From Jeotgalibaca arthritidis (GTDB lineage: Bacteria > Bacillota > Bacilli > Lactobacillales > Aerococcaceae), in NCBI RefSeq assembly GCF_011100465.1, contig NZ_CP049740.1, positions 1,728,001 through 1,792,000 of the forward strand: 64,000 nt of DNA, given 5' to 3'. The translations under genes and the position numbers were made by a program. Within the stretch, counting starts at the first letter, position 1; each line of letters starts with the position of its first letter. A model generated the notes under the pieces. That model worked only from the letters and a program-made list of their open reading frames with translations. It was not told where the DNA came from and searched no databases. Below, piece after piece: positions 1 to 64,000 of the stretch.

Positions 1-1980
1 GTACTTGTCTCCTTAATAGGCGTTTTAATAGGGAGCAGTTATTTGGTTTATTTAGCCAAAACTGCTGATGTGGAAAACTTAAGGGCAGGTTTAGAACAAA
101 CGACTGTTGTCTACGACCGTTACGGCCAAGAAGCAGGGGAACTTTATTCTCAAAAAGGCACGTTTACTACCTTACAGGACATATCACCTTATATTCAGGA
201 TGCCGTTATTTCAACAGAGGATAAACGGTTTTACACCCATAAAGGGGTCGATCCGATTGGGATTGCTCGTGCCGCAGTTGGCATTGTCTTAAACCGAGGA
301 GCGATTACAGGTGGTGGCTCAACTATTACCCAGCAGCTAGCGAAAAATGCTTATTTAACCTTGGATCAGACACTAATTCGAAAGGCAAAAGAGTTATTCT
401 TAGCCTTTGAAATTGAGAAAAAGTATGAAAAAGAAGAAATTTTAGAGATGTATCTGAATAATTCCTACTTCGGAAATGGGGTATGGGGTGTTGAAGATGC
501 GTCGCAAAAATACTTTGGTAAGTCAGCTTCAGAGGTCACTCTTTCAGAAGCGGCTGTTTTAACCGCTATGTTAAAAGGCCCGAGCTTGTATAATCCAATT
601 GATGATTATGAAGCGAGCATTAACCGCCGTGATACAGTTTTACAATTGATGGCTGATAATGGCTTTACTGATCAAGCAACAGCGGATGCGGCTATGGCGG
701 AAGGTATCTATCTTTATGATAACTATGCCTCATACTCTAGCTATAATTATCCTTATTATTTTGATGCGGTTATTGAAGAAGCAGTTTACACTTACGGTAT
801 TGATGAGGAAGATTTATTGAATCGTGGCTATAAGATTTACACAGGTTTAGACCAAGACTACCAATACCAAATGGACCAAACCTATGATTATGCTTATTTT
901 ATTGACGGTGCGGATGGTACGCTGATGCAAAGTGCGTCAGTTGCTATTGAGCCGTCAACTGGTGACGTGTTAGCAATGGTAGGTGGGCGCGGTGAGCACA
1001 CGTTCCGTGGATTTAACCGTGCCACTCAAATGAGTGTGCCACCGGCTTCGACGATTAAACCATTGTCCATTTATACACCTGCATTAGAAGCAGGATATGA
1101 TGTGGACAGTATGATTATGGATGATGACACGTTGACATATGGGCCAACTGATTATGCGCTTAAGAATTATGATCGTTACAGTGAGTATGCAGAAATTCCC
1201 ATGTACCGAGCGATTGTAGAAAGTAAAAATACAACGGCAGTATATTTGCTCGATAAAATGGGCATTGACAAGGCCGTTAATAAATTGGCTCAGTTTGGGA
1301 TTCATGTTCGTGAAGAAGATAAAATTTACGGTGATATTGCCCTTGGGGATATGGATGGGGTGTCGCCCCTTCAAATGGCGAGTGCGTATTCAACATTTGC
1401 TAATGATGGTTTGCGAGCAGATCCACGTATTATTACGAAAATTGTGGATGCGACTGGTGCAGTGGTGGTCGACAATACGGCTGTTCAAACAACGCGTGTG
1501 GTATCTTCGGAAATCGCTAATAAAATGACGTCGATTTTACTTGGTGTTTATGCGCCGGGTGGAACGGGTTATGGCGCGCAACCTTATAATGGCATGCAAG
1601 TCGCTGGTAAAACGGGGACGTCTGAGGCTATTGGAGAAGATGGGCCTTACGATCGGACGAAATGGATGATTGCTTACACGCCAGATATTACGGTGGCAAC
1701 ATGGATTGGTTTTGACGAAACAACCGAAGAAAATAACTTGAGCGACATTGGAATGATGTTCTATAACTTATTTAGTAATGAGATGGGGAATTTACTTAAT
1801 GTAAGCCCAAGTACGACCTTCGCAGTTGGAACTGTTGATGAGGAATTGGGTAATCAAACCCCAGAAAGCAGTTGGGTTGATCGAGTGGATGGCTTCATTG
1901 ATCAGTTTACGGAGTTTGGTGGAAAAGTAGAGGAAAAATCTAAGGAATGGTTTAACAGAGCGGTTGATTTCTTCCGCTAA
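1..1980 (+). CDS. Class A penicillin-binding protein, 5' end outside window
   Basis: Bifunctional murein synthase: polymerises lipid II and cross-links peptides on the outer face of the membrane. The reading frame is open from base 1 and begins inside a hydrophobic segment (bases 1-55), the end of the N-terminal membrane anchor, so the true start lies upstream; a TTG at 43 is only an internal codon. Glycosyltransferase motifs EDKRFYTHKG (about base 214) and GGGSTITQQ (about 310) are followed by the transpeptidase motifs STIK (1048-1059), SKN (1222-1230) and KTG (1609-1617), so both catalytic domains look intact. It resembles the PBP1A/PBP2A/PbpF group; I cannot say which paralogue. A weak hairpin with a T run follows at about 1985-2014. 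Confidence 0.95.
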   Translation, partial: VLVSLIGVLIGSSYLVYLAKTADVENLRAGLEQTTVVYDRYGQEAGELYSQKGTFTTLQDISPYIQDAVISTEDKRFYTHKGVDPIGIARAAVGIVLNRGAITGGGSTITQQLAKNAYLTLDQTLIRKAKELFLAFEIEKKYEKEEILEMYLNNSYFGNGVWGVEDASQKYFGKSASEVTLSEAAVLTAMLKGPSLYNPIDDYEASINRRDTVLQLMADNGFTDQATADAAMAEGIYLYDNYASYSSYNYPYYFDAVIEEAVYTYGIDEEDLLNRGYKIYTGLDQDYQYQMDQTYDYAYFIDGADGTLMQSASVAIEPSTGDVLAMVGGRGEHTFRGFNRATQMSVPPASTIKPLSIYTPALEAGYDVDSMIMDDDTLTYGPTDYALKNYDRYSEYAEIPMYRAIVESKNTTAVYLLDKMGIDKAVNKLAQFGIHVREEDKIYGDIALGDMDGVSPLQMASAYSTFANDGLRADPRIITKIVDATGAVVVDNTAVQTTRVVSSEIANKMTSILLGVYAPGGTGYGAQPYNGMQVAGKTGTSEAIGEDGPYDRTKWMIAYTPDITVATWIGFDETTEENNLSDIGMMFYNLFSNEMGNLLNVSPSTTFAVGTVDEELGNQTPESSWVDRVDGFIDQFTEFGGKVEEKSKEWFNRAVDFFR

Positions 1981-2026
1981 CAAAAGAGAAAACGAACGTA
2001 TTTTCGGCTTTTTTATGGAAATTGAT

Positions 2027-2040
2027 TACCATTAATGGTA
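2027..2040. promoter_or_regulatory. 14-bp perfect palindrome upstream of yheA
   Basis: TACCATTAATGGTA is a perfect palindrome in the 91-bp gap between the PBP gene and yheA, within the expected promoter region of yheA. It could be an operator for a dimeric regulator; no regulator is identified and chance is possible in AT-rich DNA. Confidence 0.35.
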
Positions 2041-2071
2041 TGATGAAGAAAGAAAATTGTAAAGGACTGAC

Positions 2072-2437
2072 ATGATGAAAAATATTTATGATATCGCCTA
2101 CGAATTAGAAAGCGCATTGCGTGAACAACCTGCATTTGCTGAACTCACAGAGTCATACAAAGCAGTTACTAAAGATGAGGAAGCAGCACAATTATTTGCA
2201 GACTTCACTCGTGTTCAACAAGAAATCCAAATGAAACAAATGAGCGGTGAAGGACTAACTGATGAGTTTATTCAAGAAGCACAAGACATTGCTGGTCGTG
2301 CATCAACCAATGAATTGATCAAAGGCATGATGACTGCAGAACAACAATTGAGCGTTGTTATCGAAGATATCAACAAAATTATTGTTCGCCCATTGCAAGA
2401 CATGTATGCAGAAAATGCACCACAAAACGAAGCATAA
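2072..2437 (+). CDS. yheA: YheA-like UPF0342/YlbF-superfamily protein
   Basis: A 121-residue, all-helical, charged protein of the UPF0342 (YheA/YmcA/YlbF-like) family. No catalytic residues or membrane segments are visible. YlbF and YmcA of Bacillus help control RNase Y, but a role for YheA itself is not established, so function is left open. ATG codons lie at 2072 and 2075 behind an AAAGGA-type ribosome site; either could be used. It precedes the yhaO-yhaN-yhaM nuclease cluster as in Listeria and Bacillus, separated by a terminator. Confidence 0.85.
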   Translation: MMKNIYDIAYELESALREQPAFAELTESYKAVTKDEEAAQLFADFTRVQQEIQMKQMSGEGLTDEFIQEAQDIAGRASTNELIKGMMTAEQQLSVVIEDINKIIVRPLQDMYAENAPQNEA

Positions 2438-2458
2438 TAGCTTAACATAAACATCTAG

Positions 2459-2526
2459 GCTTTGTCTTTTTGATACGGAGCTGGCTTGGAGAAGCCAGTT
2501 TCGTTAAAAAGGCAAAGCTTTTTTAT
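2459..2526 (+). terminator. Terminator with nested hairpin between yheA and yhaO
   Basis: GCTTTGTCTTTTT (2459-2471) pairs with AAAAAGGCAAAGC (2506-2518) and runs into TTTTTTATTT. A second perfect hairpin, CTGGCTT/AAGCCAG (2481-2498), lies in its loop. Confidence 0.7.
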
Positions 2527-2559
2527 TTGACTACAGATCTAATTGAAAGAGGTGAGAAG

Positions 2560-3807
2560 ATGATTCGTTTTATCCATGCAGCTGACCTGCACTTGGACAG
2601 TCCCTTTAAAGGACTGAAAAAAATGCATCCTTCTTTATTTGACGCTATTCATCAATCAACATTTGCGTCTTTTAAAAAAATTGTCACAACAGCTATCGAA
2701 AAAAAAACGGATTTCGTCTTACTTTGCGGAGATATCTATGACGGGGAAAATCAAAGTGTCAAAGCACAGTCATTCTTTCGAGAACAGATGAAACGACTTC
2801 AAGCAGCACATATTCCGGTTTATCTTTTACACGGTAATCATGATTTTATGGGGAGAGACAGTTTAAGAATTCAGATGCCAGATAATGTCTCTATTTTTAA
2901 AACAGAGGTGGAAACCCAATTATTAACGACTGCCAGCCAAGAACGGGTTGCTATTAGTGGCTTTAGTTACCCATCACGTTGGGTGAAAGAGCGGATGATT
3001 AACCATTATCCGAGTCGGAAACGAGCAGTCGATTATCATATCGGTATGTTGCATGGTTTCTTTGAAGGATCCGCTTCAAAGGAGGATGTTTATGCGCCTT
3101 TTTCTATGGCGGATTTACTTGAACGCTCTTATGATTATTGGGCTTTAGGGCATATTCATAAGCGGGAAGTTTTGAACCAGCAGCCAATAGTAGCGTATTC
3201 AGGTAATACACAAGGGCGAAATCCGAATGAAAGTGGCGATAAGGGCGTTTATTTAGTTGAGTTGGAAAAAGGCAGCGAACCAACCATGACCTTTATCGAA
3301 ACAGCTCCTATCGTTTGGAAAGAACAACAGTTGTCGTTGAAAGGATTATCTAGCTTACAAAGCGTTTACGCTGAAATTGAAGGCTGTTTAGAAAGAGCAT
3401 CAGAAGCGAAGAAGACAGTCTTGTTATCGATTCGTTTCGATGATTATGATTGTCTCTCTAAAGACGTATTGGAACGAATTAAAGAGGGCGACTTGTTGGA
3501 AGGATTTAACCAACAGCAATCGGACAAAGGCATTTATCTCTACCATTTGTCGCTCAATCCGCTAAAGGAGCAATTTTTATTCCGTTATGATGAGGCCATG
3601 CAAGCTAGCTTTGAAAAAAGTGGTCATGCATTTAGGGAAAAGGACTACTTACAGACAATTTTACAAGACCTGTTTAAACATCCAAGTATGAGAGGTCGGT
3701 TTAGTGAGTTGGAACAGGACGAGGAGTTAGCTGAAACGATTATTCAATCGGCACGTAACTTATTGTTTGAAGACATTGCGTTTGAAGAAGGTGACGAAAC
3801 AAGTTGA
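2560..3807 (+). CDS. yhaO: YhaO, SbcD-like metallophosphoesterase (DNA repair nuclease subunit)
   Basis: Predicted calcineurin-type metallo-nuclease of 415 residues, working with YhaN as an SbcD/SbcC-like pair on DNA ends. The N-terminus FIHAADLHLDSPF carries the DxH metal motif, followed by CGDIYDG, HGNHD and ALGHIHKRE, which complete the metallophosphoesterase core. The frame stays open upstream to a TTG at 2470, but that start would sit inside the preceding terminator; ATG 2560 has a good GAAAGAGGTGAG site and aligns with the family N-terminus. It overlaps yhaN by 4 bp, which implies translational coupling. Confidence 0.9.
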   Translation: MIRFIHAADLHLDSPFKGLKKMHPSLFDAIHQSTFASFKKIVTTAIEKKTDFVLLCGDIYDGENQSVKAQSFFREQMKRLQAAHIPVYLLHGNHDFMGRDSLRIQMPDNVSIFKTEVETQLLTTASQERVAISGFSYPSRWVKERMINHYPSRKRAVDYHIGMLHGFFEGSASKEDVYAPFSMADLLERSYDYWALGHIHKREVLNQQPIVAYSGNTQGRNPNESGDKGVYLVELEKGSEPTMTFIETAPIVWKEQQLSLKGLSSLQSVYAEIEGCLERASEAKKTVLLSIRFDDYDCLSKDVLERIKEGDLLEGFNQQQSDKGIYLYHLSLNPLKEQFLFRYDEAMQASFEKSGHAFREKDYLQTILQDLFKHPSMRGRFSELEQDEELAETIIQSARNLLFEDIAFEEGDETS

Positions 3808-6599
3808 AAATTGAATCCATTGACATTTACGGCTACGGTAAGTGGTCACAACAGACATTCGATCAGCTAACTGATTTACAGGTTTTTCTTGGGGATAACG
3901 AGGCTGGTAAGAGTACCTTGTCTTCATTTATCCAAACTATCTTTTTTGGTTTTCCATCTGCCCGTAAGAAAGATAGCAATCTGTATCTGCCTAAACAAGG
4001 AGACAGCTATGGTGGCCGTTTGTTTCTCAGCGGCACACGGTTTGGCAAGGTGATTGTCGAACGGATGAAGGATCGTAATCGTGGTAAGGCAGTGCTTACC
4101 TATGAAAATGGGCAACAAGAAGTTGTCGATCATTTAGCCTCTTATTTGTTAGGTGTTGATCGTCAAACCTATGAGTTGCTCTATGTCTTTAAAATTGACC
4201 GTTTGCTGGATCTGTCTCGTGTTAAAAAAGAAGATTTGAACCGTTATTTATTAGGGATTGGCACTAGCGGCAGTGAACAGCTCTTACAAATTGCTGAAGA
4301 TTACCGTAAAGATGCTAAAAAAGAATTTTTACCAACAGGAACGAAGCCGCCCCTTAATCAGAAAATTAAGGAAACGGAGAACAAATGGCTTCAATTGCAA
4401 GATGCGAAAGCAAAAAATCGCGATTATGAGGGCCTATTAGTAAGAGCAGCTGACATTCAAGATGAGCTAGCTAAGTTAAGTCAAAAGCAAGAAAAATGGG
4501 AAGCGGAAAATCGTGATTTAAGTGAAGCCATTCGTTTGAATGATTATTATCTAGAATGGCGCCAACTTGAACAAGAGATTTCAGCTGTGGATGCTAGTCA
4601 TCTGCCACCCAATGTTCGTCAACGTTGGGAATGGCTGCAAGAAAAGATAGCTGAGGAATTAAACAAGCAAACTGCCTTGCAAGAGCAAGAAAAACAAAGT
4701 TTGAAAGAATTAGACGACTTCAGCCAAGCTAAGTGGTATCGTGACCATCAAGCCGAATGGGATAGTCTTAATCATGCTTTTACTAAAATTTCCAGCGCGT
4801 TCAATGAAAGTCTCTTTTTAGAAAAAAACCGCCGAGAAGAAGAGGCTGAGCTGATTCTCTTTAAGCGGGCAATGGGGCTTCAGTCAGAGCAAATGCTTCA
4901 GCCATTAACGGCAGAAAAAATGCAAATGGCAGAATCCTTACTTGAAAAAGAAAAACAGATTTCTCATGACTTAACTGATCTCAACCAAGCAATTAGTCAA
5001 AAAGAAAGTCATTTAGCTTCTTTAGAAATGAAGATAAAAGAACTTTTGGCTGAACGTTGGGCTGACGGTCGCTTTAAAGACTGGCAATCGAAAGCAGAAC
5101 AAGGAAAGGCTGACGTGCAATCAAATAGCCTATCTATTCCGATGATGGTTAGTTTCGTAGTGGCGATTATCGCTACTATGATTGCTATTTTTGCGCCGGC
5201 ACTACGACTGGTCGCGATTGGAGCTGCTGTACTTTCTGTTGGTGCAGGGGTTTATTTCTCTAAAAAAGCTAAGGTGATGACTAATCATCCAACTGATGAA
5301 TTTAATATGGCTGATTACATTCAGCAAGCTGCTCTGAGAGAGCGGATCAAGGAATTGACAGTGGAGGAGCAAGGCGAACAGGAGAGCTTTATTCAACTGC
5401 TGAACCGCCAAGAAGAATTGGAAATGGCGCTTGAAAAGGAAAAAGATAATCAACGAGAGTGGCTCAATCAGGCGGCTTATCCGTTGAATTTTTCACTGGA
5501 AACGGTAGTAAGGGAAGAACCAGCTCAAAAAATTGCGGAGCGTGAGCAGAAGTTAAGTGCCATCAGTGAAAAGCAAGCTCTTATTGAGGCCAGCTTAGAT
5601 CAATGGTTTGAAGACGCTGATTTTATTCGTCAGCAGCTACGCTTAACTCACCTATCTCGCAGTGATTTTGTCGGGCAGTTTACGGAGCTACGACAAGCGC
5701 TCATTTTAGAAGAAAATATGGCTAAGCATGCTGAAGAAAAGTTAGCGGCTATTACCGCACAAAAAGCGGATTTAGAAGCGAGTTTAGCTAAGCATCTGAA
5801 AGAACGACAGGATATTTTAGAAGCAGCTAAGGTCGAAACGGAAGCGGAATTTTATAACTTGCTTCATGCTAAAGACCAACAGGCTGAACAAAAGAGACGG
5901 CAGAAGTTTTTAGATGAGCAGCTGCATGATAAAGAGGCGCTATTCAAGCGTTATCCTGATAAAGAGCAAGCACTGAAGCGTCTGGCTAATAATAAGAATC
6001 ATTTAGTTGTTATTCAAGAGGACATTAAACGGCTTCAAAAAGAAGAAGTCAGCTGCCAACATGAGATTCGTTTGCTTGAGGAGGGTGGCACTTATAGCAC
6101 GCTTCTACAAGAGTACGCGGTTGCTGAAACAGAAATGCGCGACATGATTGTTGACTGGGCCAAAAAAGTAGTCGCGGCCGAATGGTTAGAGGAAACACTG
6201 CGTTACGGCAAGGATGATCGGCTACCATTATTATTAGATGATATGACGGATTACTTTGTCCGACTGACAGCAGGTAACTACCGCCGAATTATTTTTAGAA
6301 AATCAGGCATTAAGGTCCAACATGCAAGTGGAACAATTTATGAGCCGTTTGAATTATCGCAAGGAACAGTGGAGCAACTTTATATTGCCATGCGGTTTGC
6401 CTTTATTAAAAACACTGCTGATATCGCCAATTTACCCATTCTGATTGATGATGGCTTTGTGAATTTTGACAGCAGTCGAAAAGCAACTATGTATGAATTA
6501 ATGGCGGAACTCAGCCAGTCTATCCAAGTTTTCTTTTTTACATTTGATGACACTGTCGGCGAAATAATGAGTCAAGAGCAAATCAATGTGCTAAACTAA
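3804..6599 (+). CDS. yhaN: YhaN, large AAA ATPase, SbcC-like, with membrane segment
   Basis: A 931-residue SMC/SbcC-type ATPase. Walker A GDNEAGKST lies at residues 30-38; long heptad-rich helices fill the middle; Walker B-like LIDDGFVNFD is near residue 880. Unlike SbcC, a pair of hydrophobic segments (about residues 445-487) interrupts the coiled coil where SbcC would have a zinc hook, so the protein is probably membrane-anchored, as described for YhaN homologues. The start is a TTG overlapping the yhaO stop. Probable partner of YhaO in DNA end processing; the true substrate is not established here. Confidence 0.9.
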   Translation: MKIESIDIYGYGKWSQQTFDQLTDLQVFLGDNEAGKSTLSSFIQTIFFGFPSARKKDSNLYLPKQGDSYGGRLFLSGTRFGKVIVERMKDRNRGKAVLTYENGQQEVVDHLASYLLGVDRQTYELLYVFKIDRLLDLSRVKKEDLNRYLLGIGTSGSEQLLQIAEDYRKDAKKEFLPTGTKPPLNQKIKETENKWLQLQDAKAKNRDYEGLLVRAADIQDELAKLSQKQEKWEAENRDLSEAIRLNDYYLEWRQLEQEISAVDASHLPPNVRQRWEWLQEKIAEELNKQTALQEQEKQSLKELDDFSQAKWYRDHQAEWDSLNHAFTKISSAFNESLFLEKNRREEEAELILFKRAMGLQSEQMLQPLTAEKMQMAESLLEKEKQISHDLTDLNQAISQKESHLASLEMKIKELLAERWADGRFKDWQSKAEQGKADVQSNSLSIPMMVSFVVAIIATMIAIFAPALRLVAIGAAVLSVGAGVYFSKKAKVMTNHPTDEFNMADYIQQAALRERIKELTVEEQGEQESFIQLLNRQEELEMALEKEKDNQREWLNQAAYPLNFSLETVVREEPAQKIAEREQKLSAISEKQALIEASLDQWFEDADFIRQQLRLTHLSRSDFVGQFTELRQALILEENMAKHAEEKLAAITAQKADLEASLAKHLKERQDILEAAKVETEAEFYNLLHAKDQQAEQKRRQKFLDEQLHDKEALFKRYPDKEQALKRLANNKNHLVVIQEDIKRLQKEEVSCQHEIRLLEEGGTYSTLLQEYAVAETEMRDMIVDWAKKVVAAEWLEETLRYGKDDRLPLLLDDMTDYFVRLTAGNYRRIIFRKSGIKVQHASGTIYEPFELSQGTVEQLYIAMRFAFIKNTADIANLPILIDDGFVNFDSSRKATMYELMAELSQSIQVFFFTFDDTVGEIMSQEQINVLN

Positions 6600-6625
6600 T
6601 AGCGAGTGAAAAAGGGAGTGTTACT

Positions 6626-7591
6626 GTGACTAAAAAAGTATTTGAATATAACCTAGATGAACCATTTGAACTATTTATGTTAATTAAGGGTGCTGATGTT
6701 CGTAAGGCAAAAAATAACAAGCCGTTTATCGCTTTTACTTTCCAAGATAAAAGTGGTCAAATTGACGGCAAGTTTTGGGATGCTAAGGAAGAAGAAATCA
6801 ATCGTTTCCAAGCTGGTGTGGTAGTGCATATTACGGGTAAACGAGAGATGTATCAAAATAATCCACAATTACGCATTAACAAAATGCGTTTAGCGCAAGC
6901 GGGTGAGCCATCATCTCCTGAGCTTTATATGGAACGTGCGCCGATTCGAACAGAGGATATGGTTGAAGAAATCAATCAAACCTTATTTGAAATAACAAGT
7001 GCACCGATTAATCGTGTGGTTCGATTCTTGATAAAGAAATTCCAAAAAGAATTTTTTGAGTATCCAGCTGCAAAACGCCATCACCATGCTTTTCCAGGTG
7101 GATTGGGCTTCCATACTATTTCGATTTTAAGAATGGCTAAAACAGTGGCTAAGTTGTATCCGTCTGTTAATCCATCGCTTCTATATGGCGGCGTGATTTT
7201 ACATGATATTGGAAAGACAATCGAGTTAACTGGAAGTTTATCAACGGAATATACGTTGAAAGGCAACCTGATTGGTCATATTGTGTTAATTGATGAAGAA
7301 ATTACTAAAGCCTGTGAAGCTTTGAAAATTAGTGACGACAATGAAGATATTATTTTATTGAAACACTTAGTTTTAGCTCATCATGGAAAAATGGAATTTG
7401 GTTCGCCAGTTAAACCGCATTTACTTGAAGCTGAAATTATTCATCATTTGGACAATTTGGATGCTTCAATCAATATGATTGATACAGCCTTGCAACGGAC
7501 AGCTGAAGGTAGCTTCAGTGAACGTATTTTTGGATTGGATAACCGAATGTTCTACAAACCAAACCCAAGTCACCCAACTTCAGCCGAATAA
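6626..7591 (+). CDS. yhaM: YhaM, 3'-5' exoribonuclease
   Basis: A 321-residue exonuclease of the YhaM family, degrading RNA (and in vitro ssDNA) from the 3' end. An N-terminal OB-fold nucleic-acid domain (about residues 15-95) is followed by an HD metal domain with HHHAFPGGLGFHT near residue 152 and LHDIGK near residue 192, plus a later H-H pair, AHHGK. The start is GTG 6626 behind AAAAGGGAG. It is the last gene of the yhaO-yhaN-yhaM run and ends at a strong terminator. Confidence 0.93.
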   Translation: MTKKVFEYNLDEPFELFMLIKGADVRKAKNNKPFIAFTFQDKSGQIDGKFWDAKEEEINRFQAGVVVHITGKREMYQNNPQLRINKMRLAQAGEPSSPELYMERAPIRTEDMVEEINQTLFEITSAPINRVVRFLIKKFQKEFFEYPAAKRHHHAFPGGLGFHTISILRMAKTVAKLYPSVNPSLLYGGVILHDIGKTIELTGSLSTEYTLKGNLIGHIVLIDEEITKACEALKISDDNEDIILLKHLVLAHHGKMEFGSPVKPHLLEAEIIHHLDNLDASINMIDTALQRTAEGSFSERIFGLDNRMFYKPNPSHPTSAE

Positions 7592-7596
7592 GTTAA

Positions 7597-7632
7597 AAAG
7601 AAGTAGCTCGCCAGCGAGCTACTTCTTTTTTT
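7597..7632 (+). terminator. Terminator of yhaONM
   Basis: Stem AAGAAGTAGCTCG / CGAGCTACTTCTT with loop CCAG, then a T run. Confidence 0.9.
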
Positions 7633-7694
7633 GTAGGCTAATGTACGATGCTGCTAACTTTTTTAGTTTGTATCGATCATATCCTGCTCCCAAC

Positions 7695-7734
7695 CATAAA
7701 AAACCAGACTTGGGTTCTGCCCAAGTCTGGTTTA
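7695..7734 (-). terminator. Terminator of prsA (minus strand)
   Basis: AAACCAGACTTGGG and CCCAAGTCTGGTTT form a 14-bp stem; read on the minus strand it is followed by TTTTTTATGG, directly downstream of the prsA stop codon. Confidence 0.9.
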
Positions 7735-7740
7735 ACTAAA

Positions 7741-8679
7741 TTATTCTGCTGATTCTTCAGTTGCAGCTTCATCAGATGCTGCGTCTTCAACAGCATCTTC
7801 TTCAATAACTTCTTCTTCAACTAGGAAAGCATCCATTGCTGATTTCAAATCTGCATCTTTAATTGAGATGTCAGCTTCTCTTAGGATAGCAGTCATTTGC
7901 TCATCAAGGTAAGCTGAGTCAGATAATTTTTCAGTCATCATCATTTCTCTGATGTTTTCTTCTTCCTCTTCAAATGTTCCTTTTTCAGGTTTTTCTGTTA
8001 AAAGGATGATATGGAAACCATATTCTGTCTCAACAGGTGTTTGCGTCATTTCGCCTTCTTTAAGTGCGAAAGCAGCTTCCTCAAATTCTGCTACCATTTG
8101 ACCGCGACCGAATGAACCTAGTGATCCGCCATTTGAAGCCGATCCGTCAGTTGAGTGTTCTGCAGCTAGTTCTGCAAAGTCTGCGCCATCATTGATTTGT
8201 TTGATTAAGTCTTCAGCGACTGCTTTATCTTCTACTAAGATGTGAGAAGCTGTAATGTTAGGTTCGTATTCTTCATAGAAAGCTTGCACTTCTTCGTCAG
8301 TGAAGGTTGTTCTTGCGCGCAATGCGTCATCCATTAATAAGTTTAAGTGAATTTGGCTCGTATATTCTTCTTGAGAAGTGAATCCCATTTGTTGGATTAA
8401 GCCTAGTAATGTATCCACGCCACCAACTGATTCGATTGTTGCTAAAACTTCAGTTTCAGCTTGTTTTTTATATTCATTTTCGCCAACGAGATTTTCTAGA
8501 GCCTGCGTTAGAATAAGACGTTGAATGGTACTTTCCCCAACAGATGCCTTCATTGATTCGTAAAGGTCGTCTTTTGTAATTGTATTTTCTCCAACCGTCG
8601 CTACGGTATCGCTAGATGCACAACCTGCTAACGTTACTGTTGCCAATAGGGCAAGTGCTGATGCTGTAAATTTCTTCAT
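7741..8679 (-). CDS. prsA: PrsA foldase lipoprotein
   Basis: Membrane-anchored extracytoplasmic peptidyl-prolyl isomerase that helps secreted proteins, often PBPs, to fold. A lipoprotein signal peptide with lipobox LAGC gives Cys20 as the anchor. A parvulin domain spans about residues 138-230 (ASHILV, GGSLGSFGRGQMV, TEYGFHIILL). The tail is a low-complexity stretch rich in Glu, Asp and Ala. It is adjacent to yhaM in the same order as in Bacillus and Listeria and is transcribed alone from the opposite strand. Confidence 0.95.
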   Translation of the reverse strand: MKKFTASALALLATVTLAGCASSDTVATVGENTITKDDLYESMKASVGESTIQRLILTQALENLVGENEYKKQAETEVLATIESVGGVDTLLGLIQQMGFTSQEEYTSQIHLNLLMDDALRARTTFTDEEVQAFYEEYEPNITASHILVEDKAVAEDLIKQINDGADFAELAAEHSTDGSASNGGSLGSFGRGQMVAEFEEAAFALKEGEMTQTPVETEYGFHIILLTEKPEKGTFEEEEENIREMMMTEKLSDSAYLDEQMTAILREADISIKDADLKSAMDAFLVEEEVIEEDAVEDAASDEAATEESAE

Positions 8680-8830
8680 TCGATTGACACTTCCATTTCT
8701 TAAATTGTATCTATTTTATTTATAAAACTAACCTTTCTAACTATAACACACAGAGAATTCGAATGAAAAGAAATCTTTAAAAACGCTTTAAAATTTCACA
8801 CATTCTTCACGAACAGACTGAATTATGAAA

Positions 8831-8864
8831 AAAATGAAGCCGGCCACTGACTATCTTCATCATT
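8831..8864 (-). terminator. Possible terminator after the YtxH-like gene
   Basis: On the minus strand TGAAG and CTTCA flank a partly paired loop, followed by TTTTTTT. The stem is short. Confidence 0.45.
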
Positions 8865-8868
8865 CATT

Positions 8869-9219
8869 TTATTTTTGTAATTTTGCGGTTTCTTTTTCAA
8901 CGGTGTCTGATAGCTTTGCAACTTGGTCAGTAATTCGTCTGATGCGAGGTTGATTACGTTGTGAAAAATCCTCGATAGATGTGGTCACTTCCTTTGAAAA
9001 GGTATCAGCTACTAACATGCCTTCGTTTGATAGGCGAGAAACAGCAGCTTGTAAATCGTTTAGACTGTCTGTCAGTTCATTAACAGAATCTGTATTGGTT
9101 TGGATATAGTTTTGTAAGCGGCGACGGTTTTCCTCACCACTTCTCGGTGTGTTTAATAAGGCTACGAGGCCACCAACAATCGTTCCGAAAATTAACCCTT
9201 GAGTGAAGTTCTTCATCAT
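8869..9219 (-). CDS. YtxH-domain small membrane protein
   Basis: A 116-residue protein with an N-terminal glycine-rich hydrophobic segment (residues 5-22) and a TPRSGEENRRRL motif typical of YtxH/YhaH-type proteins, followed by a long amphipathic helix. It is presumably membrane-tethered; function is unknown. It overlaps the hit gene by 4 bp (ATGA), so the two are probably co-translated. Confidence 0.8.
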   Translation of the reverse strand: MMKNFTQGLIFGTIVGGLVALLNTPRSGEENRRRLQNYIQTNTDSVNELTDSLNDLQAAVSRLSNEGMLVADTFSKEVTTSIEDFSQRNQPRIRRITDQVAKLSDTVEKETAKLQK

Positions 9220-9653
9220 GCTTCCTCCAATCTATTTTTTATAGCAGTTGCCATTGCTTGGAAAGCTTCTTGGTCGAAATCTGCTTCATGAGTTTGCCAT
9301 TTCAAACCAAAGCCATCTACCTCAGTGTCTTCATAACGCGGAATCAAATGGATGTGCGAATGGAAGACGGTTTGGTGAGCAAGTTTGCCATTGTTATTTA
9401 AAAGATTCATACCTTTAATAGCTGGATCATGCTGTTTAATGGCTGTTGCAATAGCAGGGATTTTACTAAAAACGCGAGCTGCTAGCTCAGCATCATATTC
9501 AAAAATATCCGCCACATGTGTCTTAGGAATCAATAGCGTATGTCCCTTGCTAACTTGGGAAATATCCAAAAAGGCTAAAACATCATCATCTTCATAAACC
9601 GTGTAACTGGGAATTTCTTTATTAATTATTTTACAAAAAATACAATCGGTCAT
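9216..9653 (-). CDS. hit: HIT-family nucleotide hydrolase/transferase
   Basis: Histidine-triad protein of 145 residues that hydrolyses nucleoside phosphoramidates or dinucleoside polyphosphates. A Zn-type CIFCKII pair sits at the N-terminus and the catalytic triad HSHIHLIPR lies at residues 98-106. It is divergent from ecsA, as in Bacillus and Listeria. A second, less similar HIT protein lies at 51824-52243. Confidence 0.93.
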   Translation of the reverse strand: MTDCIFCKIINKEIPSYTVYEDDDVLAFLDISQVSKGHTLLIPKTHVADIFEYDAELAARVFSKIPAIATAIKQHDPAIKGMNLLNNNGKLAHQTVFHSHIHLIPRYEDTEVDGFGLKWQTHEADFDQEAFQAMATAIKNRLEEA

Positions 9654-9737
9654 TAAACACTACCTCATTTCTTTTGTTGTATTAACGTTACTTTACCACA
9701 TCTGTTTTTTAAATGACACAATTTACCTACCGACCTA

Positions 9738-9746
9738 TGTTATAAT
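9738..9746 (+). promoter_or_regulatory. Extended -10 promoter of ecsAB
   Basis: TGTTATAAT is a TGn extended -10 with a perfect TATAAT, 34 bp before the ecsA ATG. No clear -35 was found at 17 bp. Confidence 0.5.
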
Positions 9747-9779
9747 TATAGCAGTAAAAAAGAGAAGGGAAGGCCCTGC

Positions 9780-10517
9780 ATGACACTGACACTAAACGAC
9801 CTAACAGGTGGTTACACTGCTATTCCTGTTATAAAAAACGTCTCATTTCAAATCAAAGCTGGCCAATTAACTGGTTTGATTGGTTTGAACGGAGCAGGAA
9901 AGAGTACCACTATTAAACACATTATCGGTTTGCTGACACCTTTTTCAGGCAGCGTGACCATTAATAACAACCAACTGAAAGCAGATCCAGAAACTTACCG
10001 CAAGCAGTTTACCTTTGTACCAGAAACACCGGTTCTTTATGAAGAGTTAACCTTGAGAGAGCATATCGAAGTCACTGCGCTTGCTTATGACATGCCTTAC
10101 GAAGAAGCCATGCAAAAGGCTGAGCGTTATATTAAAGCCTTTCGCCTTGAAGCGAAAATGGATTGGTTTCCGGCCTATTTTTCAAAAGGAATGAAGCAAA
10201 AAGTGATGCTCGTTTGTGCCTTTATGGTGGACGTTCCACTATATGTGATCGATGAGCCGTTCTTAGGACTTGATCCACTGGGCATTCATACCTTTTTAGA
10301 TATTATTAAAGAAAAAAAAGCAGCTGGTGCAGCGATTTTAATGTCTACCCACGTCCTCAGTTCTGCTGAGAGAGAATGTGATGACTTTGTGCTCCTTCAC
10401 GAGGGAGAAGTTAAAGTAGCAGGGACTCTGGCTGATTTGCAAGATAATATGAAGATGCCAGGAGCGACACTGGATGACCTTTATATCCAGTTAACAAAAG
10501 AGGAGACTGGCCTATGA
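9780..10517 (+). CDS. ecsA: EcsA, ABC transporter ATP-binding protein
   Basis: ATPase of the EcsAB transporter, linked in other Firmicutes to protein secretion, regulated proteolysis and peptide export. Walker A GLNGAGKS is at residues 35-42, the signature appears as FSKGMKQK (about residue 139, divergent from LSGGQ but usual for this family) and Walker B is VIDEPFLGLDP. It overlaps ecsB by 4 bp. Confidence 0.93.
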   Translation: MTLTLNDLTGGYTAIPVIKNVSFQIKAGQLTGLIGLNGAGKSTTIKHIIGLLTPFSGSVTINNNQLKADPETYRKQFTFVPETPVLYEELTLREHIEVTALAYDMPYEEAMQKAERYIKAFRLEAKMDWFPAYFSKGMKQKVMLVCAFMVDVPLYVIDEPFLGLDPLGIHTFLDIIKEKKAAGAAILMSTHVLSSAERECDDFVLLHEGEVKVAGTLADLQDNMKMPGATLDDLYIQLTKEETGL

Positions 10518-11728
10518 GTTTTGACGACTTACTGATTAAACGGCGTAAAAAATATTTTAGCAAACTCAGTCGCTACGCCAAGTATGTCTTTAATGACCAT
10601 TTTGTGCTTGTCCTTGTTTTTTTGTTAGGAGCATTAGCTTACCAATATTCTGAGCTGTTAAAAACATGGTCTGATCAACTTGTTATTGGGAAGATAGTCT
10701 GGATTATTGCCTTAAGTTTTGCGGTCTTTTTTGGAAAATTACTGACACTGGCTGAAGCAGCAGACCAAGTCTTTTTAGTCGTTAAAGAAGAGGAATGGCA
10801 AACTTACATCAAGGCATCTAAAAAGAGAAGTATGGTTTTACCAACCACCTTCTTATTGCTGTTATTAGGAATGGCTATGCCTATTTTGATATTAGCTGGT
10901 CGTAATGGCTCAATGGATTATCTGTTGATAGCATTCAGTTTAATGAGTTTAAAATGGAGTCACTTAACACTAGAAGAACTTGCTATTAGAAAAGAAGCAG
11001 GACCGAAAGCTGCTTATCTAAAAAAAGGACTATTCATGGTGACTGTTGTCGGTTTATCACTAGCCTTTTTCTGGAATAGTTTAGTGGCAGCACTCGTTAG
11101 CTTAGGTTGTGCAATCGGCTTACATATGTGGCTGAGTCGCTCAGTTTTTAAAAACTACCCACTAATTGATTGGGAAAATTTAGTGCACATGGAAGAAAAA
11201 CGTCTTTCAAAAGTTAATCGACTGATTAATCTATTTACCGATGTTCCGCTAGTTAAAAACAAAGCGAAGCGACGGTTGTATTTAGATGGCTTAGTGAAGC
11301 TAATGTCGGGAAGTAATAACACCTATCAGTATCTCTATGCCCGCTTGTTTGCTAGAGGCGCTGATTATATTGGGCTTTATAGCCGTTTAGCTGTCATTGG
11401 CATGGGAATTCTACTTTTTTCTTCCCAAATTTACATGAGTCTAATCATAAATGCTCTAGTATTATTTTTAATAGGCTTTCAATTAATTCCTTTTTACAAT
11501 GAGCTAGACCAGCATATTCTCGCTCAATTGTATCCAAAAGCAGTCAAAGAGAAGCGTCAGGCCTTTAAACGGATTCTGTTTTATTTATTAGGGTTAGCTA
11601 GTGTGTTATTTTCATTAGCCACTCTAGTGGGAGCAGATTGGCTGATTGCTATCATTTCCGTTGTCACAAACCTTGGTTTTACAGCCTTTTTTGTTTTCTT
11701 TTACGTGGATAATCGTCTAGGAAAATAA
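10514..11728 (+). CDS. ecsB: EcsB, ABC transporter membrane subunit
   Basis: A 404-residue polytopic membrane protein with about eight hydrophobic segments, for example around bases 10600-10640, 10690-10750, 10840-10900, 11030-11120 and two pairs near the C-terminus. It pairs with EcsA. It begins ATGAGTTTTG within the end of ecsA. The next gene has its own promoter. Confidence 0.9.
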   Translation: MSFDDLLIKRRKKYFSKLSRYAKYVFNDHFVLVLVFLLGALAYQYSELLKTWSDQLVIGKIVWIIALSFAVFFGKLLTLAEAADQVFLVVKEEEWQTYIKASKKRSMVLPTTFLLLLLGMAMPILILAGRNGSMDYLLIAFSLMSLKWSHLTLEELAIRKEAGPKAAYLKKGLFMVTVVGLSLAFFWNSLVAALVSLGCAIGLHMWLSRSVFKNYPLIDWENLVHMEEKRLSKVNRLINLFTDVPLVKNKAKRRLYLDGLVKLMSGSNNTYQYLYARLFARGADYIGLYSRLAVIGMGILLFSSQIYMSLIINALVLFLIGFQLIPFYNELDQHILAQLYPKAVKEKRQAFKRILFYLLGLASVLFSLATLVGADWLIAIISVVTNLGFTAFFVFFYVDNRLGK

Positions 11729-11742
11729 ATGTTTGATAAAAT

Positions 11743-11767
11743 GTAAACAAATGGTAACTATGTTTAC
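11743..11767. promoter_or_regulatory. Inverted repeat GTAAAC-N13-GTTTAC next to the -35 box
   Basis: A perfect 6-bp inverted repeat, 11743-11748 and 11762-11767, ends 1 bp before the TTGACG -35 box of the ytmP promoter. It lacks a T run, so an operator is more likely than a terminator. Confidence 0.35.
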
Positions 11768-11768
11768 C

Positions 11769-11797
11769 TTGACGGAATGACGAAATGAACCTAAAAT
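11769..11797 (+). promoter_or_regulatory. Promoter for the ytmP leader
   Basis: TTGACG (11769-11774), exact 17-bp spacer, TAAAAT (11792-11797); predicted transcription start near 11804. Confidence 0.7.
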
Positions 11798-11803
11798 AAA
11801 TGG

Positions 11804-12025
11804 TAGACTATTATGCCTGCTTAGGCAGGGCGATTAAAGACGATTAGAACGGATAGCTGTAGAATGGAATGAAGTGACTTTTCCCGTATATAAGTGCGTA
11901 AGCGCGGAAAGGTCACTTTCGTTTCCATACGGATATGATTGAGGATTGGGCATTCCGTTCTCCAATTCACTACATTGAGCATCGATGCGTCAATCAGAAA
12001 TGAGAATGAGTAAGGAATGAACAAC
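11804..12025 (+). ncRNA. Long structured leader or small RNA upstream of ytmP, class unknown
   Basis: About 220 nt of non-coding transcript lies between a good promoter and ytmP. Helices visible by eye: CCTGC/GCAGG with a TTAG loop (about 11817-11830); AGAACGGA (11846-11853) with TCCGTTCT (11954-11961); and, nested inside, a long rod in which ATGGAA, GAAGTGAC and TTTTCC (from 11864) pair with GGAAAG, GTCACTTTC and TTCCAT (to 11928), with single-base bulges. GATT/GACG (11832-11842) can also pair with CGTCAATC (11988-11995). No T run follows, so it is more likely a 5' leader than a free RNA. The rod-with-bubble shape resembles 6S RNA but sequence identity to 6S is not recognised. Confidence 0.6.
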
Positions 12026-12826
12026 ATGGACTATAAGATGGATTCGGGGTGGAAACTTCATCCCATTGGAGGAGATACAGGGCATGCTTATATGGGGGTA
12101 CGAGCGGAAGAGAAGGTCTTCTTGAAACGCAATTCGTCACCTTTTTTAGCTGCGCTCTCGGTTGAAGGTATTACACCGCGTCTGATTTGGACGAAACGAA
12201 TCGGTAACGGTGATGTTCTGACAGCTCAAGAATGGTTGAATGGCCGTGTTTTAAATGGGGACGAGATGCAATCGGAAGAGATTCTTTCTTTGCTTAAGAA
12301 AATCCATTATTCTGACCATTTACTCAATATGCTCCGTAAGGTAAAAGGACAAGTGTATGATCCAGAAATGTTTATGATGGATTACTTGGCTGATTTGGAT
12401 GAGGAATTGCGGACCAATAGCTTTTTAACGATGGTAGCTACTTATTTAGAGGAGAGTCTGCCTATCATTAAAGGGGCTAAGTATGCTGTTTGTCACGGTG
12501 ATTTGAATCGTAAGAACTTCATTTTAACGAATGACAGTCGCTTGTATTTAGTGGATTGGGAAATGGTGAAAATTGCTGATCCGATGTCTGATTTAGCCAT
12601 GATTTTAGTGAAGTATGTTAATCCTGATCAATGGTATGACTGGCTGAAACGCTATGGTTTACTGCAACCGGAAGAATTAAAAAATAGTATTGAATGGTAC
12701 AGCATGATGAATCGCTTAATTTTGATTAAACGATACCACTCAGCTGGCGAAAATATTAAAATGAATGGACAAATCTTGTTTTTGAAGGAAGCCTATGAAG
12801 ACCGCCTTCACCAGCAAGACAAATAG
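12026..12826 (+). CDS. ytmP: YtmP, aminoglycoside phosphotransferase/choline kinase-like protein
   Basis: Predicted small-molecule kinase of the APH/choline-kinase fold. The catalytic loop CHGDLNRKNF (about residue 153) and metal loop VDWEMVKIADPMSDLA are both present. An ATG at 12017 abuts the AAGGA ribosome site, whereas ATG 12026 has normal spacing, so 12026 is chosen. It precedes trmB as in Bacillus (ytmP-ytmQ); the substrate is unknown. A 220-nt structured leader precedes it. Confidence 0.87.
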   Translation: MDYKMDSGWKLHPIGGDTGHAYMGVRAEEKVFLKRNSSPFLAALSVEGITPRLIWTKRIGNGDVLTAQEWLNGRVLNGDEMQSEEILSLLKKIHYSDHLLNMLRKVKGQVYDPEMFMMDYLADLDEELRTNSFLTMVATYLEESLPIIKGAKYAVCHGDLNRKNFILTNDSRLYLVDWEMVKIADPMSDLAMILVKYVNPDQWYDWLKRYGLLQPEELKNSIEWYSMMNRLILIKRYHSAGENIKMNGQILFLKEAYEDRLHQQDK

Positions 12827-12854
12827 CCCACAGCTGTTTGGCTGGGGCTATTTG
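12820..12854 (+). terminator. Hairpin between ytmP and trmB
   Basis: AAATAGCCC and GGGGCTATTT with AGC/GCT inside form a stem just after the ytmP stop. The T run is only three bases, so it may attenuate or protect mRNA rather than terminate. Confidence 0.5.
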
Positions 12855-12874
12855 AATGAACGGAGGAAAAAAGA

Positions 12875-13516
12875 ATGAGAGTAAGAAATAAACCATGGGC
12901 AGCTGATAAATTAGCTGAACATACCAATTATGTTGTGACTAATCCAGAAGCATTAAAAGGAAAATGGAATGACCATTTTGAAAAGAACCAACCGATTCAT
13001 ATTGAAGTGGGATCTGGTAAGGGCCAATTTATTGTGGGTATGGCTAAGCAAAACCCAGATATTAACTACATCGGGATCGAGCGCCAAACCAGTGTTGCTG
13101 TTATGGCTCTAGATAAAATTTTAGAATCTGAATTACCTAATGTGAAATTATTAAATACAGATGGTGGCTTGATTTCAGATTATTTTGAAGCTGGTGAAGT
13201 AGACCGCGTTTACTTAAACTTCTCTGATCCATGGCCAAAATACAAGCATGAAAAAAGAAGACTAACGTACCGTTCATTTTTAGAAAATTACCAAACTATT
13301 TTGAAAGCAAACGGTGAGGTTCATTTTAAAACGGACAATCAAGGTTTATTTGAATATTCGCTTGGTTCATTCTCGCAATATGGTATGGTTTTAAATCAAG
13401 TTTGGCTTGATCTACATGCCTCAGACTATGAAGGTAATGTTCGAACTGAGTATGAAGAAAAATTTGCTGCAAAAGGGCAACCGATTTACCGAGTTGAAGC
13501 GCAATTTAAAGATTAA
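12875..13516 (+). CDS. trmB: tRNA (guanine-N7-)-methyltransferase
   Basis: SAM-dependent enzyme that makes m7G46 in tRNA. The SAM motif EVGSGKGQF is near residue 48 and the family signature [13 protein letters not shown] near residue 116; a C-terminal TEYEEKF motif is also typical. Length, 213 residues, is normal. The ribosome site is GGAGGAAAA. It ends at a strong terminator. Confidence 0.96.
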
Positions 13517-13529
13517 TTTAAAAAACATT

Positions 13530-13568
13530 CAAAAAGCCAACGGGTCTGTTTGATCAGTTGGCTTTTTA
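13530..13568 (+). terminator. Terminator of trmB
   Basis: AAAAAGCCAAC and GTTGGCTTTTT form an 11-bp stem with a T-rich end. Confidence 0.9.
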
Positions 13569-13726
13569 TAGACTAGGGGATTATAAGTTCAGCCATCAAT
13601 GTCTAGCTCCCAAGTCCTGGCCTACTGAAAAAAAGATAAATTTGCCCCATTGCGCGCTTCGCTGCTCATTCAGGGTCAAATTTCCTATTTTTTCATAGGC
13701 CAAGGCGGACTTGTCCGCTTTTCTTA
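13569..13726. repeat. Palindromic intergenic repeat, family 1, copy 1 (short form)
   Basis: A 158-bp element almost identical to 18666-18875 but lacking about 52 bp in its middle. The two arms are imperfect inverted repeats (GGCCTA...TAGGCC, TGAAAAAA...TTTTTTCA, AAATTTG...CAAATTT), so the whole unit can fold on itself; the right end has a small GCGGAC/GTCCGC hairpin. It begins at the last bases of the trmB terminator. No protein is encoded. Confidence 0.85.
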
Positions 13727-13736
13727 TATGGGCAAA

Positions 13737-13775
13737 TGGTCGATACAGATCCAAAAATTGAGCTGTATCTTGCAT
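13737..13775. repeat. Degenerate copy of hairpin module A (family 2)
   Basis: CGATACAGATCCAAAAATTG followed by AGCTGTATCTTGCAT matches the hairpin unit at 45501-45540 and 55375-55414, with decayed outer bases. Confidence 0.65.
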
Positions 13776-13797
13776 GCCACGCAAAATTCAGAGCAAA

Positions 13798-13829
13798 AAA
13801 TAAAGACTGAGCATAGCGCTCAATCTTTT
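13798..13829 (-). terminator. Terminator of the PepSY-like gene (minus strand)
   Basis: Minus-strand stem AAAGATTGAGC / GCTCAGTCTTT with loop GCTAT, then ATTTTTTG. Confidence 0.8.
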
Positions 13830-14178
13830 ACAGCTTATAAATATCTAAAACTGTACCTGTGTAGGCATCAGCGATAAATTCGTATTGAATCAATTCGCCG
13901 TTTTCTTTTCTGGAAATACCGCCGTAGTATACGTCTGTTTCTGATGAAAAACGCGTTAGTGGCACAGGATGAAGTTCAATCCATGACCCTTCGATTGGTC
14001 CTTCAGCTAAAAACATTTTTTTGACATTGTCTAAAATGTGGTCGCCATTTACTTTTTTATTACGGTTTAAAAAGAGTGCCGTTAATGTCGATCCAATAAC
14101 TAGGCCTGATCCAAATAGGACGCCAGCTAGAATGGATTCTTTATTCTTATCATAAAAAGAGCGTTTTTCAAATAGCAT
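13828..14178 (-). CDS. Small membrane-anchored protein, PepSY-like
   Basis: A 116-residue protein with one transmembrane segment (about residues 15-37) and a C-terminal part ending YEFIADAYTGTVLDIYKL, which looks like a single PepSY-type repeat. It probably faces the outside. It is divergent from pepA; small membrane proteins often lie here in lactic acid bacteria. Function is unknown. Confidence 0.7.
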   Translation of the reverse strand: MLFEKRSFYDKNKESILAGVLFGSGLVIGSTLTALFLNRNKKVNGDHILDNVKKMFLAEGPIEGSWIELHPVPLTRFSSETDVYYGGISRKENGELIQYEFIADAYTGTVLDIYKL

Positions 14179-14334
14179 GATGATTACCTCCCGCTAGGTC
14201 GTTTCTTTACTCAGTATAGCACAAAGGCGGGGGATTATTCTACCATGACCAGATAAAGACTAAAGTGGACTTATTGCCGGTTTATGGCTCTTTCTGTATA
14301 ATGGTTAAGAGATTAGTTATAAAGTCAAAAATAG

Positions 14335-14380
14335 AGGAGGAAGAAAGACGAGAAAGTGACGTCTTTCCTATGCATTCATG
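14335..14380 (+). promoter_or_regulatory. Ribosome site of pepA separated from the start by a hairpin
   Basis: The only good Shine-Dalgarno, AGGAGG (14335-14340), is 37 nt from ATG 14378. Between them AAAGACG (14344-14350) pairs with CGTCTTT (14360-14366). Folding would bring the site to about 14 nt from the start. No other in-frame start is available. Confidence 0.5.
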
Positions 14381-15454
14381 AATGACAAGACATTTCAATT
14401 AATTAAAGAACTCACTGAAATACAAGGAACAAGTGGCAATGAGAGCCGCGTTCGCAATTATATGCGTGAAAAAATGACACCGCTAGTTGATTACATCCAA
14501 ACAGACGGACTAGGTGGCATTTTTGGTGTCCGCGAAAGTAAACAAGCAGACGCACCCCGTATCATGGTAGCTGCACATATGGATGAAGTGGGCTTCATGG
14601 TTTCTCAAATTACAGCAAACGGTATGATAAAAGTAGTACCCTTGGGCGGTTGGAACCCTTATGTGGTATCGGCGCAACGCTTTACACTACAAACACGAGA
14701 AGCAGATATTCCCGTTATTTCATCATCTGTACCCCCACACCTATTAAGAGGTGGTGCTGGACAAGCTGATGTGAAAGTGGAAGACATTTTATTTGATGCT
14801 GGTTTTGATAGCTTTGACGAAGCCATGTCATTTGGCGTTCGCCCAGGAGATGCGATTGTTCCTGAAGTCGAAACCATTTGGACTGCAAATAAAAAGAAAA
14901 TCATTTCAAAAGCTTGGGATAACCGTTACGGAAATACGGTTATTATTGAAGCTCTGGAAGCTTTAAAAAATGAAGAATTGCCAAACACCTTTATTGCAGG
15001 TGGTAACGTTCAAGAAGAAGTTGGCCTACGCGGAACAAAAGGTGCTGTTAATATGTTGAAACCTGATTTATTCTTTGCTGTTGACTGTTCACCTGCCAAC
15101 GATTTACAAACAAAAACCAATACCTTTGGCCATTTAGGTGAAGGATTCTTATTACGTCTACAAGACCCAGGTATGATTACGTTGCGTGGTATGCGTGAAT
15201 TCTTACTTGATACGGCAGAAACACACAAAATTCCTTACCAATACTTTGTATCAAAAGGCGGTACAGATGCAGGTGCTGCTCATCAAATGAACAATGGTGT
15301 ACCGAGTGCCGTTATTGGTGTTTGTGCGCGTTATATCCACACTCATCAAACCATGTTCCACATTGATGACTATGATGCTGCTAAAGAAATGGTGATTCAA
15401 GTTGCCAAGTCATTAGACAAGAGCACTTACGAAACAATTATGGAAAGAAACTAG
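14378..15454 (+). CDS. pepA: M42-family aminopeptidase (glutamyl aminopeptidase type)
   Basis: Cytoplasmic co-catalytic metallo-aminopeptidase of 358 residues, YtoP/PepA type, that trims peptides. Metal and catalytic motifs are all present: AAHMDEVGFM, KAWDNRYGN, VQEEVGLRG, DCSPAND and GGTDAGAAH. It heads the run pepA-ytpP-ytpR, matching Bacillus gene order. The start is fixed by an upstream in-frame stop; its ribosome site is unusually distant (see separate entry). Confidence 0.93.
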   Translation: MNDKTFQLIKELTEIQGTSGNESRVRNYMREKMTPLVDYIQTDGLGGIFGVRESKQADAPRIMVAAHMDEVGFMVSQITANGMIKVVPLGGWNPYVVSAQRFTLQTREADIPVISSSVPPHLLRGGAGQADVKVEDILFDAGFDSFDEAMSFGVRPGDAIVPEVETIWTANKKKIISKAWDNRYGNTVIIEALEALKNEELPNTFIAGGNVQEEVGLRGTKGAVNMLKPDLFFAVDCSPANDLQTKTNTFGHLGEGFLLRLQDPGMITLRGMREFLLDTAETHKIPYQYFVSKGGTDAGAAHQMNNGVPSAVIGVCARYIHTHQTMFHIDDYDAAKEMVIQVAKSLDKSTYETIMERN

Positions 15455-15470
15455 AAAAGGGGCGACTGAA

Positions 15471-15800
15471 ATGGAAATTTTAACAACAATAGACCAATTA
15501 AACCAGTTAAAAGCAAGTGAGCGTACAGTGTTTATGTTTACAACAACATGGTGTGGCGATTGTACGTACATTAAGCCATTTATCCCATCGATTGAAGCAC
15601 ATTTTCCAGACTTCACTATTGTTGAAGTAGACCGTGATCAATTTATGGACTTCGCTCAAGAATTAGGAGTAATGGGGATTCCTAGTTTTGTGGTTTACCA
15701 CCAAAACGAAAAAGTTGGCGATTTTATTTCCGCTGACCGCAAAACCCAAGAAGAAATCGAAGCCTTTTTAACGGAAATTAATCAAAAACTATCAAAATAA
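15471..15800 (+). CDS. ytpP: YtpP, thioredoxin-like protein
   Basis: A 109-residue thioredoxin fold with active site WCGDC at residues 27-31, where classical thioredoxin has WCGPC, and a cis-proline context MGIPSFVVY. It is cytoplasmic; the partner is unknown. Only 16 bp follow pepA and the ribosome site is AAAGGGGCG, so it is surely in the same operon. Confidence 0.9.
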   Translation: MEILTTIDQLNQLKASERTVFMFTTTWCGDCTYIKPFIPSIEAHFPDFTIVEVDRDQFMDFAQELGVMGIPSFVVYHQNEKVGDFISADRKTQEEIEAFLTEINQKLSK

Positions 15801-15824
15801 TGAATCAATGAAGGAGTCAGTAAC

Positions 15825-16439
15825 ATGTGGTTGAGTTTTTATAATGCCCAAGTTGGTTGGGACGTTTTAGCATTAACAAAAGGGGATATTTCGCGCTACG
15901 ATTTATCAACTGAATCAAAAGGATCAGTAACGCGTATTTTCAATACAGAGACAAATGAAACAGTGAGTTTCAATGTATTTAGTATTTCAGAGCACTTTAC
16001 GCCAACTGGCAATGGACAAGTAATCTTGTCAGAAGAACAAGAAGCAGCAGTTAATCAAGTGATTAAAAAAGCTGGTTTTGACGATCAGATTACTGTAGAC
16101 CGTTCAGCTAAATTTGTAGTCGGTTATGTAACCGAATGTGTGCCTCACGAAGATTCTGACCATTTATCAATAACACAAACAGAAGTTGATAATGGCGAAG
16201 TATTACAAATTGTCTGCGGCGCAGCTAATATTCGTAAAGGTCAAAAAGTCGTTGTTGCTAAGCCTGGTGCTGTTATGAATGACGGTTTAATTATTTGGCC
16301 TGGTGAACTACGTGGCGTGAAGAGTAATGGTATGATTTGTTCGGCTAAAGAGCTAGGTGTAGAAAATCCGACAGGTAAAAAAGGAATTCTAGTGCTAGAT
16401 GAGCAAGCAGAAACTGGAAAAGCATTTTTCGACTTATAA
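15825..16439 (+). CDS. ytpR: YtpR, tRNA-binding-domain protein
   Basis: A 204-residue protein whose second half (about residues 95-200) is an EMAP/Arc1p-type tRNA-binding OB domain like that at the N-terminus of PheT, with VVAKPG, LRGVKSNGMICSAKELG and GILVL motifs. The N-terminal half is a separate small domain. The stand-alone function is not established. It belongs to the pepA-ytpP-ytpR operon. Confidence 0.9.
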   Translation: MWLSFYNAQVGWDVLALTKGDISRYDLSTESKGSVTRIFNTETNETVSFNVFSISEHFTPTGNGQVILSEEQEAAVNQVIKKAGFDDQITVDRSAKFVVGYVTECVPHEDSDHLSITQTEVDNGEVLQIVCGAANIRKGQKVVVAKPGAVMNDGLIIWPGELRGVKSNGMICSAKELGVENPTGKKGILVLDEQAETGKAFFDL

Positions 16440-16468
16440 TCTAAACAGAAGAAAGGGGTGTTGCTTCC

Positions 16469-17152
16469 ATGGTACGCAATCACTTTGATGAGGAAAAACG
16501 CTCAAATCCTTTGCAGCGTAAAGCATTTCCTAATTATTTAATCACACAAACAGATAATGACCAAAATAAAGAGGTTAAGGAAACAAAACAAGCTGATTCC
16601 TTTATAGCGGAGAGTATGTTGGATGCAACACCGACTATACCTTTCCTCCGTCAGTCAAAAGACAGCTTTAATGACCATCTTTTTGAGCAAAAGGAAGAAG
16701 AAAAAGTTGTCCAAAAAGACTATTTTGTCGAAGAAAAAAAACGCTTCGAAAAGGAAAAACGAACACAGGCTAGTGCAACATCATTTTCGCTTTATAAGAG
16801 TCGTCGACCGTTTAAGCCAACCGAAGTTCCTTCCCTTTGGAATAGTTTAACTTACCGTACCGAAACCGATGATAAACAAGATTATTCACGTCTAAAAAAA
16901 GAACTTCAAGTAGCTGATGAAGATTTAATCTTGGTTGATTTAAATCCGAAACAAGCAGGACAACCACCTCAAATAAGCAAACCTCTCGTTCAAGAAGAGG
17001 TTGAAGCTGAATTACCAAATAAAGCCAAAAAAGCGCTCAATCGCTCGCTTTTAGGAATTATGGAAGAAGAAGGCTTAGCTAATCAAGCCCTAGCAAATAA
17101 TGCTCGTCCAGCTAAACCGAATCATAGTGGCTTTCATTCGTTTTTTGAATAA
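16469..17152 (+). CDS. Polar, low-complexity protein; probable relic of the SftA N-terminal linker
   Basis: A 227-residue, strongly charged, disordered-looking protein without membrane segments or a known domain. It sits between ytpR and murC, exactly where Bacillus has ytpS (sftA), the soluble FtsK-like DNA translocase. It contains RRPFKPTEVPSLWNSL (around base 16800), which resembles the FKPTxVPSP motif I recall from linkers of SftA/SpoIIIE proteins. The motor domain is absent and the frame ends at a normal stop with no ATPase remnant before murC. It starts at ATG 16469 behind AGAAAGGGGTG. Either a trimmed relic or a new small linker protein. Confidence 0.6.
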   Translation: MVRNHFDEEKRSNPLQRKAFPNYLITQTDNDQNKEVKETKQADSFIAESMLDATPTIPFLRQSKDSFNDHLFEQKEEEKVVQKDYFVEEKKRFEKEKRTQASATSFSLYKSRRPFKPTEVPSLWNSLTYRTETDDKQDYSRLKKELQVADEDLILVDLNPKQAGQPPQISKPLVQEEVEAELPNKAKKALNRSLLGIMEEEGLANQALANNARPAKPNHSGFHSFFE

Positions 17153-17189
17153 GAGTCATCCACAAAGCAGTTGACTTGTTTTTTTTAGT

Positions 17190-17203
17190 GAAAGTGGTAT
17201 ACT
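17190..17203 (+). promoter_or_regulatory. Extended -10 promoter of murC
   Basis: TGGTATACT is a TGn extended -10. A TTGACT lies upstream at 17171 but the gap of 21 bp is too long for a standard pair. Confidence 0.45.
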
Positions 17204-17295
17204 TTCGAGGTGTGTTTTTTTATAAATTTACGTATATAAGTTTCTTGTCGTGTTATTTTAAAGAGGCAAGTGTTTCGAGTTAGTGGAGGAATATA

Positions 17296-18627
17296 ATGAA
17301 TAATGAACGAATTTATCACTTTGTGGGGATTAAAGGATCGGGTATGAGTGCATTAGCCTTGATTCTTCATGGTAAAGGTTACCAAGTGCAAGGGTCAGAC
17401 GTTGAAACTTACTTTTTTACTCAAAAGGGTCTCGATGAAGCGAACATCACCATTTATCCGTTTGGAGCCGACAATATTAAAGAAGGGCTAACTGTTATTG
17501 CAGGAAATGCCTTCTCAGATGATCATGAAGAAATTGTCCGAGCAAAAGAGCTTGGTCTTGAAGTCATTCGCTATCACAATTTTATTGGCGAATTTATTAA
17601 TGACTATACAAGTATTGCCATTACAGGATCACATGGAAAAACATCAACAACAGGCTTATTATCACATGTTTTAGGTGGCATTAAACCCACATCATACTTA
17701 ATTGGTGATGGAACGGGCTACGGCCGTGAAGATGCAGATTTTTTTGTATTGGAAGCATGTGAATACCGTCGTCACTTTTTAGCATATTCTCCTGATTATG
17801 CAATTGTAACGAATATTGATTTCGACCATCCTGATTATTATACCGATATTAAAGATGTTTTTTCAGCTTTTGAAGAATTTGCTTCTCAAGTGAAAAAAGG
17901 GATTATTGCATGCGGAGATGATTTGTATATCCGCCATTTTAATCCAGATTATCCGGTTATGTTTTATGGGTTTAACAGCGACAATGATGTTGTGGTAACG
18001 AATGTTGAAAAAACAACAGCAGGATCTATTTTCGATGTAACTATTAAAGGCGCATACTATGGCCGTTTTAGTATTCCATCATTTGGCGACCATAATATCT
18101 TGAATTCTTTAGCAGTGATTACGTTCTGTTATTTAGAAGGATTAGACAAAGAAGCTGTTCAAGCCCAATTAACAACCTTTACAGGTGTGAAACGTCGCTT
18201 TACTGAAAAAGTTGTGGAAGATATGGTCATCATTGACGACTATGCCCATCATCCACAAGAAATTAAAGCAACTCTGGATGCAGCTAAGCAAAAATATCCA
18301 CAACGTGATATTATTGCCGTATTCCAGCCACATACCTTTACGCGTACAGTGGCATTGATGAGTGAATTTGGGGAAGCCTTGAATGAGGCCGATGCCGTAT
18401 TCTTATGCGACATTTTCTCTTCTGCTCGTGAGCAAAAAGGAGATGTTTCTATCCTTGATCTAGCTGGAAAAGTAGAAAAAGGGGCCGAAATTCTTGTTAT
18501 TGACAATATGTCACCATTATTAGCCTATAAAGGTGCAGTGGTGATTTTCATGGGTGCCGGCGATATTCAAAAATTCGCTGCGTCATATGAAGAGCTACTA
18601 AGCCACAGTGTGAGACGTACAAACTAA
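17296..18627 (+). CDS. murC: UDP-N-acetylmuramate-L-alanine ligase
   Basis: Cytoplasmic Mur ligase that adds L-Ala to UDP-MurNAc. N-terminal nucleotide motif [15 protein letters not shown] loop [11 protein letters not shown] (about residue 112), ECEYRRHF-like centre and C-terminal [10 protein letters not shown] are all present. Length, 443 residues, is typical. It has its own leader and promoter and ends at a strong terminator, so it is probably monocistronic. Confidence 0.96.
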
Positions 18628-18635
18628 CTGATACT

Positions 18636-18664
18636 AAAAGACGGGAGAAATCCCGTCTTTTTTT
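18636..18664 (+). terminator. Terminator of murC
   Basis: AAAGACGGGA / TCCCGTCTTT with loop GAAA-type bases and a T run. Confidence 0.92.
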
Positions 18665-18665
18665 G

Positions 18666-18875
18666 TAGACTAGGGGATTATAAGTTCAGCCATCAATGTC
18701 TAGCTCCCAAGTCCTGACCTAGTGAAAAAAAGATAAATTTGCCCCATTGCGCGCTTCGCTGCTCGCTAACGCATATCATTCGACTAACCCGCTGAAGCGT
18801 GAAGTCTCCTGAAAATTCAGGGTCAAATTTCCTATTCTTTTCATAGGTCAAGGCGGACTTGTCCGCTTTTCTTAT
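18666..18875. repeat. Palindromic intergenic repeat, family 1, copy 2 (long form)
   Basis: A 210-bp element matching 13569-13726 at both ends with about 52 extra bases (near 18765-18816) in the centre. The extra part contains its own short inverted repeat (CGCTTC...GAAGCG). As in copy 1 it starts where a terminator ends. Confidence 0.85.
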
Positions 18876-18968
18876 TAAACAGGCTGGTAGAATCGCTTGT
18901 GATAGATAAGTCGGTTAGAGTTTGCTAAAATAAAGATAATCATAAGTGTGCAGAAAGGAACGATAGCT

Positions 18969-19436
18969 ATGGCGTTGGAGGATATTAAAATCGGTAAAAC
19001 GATTGATGAGATTGAAGAAGGGGATTCACTGAGTGTAACGGAAGTCATTGAATTGAAAGATATTTTACTCTATCTAGGATTGACAAATGACAACAATCCG
19101 CTCTATCTTCAATATGATTACACGCAATTGACAAAATATAAAAAACCAATTGTGCCAGCTGTCTTGATTATTGGAATTTTAACAAGTAATGTTTCCAAAC
19201 ATCTTCCAGGACCAGGTTCAAATGTGGTTGATGTCTCACTCGATATATTAGAACCCATCCACCATAGTACAACGATTACCTTTGAGTTTGAAGTAAAACG
19301 GGTAGATGAACGAAGAGAGCAAGTGACGATTGCGGTAGAAGGAAATTCACTTTCAGGTGATCGCTTGTTGGAAGCTGAATTAATTGTTGAGACACCGGAA
19401 AAACTGATTGTTTCACATCCGGAAACCATTGAATAA
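18969..19436 (+). CDS. MaoC-like hot-dog fold protein
   Basis: A 155-residue protein resembling small MaoC-type enoyl-CoA hydratase-like domains (GLTNDNNPLY near the N-terminus corresponds to the D-xxN-P-H motif region but lacks the usual His; a long central helix and sheet follow). Because the expected catalytic His is not evident, activity is uncertain. ATG 18969 is preferred over GTG 18948 because AAAGGA lies at the right distance. It overlaps nothing and leads into polA, with 25 bp between. Confidence 0.65.
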   Translation: MALEDIKIGKTIDEIEEGDSLSVTEVIELKDILLYLGLTNDNNPLYLQYDYTQLTKYKKPIVPAVLIIGILTSNVSKHLPGPGSNVVDVSLDILEPIHHSTTITFEFEVKRVDERREQVTIAVEGNSLSGDRLLEAELIVETPEKLIVSHPETIE

Positions 19437-19461
19437 AAATGAGAAAGTTGGTTTTAAACAG

Positions 19462-22113
19462 ATGGCAGAAAAAAAGAAATTATTATTATTAGACGGAAGC
19501 AGTTTGGCTTTTCGATCGTTCTACGGTTTATTAGATTTAAATCGTTTTAAAAATCAAAATGGCTTGCATACCAATGCCTTATTTGCTTTTAATCGCTTTT
19601 TAGATAAATTGTTAGAAACAGAAAATCCAACACATATGTTGGTTGCATTTGATGCAGGGAAAACAACTTTCCGTACAGAAGCTTACAAAGAATACAAGGG
19701 TGGCCGTCAATCGATGCCGTCAGAATTGGCTGAGCAATGGCCTTATTTTAAAGTATTAATTGATGCACTAGGAAGTAAAACCTATGAATTGGTTAATTAC
19801 GAGGCTGATGATATTATCGGAACTTACGCAAGGCAAGCAGAAAAGCAAGGCTTTGATGTTGTTATTATAACTGGTGATAAAGATTTGACTCAATTAGCTT
19901 CAGACCAAACGCGAGTGGATATTACGGTTAAAGGAGTTTCTGAATTAAAGGCTTATACACCAGCTTCTATTCGAGAGGAAATGGGAATTGAGCCCCTTCA
20001 AATCATTGATCTAAAAGGCTTGATGGGCGATACATCGGATAATTATCCAGGTGTTAGAAAAGTTGGCGAAAAAACAGCCCTTAAATTAATCCATGAATAC
20101 GGCTCAGTTGAAAACCTTTATGACCATATTGATGATATGAAAAAAAGTAAAATGAAGGAAAACCTTATTGAAGATAAGGACAACGCCTTCTTATCTAAGC
20201 AATTGGCAACCATTGATGTCACTACACCGGTTGAAATGGACCTTGAAGAACTAGCGCTTAGTGAGAAAGATCATGAGAAACTAGTAGCCTTTTACCGTGA
20301 AATGAACTTCAATAGTTTCTTAGACAATCTCGGTCATTCAGAAGAAGACCAGTCTGAAGCCTTTAAAGACATCCATTATGAACGTGTGGAAGACATTACA
20401 GATAAACATTTTAGCGATAAAATGGGTCTTTATGTTGAAATGCTAGACGACAATTACCACTACGGCAAAATGATAGGTGTGGCTTGGGGAGATGCCAATC
20501 ATTTATATGTCGCGCCAATCGAACACATTTTAGAATCAGAAGCCTTTAAAAAATGGGCGGCAGATGATAGTAAAGAGAAACTTGTTTATGATGCCAAACG
20601 AACGATAGCGATGTTACACTATGGCGGTATTAGCTTAAGGGGCGTATCGTTTGATGTTTTATTAGCGTCGTACATTATTAATACCAATGATAGTGGCAGT
20701 GATATTGCAGCTGTTGCTCAAGAGTATAACTATACGGATGTTTCTTTTGATGAAACGATTTATGGTAAGGGTGCTAAGTTAGCTGTACCTGAAGATGAAT
20801 CGGTTTTGTTTGAGCATTTAGCTCGAAAAGTTCAAGCTATCTTGAAACTAGAAGAACCGCTACAAATCGAACTAGAAAAAAACAATCAGCATGACCTTTA
20901 TTTTGATATGGAATTACCACTTGCTAAAATTTTAGCCAAAATGGAATTAAGAGGAATTAAGGTAGAGCCAGAGAAATTGGAGAAAATGAAAGTAGAATTC
21001 TCTAAACGATTAGATGAAATGGAAGAAGCAATCTATGAAGAGGCTGGCGAACCCTTTAACGTCAATTCACCAAAGCAGTTAAGTGTTATTTTATTTGAAA
21101 AAATGGGACTGACACCAATTAAGAAAACGAAGACAGGTTTTTCAACAGCCGTTGATGTGTTAGAAAAATTAAGTGCGACAGCGCCTATCGCTCAAATGAT
21201 ATTAGATTATCGCCAGTTAGCTAAACTACAATCGACTTATGTGGAAGGGTTATTGAAGTTTATTAAAGCTGAAACAGGTAAGGTACATACACGTTATGTG
21301 CAAACATTAACCCAAACTGGACGGTTAAGTTCAACGGATCCTAACTTGCAGAATATTCCGATTCGCATGGAAGAGGGGCGTAAGATTCGCCAAGCCTTTG
21401 TGGCTGAAAAAGAAGGGTGGAAGATTTTTGCATCTGACTATTCTCAAATCGAATTGCGCGTATTGGCTCATATCTCAGGTGATGTTCATATGAAGGAAGC
21501 CTTCGTTGAAAATCAAGATATCCATACCTCAACTGCTATGCGTGTCTTTGGTATCGAAAATGAAGCGGATGTCGACAGCAATATTCGCCGCCAAGCAAAA
21601 GCTGTAAACTTTGGAATCGTTTATGGGATTAGTGATTATGGACTGTCACAAAACTTGAATATTACACGTAAACAGGCTAAAGAGTTTATTGACCGTTACT
21701 TTGAGAAATACCCAGGCATCCAACAATTTATGGCTGATATTGTTGAAGAAGCTAAGGAAAAAGGATTTGTGGAAACACTCTTCCACCGCAGACGTTACTT
21801 ACCCGACATTACGAGTAGTAACTTCAACTTACGCTCATTCGCAGAACGAACTGCGATTAACTCGCCTATTCAAGGATCAGCAGCCGATATTATTAAAGTG
21901 GCAATGATTCGTATGGAAGATGAGATTGAAAAACGTGGCTTACAAGCAAAAATGCTCCTACAAGTACACGATGAGTTAATCTTTGAATGCCCTGAAGAAG
22001 AAGTGGCTATTTTAGAAGAGCTTGTCCCGCAAGTGATGGAGCATGCGGTTGAATTAAGTGTGCCGCTAATTGTCGATAGTAATTACGGTGATAGCTGGTA
22101 CGAAGCAAAATAA
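19462..22113 (+). CDS. polA: DNA polymerase I
   Basis: An 883-residue repair and Okazaki-fragment polymerase. The N-terminal 5' nuclease domain (residues 1-290) has LLLDGSSLAFRSFY and EADDIIGTYA. The middle domain starts GLYVEMLDDNYHYG, so the acidic pair of a 3'-5' exonuclease is missing and proofreading should be absent, as in Bacillus. Polymerase motif A DYSQIELRVLAH, motif B RRQAKAVNFGIVYG and motif C QVHDELIFE are intact. The frame extends upstream to a TTG at 19408, inside the previous gene; ATG 19462 fits family length. Confidence 0.96.
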   Translation: MAEKKKLLLLDGSSLAFRSFYGLLDLNRFKNQNGLHTNALFAFNRFLDKLLETENPTHMLVAFDAGKTTFRTEAYKEYKGGRQSMPSELAEQWPYFKVLIDALGSKTYELVNYEADDIIGTYARQAEKQGFDVVIITGDKDLTQLASDQTRVDITVKGVSELKAYTPASIREEMGIEPLQIIDLKGLMGDTSDNYPGVRKVGEKTALKLIHEYGSVENLYDHIDDMKKSKMKENLIEDKDNAFLSKQLATIDVTTPVEMDLEELALSEKDHEKLVAFYREMNFNSFLDNLGHSEEDQSEAFKDIHYERVEDITDKHFSDKMGLYVEMLDDNYHYGKMIGVAWGDANHLYVAPIEHILESEAFKKWAADDSKEKLVYDAKRTIAMLHYGGISLRGVSFDVLLASYIINTNDSGSDIAAVAQEYNYTDVSFDETIYGKGAKLAVPEDESVLFEHLARKVQAILKLEEPLQIELEKNNQHDLYFDMELPLAKILAKMELRGIKVEPEKLEKMKVEFSKRLDEMEEAIYEEAGEPFNVNSPKQLSVILFEKMGLTPIKKTKTGFSTAVDVLEKLSATAPIAQMILDYRQLAKLQSTYVEGLLKFIKAETGKVHTRYVQTLTQTGRLSSTDPNLQNIPIRMEEGRKIRQAFVAEKEGWKIFASDYSQIELRVLAHISGDVHMKEAFVENQDIHTSTAMRVFGIENEADVDSNIRRQAKAVNFGIVYGISDYGLSQNLNITRKQAKEFIDRYFEKYPGIQQFMADIVEEAKEKGFVETLFHRRRYLPDITSSNFNLRSFAERTAINSPIQGSAADIIKVAMIRMEDEIEKRGLQAKMLLQVHDELIFECPEEEVAILEELVPQVMEHAVELSVPLIVDSNYGDSWYEAK

Positions 22114-22122
22114 ATAATCATT

Positions 22123-22158
22123 CAGAAAGGAAAATAGGCGTGCCTGTTTTCTTTTCTG
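22123..22158 (+). terminator. Hairpin between polA and mutM
   Basis: CAGAAA, GAAAA, AGGC pair with GCCT, TTTTC, TTTCTG around loop GT, giving a long stem with single mismatches. The 3' arm is T-rich but no T run follows, so termination may be partial. Confidence 0.5.
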
Positions 22159-22180
22159 TTCTTATAAGGAGAAGATAAGT

Positions 22181-23032
22181 ATGCCAGAACTTCCAGAAGT
22201 AGAAGTTGTTCGCAGAGGATTAAATCAAACGATTGCCCATTCGACGATTAGTCATGTGGATGTCTTTTGGAGTCGCATGATTACACCACCATTTTCATCT
22301 GAAAAATTTAAAGACGTATTAGCTGGTGAAACCATTCATACGGTTGAGAGACGAGGCAAATATTTGATTTTCCTATTGGATAACTGGGCTATGGTTTCTC
22401 ATTTGAGAATGGAAGGCAAATACGAAGTCGTTGACAGTAAGGAAGACTATAAAAAGCATACCCATGTGGTTTTTCATCTAAGTGACGGCAGGGATTTGCG
22501 TTACCTTGATGTGAGGAAATTTGGTCGTTTTTCACTTGTACCCATTGATAAGCAAGATGATTACGAACCCTTTAAAAAATTAGGTCCAGAACCAACAGCA
22601 GAAAGTTTCCGTTTTTCAGATTTTAAACAGCGCTTATCTCGTACTAGTCGTGCCATTAAAACGGTTATTTTAGACCAGCACGTGGTGGCAGGTGTCGGCA
22701 ATATTTATGCGGATGAATCGTTATTTGAAGCAGGTGTTAATCCTCAAAAACCAGCCAACGAGTTGAATGAAACAGAAAGTCGGCAACTTCATCAAGCTAT
22801 TATAGCGGTTATTGGCCGGGCTGTTTCAGCAGGCGGTTCGACCATCCGAACCTATAAAAACAGCTTTGGTGAAGAAGGGCATTTCCAAATTTATTTAAAT
22901 GTTTATGGGAAAAAGAATCAAGCTTGTCCACGTTGCGGCACGCCAATTGAAAAAATAAAAGTCGGCCAAAGAGGCACTCATTTTTGTCCCAACTGCCAGT
23001 ATTACGCTAGTGAACAAGAGGGGGACAAGTAA
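22181..23032 (+). CDS. mutM: Formamidopyrimidine-DNA glycosylase
   Basis: Removes 8-oxoguanine and Fapy lesions and nicks the abasic site. The mature N-terminus PELPEVE supplies the catalytic proline and glutamates; H2TH region DQHVVAGVGNIYADE; C-terminal zinc finger CPRCG...CPNC. Length, 283 residues, is normal. It is directly followed by coaE without a gap. Confidence 0.96.
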   Translation: MPELPEVEVVRRGLNQTIAHSTISHVDVFWSRMITPPFSSEKFKDVLAGETIHTVERRGKYLIFLLDNWAMVSHLRMEGKYEVVDSKEDYKKHTHVVFHLSDGRDLRYLDVRKFGRFSLVPIDKQDDYEPFKKLGPEPTAESFRFSDFKQRLSRTSRAIKTVILDQHVVAGVGNIYADESLFEAGVNPQKPANELNETESRQLHQAIIAVIGRAVSAGGSTIRTYKNSFGEEGHFQIYLNVYGKKNQACPRCGTPIEKIKVGQRGTHFCPNCQYYASEQEGDK

Positions 23033-23632
23033 ATGTTTGTACTTGGTTTGACAGGCTGTATCGCAACTGGGAAATCAAGCGTATCGCGCTACTTAGCCTC
23101 TAAAGGAATAGCCCTTGTAGATGCTGATATAGGAGCTCGCCAAGTGGTTGAAATAGGTAGTCCTGGCTTACAGGCCATTGCTGACTATTTTGGTCCAGAC
23201 GTGTTGTTGGAGGATGGCAGTTTAAATCGAAAAAAATTAGGCAGCCTTATTTTTTCAGATTCTGAAAAAAGAGCAGCCCTCGATGGCTTATTGGACGGGT
23301 ATATCCGCCAATGGATGCGTGATCAAATTGATTTTCATCGTCAAAATGGCGTTGATTTATTAGTATTAGATATTCCGCTCTTATTTGAAGCAGGCTACGA
23401 GCCTCTATGTGACGCTATTATGGTTGTTTATACGCCAAAGGAGTTACAGTGTCAGCGTTTGATGCAACGTGATGACTTAACCAAAGCTCAAGCCATTGAC
23501 CGCATGAACAGCCAACTATCGATAGAGATAAAAAAAGAAAAAGCAGATATTGTCATTGATAATAGTGGCGATTTGGCAGAAACCTACTTACAAGTTGATC
23601 AATGGCTAGCTAAAAGAGCTGTTGAAAACTAG
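23033..23632 (+). CDS. coaE: Dephospho-CoA kinase
   Basis: Last step of coenzyme A synthesis. P-loop GLTGCIATGKSSV begins at residue 5; VDADIGARQVVE and LDIPLLFEAGYE match the family substrate and lid regions. The ATG directly follows the mutM stop, with the ribosome site inside mutM. Confidence 0.95.
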   Translation: MFVLGLTGCIATGKSSVSRYLASKGIALVDADIGARQVVEIGSPGLQAIADYFGPDVLLEDGSLNRKKLGSLIFSDSEKRAALDGLLDGYIRQWMRDQIDFHRQNGVDLLVLDIPLLFEAGYEPLCDAIMVVYTPKELQCQRLMQRDDLTKAQAIDRMNSQLSIEIKKEKADIVIDNSGDLAETYLQVDQWLAKRAVEN

Positions 23633-23651
23633 CCCGAGCTCTTGATAAATA

Positions 23652-23660
23652 TGGTATAAT
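23652..23660 (+). promoter_or_regulatory. Extended -10 upstream of nrdR
   Basis: TGGTATAAT is a TGn extended -10 with a perfect TATAAT in the 64-bp gap between coaE and nrdR. Confidence 0.5.
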
Positions 23661-23696
23661 TGCCGTAATAAAGAAGACTAGAAAGGGGTTAAGAAG

Positions 23697-24200
23697 ATGC
23701 AATGTCCAAAATGTCATTATAATGGAAGTCGGGTTGTGGACAGCCGCCCCATCGATGATAATAACTCGATTCGTCGCAGACGTGAATGTGAGAGTTGCCA
23801 CCATCGTTTTACAACATTTGAACGAATTGAACAATCACCATTATTGGTTATTAAAAAGAACGGCACACGTGAAGAATTTAGCCGTGAAAAATTGTTACGT
23901 GGTCTCGTGCGGTCGTGTGAGAAACGCCCAATTGCACTGGAACAATTAGAAGACTTAGTCAATACCGTTGAAAAAGAAATCCGCTCACAAGGTGAGAATG
24001 AAATTTCATCTCTAGAGATTGGCAAGTATGTGATGGATGAATTGGTAAAAATTGACGATGTTGCTTACATTCGATTCGCCAGTGTTTACCGCCAATTTTC
24101 AGACCGTCAAACCTTTTTAGATGAGCTGAAAAAATTGGAAAAGAAAGAACCTCGTGAAGCGGATGCCCCAGCATCAGGGCAAGATGGAGAGGATTCTTAA
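23697..24200 (+). CDS. nrdR: NrdR, ribonucleotide reductase repressor
   Basis: A 167-residue regulator that represses nrd genes when dATP is high. Zinc ribbon Cys3, Cys6, Cys31 and Cys34 is complete; an ATP-cone domain follows ([19 protein letters not shown]). It begins the nrdR-dnaB-dnaI run, with dnaB starting 2 bp after its stop, an arrangement shared with Bacillus. Confidence 0.96.
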
Positions 24201-24202
24201 CC

Positions 24203-25633
24203 ATGACTTATCCTTGGAAAGAATTAAGCCCAAAAGACCCATTGACGGTTCGCCAAACTGCCTTTATTTCTGATAGTGATAAAACGATAGTCACATTCTT
24301 ATATCAACCTATTATCGGGCCTCATGCTTATAGTTTATATATGCTGTTGTTAGCCGAAGTGGCGGGTGGCCTTTATAAGAGTGAAGACCGCCTTCATGCT
24401 GATTTGTTGAGCACATTAGGGCTAGGTATTCCAGAGCTTTATCAGGCTCGGGTTCGTTTGGAAGCCATTGGATTATTAAATACCTATCTTAAAAAAGAGG
24501 GCGATAAGCATTATCTTTATGAACCATGCCCACCTCTGACGAGTAAGCAATTTTTTGAAGATGATTTAATGCGTCTATTGTTAATGGAATATGTGGGAGA
24601 GAACAAACTACGATTACTACAAGAAAAGTTTACTTATCCACTCGTTGATCAAGCACATTTTCAAAAGATTACGAAGTCATTTTTAGATGTCTATGATTTA
24701 TCGAGTCAAGCTTATAGCAATAAAGCTCAAGTATTGCCACAAGGGCAGGCTTATCTACAAGCTAAAAATGGCCAATCACCTAAACTAAGTACAGCGACAT
24801 TTGATTTTCAATTGTTAAAGCAATTCTTACAAAAGGAATTTTTTAACCAGGACGCTTTAACAGACGAGGTTCAATCTGCCATAGTCGTTTATCACCACAT
24901 GTATGGTCTGGATGAAATGGCAATGGCGAACCACTTACTTCGTGCAGCTAACTTGGAAACAGGTCACATTAACTTAAGAGAACTCGAAAAAAGTGTTTTA
25001 GATGCGAGAGACCAGCCTGTTCATCCTGCTATGCCACTGCAAGATAAGGTGATGTCAACGATTGAGAAACAGAGCCAGAAAGCTGATGACCGCAAAAAAG
25101 AATTAACACAAGCGGGTTATACACCGGCGGAAATCGCGTTAGTTCTCCAAAGCGAACGCATGACACCGATGGCTTTTATTAACGGGATAAAGAAGCAAAA
25201 AAATGGAACTGTTACGTCTGCTGAGAAGAAATTAGTGTCTGTCTTACTAGCAGACCACAAATTAGAGCCAGCTGTTTTGAATATGCTTATTTATTATTCC
25301 TTAGTCATTCAAAAGCACCCGACTTTGGTGAAAAATATCGTTGAGGCGATTGCCAATGACTGGACACAGTCTAATGTGACTAAACCTGAGCAAGCTATTG
25401 AAAAAACCAAACAGTTTGTAGGTCAGAAAAAAGCTGCTGCAGAAAAACGAGAAGAAAATCGCTCAGCCCGTTACTACGGTAAAAATGTGGTTCGAAAGGT
25501 TGAGAAATTACCTGATTGGGCCAAAGACAATCAAGGTCCTGTTACGGAAGAATTATTACCAGAAGACGTTCAGAAGAAATTTAATGAACGATTGAAGAAA
25601 TTTAGAAATAGTGGAAAGGCAGGGGATTCATGA
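24203..25633 (+). CDS. dnaB: DnaB, replication initiation and helicase-loading protein
   Basis: A 476-residue Bacillus-type DnaB (not the E. coli helicase): a membrane-attachment and helicase-loading factor acting with DnaD and DnaI at oriC and restarting forks. Winged-helix N-terminal region and the C-terminal DnaB/DnaD-like repeats (YHHMYGLDEMAMANHLLRAA and the lysine-rich end) are visible. It overlaps dnaI by 4 bp. Confidence 0.92.
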   Translation: MTYPWKELSPKDPLTVRQTAFISDSDKTIVTFLYQPIIGPHAYSLYMLLLAEVAGGLYKSEDRLHADLLSTLGLGIPELYQARVRLEAIGLLNTYLKKEGDKHYLYEPCPPLTSKQFFEDDLMRLLLMEYVGENKLRLLQEKFTYPLVDQAHFQKITKSFLDVYDLSSQAYSNKAQVLPQGQAYLQAKNGQSPKLSTATFDFQLLKQFLQKEFFNQDALTDEVQSAIVVYHHMYGLDEMAMANHLLRAANLETGHINLRELEKSVLDARDQPVHPAMPLQDKVMSTIEKQSQKADDRKKELTQAGYTPAEIALVLQSERMTPMAFINGIKKQKNGTVTSAEKKLVSVLLADHKLEPAVLNMLIYYSLVIQKHPTLVKNIVEAIANDWTQSNVTKPEQAIEKTKQFVGQKKAAAEKREENRSARYYGKNVVRKVEKLPDWAKDNQGPVTEELLPEDVQKKFNERLKKFRNSGKAGDS

Positions 25634-26559
25634 TGGATCATGTGGGAAAAGGATTTCGAAATTATATGAACCGTCCCGGTAACAGTGAAAAATTTGAACA
25701 AATGGTTCAATCCATTCTTGCCGACTCCGATGTTCAACTCTTTTTGTCTAAACATGAAGACCAATTATCGCAAGCAATGGTAACCAATAGTTACTCAAAA
25801 TTGCATGAATTTGTTCAAGAAAAAAGAAAGTTAGCAAGAGGGGAAGACGGGCAAAATCCTGGTTATATCCCTGAACTTGCGATTAATGCGGGCTATATTG
25901 ATGTGGTTTATAAACCAAGTCCAGATACGATACGTAAGGAACGTGAGAAAGAATTGCGCAGTCGTATTAACTCGATTAATATCTCTAAGGACGCGCGTTC
26001 TGCCACCATGGAGAAGTTTTTACAGACTTCTGATAGAATGGAAGTTTTGGAATTAGCTTTTAATTTCGTTGAAGCCTATCATGAAAATCCTAAAGACCAC
26101 CACCAAGCTCTTTATTTACACGGACCATTTGGTGTTGGAAAAACCTATCTACTTGGGGCAATTGCCTACGAATTATCCTTGCATGGGCATTTAACGACCT
26201 TAATGCATTACCCAACCTTTACTCAAGAGATGAAGGCCTCAATCGCTGATCAAACCGTTCAGGAGAAACTAACGATTATTAAGAACAGCGAAATATTGAT
26301 GCTGGATGATATTGGCGCTGAAGTCAATTCAACTTGGATTCGTGATGAAGTGTTAGGTGTTATTCTGCAGCACCGTATGCAAGAAAAATTACCGACTTTC
26401 TTTTCTTCGAATTTAACCTTTGAAGAATTGGAACACCATTTACGAATCGGGAACCGTGGTGAAGATGAACCGATTAAGGCAAAACGCTTAATGGAACGGG
26501 TGAAATACTTGTCTCAGCAAGTTACTATGACGGGTAAAAACCGCCGCTTGGAATCTTAA
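25630..26559 (+). CDS. dnaI: DnaI, helicase loader ATPase
   Basis: A 309-residue AAA+ loader for the replicative helicase. A helicase-binding N-terminal domain (1-130) precedes Walker A GPFGVGKTYLL (about residues 165-175), Walker B MLDDIGAE and sensor SSNLTFEEL. It starts ATGATG within the end of dnaB, so the exact Met is unsure. Confidence 0.94.
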   Translation: MMDHVGKGFRNYMNRPGNSEKFEQMVQSILADSDVQLFLSKHEDQLSQAMVTNSYSKLHEFVQEKRKLARGEDGQNPGYIPELAINAGYIDVVYKPSPDTIRKEREKELRSRINSINISKDARSATMEKFLQTSDRMEVLELAFNFVEAYHENPKDHHQALYLHGPFGVGKTYLLGAIAYELSLHGHLTTLMHYPTFTQEMKASIADQTVQEKLTIIKNSEILMLDDIGAEVNSTWIRDEVLGVILQHRMQEKLPTFFSSNLTFEELEHHLRIGNRGEDEPIKAKRLMERVKYLSQQVTMTGKNRRLES

Positions 26560-26572
26560 TATAAAAATAAAC

Positions 26573-26603
26573 TTGCTTTTTAAAAAAGATAGTGGTTTAA
26601 TAT
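26573..26603 (+). promoter_or_regulatory. Promoter of thrS T-box leader
   Basis: TTGCTT (26573-26578) and TAATAT (26598-26603) with a 19-bp spacer, just upstream of the T-box leader. Confidence 0.45.
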
Positions 26604-26639
26604 GGTCAGATCATAATAAAAATCGTTGAGAAAGACACA

Positions 26640-26873
26640 CAACTAAAGTGTTATTTGTAGAGAGAGATGGCTTGGTGAAACATCTCAATAAGCTTTGGAT
26701 TGGACCACTTTCGAGAAGACTTTCTGAATTGAGTAGGAAAGGCCGGGCACGCCCGTTATAGCGTCTAAAGAGTTATCAGCCTAATTGGCGGTAACTGAAT
26801 TTGGGTGGAACCACGTTAAATTTGAAGCGTCCCATTTCTAGGTGTCAATGCACTTAGAAATGGGGCTTTTTTG
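26640..26873 (+). promoter_or_regulatory. T-box riboswitch (threonine) controlling thrS
   Basis: The invariant T-box GGGTGGAACCACG is at 26803-26815. Downstream CCCATTTCTA / TAGAAATGGG with a T run forms the terminator (26831-26872). Stem I includes AGAGATGG..., and the candidate specifier triplet is ACC (Thr) at 26704-26706, fitting the gene that follows. Uncharged tRNA-Thr should favour the antiterminator. Confidence 0.93.
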
Positions 26874-26925
26874 TTTTTTGGTCCCAAATTAAACACTCAT
26901 TCAATAAAAAAATGGAGGAATTAAG

Positions 26926-28860
26926 ATGGCAGAAATTAAAATTACTTTTCCAGATGGCAATGTAAAGTCATTTGAACAAGGTGTGACTGTTGAAGAAGTC
27001 GCAAAAAGCATTAGTAATAGCTTAGCTAAAAAAGCTTTGGCTGGTAAATTAAATGGCGAATTGATTGATTACACACGCGCAATTGAAGAAGATGGGGCAC
27101 TTGAAATTGTGACAGCTGACCATGAAGATGCGCTTGGTATTTTGCGCCACTCAACAGCTCACTTGATGGCCCATGCCCTAACACGTCTGTTCCCAGGTAT
27201 CCACTTTGGCGTAGGTCCAGCAATTGAAACTGGGTTCTACTATGACACTGATATGGCTGAGCAATTAACTGAAGAACAGTTACCGTTAGTTGAAGAGGAA
27301 ATGAAAAAGATTATCCGCGAAAATTACCCAATTGTTCGCAGAGAAGTGAGTCGTCAAGAAGCACTTGATTTATTTAAAGCAGATCCTTATAAAGTTGAAT
27401 TAATTACAGCTTTGCCTGAAGATGAAGTCATTACTGTTTATACTCAAGAAGACTTTACCGACCTGTGTCGTGGTGTTCATGTTCCGTCGACAGGGAAAAT
27501 CCAAATCTTTAAATTACTATCATTAGCTGGTGCATACTGGCGTGGAAACTCAGACAACAAAATGATGCAACGTGTATACGGAACAGCATTCTTTGATAAA
27601 AAAGCGTTAGCTGAGTTCTTGAAAATGCGTGAAGAAGCTAAAGCCCGTGACCACCGTAAATTAGGTAAAGAGCTTGACTTGTTTATGATTTCGCCAGAAG
27701 TAGGATCAGGCTTGCCATTCTGGTTACCAAAAGGGGCAACGATTCGTCGTACATTAGAACGTTATATTGTCGATAAAGAAGTGAGCTTAGGTTACCAACA
27801 CGTTTACACACCAATTATGGCGAATGTTGATTTATATAAAACATCTGGTCACTGGGATCACTACCATGAAGATATGTTCCCACCAATGGATATGGGTGAC
27901 GGCGAAATGCTAGTGCTACGCCCAATGAACTGCCCACACCATATGATGGTTTATAAAAATGATGTTCACAGCTACCGCGAATTGCCAATTCGAATTGCTG
28001 AACTAGGTATGATGCACCGTTATGAAAAATCAGGCGCATTGTCTGGTTTACAACGTGTGCGTGAAATGACATTGAATGATGCTCACGTTTTTGTTCGCCC
28101 TGATCAAATCAAGGAAGAATTTAAACGCACACTTGAATTAACATTAGAAGTTTACAAAGACTTCAGTATTACAGACTATCGCTTCCGCTTGAGCTACCGC
28201 GATCCTGAAGACAAAGAAAAATACTTTGACGATGATGACATGTGGAACAAAGCAGAGAGCATGTTAAAAGAAGCTATGGATGAAATGGGACTGGAGTATT
28301 TTGAAGCAGTAGGCGAAGCAGCCTTCTACGGTCCTAAATTAGACGTTCAATTCAAGACTGCTATCGGCCTTGAAGAAACAATGTCGACAATTCAATTAGA
28401 CTTCCTATTACCAGAACGCTTCGATTTAACTTATGTTGGCGAAGATGGTGAAAATAACCACCGTCCCGTTGTTATCCACCGTGGGGTTATTTCAACAATG
28501 GAACGTTTTGTAGCTTACTTGATTGAAGAATACAAGGGTGCTTTCCCAACATGGTTGGCTCCTGTTCAAGCAACAATCATTCCGGTTAACTTAGATCTTC
28601 ATGCTGATAAAGCTTATGAATTGAAAGCTGAAATGGCGCGTCTAGGCATGCGAGTAGAGGTTGATGATCGTAACGAAAAAATGGGATATAAGATTCGTGC
28701 ATCACAAACGCAAAAAATTCCATACCAAATCGTTATTGGTGATAAAGAAGTAGAAGAAAATACAGTAACTGTTCGTCGTTATGGTTCAAAAGACATGAAT
28801 ACTCTATCAAAAGCTGAATATTTAGAATCTGTTGTGGACGAAATTAGAAATTTCAAATAA
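26926..28860 (+). CDS. thrS: Threonyl-tRNA synthetase
   Basis: A 644-residue class II synthetase. TGS domain at residues 1-62; editing domain with [11 protein letters not shown]; motif 2 region with RPMNCPHHM and [15 protein letters not shown]; motif 3 [19 protein letters not shown]-terminal anticodon domain. It is controlled by the upstream T-box and ends at a strong terminator. Confidence 0.97.
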
Positions 28861-28871
28861 AATAGACGCTA

Positions 28872-28909
28872 ATAAGAAAAACCCCTCATTTAAAAGGGGT
28901 TTTTCTTAA
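28872..28909 (+). terminator. Terminator of thrS
   Basis: AAGAAAAACCCCT / AGGGGTTTTTCTT stem with T-rich end. Confidence 0.92.
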
Positions 28910-28925
28910 TAGAGAGGTGAATAAG

Positions 28926-30119
28926 GTGTTACGAGATAAATTAATGAAACGCTTGACTGAGCGAGAAGAAGAAATGATTGCATTGCGTCGTCATTTTCAT
29001 GAGAATGCGGAGATTTCTCACCACGAATTTCAAACAGCAGAAACGATTGCTGCTTTTTATGAAGGGAAAGATGTCCATATTCAACGTAATGTTGGGAATG
29101 GTGTTGGAATCGTTGTAACGATTGAAGGAAAGTCTCCAGGTAAAAAAATTGGTTTACGAGCAGATTTTGATGCTCTTCCAATAGAAGAAGAAACAGGTTT
29201 GCCTTTTTCATCTAAAAATCCGGGTGCGATGCATGCTTGTGGCCATGATGGGCATACGGCTTATTTAATGATTTTGGCGGATAGCTTGATTGAATTAAAG
29301 GGTGAATGGTCAGGAACGGTTAAGATTGTCCACCAACATGCTGAAGAAGAACCACCATCCGGCGGTAAGAGTATTGCTGAGTCAGGTGTCTTAGATGACT
29401 TAGACGAAATTTATGGTATCCATTTCTTCCCAAATTTTGACGTTGGTGAAATCAATTATACAAGCGGCTGGGCATTTGCTGGCTGTAGCGATTTATCAAT
29501 TAAGATTAAAGGTAAGGGCGGTCATGGTTCAATGCCGCATTTAAGTAATGATGCTATTGTTGCAGCCTCATCATTAGTAATGAATTTACAAACGGTTGTT
29601 TCTCGCCGTGTTAATCCTTACGATATGGCCGTTGTTACGATAGGTTCGTTTGAAGGAGTAGGCGCAAGTAACGTCATTAAAGATAGCCTGATTCTTCGTG
29701 GCGATGCGCGCTATATGGATGTTGAAGTCGGTAAGCAAATCGAGAAGGAAATCAGACATTTACTTCGCGGTTTGGAAGAAAGTTTCGGCGTTGAAACAGA
29801 ATTTGAATACTTATGGGACTATCCACCTGTTTACAACCATCCTGAGCAAACAGAAAAAGTTGTTGCAGTTTTAGAAAAATATGGTGTAGGCGACTACATG
29901 GATAAGGTTGTAGCGGGACCTGCTTCAAATGGAGCAGAGGACTTTGGTCAATACTTATTAAAAATACCGGGATCATTTGTTAATGTGGGTTGTAAACCAG
30001 ACACAGAAGACTACTACATGAACCACCATCCGAAATTTGATTTAAATGAAAAAGCTCTCTTAGTTGCTGCAAAAGCAGTAGGTGATATTGCCTTAAGTGT
30101 TTTAGGGGAACAAGATTAA
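28926..30119 (+). CDS. M20-family amidohydrolase
   Basis: A di-zinc amidohydrolase of about 397 residues of the aminoacylase/N-acyl-diaminopimelate deacetylase/indole-acetyl hydrolase group. Metal motifs DFDALPIEEETG, MHACGHDGHTAY and HQHAEEEPPSGG are intact, with a dimerisation domain from about residue 180. The exact substrate cannot be chosen. GTG 28926 is preferred to GTG 28917 because GAGAGGTG then has normal spacing. It lies between thrS and infC without an obvious link to either. Confidence 0.88.
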   Translation: MLRDKLMKRLTEREEEMIALRRHFHENAEISHHEFQTAETIAAFYEGKDVHIQRNVGNGVGIVVTIEGKSPGKKIGLRADFDALPIEEETGLPFSSKNPGAMHACGHDGHTAYLMILADSLIELKGEWSGTVKIVHQHAEEEPPSGGKSIAESGVLDDLDEIYGIHFFPNFDVGEINYTSGWAFAGCSDLSIKIKGKGGHGSMPHLSNDAIVAASSLVMNLQTVVSRRVNPYDMAVVTIGSFEGVGASNVIKDSLILRGDARYMDVEVGKQIEKEIRHLLRGLEESFGVETEFEYLWDYPPVYNHPEQTEKVVAVLEKYGVGDYMDKVVAGPASNGAEDFGQYLLKIPGSFVNVGCKPDTEDYYMNHHPKFDLNEKALLVAAKAVGDIALSVLGEQD

Positions 30120-30197
30120 ATCATAATAAATAAACTCTTGCAGAAAGACTGTAAGAGTAGTAAAATCGTCTAAGGATGAAAAAAATTGTAAAAACAT

Positions 30198-30226
30198 TTG
30201 ACATCTTCGGAAGTCCATTATATAAT
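30198..30226 (+). promoter_or_regulatory. Consensus sigma-A promoter of infC-rpmI-rplT
   Basis: TTGACA (30198-30203), exact 17-bp spacer, TATAAT (30221-30226): both boxes are perfect. Confidence 0.92.
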
Positions 30227-30232
30227 ATAAAA

Positions 30233-30390
30233 GTTGAGAAATGTAAGCAGAAGCACCCGCTTCTCGCCTAAGTCGATAATTGTGTCCTTGGGCTTGATAT
30301 GTACAAGTTTGTTGCAGTATGGAATACTGTAACTGAGTTGGCGGGTACTTTATGTGCCCGTCAATTTTTTTCTGCCCTTTTCTCTCAAAA
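30233..30390 (+). promoter_or_regulatory. L20-type autoregulatory leader of infC-rpmI-rplT
   Basis: The leader contains the perfect hairpins AGAAGC/GCTTCT (about 30250-30265) and CAGTAT/ATACTG (about 30314-30328), followed by a terminator whose arms GGCGGGTAC and GTGCCCGTC (30338-30362) run into a T tract. Position and features match the L20 leader of Bacilli, in which excess L20 favours premature termination. Confidence 0.85.
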
Positions 30391-30409
30391 ATTATGGAGG
30401 TGTATGACC

Positions 30410-30925
30410 ATAGCTAAAGATATGATGGTAAATGACGGCATCCGTGCTCGTGAACTTCGAGTTATCGGTAGTAATGGTGAACAAGTCGGAGTTGTAACGA
30501 AAGCAGAAGCTTTAAAACTAGCTGAAGCAACGAATCAAGATCTTGTATTAGTTTCGCCAAATGCAAACCCGCCAGTAGCCCGTATTATGGATTACGGAAA
30601 ATTCCGTTTCGAACAACAAAAACGTGAACGTGAAGCTCGTAAAAACCAAAAAGTGGTCAACATCAAAGAAGTGCGACTAAGTCCTTCCATCGATGAGAAT
30701 GATTTCCAAACGAAGATGCGTAATGCGCGTAAGTTCTTGGAAAAAGGCGATAAAGTGAAAGCCTCTATTCGCTTTAGAGGACGTGCGATTACTCATAAAG
30801 AAATCGGACAAAAAGTCCTAGATCGTCTGTCATCTGAACTTTCAGATGTTTCTACAATCGAATCCCATCCACGTATGGACGGCAGAAGCATGTTCTTGAT
30901 GCTGGCTCCAAAAACAGAGAAGTAA
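30410..30925 (+). CDS. infC: Translation initiation factor IF-3, probable ATA start
   Basis: A 171-residue IF-3 that controls start-codon selection on the 30S subunit. The product read from ATA 30410 begins (f)[15 protein letters not shown], aligning with Bacillus IF-3 (M-S-K-D...). GGAGG (30396-30400) is 9 nt from this ATA but only 3 nt from the in-frame ATG at 30404, which would add two residues. Non-AUG starts such as AUU/AUA are a known autoregulatory feature of infC. The frame also runs further upstream to 30299 inside the leader, which is not credible. Linker and C-terminal domains ([27 protein letters not shown]) are intact. Confidence 0.92.
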
Positions 30926-30946
30926 CTTATTTAGGAGGAAAGACTA

Positions 30947-31147
30947 ATGCCAAAACAAAAAACACACCGTGCCTCAGCGAAACGCTTTAAGAGAACTGGT
31001 AATGGCGGACTGAAACGCTACAGTGCTTTTACTAGCCACCGTTTCCACGGAAAAACTAAGAAACAAAGACGTCAATTACGTCGCCCATCTATGGTATCTG
31101 CATCTGATATGAAACGTATCAGCCAACAGTTATCACAAATGAAATAA
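30947..31147 (+). CDS. rpmI: Ribosomal protein L35
   Basis: A 66-residue, highly basic protein starting [20 protein letters not shown], characteristic of bL35. AGGAGG ribosome site. Second gene of the infC operon. Confidence 0.97.
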
Positions 31148-31200
31148 TTACAAACTAACGAATACAGAAGAGACGAAAGTTCTCATAAGGAGGAATTACC

Positions 31201-31563
31201 ATGCCACGTGTAAAAGGTGGAACAGTAACACGCCAACGTCGTAAAAAAGTATTGAAATTGGCTAAAGGTTATTATGGTTCAAAACATACATTATTTAAAA
31301 CAGCTAAACAACAAGTGATGAAATCTCATATGTACGCATACAGAGACCGTCGTCAGAAAAAACGTAACTTCCGTAAACTATGGATTGCTCGTATTAACGC
31401 AGCAGCTCGTATGAACGGCCTAAGCTACAGCAAACTAATCCACGGTATGAAAGTTTCTGGAAACGAAATGAACCGTAAAATGTTGGCTGACTTAGCAGTT
31501 AATGATGCAGCAGCTTTCACTGCAATTGCAGAACAAGCCTCAAAAGCCCTAGAAAACAAGTAA
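31201..31563 (+). CDS. rplT: Ribosomal protein L20 with island-derived C-terminus
   Basis: A 120-residue bL20 ([20 protein letters not shown]), the 23S-binding assembly protein and operon autoregulator. Its last third lies in the left copy of a direct repeat of which the second copy is at 41105-41231. The left copy ends [10 protein letters not shown] while the right one ends EQAKAALAK, the more usual L20 ending. I infer that an integrated element replaced the native 3' end with its own, keeping the protein intact but chimeric. Confidence 0.96.
31435..31552. repeat. attL: left rplT-tail direct repeat of the island
   Basis: Matches 41106-41223 at a constant offset of 9671 bp. From 31441 to 31538 there are only two mismatches in 98 bp, both at third codon positions; exact runs of 38 bp (31465-31502) and 35 bp (31504-31538) are the most likely crossover core. 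Confidence 0.85.
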
Positions 31564-31584
31564 TAGGCAACTTTTGAATACCCC

Positions 31585-31620
31585 GAACCCACTATAATCA
31601 GTGGGTTTTTTATTTTGCAT
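31585..31620 (+). terminator. Terminator after rplT (island copy)
   Basis: AACCCACT / AGTGGGTT with loop ATAATC-like bases, followed by TTTTATTTTG. It differs from the terminator at 41244-41281, which belonged to the native rplT. Confidence 0.88.
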
Positions 31621-31624
31621 TTTG

Positions 31625-32791
31625 TTATATTTCATTCATGAATTCAGCAAAACGATTAGCTGTTTTATCTCTTTGGTCTTTGGATAAGTGAGTGTAAATG
31701 TTCAGTGTCGTTTTCACATTAGAATGTCCAAGTCTTTCTTGAGCTTCTTTAATTGGGATATTTGCTTTGTATAATAAACTTGCATGTGTGTGCCTAAAAC
31801 CGTGCATTGTGATTGTTTTGATTTCTTTACCAGTCTTTTTCCTATACAATCTCTGAATTGTTAAAAACCACTCTTTAGTTATACCTGATTCGAGATAAGT
31901 ATTTTTGTAATTAGAAAAAATAATCTGTTTAGGATTTAGCTTAGGTAAATCAAATTTTATTGCTTGTTTTTCCTGCTATGTTTTTAAAGCTACTAATGTG
32001 GTATCGTCCAAGCTTATTCTTCTAAAACCAGCCTTTGTTTTCGGTGGGTGAATTAGGGTTTTGTTTCTGTCTCCTTTAGCAACTGTTTTAGTTACTTCTA
32101 AATACTTCTCGTCAAAATTAATATCCTCCCAAGTTAAAGCAAATGCTTCTCCTTTGCGTAATCCAGTAAATGCCAATGTTCTAAAAAAGGCATATCTTTC
32201 AGAATCAAATTTTTCTTTTGTAAATCTCAGAAACTCGATTAATTCTTCTTTAGTAAAAAAATTTGAAAACTCTTCATACTGATTTAAATTAAGATTGGTT
32301 ACTGGTTTTTTAACATTAGCCATTGGGTTTTGATAGATTAATTCTAAGAACATAGCATGTTCCATTACTCTATTAAAATAGTAAATAAACCTACTAGCTC
32401 TTTTTGGTTTATCTTTATACCATTCATTTACTATTTGCTGACAATAGATTGGAGTAATGTCTTGGATTCTCATTTCTTGAAATTTTGGTAATATAGCATA
32501 CTTGAATTCACATTAAGCTGTAACTGCAGTACTTTCCTTTACTAAGTTGCAATACTGCTTATACCATAGTGTGAAAATTTCATTAAAGGTATGGTGTTTC
32601 TTAGGTACATACTGTTCAGTTGCAACCAAAAGACTTAATTCCGCTAATGCTAAACTAGCTTCTTCCTCTGTTTTAAACCCCCTTCTAGTTGTTTTCTGTT
32701 TCTTCCCATTCTTAGGATTAACACCTACATAGTAGTCAAACATGTAATTGATAGTGCCATCTTGCTTTTTGTATGGTTTGATTTGTGCCAT
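31625..32791 (-). pseudogene. Tyrosine integrase of the island, two in-frame nonsense codons
   Basis: One continuous minus-strand frame of 389 codons from ATG 32791 (site AAAGGAG) encodes a phage/ICE-type integrase. Codon 93 is TAA (32513-32515) and codon 272 is TAG (31976-31978); no frameshift occurs. The second context, ALKT-stop-QEKQ, suggests a Trp TGG changed to TAG. Arm-binding N-terminus, catalytic Arg in FTGLRKGEAFALTWEDI, HGFRHTHASLL and the Tyr of NIYTHL are all preserved. It points at the adjacent attL, as expected for the integrase that inserted this element. It is inactive unless the stops are suppressed. Confidence 0.9.
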
Positions 32792-32840
32792 AAAAATTCT
32801 CCTTTTTATGGCATAGGATAAAGTTAAGAACATTATATGA

Positions 32841-33263
32841 TATCGAGTAATAGAAGATGTGAAAAACAAGACTCAAACAGAAATTATTGAAATAAAAACT
32901 GGGAAAAGAAGAACTCTTCATCTAAAATCCTTAACATCAAACATTATTGACTATCTTAATACAGAGCATGATGGTGAATCTGAGTGGCTATTTCCAAGTC
33001 CAACAGATAGTAGTAGACAACTAGCCAGTCATCAATATTATAAAATTCTACAGAAAGTTGCTGACAATCTAGATTTAGATTATATTGGCACTCACACACT
33101 TAGAAAACCATTTTCCTACTTCTTTTTACAACAGAATAAAGGAGATATTGTTACTCTGATGAAGATTTTCAATCATAGTAGCCAAGCAGTAACTTTGCGA
33201 TACGCAGGAATCGAAGAGGAAGATATTAAAGCAAAGTTAGAAGATTTTAACCCATTTAATTAG
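32841..33263 (+). pseudogene. C-terminal fragment of a second tyrosine recombinase
   Basis: The frame opens after a stop near 32838 and gives about 140 residues equal to the catalytic half of a different integrase: EIIEIKTGKRRTLHL, GTHTLRKPFSYFF (HxxR motif), IFNHSSQAVTLRYAG with the final Tyr. The N-terminal DNA-binding half and the first catalytic Arg are missing. A GTG at 32859 is not a convincing start. It lies head-to-head with the main integrase. Confidence 0.8.
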
Positions 33264-33265
33264 GT

Positions 33266-33297
33266 GAAGCACAATTTTATTAGATTGTGCTTTTTTA
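33266..33297 (+). terminator. Terminator after the integrase fragment
   Basis: AAGCACAAT / ATTGTGCTT with loop TTTATTAG and a run of T. Confidence 0.88.
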
Positions 33298-33343
33298 TTT
33301 GATAATAACGAATAAATTTTTAGAGTTAATTTAGGCAAACTAC

Positions 33344-33396
33344 TTTTCAAAGTAATGAAAATGAGTTATATTTGATTGGTCAACTATTGATTAATC
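33344..33396 (+). promoter_or_regulatory. Promoter and MarR-type operator of the cassette
   Basis: TTTTCA (33344-33349), 17-bp spacer, TATATT (33367-33372). Immediately after lies a near-perfect inverted repeat: GATTGGTCAA (33374-33383) and TTGATTAATC (33387-33396) separated by CTA, with 8 of 10 positions matching. Its place across the expected transcription start suits repression by the MarR protein encoded next. Confidence 0.65.
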
Positions 33397-33416
33397 ACAT
33401 ATGAAAGGAGTAATAG

Positions 33417-33824
33417 ATGAATTTAAGAAAACTTAGCAAACTATTTTATCAACTTAAACTTGCCAATCAAGAAATGACCACTAAATTTGAAAAAGAAACA
33501 GGATTTAGTATTACACGTTATGAATTAATGTTGTTTCTGAAAGAGAATGGACAGTGTTCGCAAACAAACTTGCAGAATGAGTTGAAAATAGATAGTGCTG
33601 CGGTCACTAGACATTTAAAGATTTTAGAAGAAAAAAATTATGTTATACGTGAAAGAAACAAAAATAATAATCGAGAAGTTGTTGTTAGAATTACAGAGAA
33701 TGCAACAAAAGAACTGGAACATTGTGAAAGAGAATTTGGTCATCCAAATAAAACGATGATGTCGCCATTGAATGAGGAAGAAGAAAATACTCTCCTAAAT
33801 TTATTAACAAAATTAGTGAAATAA
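33417..33824 (+). CDS. MarR-family transcriptional regulator
   Basis: A 135-residue winged-helix regulator: QTNLQNELKIDSAAVTRHLKILEEKNYVIRERNKNNNREVVVRIT is the DNA-binding core with its wing. One Cys lies ahead of the recognition helix (GQCSQTN) and another near residue 101 (EHCERE), so thiol sensing is possible but not shown. It heads a five-gene run and probably represses it through the adjacent palindrome. Site AAAGGAGTAATAG precedes ATG 33417. Confidence 0.9.
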   Translation: MNLRKLSKLFYQLKLANQEMTTKFEKETGFSITRYELMLFLKENGQCSQTNLQNELKIDSAAVTRHLKILEEKNYVIRERNKNNNREVVVRITENATKELEHCEREFGHPNKTMMSPLNEEEENTLLNLLTKLVK

Positions 33825-33862
33825 ATATAGGAAATTAGCTTGGCGAATAAAGGAGAGGACAT

Positions 33863-34876
33863 ATGTTTGCGTATCAAATAAAGCAATACGGAAAGCAAGA
33901 ACAACTTTTTTTGAATGAAATACAAAAACCTGTACTGTCTGAGAATAGTATAATAATCAAAGTTCATTCAGCAAGTTTGAATCCAGTTGATTACAGAATT
34001 CGCAATGGTGATACAAAATTTGTTTTGCGTTATTCAATGCCCTTGACACTAGGGCATGATTTTTCAGGCGTTATAGAAGCTGTGGGTTCAAAAATCACAC
34101 AATTTAGAGTAGGTGATTCTGTATATGGAAGAACACCGATGACAGGGGCTTTCCAAGAATACGTTGTTGTTGGTGAAAATGATATAGCGAAAGCACCAAA
34201 AAATCTTTCTCTTGTTGAATCAGCTTCAGTTCCGCTTGCGGGATTAACTGCCTATCAAGGATTGTTTGACTGGCTTCAACTAAAGGAAAAACAATCTATT
34301 TTAATTCTTGGTGGGTCAGGTGGAGTAGGTCACATAGCTATTCAACTTGCTCTTTTAACCGATGCAAAGGTTTATACGACGGCAAGTAAGGAAGGACAAG
34401 CTTTTTTACAACAATTTGGAAGTATTGAATTTATTGACTATCATAAAGAAAATTTTTATGAAGTGCTGCCTCCAGTAGATGCTGTTTTTGACATGAGAGG
34501 CGGAGATGAACTAACGCATTCATTTGATGTTGTGAAAACCGGAGGAAAAATTGCCTCTATCACGAGTATTCCTACGCCATCTTATGCCAAATCAGCAAAC
34601 ATGAATTGGTTTTATCAAATGATTTTGCGAGCATTTACTGCAAAAATGTATCACTTATCAAAAAAAAAGAATATTGTTTTTCATTCTTTTTTAACGCAGT
34701 CTAATAGACAAGAACTCGAAAAAATTACAGAGCTTGTTGAGTCGGAAAAATTGACTATTTCTATTCAAAAGATTTATCCTATTTCAGAGATTAATACTGC
34801 TATGAAAGAAATAAGCAACGGACGTGTGAAAGGGAAAATTGTAGTTGATTTTACGAATAAAGAGAGAAATGAGTAG
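33863..34876 (+). CDS. NADP-dependent quinone oxidoreductase-like MDR protein
   Basis: A 337-residue medium-chain dehydrogenase/reductase. GroES-like N-terminal domain (PVDYRIRNGD, LGHDFSGVIEAVG) and Rossmann domain with GGSGGVGHIAIQLA (about residue 153). Zinc-binding residues of alcohol dehydrogenases are not evident, favouring the quinone/enone reductase branch. The substrate is not determinable. It follows marR by 38 bp with an AAAGGAGAGG site. Confidence 0.87.
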   Translation: MFAYQIKQYGKQEQLFLNEIQKPVLSENSIIIKVHSASLNPVDYRIRNGDTKFVLRYSMPLTLGHDFSGVIEAVGSKITQFRVGDSVYGRTPMTGAFQEYVVVGENDIAKAPKNLSLVESASVPLAGLTAYQGLFDWLQLKEKQSILILGGSGGVGHIAIQLALLTDAKVYTTASKEGQAFLQQFGSIEFIDYHKENFYEVLPPVDAVFDMRGGDELTHSFDVVKTGGKIASITSIPTPSYAKSANMNWFYQMILRAFTAKMYHLSKKKNIVFHSFLTQSNRQELEKITELVESEKLTISIQKIYPISEINTAMKEISNGRVKGKIVVDFTNKERNE

Positions 34877-34953
34877 AATGAAGACCCATAAAAAGCGTAA
34901 TAGCATAAATTGGTTTTTAAAAATTATAAATATGAAATGGAAGAGGAAAGAAT

Positions 34954-35592
34954 ATGTCCAAAAATTTAGCAAACAATGATTTTTCAGAAATTACATTTGG
35001 AAGAAAGTCTGTTCGTGGATATGATGAAACAGTAAAAATATCTCATGAAGAAATGCTTGAAATGATTCAAGAAGCAACGACTGCACCATCATCAGTGAAT
35101 ATGCAACCTTGGCGTTTTGTCGTTGTTGAGAGTGATGAACAAAAATCTAAACTAAAACCATTAATTCGTTTCAATACAAAGCAAAACGATACTTCCTCAG
35201 CAATGGTTTTGATTTTTGGTGACATGCAATGCTATGAATTAGGGGAAGATATTTACAACCAAGCAGTTGAAGAAGGTAAAATGTCAGCTGAAGTAAGAGA
35301 CCAACAATTGGCTGCAATTATTCCATATTACAAAAATTTTACTAAAGAGCAGATGAATGATGTAGTAAAAATTGATTCAAGTTTAGCTGCGATGCAATTC
35401 ATGCTCATTGCTCGGGCACATGGATATGAAACGAATCCAATTGGAGGATTCGAGTCTGACCAGTTAGCAGAAGCTTTTGGGTTAGATAAAGAGAGATATG
35501 TACCAGTAATGATTTTATCTATCGGAAAAGAGAAAGAAGCTGGATATACTTCTGTTCGATTGGCTGCTGAAAAAATCACTGAATTTAAATGA
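34954..35592 (+). CDS. Nitroreductase-family FMN protein
   Basis: A 212-residue flavoprotein. FGRKSVRGYDE and EATTAPSSVNMQPWRFVVV are the FMN-binding signatures, and GYETNPIGGF with the C-terminal LSIGK motif complete the fold. Members reduce nitroaromatics, quinones or flavins with NAD(P)H. It lies third in the MarR-headed run. Confidence 0.88.
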   Translation: MSKNLANNDFSEITFGRKSVRGYDETVKISHEEMLEMIQEATTAPSSVNMQPWRFVVVESDEQKSKLKPLIRFNTKQNDTSSAMVLIFGDMQCYELGEDIYNQAVEEGKMSAEVRDQQLAAIIPYYKNFTKEQMNDVVKIDSSLAAMQFMLIARAHGYETNPIGGFESDQLAEAFGLDKERYVPVMILSIGKEKEAGYTSVRLAAEKITEFK

Positions 35593-35606
35593 TGGGAGGG
35601 AGAAAA

Positions 35607-35894
35607 ATGAAAATTATACAAGCAAATTTTTATGTAAAAAATGATAAAAGAGAAGATTTTTTAGCGGATATAGTACCTTTAATCGCTTCTACACGATTGG
35701 AAGAAGGCTGCTTGCTATATGATTTATATGAATCAGTGGAAAAGAAAAATCAGTTTGTTATGATTGAACATTGGAAAAACCAAGAATCAATTGATAAACA
35801 TAACCAAAATCCACTATTAATAAACTTATTTGGAAAAATGTCAGAATATGCTGAGAAGAAAACAGAATTAATTATCACAGAAAAGGAGGAATAG
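35607..35894 (+). CDS. ABM-domain (antibiotic biosynthesis monooxygenase/YgiN-like) protein
   Basis: A 95-residue single ABM fold (small ferredoxin-like barrel): EDFLADIVPLIASTRLEEGCLLYDLYES followed by MIEHWKNQESIDKHNQ. YgiN-like members act on quinols. ATG 35607 has the strong site GGGAGGGAGA; the upstream Met at 35589 overlaps the nitroreductase stop without one. It fits a quinone/electrophile detoxification set. Confidence 0.86.
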   Translation: MKIIQANFYVKNDKREDFLADIVPLIASTRLEEGCLLYDLYESVEKKNQFVMIEHWKNQESIDKHNQNPLLINLFGKMSEYAEKKTELIITEKEE

Positions 35895-35896
35895 AG

Positions 35897-36256
35897 ATGT
35901 CTATAATTTCAACTGTTTTAATCGTATTTGTTGCTTTGGAATTCTTCTATATCATGTATCTAGAGACTTTTGCAACTACATCAGGTGCAACGAGTAGAGT
36001 TTTTAATATGACAAAAGAAGAATTGAAAAGAAATTCTGTAAGTACTTTATTTAAAAATCAAGGGGTATATAATGGTCTAATTGGTGTAGGGTTGCTGTAT
36101 AGCGTATTTTCTTCAACAGCTTCACTTGAAATTAGTCGATTATTATTAGTTTATATAATTTTAGTTGCTTTATATGGTAGTTTAACAAGTAATAAAAAGA
36201 TTATTTTAACACAAGGTGGTTTAGCCATTCTAGCACTTGTTTCAACCTTCTTTTAA
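35897..36256 (+). CDS. DUF1304-like small membrane protein
   Basis: A 119-residue protein with four hydrophobic segments and a conserved FYIMYLETF / FKNQGVYNGLIGVGLLY pattern that matches DUF1304 proteins. The function of this family is unknown; its genes are often near regulators and oxidoreductases. It starts behind GGAGGAATAGAG and directly follows the ABM gene, closing the cassette. Confidence 0.82.
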   Translation: MSIISTVLIVFVALEFFYIMYLETFATTSGATSRVFNMTKEELKRNSVSTLFKNQGVYNGLIGVGLLYSVFSSTASLEISRLLLVYIILVALYGSLTSNKKIILTQGGLAILALVSTFF

Positions 36257-36261
36257 AGAGA

Positions 36262-36312
36262 AAAGCAAAACCACAATCAATTAAGTTTGTGGTTTTTGCT
36301 TATCTTTTTTTA
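36262..36312. terminator. Bidirectional terminator between cassette and orphan gene
   Basis: GCAAAACCACAA / TTGTGGTTTTTGC form the stem, with T-rich sequence on the plus side and A-rich sequence on the other. It overlaps the 3' end of the minus-strand gene. Confidence 0.8.
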
Positions 36313-37195
36313 ATTGAACAGTATTATACTTTTCTTTATTCAAATAACTTTGAAAATACAAGTCATCTGCATTATCATACTCTGTTTTGTCATTAGAAAG
36401 ATAAATAGTATCTTTAGAGCCTTTGTTCAGGGTTAAATAATAGAAGAAATCAACTATAGAGGGAATTGCTTGTAATTTATATTGATTATTTTCTTTCACA
36501 AAGTAACAGAGTTTGTTAGAATCATTCAGGTAAATCAAAATATCATCCCTGATATAAGTGGTGTTATTTTCCGAGTTTCTAAACGAGACATCTGCTAAGT
36601 TAGATTGTATTGCTGGAATAAACTCTTTAGTGGGAATAGCTAATACATCAACAGTTTCTAAAGAGGTTGTATAATATTTTTCTTGTAGTATATCTGAAAA
36701 AGAAGCTACTCTAATTGGGAATTTAGTCAATTCGTTGACGATAAAATGGGCAAAATATTTTCTGTCTTGTTCATGAATTAATTGATTGACTATCATATTT
36801 GCAAGTTTTTTTATAGATTCATCATTTTTATAGTTATACTTACCTGAGGCATATACTGAAATATAGAGCTGTTTATTCTTATCTAAGGAATCATTCACTT
36901 GAATTTTATTGGTATACAAGCCAATTGTAACCAAATATTGAACGACCATTGACTGCAAGTCTAAATCTTTCATATGTTTCAAGTCATAGTTATTAACATA
37001 ATAGAAGTGTTTATTTAATTTTCCTCTAGATATTATTTTATTCTTTTTTAAGGTCTTTAATCGTGACTCTAAGCTGATGCGATTGCATTGTAACAGCTTA
37101 ATCAAGGTGTTTTCATATATTCCGTTCGATTGAGCAATGATATCTAATAATTCCTCATAATCAATAGCCCGATTGTTTACAATAAGTGTGTTCAT
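36281..37195 (-). CDS. Unrecognised 304-residue island protein, possible winged helix
   Basis: I do not recognise the family. The N-terminal 80 residues look like a winged-helix domain (YENTLIKLLQ, SLESRLKTLKKNKIISRG, YYVNNYDLKHM). The rest is mixed alpha/beta, with a predicted sheet PIRVASFSDILQ and VDVLAIPTKEFIPAI, and a lysine-rich end. Such an architecture recalls DUF5697-type proteins of integrative elements, but this is only an impression. ATG 37195 fits the site GGAGGGAGTGAAC better than GTG 37201. Codon usage is AT-rich like the rest of the island. It is divergent from a repeat-rich non-coding tract. Confidence 0.6.
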   Translation of the reverse strand: MNTLIVNNRAIDYEELLDIIAQSNGIYENTLIKLLQCNRISLESRLKTLKKNKIISRGKLNKHFYYVNNYDLKHMKDLDLQSMVVQYLVTIGLYTNKIQVNDSLDKNKQLYISVYASGKYNYKNDESIKKLANMIVNQLIHEQDRKYFAHFIVNELTKFPIRVASFSDILQEKYYTTSLETVDVLAIPTKEFIPAIQSNLADVSFRNSENNTTYIRDDILIYLNDSNKLCYFVKENNQYKLQAIPSIVDFFYYLTLNKGSKDTIYLSNDKTEYDNADDLYFQSYLNKEKYNTVQLKKDKQKPQT

Positions 37196-37201
37196 GTTCA
37201 C

Positions 37202-38269
37202 TCCCTCCTATAGTTTTATCTGTTTTATTTTTAAAAGTATACATTCTCGTAAATATCCATTAGTAACCCAACACTCATAACTATCCATTTTCATTTCTAT
37301 CCATCATTTGGTGATGGTATTCAGATAGAAAATTTTTCCATTTTTTGCTTATGCAGCTGCTTTGGAAAATTCACGGAGGTTTCCATTGTAATTTCTCCGA
37401 ATTCACCTCATAAATGACATAGTTTTCAAAAAGTTATCACAAAAGTTATCATTTTGTTATCATTTGATTTTTTGAAAAAACCTCTTTTTTAGGGTTGATG
37501 TAGGGATTAGGTAGGGGTTCGTAATTCAATAAAGTATCCCAGGTTTACGAAAATATCTATCTCATAAGTATCCTTTAAAGATTATCCACCCCTACATTAC
37601 CCCTTCATTATACCATCCGTTTCTTAGTACTGGAAATTTGAGTGTTGTGTGTAAGTCTACTTGTCTATAAAAGTGATGTGTGATTAATAAATTAGTGTTA
37701 TTTAGATTTTTGTGTATTCTAATTCTGTAACGCTTATTATTTACAGACACAAAAATAATTTATTTGGAAGTAGAAATTGGATAATCTTGGTATCAAAAAG
37801 AATCTAGGTGAAAGTATGAAAGAAATGGTCCTCAGAGATACACTTAATAAAAGATTTACAGTAATTGAGGTGTTACGACCGATTAGTTACGATTACAACG
37901 ACTACTGAAAGTCCAAAACTTGTTCCGTTTTTCATAAAACAGTCTCCTTTATTAGTTATTTTATTGTTTTCCGAAATTATACCTATTTCAAACTGTTTTA
38001 CAAATTATAGCGTCTCTTATTGGTTAGAAAACATTATTATAACAGTGTTTTCTACTGACTTTAAAGGTAAATAATAGAAAAGAAAAGGCATAAGTTATTT
38101 GCTGGACAATCGTTATATTTGATGTGATAATTAAATTACCTTAACGAGAAGTATTTTAAATCATCTCTGTTTATATTGTTTATTTACCCTGACTTATAAG
38201 AGAAGTCAGGGTATTTTTAATATTTCAAAAAAATCATTACACTAATATGGAGGAAAGGAGGAGTATATA
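37202..38269. other. 1-kb non-coding tract with iteron-like repeats
   Basis: No convincing gene. Three GTTATCA units at 37433, 37445 and 37456 (11-12 bp apart) are followed by an inverted pair of G-rich arms (AGGGATTAGGTAGGGG near 37501-37517; CCCCTACATTACCCCT near 37590-37605) and a DnaA-box-like TTATCCACC (37582-37590). A 30-codon frame with a fair ribosome site (37816-37908) and a 69-codon frame (37865-38074) are noted but not believed. The layout resembles a plasmid-type origin or operator array. Confidence 0.5.
38185..38222 (+). terminator. Terminator in the non-coding tract
   Basis: ACCCTGACTT / AAGTCAGGGT with loop ATAAGAG and TATTTTTA after it; it precedes the recombinase gene, so some transcript is expected upstream. 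Confidence 0.8.
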
Positions 38270-38839
38270 ATGGCAAATAAAATTATTGGTTATATTCGAA
38301 CGAGTAAAAACACACAAGATTTAGGATTAGAAGTGCAAAGGAAGGCTCTAGAAAACTATGAACCAGATGAATTATTTTCTGAACAGATTAGTGGTAGGAA
38401 AGAGAATCGAACAGAACTCGATAAAGCATTAAAACGTTTAGAAAAAGGAGATACTTTACTTATTTACAATTTAGCTAGATTAAGTAGGTCAAGCAGGCAA
38501 TTAGTGAACTTGATGTCTGAGTTGAATGAGAAAGAAATTTATCTGAAAAGTATTCAAGAATCGATTGATACCAGAACAGCAAGTGGACGATTATTTTATA
38601 CTGTCTTAGCTGGAATAGCAGAATTTGAAGCTGAAAATATTAGCATCAGAACAAAGGAAGCCTTAGCTAATACTGACAAGACCTTGGGAAGACCACCAAT
38701 AAAACAAAGTAAACGTAAGAAAATCATTGTTTTATATAAGGGGAATCAGCTATCACTGAAAGAAATTGCTGTAAAATGTGGTGTGTCTGAGAAAACTGTT
38801 TATAACATTGCTAAAAAAGCTGGTTTGTCCCGAAAATGA
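38270..38839 (+). CDS. Serine recombinase (resolvase/invertase family)
   Basis: A 189-residue small serine recombinase. Ser12 in GYIRTSKNTQ is the expected nucleophile; LARLSRSSRQLVNLM and GRLFYTVLAGIAEFEAENI carry the conserved arginines and dimer helix; a C-terminal helix-turn-helix (SLKEIAVKCGVSEKTVYNIAKKAG) binds DNA. All parts seem intact. It could resolve multimers of the element or invert DNA. Site GGAGGAAAGGAGG is very strong. Confidence 0.92.
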   Translation: MANKIIGYIRTSKNTQDLGLEVQRKALENYEPDELFSEQISGRKENRTELDKALKRLEKGDTLLIYNLARLSRSSRQLVNLMSELNEKEIYLKSIQESIDTRTASGRLFYTVLAGIAEFEAENISIRTKEALANTDKTLGRPPIKQSKRKKIIVLYKGNQLSLKEIAVKCGVSEKTVYNIAKKAGLSRK

Positions 38840-38849
38840 GACTTGATAA

Positions 38850-40718
38850 ATTATCAATCTAAGGGTAACATTATTGGAGGGAAGCAAGATTTTACCGGCA
38901 ATAAATCAACGTTTTTTACCGATACTACATAAAAAAATAATTTACATAAAGAAGACGATTGTATCAACATTTTTGAAGTTGATGGAATGGTCTTATTTTG
39001 TTGTGGCAAAAACGTTCAATATAATACTGATGTGGTGTTAGACTTTCCTTATAAAGATTGTGTTCTAGAGGGTGAAATGACTAAGGAAGATGCTGGGAAA
39101 GAAGAAGTTTTCTATAATGAGGTTATTGCAAGAGATGAAATAGATACCCTTTTAGCACCAAAAGCATTAGTGAATGTAGAAAAATATGATGCTGATGGAG
39201 AACATACAGTTGATTCTTTCAGTGATGAAGATAATTTAATTATCAAGGGAAATAACTTATTAGCTTTACATTCTCTGAAGGAAAGATATGCAGGAAAAGT
39301 AAAATGTATTTATATTGACCCACCCTATAATACTGGTAATGATTCCTTTAAATATAATGATAGATTTAATCATTCTACATGGCTAACTTTTATGAAAAAT
39401 AGATTAGAAATCGCAAGAGAATTACTTGCTGATGATGGTGTTATAGCAGTTCACATAGATGATAATGAAGGTGCATATCTAAATATATTATTAGATAATA
39501 TATTTGGTAGAGAATCTAAATTAACTACTCAACATATTTTGGTTAGATATGCTGAAAAGACTCTAAAGCAAGATATGGATTACCATAAACAAATTGAACA
39601 AATTCATTATTATGCTAAAAACAAATCAATGGTAACTCCGAACAAACCAAAATCTGAATATTCATATGATAAATTTATTTTTGATATTAAAACTAAAGAA
39701 CCTAATAAAGTTTTAAATTTAGGTAATAAGAAAGTAGAGATGTTTTCACCTAACAATTATGTTATAAAAAAATCACAACAGGGGTCAAAAAAACTCTTAA
39801 AAGAAATTTGGGCTTCAGGGACAATTCTAGATGGAAACTCATCAGGTAGATTTTTTAGAGATTATTTAACAGGCAGATATGAAGAAGATGGATTAGGGAT
39901 ATTGTATAAAGTTTATGGTATAGGTGATGATGAGAGAGATTACAGATATTTCACTGGACCTAAAAAAGAAGGTGCAACTAAAGGTAAATATTATCAAGGT
40001 GTGCCGAATGATATTTTAGAAGGAAATATAATTGGAAAAGAATTACCAATACTTGATTTTATAGATTTGGCTGGGAGTTTTGGTAATATTAGACATGAGG
40101 GAGGAGTAGAATTAAGAAGTGGCAAAAAACCTGAGTTAATGCTTAAAGGAATAATTGAAACTTTTTCAAATGTTGATGATATTGTTTTAGATTTTTTTCT
40201 TGGAAGTGGAAGCACTGCAGCAACAGCAATGAAAATGAGAAGAAAGTTTATTGGTATAGAGCAAATAACAGGACAACTAAGTAAAGCAAAAAAAGATTAG
40301 AAAATGTAATTATAGGCGATTATACTGGTATTTCTAAAGATGTGGACTGGCAAGGTGGAGGTTCATTTGTTTATGCTGAATTGATGGAATTAAATCAATT
40401 ATATATGAACAAAATTGACCAAGCTCAACTAAAGAAGAATTAGCTGAATTATGGGATGAATAAGATAACAATGCTGATTTGAACTTCCAATTGGATAAAG
40501 AAAAGCTAACTAATGAACTTTTAAAAGAACATGATAGTGAAGAAGGTTCAGTTACTTTTAATGACCTACCTTTTGACGAACAAAAAGAAATTTTCAAAAA
40601 AGCATTAGATAAGAATCAATTATATGTGCCTTATTCTGAAATTGAAGATAAGAATGTCATCATTTCTGATAATGATAAAGCCTTTAATCATAGTTTTTAC
40701 AACAATGAGGGGGAATAG
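38850..40718 (+). pseudogene. Type III modification methyltransferase (mod), truncated and frameshifted
   Basis: Fragments of an N6-adenine methyltransferase can be joined across several lesions. Before 38937 the frame reads KILPAINQRFLPILHKK; a missing A near 38938 shifts it to the 38987-40300 frame, which holds DPPYNTGNDS and FLGSGSTAATA. A missing A in the run at about 40288-40294 ends that frame (KAKKD-stop instead of KAKKRLEN). Another A is missing near 40430 (caaact to caact), and a TAA replaces codons near 40461. The last frame, to 40718, is FDEQKEIFKKALDKNQLYV. About 80-100 N-terminal residues are absent. It cannot make a full enzyme as read. Confidence 0.88.
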
Positions 40719-40720
40719 TT

Positions 40721-41104
40721 ATGGCAAAAAAACGGTTATACGAATGGTTAGATAGAGAAATGAGAACCATTACTTATGCTATGAATCCTCATGAAGTTCC
40801 TGAATATATAAAAGCTAATTTAAAAGATGAACTTCGCCATTATCAAGAAGAAGCTTTCAGACGTTTTCAATTTATGCAAGATAATAGTTTGATTGCTGGC
40901 ATTAGTGATGCAGGATTTCAGAGAAAACATTTGCTGTTTAATATGGCAACAGGCTCAGGAAAAACGATGGTTATGGCGAGTTTGATGTTGTATTTATATA
41001 AAGAATTCAATTATCAAAACTTTATTTTTCTTGTGAATACAGATGCGATTATTAAGAAAACCCATGAGAACATGTTGAATAGTAGTTCCAGTAAGTATCT
41101 TTAA
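40721..41104 (+). pseudogene. Type III restriction subunit (res), N-terminal fragment only
   Basis: Begins MAKKRLYEWLDREMRTITYA, 2 bp after the mod remnant, and includes Walker A ATGSGKT of the helicase domain, but stops after 127 residues at NSSSSKYL. Family members have several hundred residues more, including the nuclease domain. The frame breaks where the rplT tail begins, so the rest was lost at the element's right end. Confidence 0.88.
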
Positions 41105-41231
41105 CCTAATTCACGGTATGAAAGTTTCTGGAAATGAAATGAACCGTAAAATGTTGGCTGACTTAGCAGTTAACGATGCAGCAGCTTTCACTGCAATTGC
41201 AGAACAAGCTAAAGCAGCACTAGCTAAATAA
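41105..41231. repeat. attR: displaced native 3' end of rplT
   Basis: Reads in frame LIHGM...[19 protein letters not shown]...EQAKAALAK-stop with TAA at 41229-41231, i.e. the last 41 codons of an rplT gene with no start. It is repeated at 31435-31563 with offset 9671 bp. Taken as the right junction of the island. Confidence 0.88.
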
Positions 41232-41243
41232 TTTAAACCAATT

Positions 41244-41281
41244 TGAGAGAGGTCAGGCGAATGCCTGATCTCTTTTTTATC
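41244..41281 (+). terminator. Original terminator of the infC-rpmI-rplT operon
   Basis: GAGAGGTCAGGC / GCCTGATCTC with loop GAAT and a T run directly after the displaced rplT end; now separated from its operon by the island. Confidence 0.85.
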
Positions 41282-41339
41282 TTTTTGTAGGTACAAAGTG
41301 GAAAAATGTGCTGTGAGATTTTTGTTAATCACCTAAATA

Positions 41340-41831
41340 AGCGATGTCGGCCCCCTTATAAACGATGAAGCAAGAGATACGATTGATCAACAGTTGAAAG
41401 ATGCCTTAGAAAAAGGTGCTAACTTGTTAATTGGTGGCAATCGTCTTACAGAGGGTAACTATCAAAATGGCTTTTTCTATCAACCAACTGTTATTGATGG
41501 TGTGACCCAAGATATGAACATATTCTATGAAGAAACTTTTGGACCAGTTATTCCTTTAATTGAATTCGAAAGGGAAGATGAAGTCATTGAAAAGGCCAAT
41601 GATAGTGACTTTGGTTTAGCTTCTTATGTCTTTACAAATAGTTTAAGAAAGGCAGAAAACTTATCACGCACCCTTGAATACGGCTTAGTAGCTATTAACA
41701 ACACAGGGGTATCGTTTGCAGAAGCTCCATTTGGCGGTGTGAAATTTTCCGGATTAGGACGAGAAAATGGTAGGCAAGGTGTTGAGGAGTTTATCGAAAC
41801 AAAATTTGTTCATACTTTATACTTAAATTAG
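41340..41831 (+). pseudogene. 3' remnant of an aldehyde dehydrogenase (succinate-semialdehyde type)
   Basis: The frame DVGPLINDEARDTID... becomes recognisable at about 41346, just after an in-frame stop, and runs to 41831 as about 160 residues: ETFGPVIPLIEF, SDFGLASYVFT and PFGGVKFSGLGRENGRQG are C-terminal ALDH motifs. The NAD-binding part and catalytic Cys are missing; no promoter or ribosome site fits TTG 41394. A 5' deletion, with its break near 41340, explains it. Confidence 0.85.
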
Positions 41832-41832
41832 A

Positions 41833-41886
41833 TAAAAAAAGCCTCTTTTAATGGACGATACGTTTATTAAATGAGGCTTTTTTACT
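41833..41886 (+). terminator. Terminator after the ALDH remnant
   Basis: AAAAAAGCCTC / GAGGCTTTTTT with a 26-base loop that pairs partly (TTTTAAT/ATTAAAT region). Confidence 0.8.
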
Positions 41887-42002
41887 GTCTTTAACCTTTT
41901 TATTTAATTTGTAACAGTTTAGTCACACAAAAAAGTTTGTATTAGAGTATCATAAGGTAAAGCATAACTTGTATAGGTAGTGATTATGGAAAAGGTGAGT
42001 AA

Positions 42003-43430
42003 ATGGAGCGAGCGAAAAATAGAATAGCAATTATCGGAAGCGGTATTAGCGGTTTAGTTGCAGCTTATGAAGTGAATAAGTATATTCAAAAAGAACAACT
42101 GCCTTTTGAATTTCTCGTTTTAGAAGAGCGACTAAGTCCTGGTGGCACGATTAAAACGGTTGAAACTGAAGATGGCTATGTGGACGTGGGGGCCAGTAGC
42201 TTTGATCTGAGGCACAGCGATGTTCGGCCTTTTATAGAAGAATTAGGTTTGTCTGATGAACTTCAATATAGTATTGGAGAAAAAATGGATCGATTCAGTG
42301 GTCATGAATTTATTCATACCGAAAAACCAACCTACCATGGTATTCCTATGCAATTAAAGGATATAATGCACGATAAAGAGCTTTCTCTGAAGGATAAATT
42401 GACTGTTATTGTTAATAGTTCGTTTAATGATATGAGAAGGGGAGCCGACCTTTGTATCTCAACAGCTAATTTCTTAGAATATCGTTTCTGCAAAGAAGTT
42501 AGTGATCTGATTGCCTATCCCAATTATCCTGAAAATATTTATGGATCAATTGAAATCAGCCCACCTGAAATTTTTGATACTAATCTTATCACCTTATTTG
42601 AGTATACAGACTCTAAAATGAAGCTTGATCCTGAAAAAATTGACTTCTATACAGACGGTTCGGGGAAAGAATACACCTTTAAAAAGGGCATGTCGACCTT
42701 AGTAAAACGTTTGTTAAGAGATGTTGAGGGATTTATTCAAACAGATAAAAAATTAGAAAAAATCACGCAAATTGATAAAGGTAATCATTTACTCACTCTA
42801 AATAAACAAGAAGAGTTACGAGTGGGATGTGTCATTTCCACCTTGCCACTCTCAGAGAACTATGATTTGTTTTCAGAGCAAATTGATGATCAGTTACTTA
42901 TACCTAAACCAATCAGTGCCAGTATGGGAACTGTGTTTTTTCAGTTTCCTAAAGGGGTTATTGGGAGATATCCAGTAGGGCATGGCTTTGTTATTCCTAA
43001 ACGAAGTGAGTTTCAAATTGCCAAAGCTACTTTTCTCAACCGTAAATGGCCATCTTTTGAGAATGCTAAGTATGACAATATCGTTGTTGATATTGGTCGA
43101 CGTCAAGAGGATACCATTATCGAGTTACCAGACGAGGTAATATTGGAATTCATTGAGAAGGAATTACAAGAAATAATAAATTTAAAAGCAAGCTATCATT
43201 ATGCACGCGTTTATCGCTGGCCAGATGTGATTCCTCATATGTCCGTAGATGATCGACAAAGATTAATAAAGAACAGAGAAACTTACAATCAACTGTTTGC
43301 TGATAAAGGATTATTTATTGGTGGAAATGGTCTGAGGGGATATGGCTTAAGAAATGCCATTGGTGAAGGCAAGCGGTTAGCAGCGCAAGCAATCGCCTAC
43401 ATGAAAGATAAAAATGCAACAGCTTTTTAA
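42003..43430 (+). CDS. HemY-like FAD protein (protoporphyrinogen/coproporphyrinogen oxidase family)
   Basis: A 475-residue flavoprotein of the amine-oxidase superfamily: dinucleotide motif IAIIGSGISGLVAAYEV at residues 8-24, SPGGTIKT, DVGASSFD, and a C-terminal FAD contact GLFIGGNGLRGYGLRNAIGEG. Overall layout resembles HemY/CgoX, which oxidises coproporphyrinogen III. No other haem genes are near, so a haem role is uncertain; a carotenoid or other desaturase-like activity is possible. ATG 42003 is behind AAGGTGAG. It stands alone between terminators. Confidence 0.75.
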   Translation: MERAKNRIAIIGSGISGLVAAYEVNKYIQKEQLPFEFLVLEERLSPGGTIKTVETEDGYVDVGASSFDLRHSDVRPFIEELGLSDELQYSIGEKMDRFSGHEFIHTEKPTYHGIPMQLKDIMHDKELSLKDKLTVIVNSSFNDMRRGADLCISTANFLEYRFCKEVSDLIAYPNYPENIYGSIEISPPEIFDTNLITLFEYTDSKMKLDPEKIDFYTDGSGKEYTFKKGMSTLVKRLLRDVEGFIQTDKKLEKITQIDKGNHLLTLNKQEELRVGCVISTLPLSENYDLFSEQIDDQLLIPKPISASMGTVFFQFPKGVIGRYPVGHGFVIPKRSEFQIAKATFLNRKWPSFENAKYDNIVVDIGRRQEDTIIELPDEVILEFIEKELQEIINLKASYHYARVYRWPDVIPHMSVDDRQRLIKNRETYNQLFADKGLFIGGNGLRGYGLRNAIGEGKRLAAQAIAYMKDKNATAF

Positions 43431-43470
43431 CCTGTTTTCTAAAAAGAGATAGGTTAAAAAGCTTTTTTTA
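43421..43470 (+). terminator. Terminator overlapping the end of the HemY-like gene
   Basis: GCTTTTTAACCT (including the stop codon) pairs with AGGTTAAAAAGC, followed by seven T. Confidence 0.88.
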
Positions 43471-43569
43471 TGTATAATAAAATAGGAAGCTAGTTATGTT
43501 TTTGAATCTGTATTATCTTTTGTAGGTTACTGTTACATCTTGTTTCTTTCCTATCTTCTTGTCCTATCA

Positions 43570-43578
43570 TGTTATAAT
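43570..43578 (+). promoter_or_regulatory. Extended -10 promoter of the yhfI-type gene
   Basis: TGTTATAAT: TGn extended -10 with perfect TATAAT, 31 bp before the start; no clear -35. Confidence 0.5.
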
Positions 43579-43608
43579 ACATAAAAAGATTTTAGAGGGG
43601 GCTAGAAG

Positions 43609-44349
43609 ATGGAATTAACAATATTAGGCTTTATGGGTGGTTATCCGTCAAAGGGAATTGGTACGACCTCTTATTTACTAACGTCAGCTGATTTTAGACT
43701 GTTGATTGATGTGGGTAGCCAAGCAGTTATCGCTTTAGAAAGACATTTAGATCCCTTAGATTTGGATGCGTTGATTCTAACTCATTATCATCCCGATCAT
43801 ATTGCGGATTTGGGCGTTTTGCAACATACATTCTTGCTAAAAGAAAGACAAAATGGTAAAGAAAAAACTATTTTACCAATCTATGGACACCAGGAATCAG
43901 AACTAGAAAAATTGCGAAATTTTCCTCATGTATCAGAAGCTATCAACTATCAAGCGGACGAAACCTTGCAGTTGGGACCATTTGATATCCAATTTCTAAG
44001 GACTGTTCATCCCGTTGTTTGCTATGCCTTGTCAATCGTTGAGCGAGACAGTGGTAAAAAGTTTGTCTTTACAGCTGACTCTGGTTACTTAGCTGATTTA
44101 GTTGATTTTTCTCGAGATGCAGACCTCTTATTAGCGGATACTAATTTTTATGCGGGAAATGAAAATCATCCAGTCCATATGACCTCTAAGGAAGTAGGCG
44201 AGCTGGCAAAAGCTGCCGATGTTAAATCGTTAGTTTTAACCCACTTACCACCAGATGGCGATTGGCAACGTCTATTAGACGAAGCACAATTAGCAGCTGG
44301 CCATATTAAAGTAACATTAGCAAAAGAAGATTTAACGATTCAACTATAA
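43609..44349 (+). CDS. Metallo-beta-lactamase-fold hydrolase (YhfI/RNase Z-like)
   Basis: A 246-residue cytoplasmic MBL-fold protein. Metal motif THYHPDHIADL matches HxHxDH (about residues 58-64), and later ligands TAHP-like VHPVVCYAL, ADTNFY and LTHLPP are present. Close to RNase Z in pattern but too short for the exosite arm. It precedes lipoate ligase as yhfI precedes lplJ in Bacillus; the substrate is unknown. Confidence 0.85.
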   Translation: MELTILGFMGGYPSKGIGTTSYLLTSADFRLLIDVGSQAVIALERHLDPLDLDALILTHYHPDHIADLGVLQHTFLLKERQNGKEKTILPIYGHQESELEKLRNFPHVSEAINYQADETLQLGPFDIQFLRTVHPVVCYALSIVERDSGKKFVFTADSGYLADLVDFSRDADLLLADTNFYAGNENHPVHMTSKEVGELAKAADVKSLVLTHLPPDGDWQRLLDEAQLAAGHIKVTLAKEDLTIQL

Positions 44350-44385
44350 AATCAAAGATGTGAAGAAGGGATGATGTTTCCAATG

Positions 44386-45396
44386 TATTTCGTAGACAAT
44401 CAAAACCATTTAGATCCAAGTGTTAATATTGCACTTGAAACGTTTTTGCTAAAAGAAAAGAAATTAGATGAGCCGATTCTACTTTTCTACATCAATGAAC
44501 CGTCCATTATTATCGGACGTAATCAAAATACAATTGAAGAGATCAACCAAGGCTATGTCGAAGACCAAGGGATTCATGTCGTACGTCGTATGTCAGGTGG
44601 CGGGGCAGTTTACCATGATTTAGGAAACTTCTCATTCTGCTTTATTACAGAAGATGATGGGCAATCCTTCCGTGACTTTGCTAAATTTACTGAACCAGTA
44701 ATTGGATTCTTACATAGTGTTGGTGTGAAGGACGCTGCCTTGAAGGGACGCAATGATCTGACAATTGGAGAGAAAAAGTTCTCTGGAAATGCCATGTATT
44801 CAACGAATGGTCGAATGACAGCTCATGGTACGATTCTGTTTGATTCCGATTTAGATGCTATAACGAGTGCATTAAAACCACGTAAAGAAAAAATCGAATC
44901 AAAAGGGATTAAATCAATTCGTAGCCGCGTCACAAATATAAAACCGTTTGTGGACGATAAATATAAAGAGCTAACAACAGAAGAATTCCGTGACCTTATG
45001 CTACTCTACATTTTTGATGTTGAAGACCGTCAAGATGTGAAAGAGTATCAGTTAACAGAAGAAGACTGGAAACGCGTTTATGAAATCCGTGACCAGTACT
45101 TTGGAAACTGGGATTGGAACTACGGTAAATCACCACGCTTTGATGTTGAAATTCGCAAACGTTACCCAATTGGAACGATTGATTTCAATTTTAACATTGA
45201 ATCATCAACCATTAAACGCGTTAAAGTTTATGGGGATTTCTTTGGTCTGGGAGAAATCGCTGATGTGGAAGAAGCGTTAGTAGGAACTCATTTTACAAAA
45301 GCGGCTGTAAAAGAAAAGCTTGAATCACTAGATTTGAAAAAATACTTTGGTAACATTACAGCTGATGAGTTAGCTGAATCATTATTTGAACAATAA
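44386..45396 (+). CDS. lplJ: Lipoate-protein ligase
   Basis: Attaches free lipoate via lipoyl-AMP to E2/GcvH proteins. RRMSGGGAVYHDLGN and the lysine motif GEKKFSGNAM are the LplA/LplJ signatures, and a C-terminal accessory domain follows (YPIGTIDFNFNIE). About 336 residues. The family start is MYFVDNQ, at ATG 44386, yet the AGAAGGG site lies 15 nt away, so 44371 or 44374 remain possible. Terminator immediately downstream is part of a repeat cassette. Confidence 0.92.
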   Translation, partial: YFVDNQNHLDPSVNIALETFLLKEKKLDEPILLFYINEPSIIIGRNQNTIEEINQGYVEDQGIHVVRRMSGGGAVYHDLGNFSFCFITEDDGQSFRDFAKFTEPVIGFLHSVGVKDAALKGRNDLTIGEKKFSGNAMYSTNGRMTAHGTILFDSDLDAITSALKPRKEKIESKGIKSIRSRVTNIKPFVDDKYKELTTEEFRDLMLLYIFDVEDRQDVKEYQLTEEDWKRVYEIRDQYFGNWDWNYGKSPRFDVEIRKRYPIGTIDFNFNIESSTIKRVKVYGDFFGLGEIADVEEALVGTHFTKAAVKEKLESLDLKKYFGNITADELAESLFEQ

Positions 45397-45408
45397 AAAT
45401 TAAAAAGT

Positions 45409-45596
45409 AGCAATGAAATAATCACCATTCTGATTGTTTCATTGCTATTTTTATTTTATTAAGGGCTGAATTCTTTCTTAGCTCCTTTTCATTTACTCAA
45501 GTGTGCGATACAGCTCCAAAAATTGAGCTGTATCGCACACTTTTACCTTGAAATGTAAGATACAGGCCGCTTCAAATAGTCTGTATCATACATTTA
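45409..45596. repeat. Multi-hairpin cassette, family 2, copy 1 (inverted relative to 55321-55508)
   Basis: Three or four hairpin modules in a row. First: GCAATGAAA/TTTCATTGC with T run, acting as terminator of lplJ (45409-45456). Then a GCTGAA/TTAGC-type short hairpin. Module A (45501-45540): GTGTGCGATACAGCTC / GAGCTGTATCGCACAC, 16 bp perfect. Module B (45551-45595): AAATGTAAGATACAG / CTGTATCATACATTT. The reverse complement of 55321-55508 gives the same modules in the same order, with long nearly identical stretches from 45489 to 45585. Confidence 0.85.
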
Positions 45597-45603
45597 GGCT
45601 ATT

Positions 45604-45648
45604 GGATGTAAGATACAGCTGATATTTTTAGTCTGTATCTTACATCTC
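45604..45648. repeat. Extra hairpin module B next to cassette copy 1
   Basis: GATGTAAGATACAG / CTGTATCTTACATC with loop of about 16 bases; same family as 45551-45595, giving a tandem pair here and a single one at 55321-55363. Confidence 0.8.
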
Positions 45649-45664
45649 GAAAAAAGAGAATGGA

Positions 45665-45711
45665 AAAAAAGAAGCAAGTAACAGTTAACTGCTACTTGCT
45701 TCTTTTAATTT

Positions 45712-45712
<1 letters not shown>
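45665..45712. terminator. Terminator of trpS (minus), possibly bidirectional
   Basis: GAAGCAAGTAACAG / CTGCTACTTGCTTC, long near-perfect stem; T runs on both strands. Confidence 0.88.
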
Positions 45713-46707
<995 letters not shown>

Positions 46708-46807
46708 TCACTCTCCTGAATTCTTCTTATCTATTATAACGTATTTTAGTCAAGAGGGCAGTTATTTCTCTGAATTTTCTTTGAAATAGCTTAATTATAA
46801 CCATTCT

Positions 46808-46838
46808 AATTAAAACTTTTATAAAAAGTTTTAATTCG
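46808..46838. promoter_or_regulatory. AT-rich 13-bp perfect palindrome between trpS and spx
   Basis: AATTAAAACTTTT / AAAAGTTTTAATT with three central bases, in the 336-bp divergent region. The rest of that gap holds a TATAAT at 46966-46971 before spx and no gene. It may be an operator. Confidence 0.5.
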
Positions 46839-47037
46839 TTTGTTGATGTTGGTATAACAATGTTTTTAGGATAATTCAAAAAAAATTAAAAACAATTATG
46901 AACGATATTTGACTAAAAATAGAAAAAAGTTTACAAAATGAGTAGTAATATGACAATCCTTATTGTATAATAATAGTCGTAAAGCACATTGGTTTGACTA
47001 GATGAGCAATCGCTTATATGAAAGGGGAGATCCACTT

Positions 47038-47442
47038 ATGGTTACTCTATATACTTCACCAAGCTGCACGTCATGTCGTAAAGCACGAGCATGGTTAGAG
47101 GAAAATAACATTCCTTACACTGAACGAAATATCTTTTCTGAACCCTTGTCAGAAATTGAGATCAAAGGTATCTTAAAAATGACAGAAGAGGGAACAGAAG
47201 AAATTATTTCTACACGTTCGAAAGCATTCCAAGAAATGAACGTGGATCTTGACGATTTACCGTTAAATACTTTGTTTACGTTAATTCAAGAGAATCCTGG
47301 TCTGTTGCGACGTCCAATTATTTTGGATGAAAAAAGATTACAAGTGGGCTACAACGAAGATGAGATTCGTCGTTTCTTACCTCGTGAGGTACGCGCAATC
47401 GAATTAAAAAAGCCCAAGAGTTGGCAAACTTCTACTAATTAA
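47038..47442 (+). CDS. spx: Spx, thiol-stress transcription factor
   Basis: A 134-residue ArsC-fold regulator that binds the RNA polymerase alpha C-terminal domain under disulfide stress. Redox switch CTSC at residues 10-13 is intact; [15 protein letters not shown] and the C-terminal degradation region are typical. The frame runs on upstream to 47002, but ATG 47038 with AAAGGGGAG matches the family. Its ClpXP adaptor SpxH is encoded at 55545-56240. Confidence 0.95.
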
Positions 47443-47443
47443 A

Positions 47444-47489
47444 CCATAAAAACCATGTCCGATAAGTCGGTCATGGTTTTATTTTTTTT
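47444..47489. terminator. Terminator of spx, shared with the LysR gene
   Basis: AAAACCATG / CATGGTTTT with inner CCGA/TCGG and a T run on the plus strand. Confidence 0.85.
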
Positions 47490-47490
47490 A

Positions 47491-48393
47491 TTAAGGACGA
47501 ATCATAAAGTCTTCTTGAATGACAGCCATTAGTGCATCATTGAATTGCTGTTGAATTAAGGAGTGTTTAGACTCAATATTAATAACGAGGCTCACATAAA
47601 ATTTAGGCGCATCTTTCAATTTTACTTTCACTAAATCTTTACGGTCATCTAGTAGTATCTCCGACATAAACGCAATCATGTGAGTTGATGCAGCGATTGT
47701 TTGCACAGTTTTAATTTCTTTTGCATAAACAATATTTGGCTCTTTAATGTGGTTGGCTTGGGTCCATTTTTCAAAAATACGTTGATGGGTGTAACCTTCT
47801 GAAAGAGAAATAAAGACCTGGTCTTTAATATCTGTTACAGAAACAATCTCTCGATTAGCCAAAGGATGGTTGGCTGATACCCACAAGCTCATTTCTTCCT
47901 CACGTAAAAGTAGCTGTTTGATTTTGTTTTGCATAATAAACGGTGTCGGATGTCCAAGAATGGCAATGGGCACTTTTTCTTGTAGAATCAATTTCAACAT
48001 AACGTCTGAGCTTTCTTCTTCAACAAATTTTAAAGAGGGAGTAAATCGACTTATTTTTGGTAATATTTGTGGCAAAAAGTGGCCGCCAATCGTAGGTAAA
48101 AAGCCAAAATAAACAGCCTCCATTTTGATATCTTTGATTTGTTTTTTTGTTTGCTCGATAATTTCAAGAATTGTTTCAGCGCTTTTATATAATAGCTGAC
48201 CGCTAGAGGTCAATTCCATCCGCTTCAAGGTTTTTCTTCTGTCAATTAAGATAGTGTCTAGTTCGGTTTCTAAACGTTTTAAAGCCATTGAGATGGACGG
48301 CTGTGAAATATAAAAATGATCAGCGGTTGCTGTAAAACTGAGACTTTCAGATAGGTGATGAAAATAGATTAAGTCTTGTAAATTCAAAGTCAT
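47491..48393 (-). CDS. LysR-family regulator, CidR-like
   Basis: A 300-residue LTTR: N-terminal winged helix (FHHLSESLSFTATADHFYISQPSISMALKRLETELD) and effector domain with VYFGFLPTIGG. Divergent from lrgA-type genes, exactly the position of CidR next to cidA in staphylococci and bacilli, where it responds to acetate/pyruvate overflow. It is likely to activate lrgAB-lctO; a palindrome lies between. Confidence 0.85.
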   Translation of the reverse strand: MTLNLQDLIYFHHLSESLSFTATADHFYISQPSISMALKRLETELDTILIDRRKTLKRMELTSSGQLLYKSAETILEIIEQTKKQIKDIKMEAVYFGFLPTIGGHFLPQILPKISRFTPSLKFVEEESSDVMLKLILQEKVPIAILGHPTPFIMQNKIKQLLLREEEMSLWVSANHPLANREIVSVTDIKDQVFISLSEGYTHQRIFEKWTQANHIKEPNIVYAKEIKTVQTIAASTHMIAFMSEILLDDRKDLVKVKLKDAPKFYVSLVINIESKHSLIQQQFNDALMAVIQEDFMIRP

Positions 48394-48447
48394 CTTCCTT
48401 TTGTGATTTTATTAACATAAGTGTTATATATAAGCTTGCGGTAAGTC

Positions 48448-48512
48448 ATAAATTTTATTTATCATATCATAAAGAAGCGATATGAGACAATTTATAAGTA
48501 CCGTGCTAAGAT
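48448..48512 (+). promoter_or_regulatory. LysR-type operator and promoter of lrgAB-lctO
   Basis: ATAAATTTTATTTAT (48448-48462) is a perfect palindrome of T-N11-A form. It sits just upstream of GAGACA (48484-48489), 17-bp spacer, TAAGAT (48507-48512), a weak promoter that would need an activator. Confidence 0.6.
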
Positions 48513-48573
48513 AGATGTGTTAAGAAAAACGGTTACAAAATAAAATTGTCATACAAGATATGGAGAGAATGTT

Positions 48574-48969
48574 GTGAAAATTATTAAGCAATTATTTTGG
48601 ATTTTTCTCTTTTCACTGCTAGGCGAAATCGTGTCTAAAGCCATTGCAAGTGTTGTTGCAATTCCAGGTAGTGTGATAGGAATGGTATTACTATTTATAG
48701 CCCTTCATTTTAAATGGTTAAAAATGGAGAAAGTAGACGAAGTTGGAACTTGGCTAACGGATAACATGGCGATTTTCTTTGTTCCAGCTGGTGTAGGATT
48801 AATGACTAACTTCGATGTTTTAGCTGAGGTATGGTATCAGTTATTGATTATTATGGTGGTGACTACCGCAATTATGATGTGGTTCGTTGGTAGTCTCGTT
48901 CAAAAGATTAAAGCTGTCACAGATAAAAAAGATCAGCAGCTTCAAGAAGGGAGTGACGCTAATGTTTGA
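48574..48969 (+). CDS. lrgA: LrgA/CidA-type membrane protein
   Basis: A 131-residue holin-like protein with four membrane segments (SVIGMVLLFIALHF, DNMAIFFVPAGVGLM motifs). Members act with LrgB/CidB in pyruvate uptake (PftAB, LrgAB) or autolysis control. Start GTG 48574 behind TGGAGAG. It overlaps the next gene by 8 bp. Confidence 0.9.
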   Translation: MKIIKQLFWIFLFSLLGEIVSKAIASVVAIPGSVIGMVLLFIALHFKWLKMEKVDEVGTWLTDNMAIFFVPAGVGLMTNFDVLAEVWYQLLIIMVVTTAIMMWFVGSLVQKIKAVTDKKDQQLQEGSDANV

Positions 48970-49669
48970 TGCTTTGTTAGCGAGTCCTTATCTATGGGTG
49001 AGTTTGACGGCCGGTTTTTACTTAATTGCAGCTCAGCTACATAAAAAGTGGCCGATACCCTTGTTTAACCCCTTGCTGTTTTCAATTGTAGTCATTATTG
49101 CATTACTGTTGATTACGAAGATTCCTTATGAAACCTATCAATCAGGTGGTTCTCTCATTGCAACCTTTGTGACACCAGCAACTGTTGCTCTAGCAATTAA
49201 GTTGGAAAAGAACTTTATTTACTTAAAGAAAAACTATATTGCTATTTTAAGCGGGATAGTATCTGGTGTCGTTATTCATACGCTAATGATTATCGGATTC
49301 GGTTTATTGTTTAAGTTTGATGTTGAAATGGCATCTACTTTATTTCCAAAATCAATTACGACAGCCATCGCTGTTGGGGTATCTGAATCACTAGGTGGCA
49401 TCGTTTCCCTAACTGTGGCCGTCGTTGTCTTTACCGGAATCGTTGGCGCTGTGATTGGACCAACCTTGTTCCGTTTAACAAAGATAACAGATCCTGTTGC
49501 ACAAGGTGTAGCCTTTGGATCATCAGCACATGCTATGGGAACAGCTAAAGCCATTGAAATTGGAGAAGTTCAAGGCGCTATGTCGGGCTTGTCAATCGTA
49601 GTAACGGGGATTGTGGTTGTTGTTTTAGCACCATTTGCCCAACCCCTCATTCAACTTATTTTTGGATAA
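48962..49669 (+). CDS. lrgB: LrgB/CidB-type membrane protein
   Basis: A 235-residue polytopic protein. FGSSAHAMGTAKA and PKSITTAIAVGVSESLGG are LrgB hallmarks. ATG 48962 with AGAAGGGAG is the start; the open frame to 48887 lies in lrgA. It forms the membrane complex with LrgA; in other Firmicutes this pair imports pyruvate. Confidence 0.92.
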   Translation: MFDALLASPYLWVSLTAGFYLIAAQLHKKWPIPLFNPLLFSIVVIIALLLITKIPYETYQSGGSLIATFVTPATVALAIKLEKNFIYLKKNYIAILSGIVSGVVIHTLMIIGFGLLFKFDVEMASTLFPKSITTAIAVGVSESLGGIVSLTVAVVVFTGIVGAVIGPTLFRLTKITDPVAQGVAFGSSAHAMGTAKAIEIGEVQGAMSGLSIVVTGIVVVVLAPFAQPLIQLIFG

Positions 49670-49703
49670 CATAAAATAACTTTAAAAAATGGAGGAATTA
49701 ATT

Positions 49704-50819
49704 ATGACAATCGAACAAACAATTAAATATGAAGCACCAACTGTTGTGCAAGATATTGAAGTCGTTAATACGTATGAATTGGAAGACCGCGCACGTGAAG
49801 TGGTTCCTGCAGGAGGATTTGGCTATATCTCTGGTGGATCGGGTGATGAATATACATTAAGACAAAATACAAAATCTTGGAATAACAAAGGGATTGTACC
49901 GCGTGTATTAGCAGACGTTGAAAATCCAGACCCTTCAACATCAATTTTAGGACATGACATTAAAGTACCATTCATTATGGCACCAATCGCTGCTCATGGT
50001 TTAGCCCATGAAACAAAAGAAGCAGGAACTGCAAAAGGTGTATCAGAATTTGGAACAATTATGTCGATTAGTGCTTATTCAGGTGCTAAATTTGAAGAAA
50101 TTGAAGAAGGATTAAATGGTAGTCCACGTTGGTTCCAAATCTATATGAGTAAAGATGACGAATTTAACAAAAATATTATTGATGAAGCAAAAGCAGATGG
50201 TGCAACTGCCATTATCTTAACAGCTGATGCAACATTAAGTGGTAACCGTGAGACAGATATTCGTAACAAATTTGTTTACCCATTCGGTATGCCAATCGTT
50301 TCTCGTTACCTAACGGGATCTGGTAAAAATATGTCATTGAATAATATCTATTCACAATCGAAACAAAAAATTAATCGTGATGATGTGAAGTTCTTGAAAG
50401 AATATTCTGGATTGCCTGTCTTTGTTAAAGGGATTCAATCACCAGATGATGCCTTGATGGCAATCGGTGCTGGAGCTGACGGAATTTGGGTTTCTAACCA
50501 TGGTGGTCGTCAATTAGATGGTGCACCAGGTTCATTTGAAACACTAGAAGGCATTTCAAAAGCAGTTGCGGGTCGTGTGCCAATCGTCTTCGATAGTGGT
50601 ATCCGTCGTGGCGAACATATCTTTAAAGCACTAGCAAGTGGTGCAGATATCGTTGCCATTGGTCGTCCAGTTCTTTACGGACTAGCTCTAGGTGGTTGGA
50701 AAGGTGTTCGCTCAGTTCTTGAATACTTTGAAAAAGATTTGAAACGTGTGATGCAATTAGCTGGAACACAAACCATTGAAGATGTTAAAAATACAACTTT
50801 ATTTGATAATAAAAACTAG
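49704..50819 (+). CDS. lctO: L-lactate oxidase
   Basis: A 371-residue FMN enzyme converting L-lactate and O2 to pyruvate and H2O2, strongly resembling the Aerococcus enzyme. [24 protein letters not shown] and catalytic [16 protein letters not shown] are intact. No signal peptide, so it is cytoplasmic. ATG 49704 has GGAGG. Only 34 bp follow lrgB and no terminator separates them, so it belongs to the same operon. Confidence 0.94.
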
Positions 50820-50829
50820 TCCAATAGTC

Positions 50830-50864
50830 GAAAAAGGGAACCTGCACCTAGGTTCCCTTTTTTG
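50830..50864 (+). terminator. Terminator of lrgAB-lctO
   Basis: AAAAAGGGAACC / GGTTCCCTTTTTT stem with loop TGCACCTA. Confidence 0.92.
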
Positions 50865-50916
50865 ATGCTTAGTTAGAGTTGACATCATTAAGACTTTCTT
50901 AAAGTAAGCAGCTTCA

Positions 50917-50945
50917 TTGCAAAAGGTCAGCGCTTATTGTATAAT
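50917..50945 (+). promoter_or_regulatory. Promoter of mecA
   Basis: TTGCAA (50917-50922), 17-bp spacer, TATAAT (50940-50945). Confidence 0.7.
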
Positions 50946-50957
50946 TTTAATTTGTAC

Positions 50958-51001
50958 AGCTAGATAGAAAAAGAGATGAATCCATTCTCTTTCACTAGCT
51001 A
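50958..51001 (+). promoter_or_regulatory. Hairpin in the mecA 5' leader
   Basis: AGCTAG (50958-50963) pairs with CTAGCT at the far end, and AAAGAGATG with CATTCTCTTT inside, forming one long rod in the predicted untranslated leader. No T run, so not a terminator. Confidence 0.5.
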
Positions 51002-51040
51002 TTAGGGTACAATAAGAACAAGGAAAAGAGGTGTGGCATT

Positions 51041-51682
51041 ATGGAAATGGAAAATATTAATGAGAATACCATTCGTGTTTTGATTGAAAATGAAGATTTA
51101 GAAGAACGTGGCATTACCTTTTTAGATCTCTTAGGTAATCAAAAGCAAATTGAAAGTTTCTTTTATAGTATTTTGGAAGAAGTCGATGTCGAAAATCAAT
51201 TTCAAGAAACAGATGCCATTACATTCCAAGTGCTGCCTAAAGGAAATGGACTTGAACTGTATATTAGTAAGGGTGAACACGATGATTTCGATTCATTTGA
51301 AGGTTTTGACCCAACAGAACAAGTCATTGACTACATAAAAAAACACACAGAAGCAACTGATAAAGACGACAAACCAACTGAAGTAGAACAACCAAGTCAC
51401 TTAGAAATAACAACTGAATTTTACAATTTTGAAAACTTTTTAGAAGTATCAAAACGTCTCGTATTAGAGAGTGGTACATCACAACTTCATTTCTTTGAAG
51501 GCTATTATTTCTTAACAATAGACTTCCATTTAGATGAGATGATTGAAACGGATTTAGAAGCGCAATTAATGATTTTAGCTGAATTCGGTGACGAATCACC
51601 ACTAACGAAAGAAGTCCTCTCAGAATACGGACAAGTTGTTATGAGCGACGACGCATTAAATACAGCAAGACAATATTTCTAA
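51041..51682 (+). CDS. mecA: MecA, ClpC adaptor protein
   Basis: A 213-residue adaptor that delivers substrates, such as competence regulators in related organisms, to ClpCP. N-terminal substrate-binding domain (NTIRVLIENEDLEERGITFLDLLG) and C-terminal ClpC-binding domain (from about residue 125) are joined by an acidic linker. A second Met lies at 51047. It is flanked by spx and coiA, as in Bacillus. Confidence 0.92.
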   Translation: MEMENINENTIRVLIENEDLEERGITFLDLLGNQKQIESFFYSILEEVDVENQFQETDAITFQVLPKGNGLELYISKGEHDDFDSFEGFDPTEQVIDYIKKHTEATDKDDKPTEVEQPSHLEITTEFYNFENFLEVSKRLVLESGTSQLHFFEGYYFLTIDFHLDEMIETDLEAQLMILAEFGDESPLTKEVLSEYGQVVMSDDALNTARQYF

Positions 51683-51710
51683 AAGAGCAGCTGAGCTGCT
51701 CTTTTTTTAT
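51681..51710 (+). terminator. Terminator of mecA
   Basis: AAAGAGCAGC / GCTGCTCTTT with loop TGA and T run. Confidence 0.92.
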
Positions 51711-51823
51711 TGACGAAAAGCTCTCACAGTCTAATTTAAAATGAATAGCCTTTTTTCAGTCAACTCGATTAAACGCTTACTATGTTATAATGCAATAAAA
51801 ATTGATAGTTGGAGGCTGGAAAA

Positions 51824-52243
51824 ATGGTTGATCAAAATTGTGCATATTGTGTAGAAGGCGAATTACTAGCAGCATTTGGGTATCCGTGCGCTGAACTGGA
51901 CCACAGCAAGGTTTATATTTTTAAAGAACAAAGTCATAAAGGACGTGTCATTGTCGCTTCGAACCAACACGTTAGTGAATTGACAGAACTAAGTGATGAA
52001 GATAGAAATGGCTTCTTTAGCGATGTTGCTAAGGTTGCTAACGCTCAACACCAAGCCTTCCATCCAGATAAAGTAAACTACGGTGCCTATGGTGACACAG
52101 GTCATCACTTACACTTCCATCTTGTACCAAAATACAAAGATGAATTTGAATGGAATGCACCATTTGCTATGAACCCAGGTCAAGTGACCTTAACAGATGA
52201 TGATTACGAAGCATTAGCTGAAACACTTCGCCGTTACTTATAA
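51824..52243 (+). CDS. Second HIT-family protein
   Basis: A 139-residue histidine-triad protein with HHLHFHLVPK as the catalytic centre and one N-terminal CAYC pair. It is only distantly like the hit product at 9216-9653. ATG 51824 follows GGAGGCTGG. It is a single gene with its own terminator; the substrate is unknown. Confidence 0.9.
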   Translation: MVDQNCAYCVEGELLAAFGYPCAELDHSKVYIFKEQSHKGRVIVASNQHVSELTELSDEDRNGFFSDVAKVANAQHQAFHPDKVNYGAYGDTGHHLHFHLVPKYKDEFEWNAPFAMNPGQVTLTDDDYEALAETLRRYL

Positions 52244-52246
52244 TCC

Positions 52247-52287
52247 AAAAACGACATTCCTAAAAAACGGGAATGCCGTTTTTTTGC
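52247..52287 (+). terminator. Terminator of the second HIT gene
   Basis: AAAACG-CATTCC / GGAATG-CCGTTTT stem with T run. Confidence 0.88.
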
Positions 52288-52313
52288 GGATATATAAGTA
52301 GGAGGGTGAGTCT

Positions 52314-53378
52314 ATGATATATGCAGAAACCGCAAACGGCTTAAAAATAAAAGCAGGAGACGCCAGCAATCAGCAATCGTTCAGATGTCCAGGCTGTAAA
52401 TCACCTGTCTTTCTGAAACAAGGGCAACTAAAAATAGCCCATTTTTCCCATTACCAACAGTCTGACTGCCGACAATTTTCAGAAGGAGAAACCGCCACTC
52501 ATTTATTGGGTAAAGAAGTGATTTATGAATGGCTAGTTAATCAAGGGTTAAGTGTCGAACTAGAAGCATGGTTGCCCAAATTACAGCAGCGTCCGGATTT
52601 ACTCGTCACCACAGTAGAAGGCAATCAGATTGCGATAGAATACCAATGCAGTCCCATTTCCTATGGGGATTTATTGAAACGGACAAGTGGCTATGAAGAA
52701 AATGGTTATCAAGTCATTTGGATATGTGGACCAAATTATCAATTGAAGAAACGATTGAAGAATAGTCATTATTTATTTTTACGTCATCATAAAAGGAGAT
52801 TTCATTTCCTATATTTTGACAGTCAATCCAGACATCTCTATGTTTATGACCATGTTCATTACAATCAGCATAACCATCTCGTAGCGGTTTGTTATCGTTA
52901 TTCCCTTAATAGCTTGTCATGGCAAGTCTTTAAAGAACTTTATCAAACAGGGAGTAGGCGGACTTGCTCAGATCAACAAGATAAAAAACGTTATTACTTG
53001 TCTGACTATAAGCGGATGGCTTTATTAAGACAGCAAGGAGAAGAAAATAAAGCATTTTTAGAGCAGTTGTATTGTAATCGTCATTCATTAGCCGACTTAC
53101 CGAACTGTCTCTTTTATCTCCCTACTAAAACACTTTGCTTGCAAGAATCTGCCTACATTTGGAAGTATCACGTCTTGTGTGAGTTTGAAAAAAAGGGCAG
53201 CATCACATTGTCAGATTGGACTATTATTCTAGAAACATTAACAGTTTTCCAAATGCCTTTTATTTCAAAAGAAGTGTTGGAACAGCCATTTCAGACCTTT
53301 ATGGCTGATTTAGTGGCTTTAGGTTATTGTGCTGGGGTGGCTGAAAATGTGTGGCAGCAGAAAAAGCGCTTTTTTTAA
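52314..53378 (+). CDS. coiA: CoiA-like competence nuclease
   Basis: A 354-residue protein. A zinc-finger-like CPGCKSPVFLKQG near residue 25 and HFSHYQQSDC lead to a PD-(D/E)xK-type core RPDLLV...IAIEYQCSPIS (about residues 90-120). CoiA is needed for recombination of incoming DNA in streptococcal and Bacillus competence. It is adjacent to pepF, the usual arrangement. No ComX-type box was recognised upstream. Confidence 0.9.
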   Translation: MIYAETANGLKIKAGDASNQQSFRCPGCKSPVFLKQGQLKIAHFSHYQQSDCRQFSEGETATHLLGKEVIYEWLVNQGLSVELEAWLPKLQQRPDLLVTTVEGNQIAIEYQCSPISYGDLLKRTSGYEENGYQVIWICGPNYQLKKRLKNSHYLFLRHHKRRFHFLYFDSQSRHLYVYDHVHYNQHNHLVAVCYRYSLNSLSWQVFKELYQTGSRRTCSDQQDKKRYYLSDYKRMALLRQQGEENKAFLEQLYCNRHSLADLPNCLFYLPTKTLCLQESAYIWKYHVLCEFEKKGSITLSDWTIILETLTVFQMPFISKEVLEQPFQTFMADLVALGYCAGVAENVWQQKKRFF

Positions 53379-53453
53379 TCATTTATTTTTAATATTTTAC
53401 TTAGAATATGATAAGATTATAGGAGTGAATCATTATTTTGAGGAGGAACGTGA

Positions 53454-55268
53454 ATGTCAGAAGTTAAAAAATTATCAAAACGTCATGAATTAGCTGAAGA
53501 AACAACATGGGATTTAAGTGCCATTTTTGAATCTGACGCGGTTTTTGAAAAAGAATTAGAAGAAATAACAGAGCTTGCTAAGGAAGTGAAGGCTCTTCAA
53601 GGAACGGTTGGGGAAAGTAGCCAAGCTTTATTAACGGCTATTGAAGCGATCTTAACGGTTAACCAAAAACTTGAGCGTGCTTACGTTTATTCTCATTTAA
53701 AAAATGACCAAGATACAGCTAACAGTACTTACCAAACCTTGCATGACAAAGCAGTTGCAGTGTTGACGCAAGTGAATGAAGCAAGTTCATGGTTTAATCC
53801 AGAAGTATTGGCTATTCCAGAAGAGACATTGAAAGCTTATATGACAGAAAATGATGGGTTGAATGCTTATCGTCATATGTTGGAAGATTTAACATCTCAA
53901 CGCGATCATGTATTGTCTGCAAGAGAAGAAGAATTACTAGCTGGAGCTGCTGAAATTTTCTCAGGTGCTAGCCGTACATTCTCTATTTTAAACAATGCTG
54001 ATATTGAGTTCCCAACTGTTAAAGACGAAGAGGGCAATGATGTGAAATTGTCTCATGGTCTATACGGTAAGTTAATTGAAAGTTCAAACCGTGAAGTCCG
54101 TGAACAAGCCTATAAAGCCTTATATAAAACATACGATGGCTTGAAAAATACGTTTGCAACAACATTAGGAACTCACGTTAAAGCGCACAACTATCAAGCT
54201 AAGGTTCGCAATTTCCCGTCTGCTCGTGCAGCAGCATTGGCAAACAACAACATTCCCGAAAGTGTTTACGATACACTATTAGATGTTGTGAATAAAAATC
54301 TGCCGTTGTTGCATCGTTATGTGGCATTGCGTAAGAAATTATTGAATGTGGATGAGTTATATATGTATGACATGTATACGCCACTAACAGGGGAAGCGCC
54401 AATCAAGTACAATATTGAAGAAGCGAAAGAAAAAACTTTGGACTCGTTACAACCACTAGGTGATGATTACCAACGTATTTTGAATGAAGCCTTTGATAAC
54501 CGTTGGATTGACTGGTATGAAAATGAAGGAAAACGCTCAGGTGCGTATTCTTCTGGTGCCTACGATACAAATCCATACATTTTGATGAACTGGCAAGATT
54601 CATTAAACCAATTGTATACATTGGTTCATGAGCTTGGTCATAGCGTTCACAGCTACTATACACGCAATAACCAACCGTATGCTTATGGGGATTATTCTAT
54701 TTTCCTAGCTGAGATTGCATCAACAACTAACGAAAATATTTTAACGGACTATTTGTTAAAAACACAAACAGATCCAAAAGTACGTATTTATGTATTGAAC
54801 CATTACTTAGATGGCTTCAAAGGAACTGTTTTTCGTCAAACACAGTTTGCTGAGTTTGAGAATTATATTCACCAACAAGCACAAGCAGGCGTACCGTTGA
54901 CACAAGATTTCTTAACAGACTATTACGGTAACTTAAATGCACGTTACTATGGTCCAGCAGTAGAACGTGATGAGCAAATTGCTCTAGAGTGGTCACGTAT
55001 CCCTCACTTCTACTACAACCACTATGTGTACCAATACTCAACAGGATTCTCTGCAGCAACAGCATTAGCTAAGAAAATCATTGATGGAGAAGAGGGTGCG
55101 CTAGACAAGTATATTACTTACTTGAAATCTGGTAGCAGCGATTACCCAATCGAAGTTATGAAAAAAGCTGGCGTGGATATGACACAAGCGGCTTATATTG
55201 AAGATGCTATGAAAGTCTTTGAAGAGCGTCTAAACGAGTTAGAAGCGTTAATTGAAGCTGAACTGTAA
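53454..55268 (+). CDS. pepF: Oligoendopeptidase F
   Basis: A 604-residue M3-family zinc peptidase, cytoplasmic, cutting peptides of 7-17 residues. HELGHSVHSYY (about residue 391) with the downstream Glu in FLAEIASTTNE forms the zinc site. Full length. AGGAGG site. It ends at a strong terminator followed by cassette copy 2. Confidence 0.95.
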   Translation: MSEVKKLSKRHELAEETTWDLSAIFESDAVFEKELEEITELAKEVKALQGTVGESSQALLTAIEAILTVNQKLERAYVYSHLKNDQDTANSTYQTLHDKAVAVLTQVNEASSWFNPEVLAIPEETLKAYMTENDGLNAYRHMLEDLTSQRDHVLSAREEELLAGAAEIFSGASRTFSILNNADIEFPTVKDEEGNDVKLSHGLYGKLIESSNREVREQAYKALYKTYDGLKNTFATTLGTHVKAHNYQAKVRNFPSARAAALANNNIPESVYDTLLDVVNKNLPLLHRYVALRKKLLNVDELYMYDMYTPLTGEAPIKYNIEEAKEKTLDSLQPLGDDYQRILNEAFDNRWIDWYENEGKRSGAYSSGAYDTNPYILMNWQDSLNQLYTLVHELGHSVHSYYTRNNQPYAYGDYSIFLAEIASTTNENILTDYLLKTQTDPKVRIYVLNHYLDGFKGTVFRQTQFAEFENYIHQQAQAGVPLTQDFLTDYYGNLNARYYGPAVERDEQIALEWSRIPHFYYNHYVYQYSTGFSAATALAKKIIDGEEGALDKYITYLKSGSSDYPIEVMKKAGVDMTQAAYIEDAMKVFEERLNELEALIEAEL

Positions 55269-55284
55269 TAAAAAAAGAAACGCA

Positions 55285-55316
55285 GGGAGCTGGGGATTTT
55301 CCCCAGCTCTTTTTTG
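55285..55316 (+). terminator. Terminator of pepF
   Basis: GAGCTGGGGA / TCCCCAGCTC with loop TTT and a run of T. Confidence 0.93.
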
Positions 55317-55320
55317 TCGA

Positions 55321-55508
55321 GATGTAAGAGACAGTCTGTTTGAAGTGGCCTGTATCTTACATTTCAAGGTAAAAGTGTGCGATACAGCTCAATTTTTGAA
55401 GCTGTATCGCACACTTGAGTAAATGAAAAGGAGCTGAAAAAATTCAGCTCCTGAATAAAATAAACATTGCAATGAAACAATCAGAATTTTGATTGTTTCA
55501 TTGCAATG
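55321..55508. repeat. Multi-hairpin cassette, family 2, copy 2 (inverted)
   Basis: Reverse-complement match to 45409-45596: module B (55321-55363), module A (55375-55414, GTGTGCGATACAGCT / AGCTGTATCGCACAC), a GAGCTGAA/TTCAGCTC hairpin (about 55431-55450) and an ATTGCAATGAAACAATCA / TGATTGTTTCATTGCAAT hairpin (55466-55506). The last one is the terminator of spxH on the minus strand. Confidence 0.88.
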
Positions 55509-55544
55509 TTCTTATTTGAGACTAGTTTTTTTGCCAGAACCCTT

Positions 55545-56240
55545 TTACTTGATAACTCTTAAGTAGTCTTTGCCGATGGCATGGACATTCTTTTTTTGGA
55601 GGAGTTTGTTGTGTTGCTGGTTTTGAATACCTAAATGATGTAGGGATTCTTCAATTAAATCGCTAGACAACTTGTCATCGATGAGCACACCGTAGTTTTG
55701 ATTCATACTATCAAAGATGACCAAAGAGGGTGTTCTAACAATATTCATTTCTTGCGCAATACGTTGGTCTGATTCATAAGCACTCTTCACAAATTCTGAA
55801 TTCTTATCTTCAAAAAACATATCAACATCTAACCGCGCACCTTTTGCAACAGTAGCTAATAAGTCGTCACTGTATTCAATGGGATTAGTTGTTAGTTCCT
55901 TTTGAAGTAATAACAGAAAATTTCTTCCACGCTTTTTACCTTGCATGAGGGCAGCCTTGTAGGCGAGACAAGCATCATATATGGTATGGTAAGTCTGGTT
56001 ACGAAGTTGTAAATTATTAGAAGGTAGATTCATTCTTTTCATATAATGAGAGACAGTGTTGAAGTTATGGAAAGTGACAAAACGGAAATGAATTTTAATA
56101 TCCGTCAACTTATCAATAATCTTCAAGACTTCTTGTTCTGCTCGGTAGCATTTTAACCCAATAGGATTAACAAAAAGATATACTTCATAAATTTTCGGCG
56201 AAGAAGAGAGAGCATGAACGGCATTTTGATTTCTGTACAT
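55545..56240 (-). CDS. spxH: SpxH (YjbH), ClpXP adaptor for Spx, with altered CxxC
   Basis: A 231-residue DsbA-fold protein that presents Spx to ClpXP. Start ATG 56240 (MYRNQNAVHA) has GAAGGGAT; the longer frame to 56297 lacks a site. At the position of the usual CxxC, the sequence is PIGLKC: Gly28 replaces the first Cys and only Cys31 stays, so a dithiol centre is absent. VRTPSLVIF supplies the cis-Pro loop. Position after pepF agrees with Bacillus yjbH. Confidence 0.88.
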   Translation of the reverse strand: MYRNQNAVHALSSSPKIYEVYLFVNPIGLKCYRAEQEVLKIIDKLTDIKIHFRFVTFHNFNTVSHYMKRMNLPSNNLQLRNQTYHTIYDACLAYKAALMQGKKRGRNFLLLLQKELTTNPIEYSDDLLATVAKGARLDVDMFFEDKNSEFVKSAYESDQRIAQEMNIVRTPSLVIFDSMNQNYGVLIDDKLSSDLIEESLHHLGIQNQQHNKLLQKKNVHAIGKDYLRVIK

Positions 56241-56471
56241 AATATCCCTTCTTATCACTTTATTTTGAACAAAAAGGCTCTTTCGTCCTTTATTCACTAC
56301 CTATTATAATCGTAATAGTAAACAAAAGTAAAATATCTTGCTTTTCTTACTTTTACTAAGAAGGCAGACGTTCACACATTCGTCAAAATGAGCACATAAA
56401 ACTTTCTAATGCGCAATATAACAACAGGTAATAGAGTTAAACAAAGCTAATAAAAGTAAACTTAAGTTCAT

Positions 56472-56503
56472 AAAGACGCCAACTATTCAGCTGGCGCTCT
56501 ATT
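56472..56503 (-). terminator. Terminator of the CYTH gene (minus strand)
   Basis: Minus-strand GCGCCAGCT / AGTTGGCGT stem with loop GAAT, followed by CTTTAT; short T run. Starts at the stop codon. Confidence 0.65.
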
Positions 56504-57097
56504 TTACTCTGCTTTTTCGCTGTTTGGGTATTGAAGAGCGCGTTGTATTTTTTGAGTGGTCTTTCTCTTTTTGATTTCATGGTGGGTTAAGAAGGTGTTA
56601 AAGAGGATTAATCCTTTTTCTAAGTCTTCTGTTTCAAATTCGAGTTCATAATCTTTTTGATCTTGGTAATAACTCTTGTCTAAAAAGTAAACGCCACCCT
56701 CACCAGAGAACGTATGACGAACGGTTGATAATTGGCCAACTGGTTTTAATCGATCAAGATCGATGGTTTCCTTTTTTAACATGGAAGCGACATGACCAGC
56801 ATTTTTGATTTTTTTATCTGAAATCAATTGGTTTGCTTCAACCAAAGAAAGGGCGTCCGTAATTTCTAGCTGTTCGTTTTCTTGAAGGAGAACTTTTAAC
56901 GTCAGTTCTGCATCGTCATCATACGTTCGAATTCTTAATCCCATTTTTAAGGATTGTAGTTGGCGATCATCGGTATCGTAATAAGTGTTGGTTTGATGGA
57001 TAGCCGCTGACTCATCTAATTGGTAGTGGACCAATAGTTGTTCGTATTCTTCTTTTGTTAGTAAATTTTTAAATTCTTTTTCAATTTGTGTACTCAT
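56504..57097 (-). CDS. yjbK: YjbK, CYTH-domain phosphatase
   Basis: A 197-residue triphosphate-tunnel enzyme. EKEFKN near the N-terminus is the ExExK motif; alternating charged strands (LRIRTYDDDAELTLKV, YELEFET) line the tunnel. The natural substrate, likely tripolyphosphate or a nucleoside triphosphate, is unsure. It is divergent from relQ, with about 150 bp between. Confidence 0.88.
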   Translation of the reverse strand: MSTQIEKEFKNLLTKEEYEQLLVHYQLDESAAIHQTNTYYDTDDRQLQSLKMGLRIRTYDDDAELTLKVLLQENEQLEITDALSLVEANQLISDKKIKNAGHVASMLKKETIDLDRLKPVGQLSTVRHTFSGEGGVYFLDKSYYQDQKDYELEFETEDLEKGLILFNTFLTHHEIKKRKTTQKIQRALQYPNSEKAE

Positions 57098-57255
57098 GAC
57101 AGCTCCGTCCTTTCTGTGTAAGCCTAGCTAAATAGTATCACATAACTATTAAGATAGTAAAAAGATTACATTGAATCATCTTCTGTTTCAGGAAAAGAAT
57201 GAATTATGTTAAAATACTAATGATAGTTAAAAACTGATAAATAAGGTGTTTGAGT

Positions 57256-57897
57256 ATGGAAAATAAATTTGTAACAGATTGGGATTCCTTTCTTGCTCCC
57301 TATGAACAAGCAGTTGAGGAATTGAAAGTAAAGTTAAAAAGTATACGAAAACAGTACCGAGATAATCAAGAACACGCACCAATAGAATTTATTACTGGAA
57401 GAGTAAAGACCAAAGAAAGTATTTTAGAAAAAGCGGAAGTGAGAAATATCCGCCTTGATCGTTTGGAAGAAGATGTTCAAGATATTGCTGGCATTCGAAT
57501 CATGTGTCAGTTTGTTGATGACATCCATGAAGTTGTTAAATTATTAAAAGCTAGAAATGATTTTAAAGTGATTATCGAACGTGACTATGTGACTAACCGC
57601 AAAGAAAGTGGTTATCGTTCTTATCATTTAGTGATTGAATATCCTGTCCAACGTATTATGGAAGAAAAAGTTATTTTATGTGAAATTCAAATTAGGACTC
57701 TTGCGATGAATTTTTGGGCAACGATTGAACATACCTTAAACTACAAGTACAAGGGCGAATACCCAAAAGAATTGCATAACCGATTAATTCGTGCAGCAGA
57801 GGCTGCCTTCCTATTAGATAATGAAATGTCAGAAATTAGAGAAGAAATTAAGGAAGCCCAGTTTTATTTTAGTGATAAGAAAAAGAATATCAATTAG
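57256..57897 (+). CDS. relQ: RelQ, small alarmone synthetase
   Basis: A 213-residue (p)ppGpp synthetase without hydrolase domain. GRVKTKESILEKAEVR, DIAGIRIMCQFVDDI, ESGYRSYHLVIEYP and CEIQIRTLAMNFWATIEH are the synthetase motifs. ATG 57256 is chosen, 7 nt after AAGGTG. It is coupled to nadK, the usual partner. Confidence 0.94.
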   Translation: MENKFVTDWDSFLAPYEQAVEELKVKLKSIRKQYRDNQEHAPIEFITGRVKTKESILEKAEVRNIRLDRLEEDVQDIAGIRIMCQFVDDIHEVVKLLKARNDFKVIIERDYVTNRKESGYRSYHLVIEYPVQRIMEEKVILCEIQIRTLAMNFWATIEHTLNYKYKGEYPKELHNRLIRAAEAAFLLDNEMSEIREEIKEAQFYFSDKKKNIN

Positions 57898-57909
57898 AGG
57901 TGTTTGAGC

Positions 57910-58716
57910 ATGAAAGTCGCGTTGGTTAATAACCATACAGCTGAATCCATAAAATTGGCTGAAGAATTTTTAAGTAAAATAAAGGCCAAAGGAATTCAAT
58001 TAGATGATGAAAACCCAAACTTGGTTGTCACCATTGGCGGAGACGGCACGTTATTATCTGCTTTTCATAAGTACCAACATTTACTAAGTACTGTCCGCTT
58101 TGTTGGGGTTCATACGGGTCATCTTGGTTTTTATACGGACTGGCGTGACTATGAAATCGATGATCTTATTGAAAGTTTGGAGCACGATCGGGGCGAGAGC
58201 GTGAGTTATCCGTTACTCGATATACGAATTGACTACCGTGATAGCGACCAATCAGACAGGTTAATTGCATTAAACGAAGCTGTTCTAAAGAAAGTTGATG
58301 GCACAATGGTCTGTGAAGTTTTCGTTAAAGATGAATTATTCGAGACCTTTAGAGGAGATGGCCTTTGTGTTGCGACACCAACTGGTTCAACGGGTATCAG
58401 TAAATCATTGGGTGGAGCAGTCATTCACCCACGTACCGAAGCCATTCAGCTAACAGAGATGGCCTCTGTTAATAATCGGGTCTACCGAACTCTCAGTTCA
58501 CCGATGATTATTGCTAAAGATGAATGGATTGTCGTGAAACCCATTGAAGAACATGGGCTCATTGTGACGGTTGACCATCTGACTTTCCGTGATAAACATA
58601 TTGAAAAACTAGTTTACCGTGTAGCAAATGAAAAAGTTCATTTTGCCCGTTATCGCCATATGCATTTCTGGAATCGTGTTGAAAATGCCTTTATTGGGAT
58701 TGCTAACAAGCGTTAA
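57910..58716 (+). CDS. nadK: NAD kinase
   Basis: A 268-residue kinase that makes NADP. VVTIGGDGTLLSAFHKY and TPTGSTGISKSLGGAVIHP are the GGDG and nucleotide-binding motifs. ATG 57910 follows GAGGTG. Together with relQ and the next genes it forms an operon with short gaps. Confidence 0.95.
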   Translation: MKVALVNNHTAESIKLAEEFLSKIKAKGIQLDDENPNLVVTIGGDGTLLSAFHKYQHLLSTVRFVGVHTGHLGFYTDWRDYEIDDLIESLEHDRGESVSYPLLDIRIDYRDSDQSDRLIALNEAVLKKVDGTMVCEVFVKDELFETFRGDGLCVATPTGSTGISKSLGGAVIHPRTEAIQLTEMASVNNRVYRTLSSPMIIAKDEWIVVKPIEEHGLIVTVDHLTFRDKHIEKLVYRVANEKVHFARYRHMHFWNRVENAFIGIANKR

Positions 58717-58736
58717 TTGAAGAGAGGATGATTGGT

Positions 58737-59696
58737 TTGTCAGATAAGCCACTATTACTGTTAATGACTGATTTAAAAAATCATCATATAAAAGAACTAG
58801 AAGACTCGTTAGCGGGTTTTGAATTAATTAGGACCATTCCTGATGATAAACGTCAGTTATCTCGTATTGAGATTGTCGTTGGGTGGACAAAAGAATTGAC
58901 CGAGCTCTGGCAGCAAGGTGATTTAATATCTTTAAAATGGATTCAAGCGATTTCTGCGGGTGTGAATTCATTACCTTTAGATAGCCTAAGAGAGCATGGT
59001 GTTATGTTAACCAATGCTTCTGGCATCCATAAAGATACGATTAGTGAGCATGTCATTGGTCTAATATTATATCATGCACGCTCGTTTAATCAGATCAAAC
59101 TGAATCAACAGAATAATCATTGGGATCAAGCGATTTCTGTTCAACAATTAGAGGGTAAAACGGCTATTATTTTTGGTATTGGAAATATTGGACGACGGCT
59201 AGCAACTTTACTAAAAGCTTTTGGGGTTCACACAATCGGTGTGAATACGAGAGGTAACAAAGTAGCAGAGGTTGATCAGACTGTTTCTCAAGAAGAGAGC
59301 AATCGCTATTTAGAACAAGCTGACTATGTTATCAATATTTTACCACAAACTGACGAAACAAAAGGTTTCTTTAACAGCGACCGCTTTAAAGCTATGAAAA
59401 AAGGAACAGCTTTTTTTAATGTAGGTAGAGGAAACGCCGTTGATACGGAGGCCCTATTAACCGCTCTAGATTCAAACCAGCTCGCTTTTGCAGCTCTCGA
59501 TGTCTTTGAAACAGAGCCGTTAGAAGCGGACAGTCCATTGTGGCAACACGACCGTATTTTTATTACCCCTCACGTATCTGGGATGGTGGAACATTTTCGT
59601 GATGCTCTCTTTTCAGTTGTTGGCCCTAATGCCCAAGCTTATGGTGAAAATGGAAAACCAAGCTTGAATATGGTAGACTACGAGAAACGTTATTAA
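58737..59696 (+). CDS. D-2-hydroxyacid dehydrogenase family protein
   Basis: A 319-residue NAD(P)-dependent enzyme. Rossmann motif FGIGNIGRRLATLLKAFG (about residue 146), NILPQTDETKGF, NVGRGNAVDTEALLTAL and the catalytic His of ITPHVSG are present. GAGAGG lies directly before ATG 58728, so TTG 58737 (MSDKPLLLLMTD) has better spacing. The substrate is unknown. This gene interrupts the nadK-rluD order seen in Bacillus. Confidence 0.83.
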   Translation: MSDKPLLLLMTDLKNHHIKELEDSLAGFELIRTIPDDKRQLSRIEIVVGWTKELTELWQQGDLISLKWIQAISAGVNSLPLDSLREHGVMLTNASGIHKDTISEHVIGLILYHARSFNQIKLNQQNNHWDQAISVQQLEGKTAIIFGIGNIGRRLATLLKAFGVHTIGVNTRGNKVAEVDQTVSQEESNRYLEQADYVINILPQTDETKGFFNSDRFKAMKKGTAFFNVGRGNAVDTEALLTALDSNQLAFAALDVFETEPLEADSPLWQHDRIFITPHVSGMVEHFRDALFSVVGPNAQAYGENGKPSLNMVDYEKRY

Positions 59697-59712
59697 GAGA
59701 AAAATAAACGCT

Positions 59713-59750
59713 TAAACCTGCTGATCTGTTAGTCCGCAGGTTTTATTTAA
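59713..59750 (+). terminator. Terminator after the dehydrogenase
   Basis: AAACCTGC / GCAGGTTT with loop of 14 bases, then TATTTAAT. Confidence 0.75.
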
Positions 59751-59779
59751 TGAAGCAATGAGAAGTGGAGCAAGTTAAT

Positions 59780-60718
59780 GTGATTTATGAATGGCACTAC
59801 GACGATGAACAATCAATTCTATTACGTACTTTTTTAAGAAATCAAGGCATTTCCAAGCGCCTATTAGCAAAAATAAAATTCCATGGCGGCGAAATTCGCC
59901 TCAATAATAAAACCGAAAATGTATTGGCCAAATTACAAAAAGGAGATCATATCTGGGTTCAAGTTCCGGACGAAGGGGAGCATGAAACGACAGTGCCAGT
60001 TGATATTCCGATTGCGATTGTGTATGAAGACGACCACATTTTAATTGTTGATAAACCAGCTGGTGTGGCATCGATTCCCTCTCGTAAAAATCCGCATCTG
60101 TCTATGGCAAACCGTGTAAAAGGCTATTACAAAAGACAGAATTATGCTGATCAAGTCATTCATATTGTGACACGACTTGACCGAGATACAACAGGGTTGA
60201 TGCTATTTGCAAAGAACCGTTATACCCATGCGCTTATGGATCAGCAATTACGAAACAAAACGATTCAAAAGTATTATTATGCTCTAACGTCACCTTATAA
60301 TCGCTTAGAAGAAGAGCATGGCTTTATTAATGCTCCTATTGCTCGAACTGATGATTCAATTATTACCCGGCAGGTGAAAGAGGGCGGGAAAGATGCCTTA
60401 ACTGAATATTGGACAGCTAGAAGATACCGAGATGGTCATCTTTATCGGATTCAGCTGCATACGGGACGGACTCACCAAATTCGCGTACACTTCACCCATA
60501 TGGGAGCACCGTTGGTTGGTGATTCGTTATACGGTGGCCCTGATAATGACATTGTTAAGCGTCAAGCCTTGCACTGTAAGGCGTTAGTATTTAATCATCC
60601 CTTAACGGGAGAAAGATTGACAATTGAAACTGATTTTCCAACTGATTTTAAAGATTGGTTGGCACAAGAAGAAGAGAAAGAAGGGAGATCATATGATGGA
60701 ACCGCAATACGAATTTGA
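59780..60718 (+). CDS. RluD-family pseudouridine synthase (YjbO-like)
   Basis: A 312-residue RNA pseudouridine synthase: N-terminal S4-like region (GISKRLLAKIKFHGGEIRLNNK), catalytic HIVTRLDRDTTGLMLFAKN with the essential Asp, and HTGRTHQIRVHF. GTG 59780 has GGAG at 9 nt; GTG 59765 has no site. It overlaps mgtE by 26 bp. Confidence 0.9.
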   Translation: MIYEWHYDDEQSILLRTFLRNQGISKRLLAKIKFHGGEIRLNNKTENVLAKLQKGDHIWVQVPDEGEHETTVPVDIPIAIVYEDDHILIVDKPAGVASIPSRKNPHLSMANRVKGYYKRQNYADQVIHIVTRLDRDTTGLMLFAKNRYTHALMDQQLRNKTIQKYYYALTSPYNRLEEEHGFINAPIARTDDSIITRQVKEGGKDALTEYWTARRYRDGHLYRIQLHTGRTHQIRVHFTHMGAPLVGDSLYGGPDNDIVKRQALHCKALVFNHPLTGERLTIETDFPTDFKDWLAQEEEKEGRSYDGTAIRI

Positions 60719-62066
60719 TTTGGAGCTAGAGACTAATCACATTCAATCAGTCCTAGACTTAGATGATATGGAGGCTTTTCGAGAAACTTTTTTTAGCTAT
60801 CCACTCTATGACCAAGCCCAGGTTTATCGTAATCTACCCTCTGAGAATCGTTTGAAAATTTATAACTACCTCTCACCTAAAGAAATTTCAGATATGTTTG
60901 AAATTCTGGAGGAAGATGTCGAATCCATTGAAGTTTATATTTTAGAGATGAATAAGCAGTATGCCGCTGATATGTTGGCCAATATGTATACCGATAATGC
61001 GGTTGATATGTTGAAACAGCTTGAACCTGATATGGTTCCCAAATATTTACGTTTAATGGATGATGAGCAAGCTGCCCACTTACGTGAGGTCTTGGTCTAT
61101 GAGGATGCTACAGCTGGTGCGATTATGACAACGGAATATATTGCCATTAAATCAAATCAGACTGTTCGTTCTGCTATGGCAATTTTAAAGAGTAAAGCAC
61201 CTGAAGCGGAAACGATTTATTATATCTATGTCATTAATAATAAAGAGCAGTTGTTGGGGGTTATTTCCTTACGTGACTTAATTATTTCTCACGAGGATCA
61301 GATGATCCATGATATCATGAGTGATCGTATCGTCCGAGTTAATGTGGATGACGATCAAGAAGATGTTGCTCACGTTGCTCGTGACTACGACTTCCTAGCA
61401 TTACCGGTTGTGGATGATAATAATGTTTTATTAGGTATTATTACAATTGATGATATTATGGACGTTATGCACGAAGAAGCGACTAGTGACTATTCTGGTT
61501 TGGCTGCCGTTGACGTTGATGAAACAACGCTCAATCCGTTTCGTGCGGCATCCAAACGTTTGCCGTGGTTGATTACTTTATTATTTTTAGGAATGGGAAC
61601 ATCCACTCTAATTAGTCAATATGAAGGGTTGATTGCTAATGCGGCTATTTTATCAGTCTTTGTGACGCTGATTACTGGGACAGCAGGGAACGCAGGTACC
61701 CAATCGCTAGCGGTTGCCGTTCGTAAAATCGGTTTGCCAGATGCAGAAAAACGTAGTTGGTTAGCTGTTGTTATTCAAGAAACAATGACAGGCTTAATCG
61801 AAGGTATCATTACCGGAGCGACAATTATGTTGGTCGTTGGCATTTGGCAGAAAAGTTTTCTATTAGGTGGGATTATTGGCTTCTCTATGATGGTTGCCAT
61901 TACCGTTGCCAACTTAGCAGGAAGCTTAATTCCGATTTTAATGGATAAATTAGGATTTGATCCTGCCGTAGCAAGCGGACCATTTATATCGACCTTTAGT
62001 GACTTAACGAGTGTTTTGATTTATTTTAATATCGCTAAGCATTTTTTAGTTATTTTAATGAAATGA
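60693..62066 (+). CDS. mgtE: MgtE magnesium transporter
   Basis: A 457-residue Mg2+ channel. A helical N-domain, two CBS domains (about residues 135-255, with TTEYIAIKSNQTV and VDDDQEDVAHVARDYDF) and five C-terminal membrane helices (LPWLITLLFLGMGTSTLI onward, with the conserved TGTAGNAGTQS pore region). Start ATG 60693, or 60696, behind AAGGGAG. It is translationally coupled to the pseudouridine synthase. Confidence 0.94.
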   Translation: MMEPQYEFDLELETNHIQSVLDLDDMEAFRETFFSYPLYDQAQVYRNLPSENRLKIYNYLSPKEISDMFEILEEDVESIEVYILEMNKQYAADMLANMYTDNAVDMLKQLEPDMVPKYLRLMDDEQAAHLREVLVYEDATAGAIMTTEYIAIKSNQTVRSAMAILKSKAPEAETIYYIYVINNKEQLLGVISLRDLIISHEDQMIHDIMSDRIVRVNVDDDQEDVAHVARDYDFLALPVVDDNNVLLGIITIDDIMDVMHEEATSDYSGLAAVDVDETTLNPFRAASKRLPWLITLLFLGMGTSTLISQYEGLIANAAILSVFVTLITGTAGNAGTQSLAVAVRKIGLPDAEKRSWLAVVIQETMTGLIEGIITGATIMLVVGIWQKSFLLGGIIGFSMMVAITVANLAGSLIPILMDKLGFDPAVASGPFISTFSDLTSVLIYFNIAKHFLVILMK

Positions 62067-62069
62067 TGA

Positions 62070-62103
62070 AAAAGGAAGTGGGACTAGTTCCACTTCTTTT
62101 TTC
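62070..62103. terminator. Terminator between mgtE and the GNAT gene
   Basis: AAAGGAAGTGG / CCACTTCTTTT with loop GACTAGTT and T runs on both sides; serves both converging genes. Confidence 0.88.
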
Positions 62104-62536
62104 ATAAGCTTTTTTCCATATCGTAGTGAGGAATTCCTGCTTCTAGGTACTCATCGCTGTTAATCACATAGCCTAATTTCTCATAAAATGGAATAGCATA
62201 GCTTTGTGCACCAAGTATAAAGCGCTCACCACCAAGTTCTTTTCCAGCTTGCTCAAGGGCTAACAACAAATGGTTACCATAATGTTTCCCTCTCTCTTCA
62301 GCTAAAACAGCTACACGCTGTACTTTAAAAGACTTGTCGTCTAATTGATAAAGTCTTGCAGTTGCAACTGCTTTATCATTTTGGTAAGCAACAACGTGTA
62401 AACAGGCTGCCTCATTTTCATCTATTTCAATGTCTTCTGGAACGTTTTGCTCTTCTATAAAGACAAGTCGTCTAATCATAATTGAGTCTTGATAGGTTGA
62501 CGATTGTGTATCTCGTGTTTGTTTGAAGGCTAGCAT
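62102..62536 (-). CDS. GNAT-family N-acetyltransferase
   Basis: A 144-residue acetyltransferase. The acetyl-CoA motif VQRVAVLAEERGKHYGNHLL (about residues 71-90) is clear, and RLVFIEEQNVPEDIE matches the YjcF/ElaA-like subgroup. The substrate is unknown. Monocistronic. Confidence 0.87.
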   Translation of the reverse strand: MLAFKQTRDTQSSTYQDSIMIRRLVFIEEQNVPEDIEIDENEAACLHVVAYQNDKAVATARLYQLDDKSFKVQRVAVLAEERGKHYGNHLLLALEQAGKELGGERFILGAQSYAIPFYEKLGYVINSDEYLEAGIPHYDMEKSL

Positions 62537-62640
62537 AGCAATCTCCTTTTCAAAAATCTGATGATTATTATGGTAACATTAATAAAAAATGAAAGGAAGA
62601 ATCTTAATAAACTATTTTTTTATTTTTCAAGTCGTTTTAG

Positions 62641-62668
62641 TTGCAAAAGTAAAAAAATAGAGTAGAAT
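62641..62668 (+). promoter_or_regulatory. Possible promoter far upstream of nox
   Basis: TTGCAA (62641-62646), 16-bp spacer, TAGAAT (62663-62668). Confidence 0.4.
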
Positions 62669-62713
62669 CTATACTTGCAGACAGGGATTATCCAAGTTTG
62701 TTAAAAAAATCAT

Positions 62714-62776
62714 ATGTGAAAGATTCAAAGTGGTGAGCATTTTGGGGTCTTTTGTTCGAAATAGAACAATTATAAT
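62714..62776 (+). promoter_or_regulatory. Operator region and -10 of nox
   Basis: A perfect inverted repeat TTGTTCGAAATAGAACAA (62752-62769) directly abuts TATAAT (62771-62776). A Rex-like partial palindrome, GTGAAAGATTCAAA (62716-62729), lies further upstream. Both are suited to redox control, but the regulator is not identified. Confidence 0.55.
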
Positions 62777-62794
62777 TTAGGGGGACATACATAA

Positions 62795-64000
62795 TTGAAG
62801 ATCGTAGTAGTGGGATGTACACATGCAGGTACATCAGCAGTCAAAACTATCTTGTCAGAAAATCCGGGGGCGGATGTAACAGTATACGAAAGAAACGATA
62901 ATGTTTCGTTCTTATCCTGTGGGATTGCACTATATGTAGGTGGCGTTGTAAAGAAAGCTGAAGAGTTATTTTACTCAAACCCAGAAGAATTAAAAGCAAT
63001 GGGTGCAGATGTTCGCATGGAACACAATGTTACAAACATTGACATTAACAATAAGAGATTGGCTGTTGAAAATCTAAAAACAGGTGAGCAATTTGAAGAT
63101 TCATTTGATAAACTTGTTTTAACAACTGGTTCATGGCCAATTATCCCTCCAATTCCAGGAATTGAGAGCAAAAACGTTGTATTATGTAAAAACTATAATC
63201 AAGCACAAGAAATTATTGCGCGTAAAACAGACAAACAAAAAATCACTGTTGTCGGTGGTGGATACATCGGTATCGAGCTTGTAGAAGCTTTTGCTATGGA
63301 CAACAAAGATGTAACACTTGTTGATGGTTTAGACCGCATCTTAAACAAATACTTAGACCACGAATTCACATCAGTTCTTGAAGATGAATTAAGAAATCGT
63401 GGCGTTAAAATCCAACTAAACGAAATGGTTAAAGGATTTGAAGACAGCGAATCAGGAGATATGACAACTGTTGTAACAAGTGGTGGAGCTTACGAATCTG
63501 AACTTGTTATTCTATGTGTTGGTTTCCGTCCAAGCACTGAACTAGTTAAAGGTCAAATCGATATGTTACCAAATGGCGCAATCATCGTTGATGACTATAT
63601 GCGTACAAGCCACCCAGATGTATTTGCTGCTGGAGACAGTTGTGCAGTAAACTACAATCCAACTGGTGGACATGCTTATATTCCATTGGCAACTAATGCA
63701 GTTCGTATGGGACTTTTAGTTGGTAAAAACATTGCTGGTCCAAAAATGAAATACCGTGGTACACAATCTACTTCAGGTCTCCATTTATTTGGATTCAACA
63801 TCGGATCAACTGGTGTTAATGCTGCGAGTGCTGCAGCATTTGGTTTGGAAACAAATTCAGTATTATTCGAAGACAACTACCGTCCAGAATTTATGCCAAC
63901 AAACGAAAAAATCTTGCTAAAACTTGTTTATGAGAAAGATACATTACGTATTGTTGGTGGACAAGTAATGTCTAAATACGATGTTACACAATCTGCAAAC
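62795..64000 (+). CDS. nox: NADH oxidase (water-forming type), 3' end outside window
   Basis: Flavoprotein that oxidises NADH with O2. The frame opens at TTG 62795 (AGGGGGA site at about 9 nt) and runs to the window edge, 402 codons. VVVGCTHAGTSAV is the FAD motif, Cys42 in FLSCGIALYVGG the redox-active cysteine, VVGGGYIGIELVEAF the NAD motif (about residue 150) and FAAGDSC the second FAD contact. A CoA-disulfide reductase is the main alternative; similarity to lactic acid bacterial Nox is stronger. Confidence 0.9.
   Translation, partial: MKIVVVGCTHAGTSAVKTILSENPGADVTVYERNDNVSFLSCGIALYVGGVVKKAEELFYSNPEELKAMGADVRMEHNVTNIDINNKRLAVENLKTGEQFEDSFDKLVLTTGSWPIIPPIPGIESKNVVLCKNYNQAQEIIARKTDKQKITVVGGGYIGIELVEAFAMDNKDVTLVDGLDRILNKYLDHEFTSVLEDELRNRGVKIQLNEMVKGFEDSESGDMTTVVTSGGAYESELVILCVGFRPSTELVKGQIDMLPNGAIIVDDYMRTSHPDVFAAGDSCAVNYNPTGGHAYIPLATNAVRMGLLVGKNIAGPKMKYRGTQSTSGLHLFGFNIGSTGVNAASAAAFGLETNSVLFEDNYRPEFMPTNEKILLKLVYEKDTLRIVGGQVMSKYDVTQSAN

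Follow-up and report, generated by a model that had tools for sequence, protein, structure and literature searches.

A terminator-like hairpin in the ccrZ-trmB leader of Jeotgalibaca arthritidis as a candidate transcription attenuator

The untranslated leader of the ccrZ-trmB operon in Jeotgalibaca arthritidis probably acts as a transcription attenuator, as judged from its sequence and that of its relatives. Between the ccrZ promoter and the gene lies a conserved hairpin with an interrupted U-tract, placed uniquely before ccrZ, and in relatives classical terminators stand at the same place. In the mechanism we propose, polymerase starting at the ccrZ promoter would produce a leader RNA containing the hairpin and the U-tract, which would end some of the transcripts after about 120 nt, and ccrZ mRNA would come only from the readthrough fraction. 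Because the U-tract is interrupted, NusA and NusG may assist the stop. The arrangement would likely serve to keep CcrZ low, since an excess of the protein is harmful in B. subtilis: according to passages of PMC9135335, CcrZ promotes replication initiation through DnaA, and its overexpression in B. subtilis leads to over-initiation, SOS induction and cell elongation.

The window, by which we mean the whole 64-kb stretch of DNA that was analysed, is part of a 2.35-Mb single-contig genome; the features mapped below at the ccrZ locus are on its plus strand. The ecsB stop codon (11728) is followed by the ccrZ promoter, about 220 nt without a gene, and the ccrZ open reading frame. The promoter is of sigma-70 type, with a −35 box TTGACG, a 17-nt spacer and a −10 box TAAAAT (11769–11797). 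A preliminary description of this DNA had noted a clear promoter before the leader; it is kept in all six Jeotgalibaca-genus species compared and is recognisable at most ccrZ loci of the order. With the start site inferred about 7 nt past the −10 box, the positions of promoter and start codon give a 5′ untranslated leader at 11804–12025. The Shine-Dalgarno sequence AAGGA (12012–12016) is kept in relatives. An ORF caller lists the start of ccrZ at 12017; from the Shine-Dalgarno spacing and the relatives, the ATG at 12026 is more likely the true start than the one at 12017, which places ccrZ at 12026–12826. The gene was assigned to the cell-cycle regulator kinase CcrZ/YtmP by NCBIfam NF046102 (E 1e-65, under that model's curated cut-off), and its product is related to the solved structure 7s3l (E 3e-56). 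It is followed by trmB, encoding tRNA (guanine46-N7)-methyltransferase (12875–13516; NCBIfam NF001080, above cut-off). The preliminary description had read the two genes as a kinase-like protein, ytmP, and a tRNA methyltransferase, but had missed that ytmP is ccrZ. Passages of PMC8387234 describe ccrZ and trmB as an operon conserved across Firmicutes. Between the two genes, at 12823–12855, we also observed a hairpin TAGCCCACAGCTGTTTGGCTGGGGCTA with a short T run, possibly an internal attenuator.

Upstream of the −35 box, at 11743–11767, a WalR-site-like sequence TGTAAA-N5-GGTAAC lies inside an inverted repeat GTAAAC...GTTTAC. We did not retain it as a WalR site at ccrZ: the nearest species is the only one that shares it with the window, and passages of the S. 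aureus WalR paper do not name ccrZ as a target.

Folding of the leader is dominated by a long hairpin, or rod, which with its flanking pairs spans 11863–11928. A rod had been described at 11864–11928, and it is real: the region 11855–11935 folds at −32.7 kcal/mol with a z-score of −4.95, and none of 200 shuffles was as good. Taken as a whole, the leader stands out only moderately (z −2.5, matched by 4 of 200 shuffles), so the folding signal is that of the rod. Its base pairs are predicted with a probability of about 1, and folds in which its 5′ arm may not pair are 12–17 kcal/mol less stable. Comparison across the genus defines a conserved core within it, with a 5′ arm GTGACTTTTCC (11874–11884), a 3′ arm GGAAAGGTCAC (11906–11916) and the interrupted U-tract TTTCGTTTC (11917–11925). 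Two further elements had been reported. The 5-bp hairpin near the 5′ end, CCTGC-TTAG-GCAGG (11816–11829), is seen by both folding and alignment. At least four other genus species have one at the same place, differing in sequence, in an alignment too loose for counting pairs. The 8-bp helix enclosing the rod, AGAACGGA (11846–11853) with TCCGTTCT (11954–11961), pairs exactly in the window. Among the other species it persists in the nearest one alone (G002), where one A-U pair has become G-U; the remaining four lack it.

We looked by folding for an antiterminator or other alternative structure competing with the rod and found none; control of readthrough, if any, would therefore be exerted by a protein factor or by polymerase speed. 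For the same reason, among others, we regard as highly improbable a ligand-sensing riboswitch or a pair of exclusive folds, for instance the enclosing 8-bp helix against a pairing of CAUUCC with the Shine-Dalgarno sequence GGAAUG. These two pairings do overlap in the window and the nearest species, where the ribosome site of ccrZ is predicted to be paired, but neither is present in the other four genus species, and the leader has no conserved, unpaired, aptamer-like core and no Rfam match. Rfam searches of the window, the leader and 13 relatives returned only a T-box elsewhere in the window and one chance match; the ccrZ leader itself had none even at relaxed thresholds, which bears out the description of ytmP-trmB as preceded by a structured leader of no annotated class. 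The identities then suggested for it fared poorly, except that a protein-binding leader may still apply. Besides the riboswitch, a tRNA mimic had been considered, and ARAGORN, which remote mimics would escape, found no tRNA-like gene; a 6S-like RNA is not supported, given the lack of an Rfam match and the fusion of the leader to ccrZ. A search of a plasmid collection gave no match. The T-box is a true T-box leader at 26617–26837 (RF00230, 107.8 bits).

The leader had also been said to lack an obvious terminator, and here our analysis disagrees. The rod is terminator-like, which the preliminary description missed: it is directly followed by UUUCGUUUC, and together they score above 100 of 100 shuffles, though the U-tract is weak. 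The score is a simple hairpin-plus-U-tract measure set against 100 dinucleotide shuffles per leader, and it exceeds 99–100 of the 100 shuffles in each of the six genus leaders. The leader stem is stronger than the median of 20 gene-end terminators, all from within the window (−19.2 against −13.3 kcal/mol), whereas 90% of them have a stronger U-tract than UUUCGUUUC (score 3.08 against a median of 4.39). The leader thus has the hairpin and subsequent U-rich tract between promoter and gene that mark an intrinsic-terminator attenuator, with a U-tract that is weak in the window. Given this weakness, the stop would probably be partial or assisted by NusA and NusG.

The poor U-tract of the window, and the flanking pairs that run through it, count against attenuation. 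They would suit a rod that does not terminate and instead stabilises the mRNA or is processed by RNase III: the helix of the window and of the nearest species is long and nearly unbroken, and the U-tract is itself paired. We consider such a role unlikely, as the conserved helix is just 11–14 bp in the other genus species, yet the hairpin and U-rich tail are common to all, and relatives have terminators at the same place.

Attenuation agrees with the way the hairpin is distributed and conserved. All species of the genus (6/6) have a single genomic copy of the hairpin, GTGACTTTTCC...GGAAAGTCACTTTCGTWTC, and it lies before ccrZ. Among 76 family genomes searched, the pattern AGTGRCTTTTCC-N3..32-GTCACTTTCSTWTC occurs once in each of the 6 genus genomes, always at ccrZ, and is absent from the 70 others. 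The idea of a dispersed repeat or regulon was rejected, as the six genomes have no such hairpin at other sites that match the 3′ arm with one mismatch. Across the six species the stem retains 97% of its pairs, 6 of 13 being invariant. A covariation search, which had been proposed with the preliminary description, found these pairs intact, but in the main stem the pair-keeping changes are all one-sided (U-A to U-G and similar), with no two-sided change in the 13 pairs. This has to be counted against attenuation as well, and because of it we take the covariation evidence for an RNA structure as neutral.

The sequence of stem and tail is strongly conserved in the genus, the U-tract reading TTTCGTWTC in five of the six species and TTTCCTATC in the sixth, while the loop is free in length and sequence. 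Such conservation, which covers the stem and the CACUUUCGUWUC that follows it, might also point to a separate small RNA, about 120 nt long, that ends at the hairpin and acts in trans, leaving ccrZ to be served by readthrough only; premature termination would release an RNA of this kind anyway. A function in trans nevertheless seems quite unlikely: conservation in the genus is poor over the 5′ part of the leader, the loop varies, the element never leaves ccrZ, and the Bacillales-type relatives described below would release just a hairpin of about 40 nt.

We compared ccrZ upstream regions from about 150 genomes, in which genera and families are given as handles and the label "Bacillales-type" is our own inference. 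Most genera of the family have a short ccrZ leader that contains no hairpin and mostly measures 20–70 nt, and so do families f3, f4, f6, f8 and f24; that so many ccrZ genes do without a leader terminator is a further point against attenuation. Terminators do recur in this position across Bacilli, however, a pattern that the preliminary description had not recognised. Within the same family, genus g19 has a terminator-like hairpin between the ccrZ promoter and the gene in 13/13 genomes; this hairpin, AGCTGGGGCTTTCGTCCCGGCT-CCTTCTTTTC, is single-copy and invariant even in the most divergent species. The RNAalifold consensus of the whole g19 leader contains little besides the terminator and is unstable when one sequence is removed. 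A possible g19 leader peptide (AUG near +4, about 20 codons) was discarded: most substitutions, assessed by eye, change amino acids, and one species has no ATG. In genus g3, also of this family, four of the species tested have terminator-like hairpins; these share their position but use two quite different stems.

The same holds beyond the family. In the neighbouring family f2, 17 of 18 genomes carry a terminator-like ccrZ leader hairpin, one of them with a short stem only. It has the form GATAGATGTC-loop-GATATCTGTC-TTTTTTT, mostly with 5–7 U, and begins about 10–16 nt past the inferred start site. Both genomes of genus g48 (family f7) have a terminator-like hairpin in the ccrZ leader. The Bacillales-type families f16, f22, f36, f40 and f44 share GATAGCTATTG-loop-CAATAGCTGTC-TTTTTT; where the ccrZ promoter is recognisable, this hairpin starts at about position +1. 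The U-tracts are strong in f2, g48 and the Bacillales-type relatives. Family f17 has a hairpin with UUUUCUAAU immediately upstream of the ribosome site, and no recognised promoter. Six genomes of the f2 genus g41 (L098, L099, L104, L106, L108 and L109) have a second terminator-like hairpin, CGGG...CCCG-TTTTGCTTTTC, behind the first.

The position of these hairpins also bears on whether the window hairpin is a mere 3′ terminator of the upstream ecsAB transcript. No other terminator-like site lies between the ecsB stop and ccrZ, as this explanation would lead one to expect, but the ccrZ promoter precedes the hairpin. Moreover, f2 genomes often have a separate terminator-like hairpin upstream of the promoter and a second at a fixed short distance downstream of it, and the Bacillales-type hairpin begins at about the ccrZ start site. 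An ecsAB terminator is therefore a very unlikely account.

To what extent are these hairpins related? We built a covariance model, R1, from ten hairpins (eight Bacillales-type and two from g48) and searched it over 200 whole genomes of the class. All ten matches with E < 2e-4 lie directly before ccrZ, and three of these ten best matches (G354, G334 and G382) are in genomes outside the training set. At E of about 2e-3 the model found a fourth new ccrZ leader (G373) together with the training genome G211; other weak matches, at E of 8e-4 to 9e-3, are away from ccrZ. The window leader shares the place and the gene, but R1, a model of GATAGCTATTG...CAATAGCTGTC-U6 hairpins, does not find it, and the genus hairpin cannot be aligned with the Bacillales-type hairpin. 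On sequence grounds we therefore describe the window hairpin as a lineage-specific equivalent at the same place, not a demonstrated homologue.

Among known systems, the closest parallel is the rimP-leader, found before rimP-nusA-infB (Naville and Gautheret 2010, PMC2965389). Like the ccrZ leader, it has a terminator-like hairpin at one gene in many species, with a sequence-conserved stem and no visible antiterminator, and control by a factor or by polymerase speed has been argued for it (PMC2965389). The two differ in the gene governed, and in ccrZ leaders strong U-tracts occur only in relatives and stems differ between lineages; the window stem, GTGACTTTTCC/GGAAAGGTCAC before ccrZ, is also distinct from the GGGc...gCCC stem of the rimP-leader. 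The NusA/NusG-dependent terminators of B. subtilis are marked by interrupted U-tracts and A-U/G-U stem bases (PMC8060035). The ccrZ hairpin resembles them in its interrupted U-tract and weak A-U/G-U pairs, a likeness of sequence by which factor dependence is suggested here. T-box and other Rfam leaders likewise combine a structured leader with a terminator, but they differ in that the ccrZ leader has no Rfam match. We conclude that the ccrZ leader is probably an unannotated member of the intrinsic-terminator attenuators, absent from Rfam. In the openly readable literature searched, ytmP appears together with B. subtilis in four papers, none of which links it to a terminator; a 3′ end at this site may already be listed in existing Term-seq tables. 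Literature passages on CcrZ protein function make no mention of a ccrZ leader.

The interest of this candidate attenuator lies in the gene that it would govern and in its recurrence across lineages. Little is known of how the CcrZ level is set, and a recurrent promoter-proximal terminator offers a directly testable mechanism for low ccrZ, also in genetically tractable relatives. We put forward only tentatively the wider idea that in much of Bacilli ccrZ is throttled by a terminator close to its start site, with readthrough set by NusA/NusG, nucleotide supply, polymerase speed or a dedicated factor that recognises the stem. If so, an RNA mechanism would link replication initiation to growth, and the hairpins that do this work would differ from lineage to lineage.

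Two further observations concern the surroundings of ccrZ. A dispersed repeat of about 153–200 nt (13575–13735 in the window) has about 40 copies in the genome, 12 of them at 98–100% identity and most others near 75%, and several g19 species carry a similar sequence as an insertion immediately after the leader hairpin. Families f2, f3 and f6 have the motif AAAAANGAACGTATATNCGCTTGACG a short way upstream of the −35 box of ccrZ (L137, L122, L100, L098, L116 and L129–L131 are listed for this site). At the same site f7 has CGAACATATGTTGACTTGAC, which is close to a LexA/DinR box and hints that SOS regulation or some other repressor controls ccrZ there.
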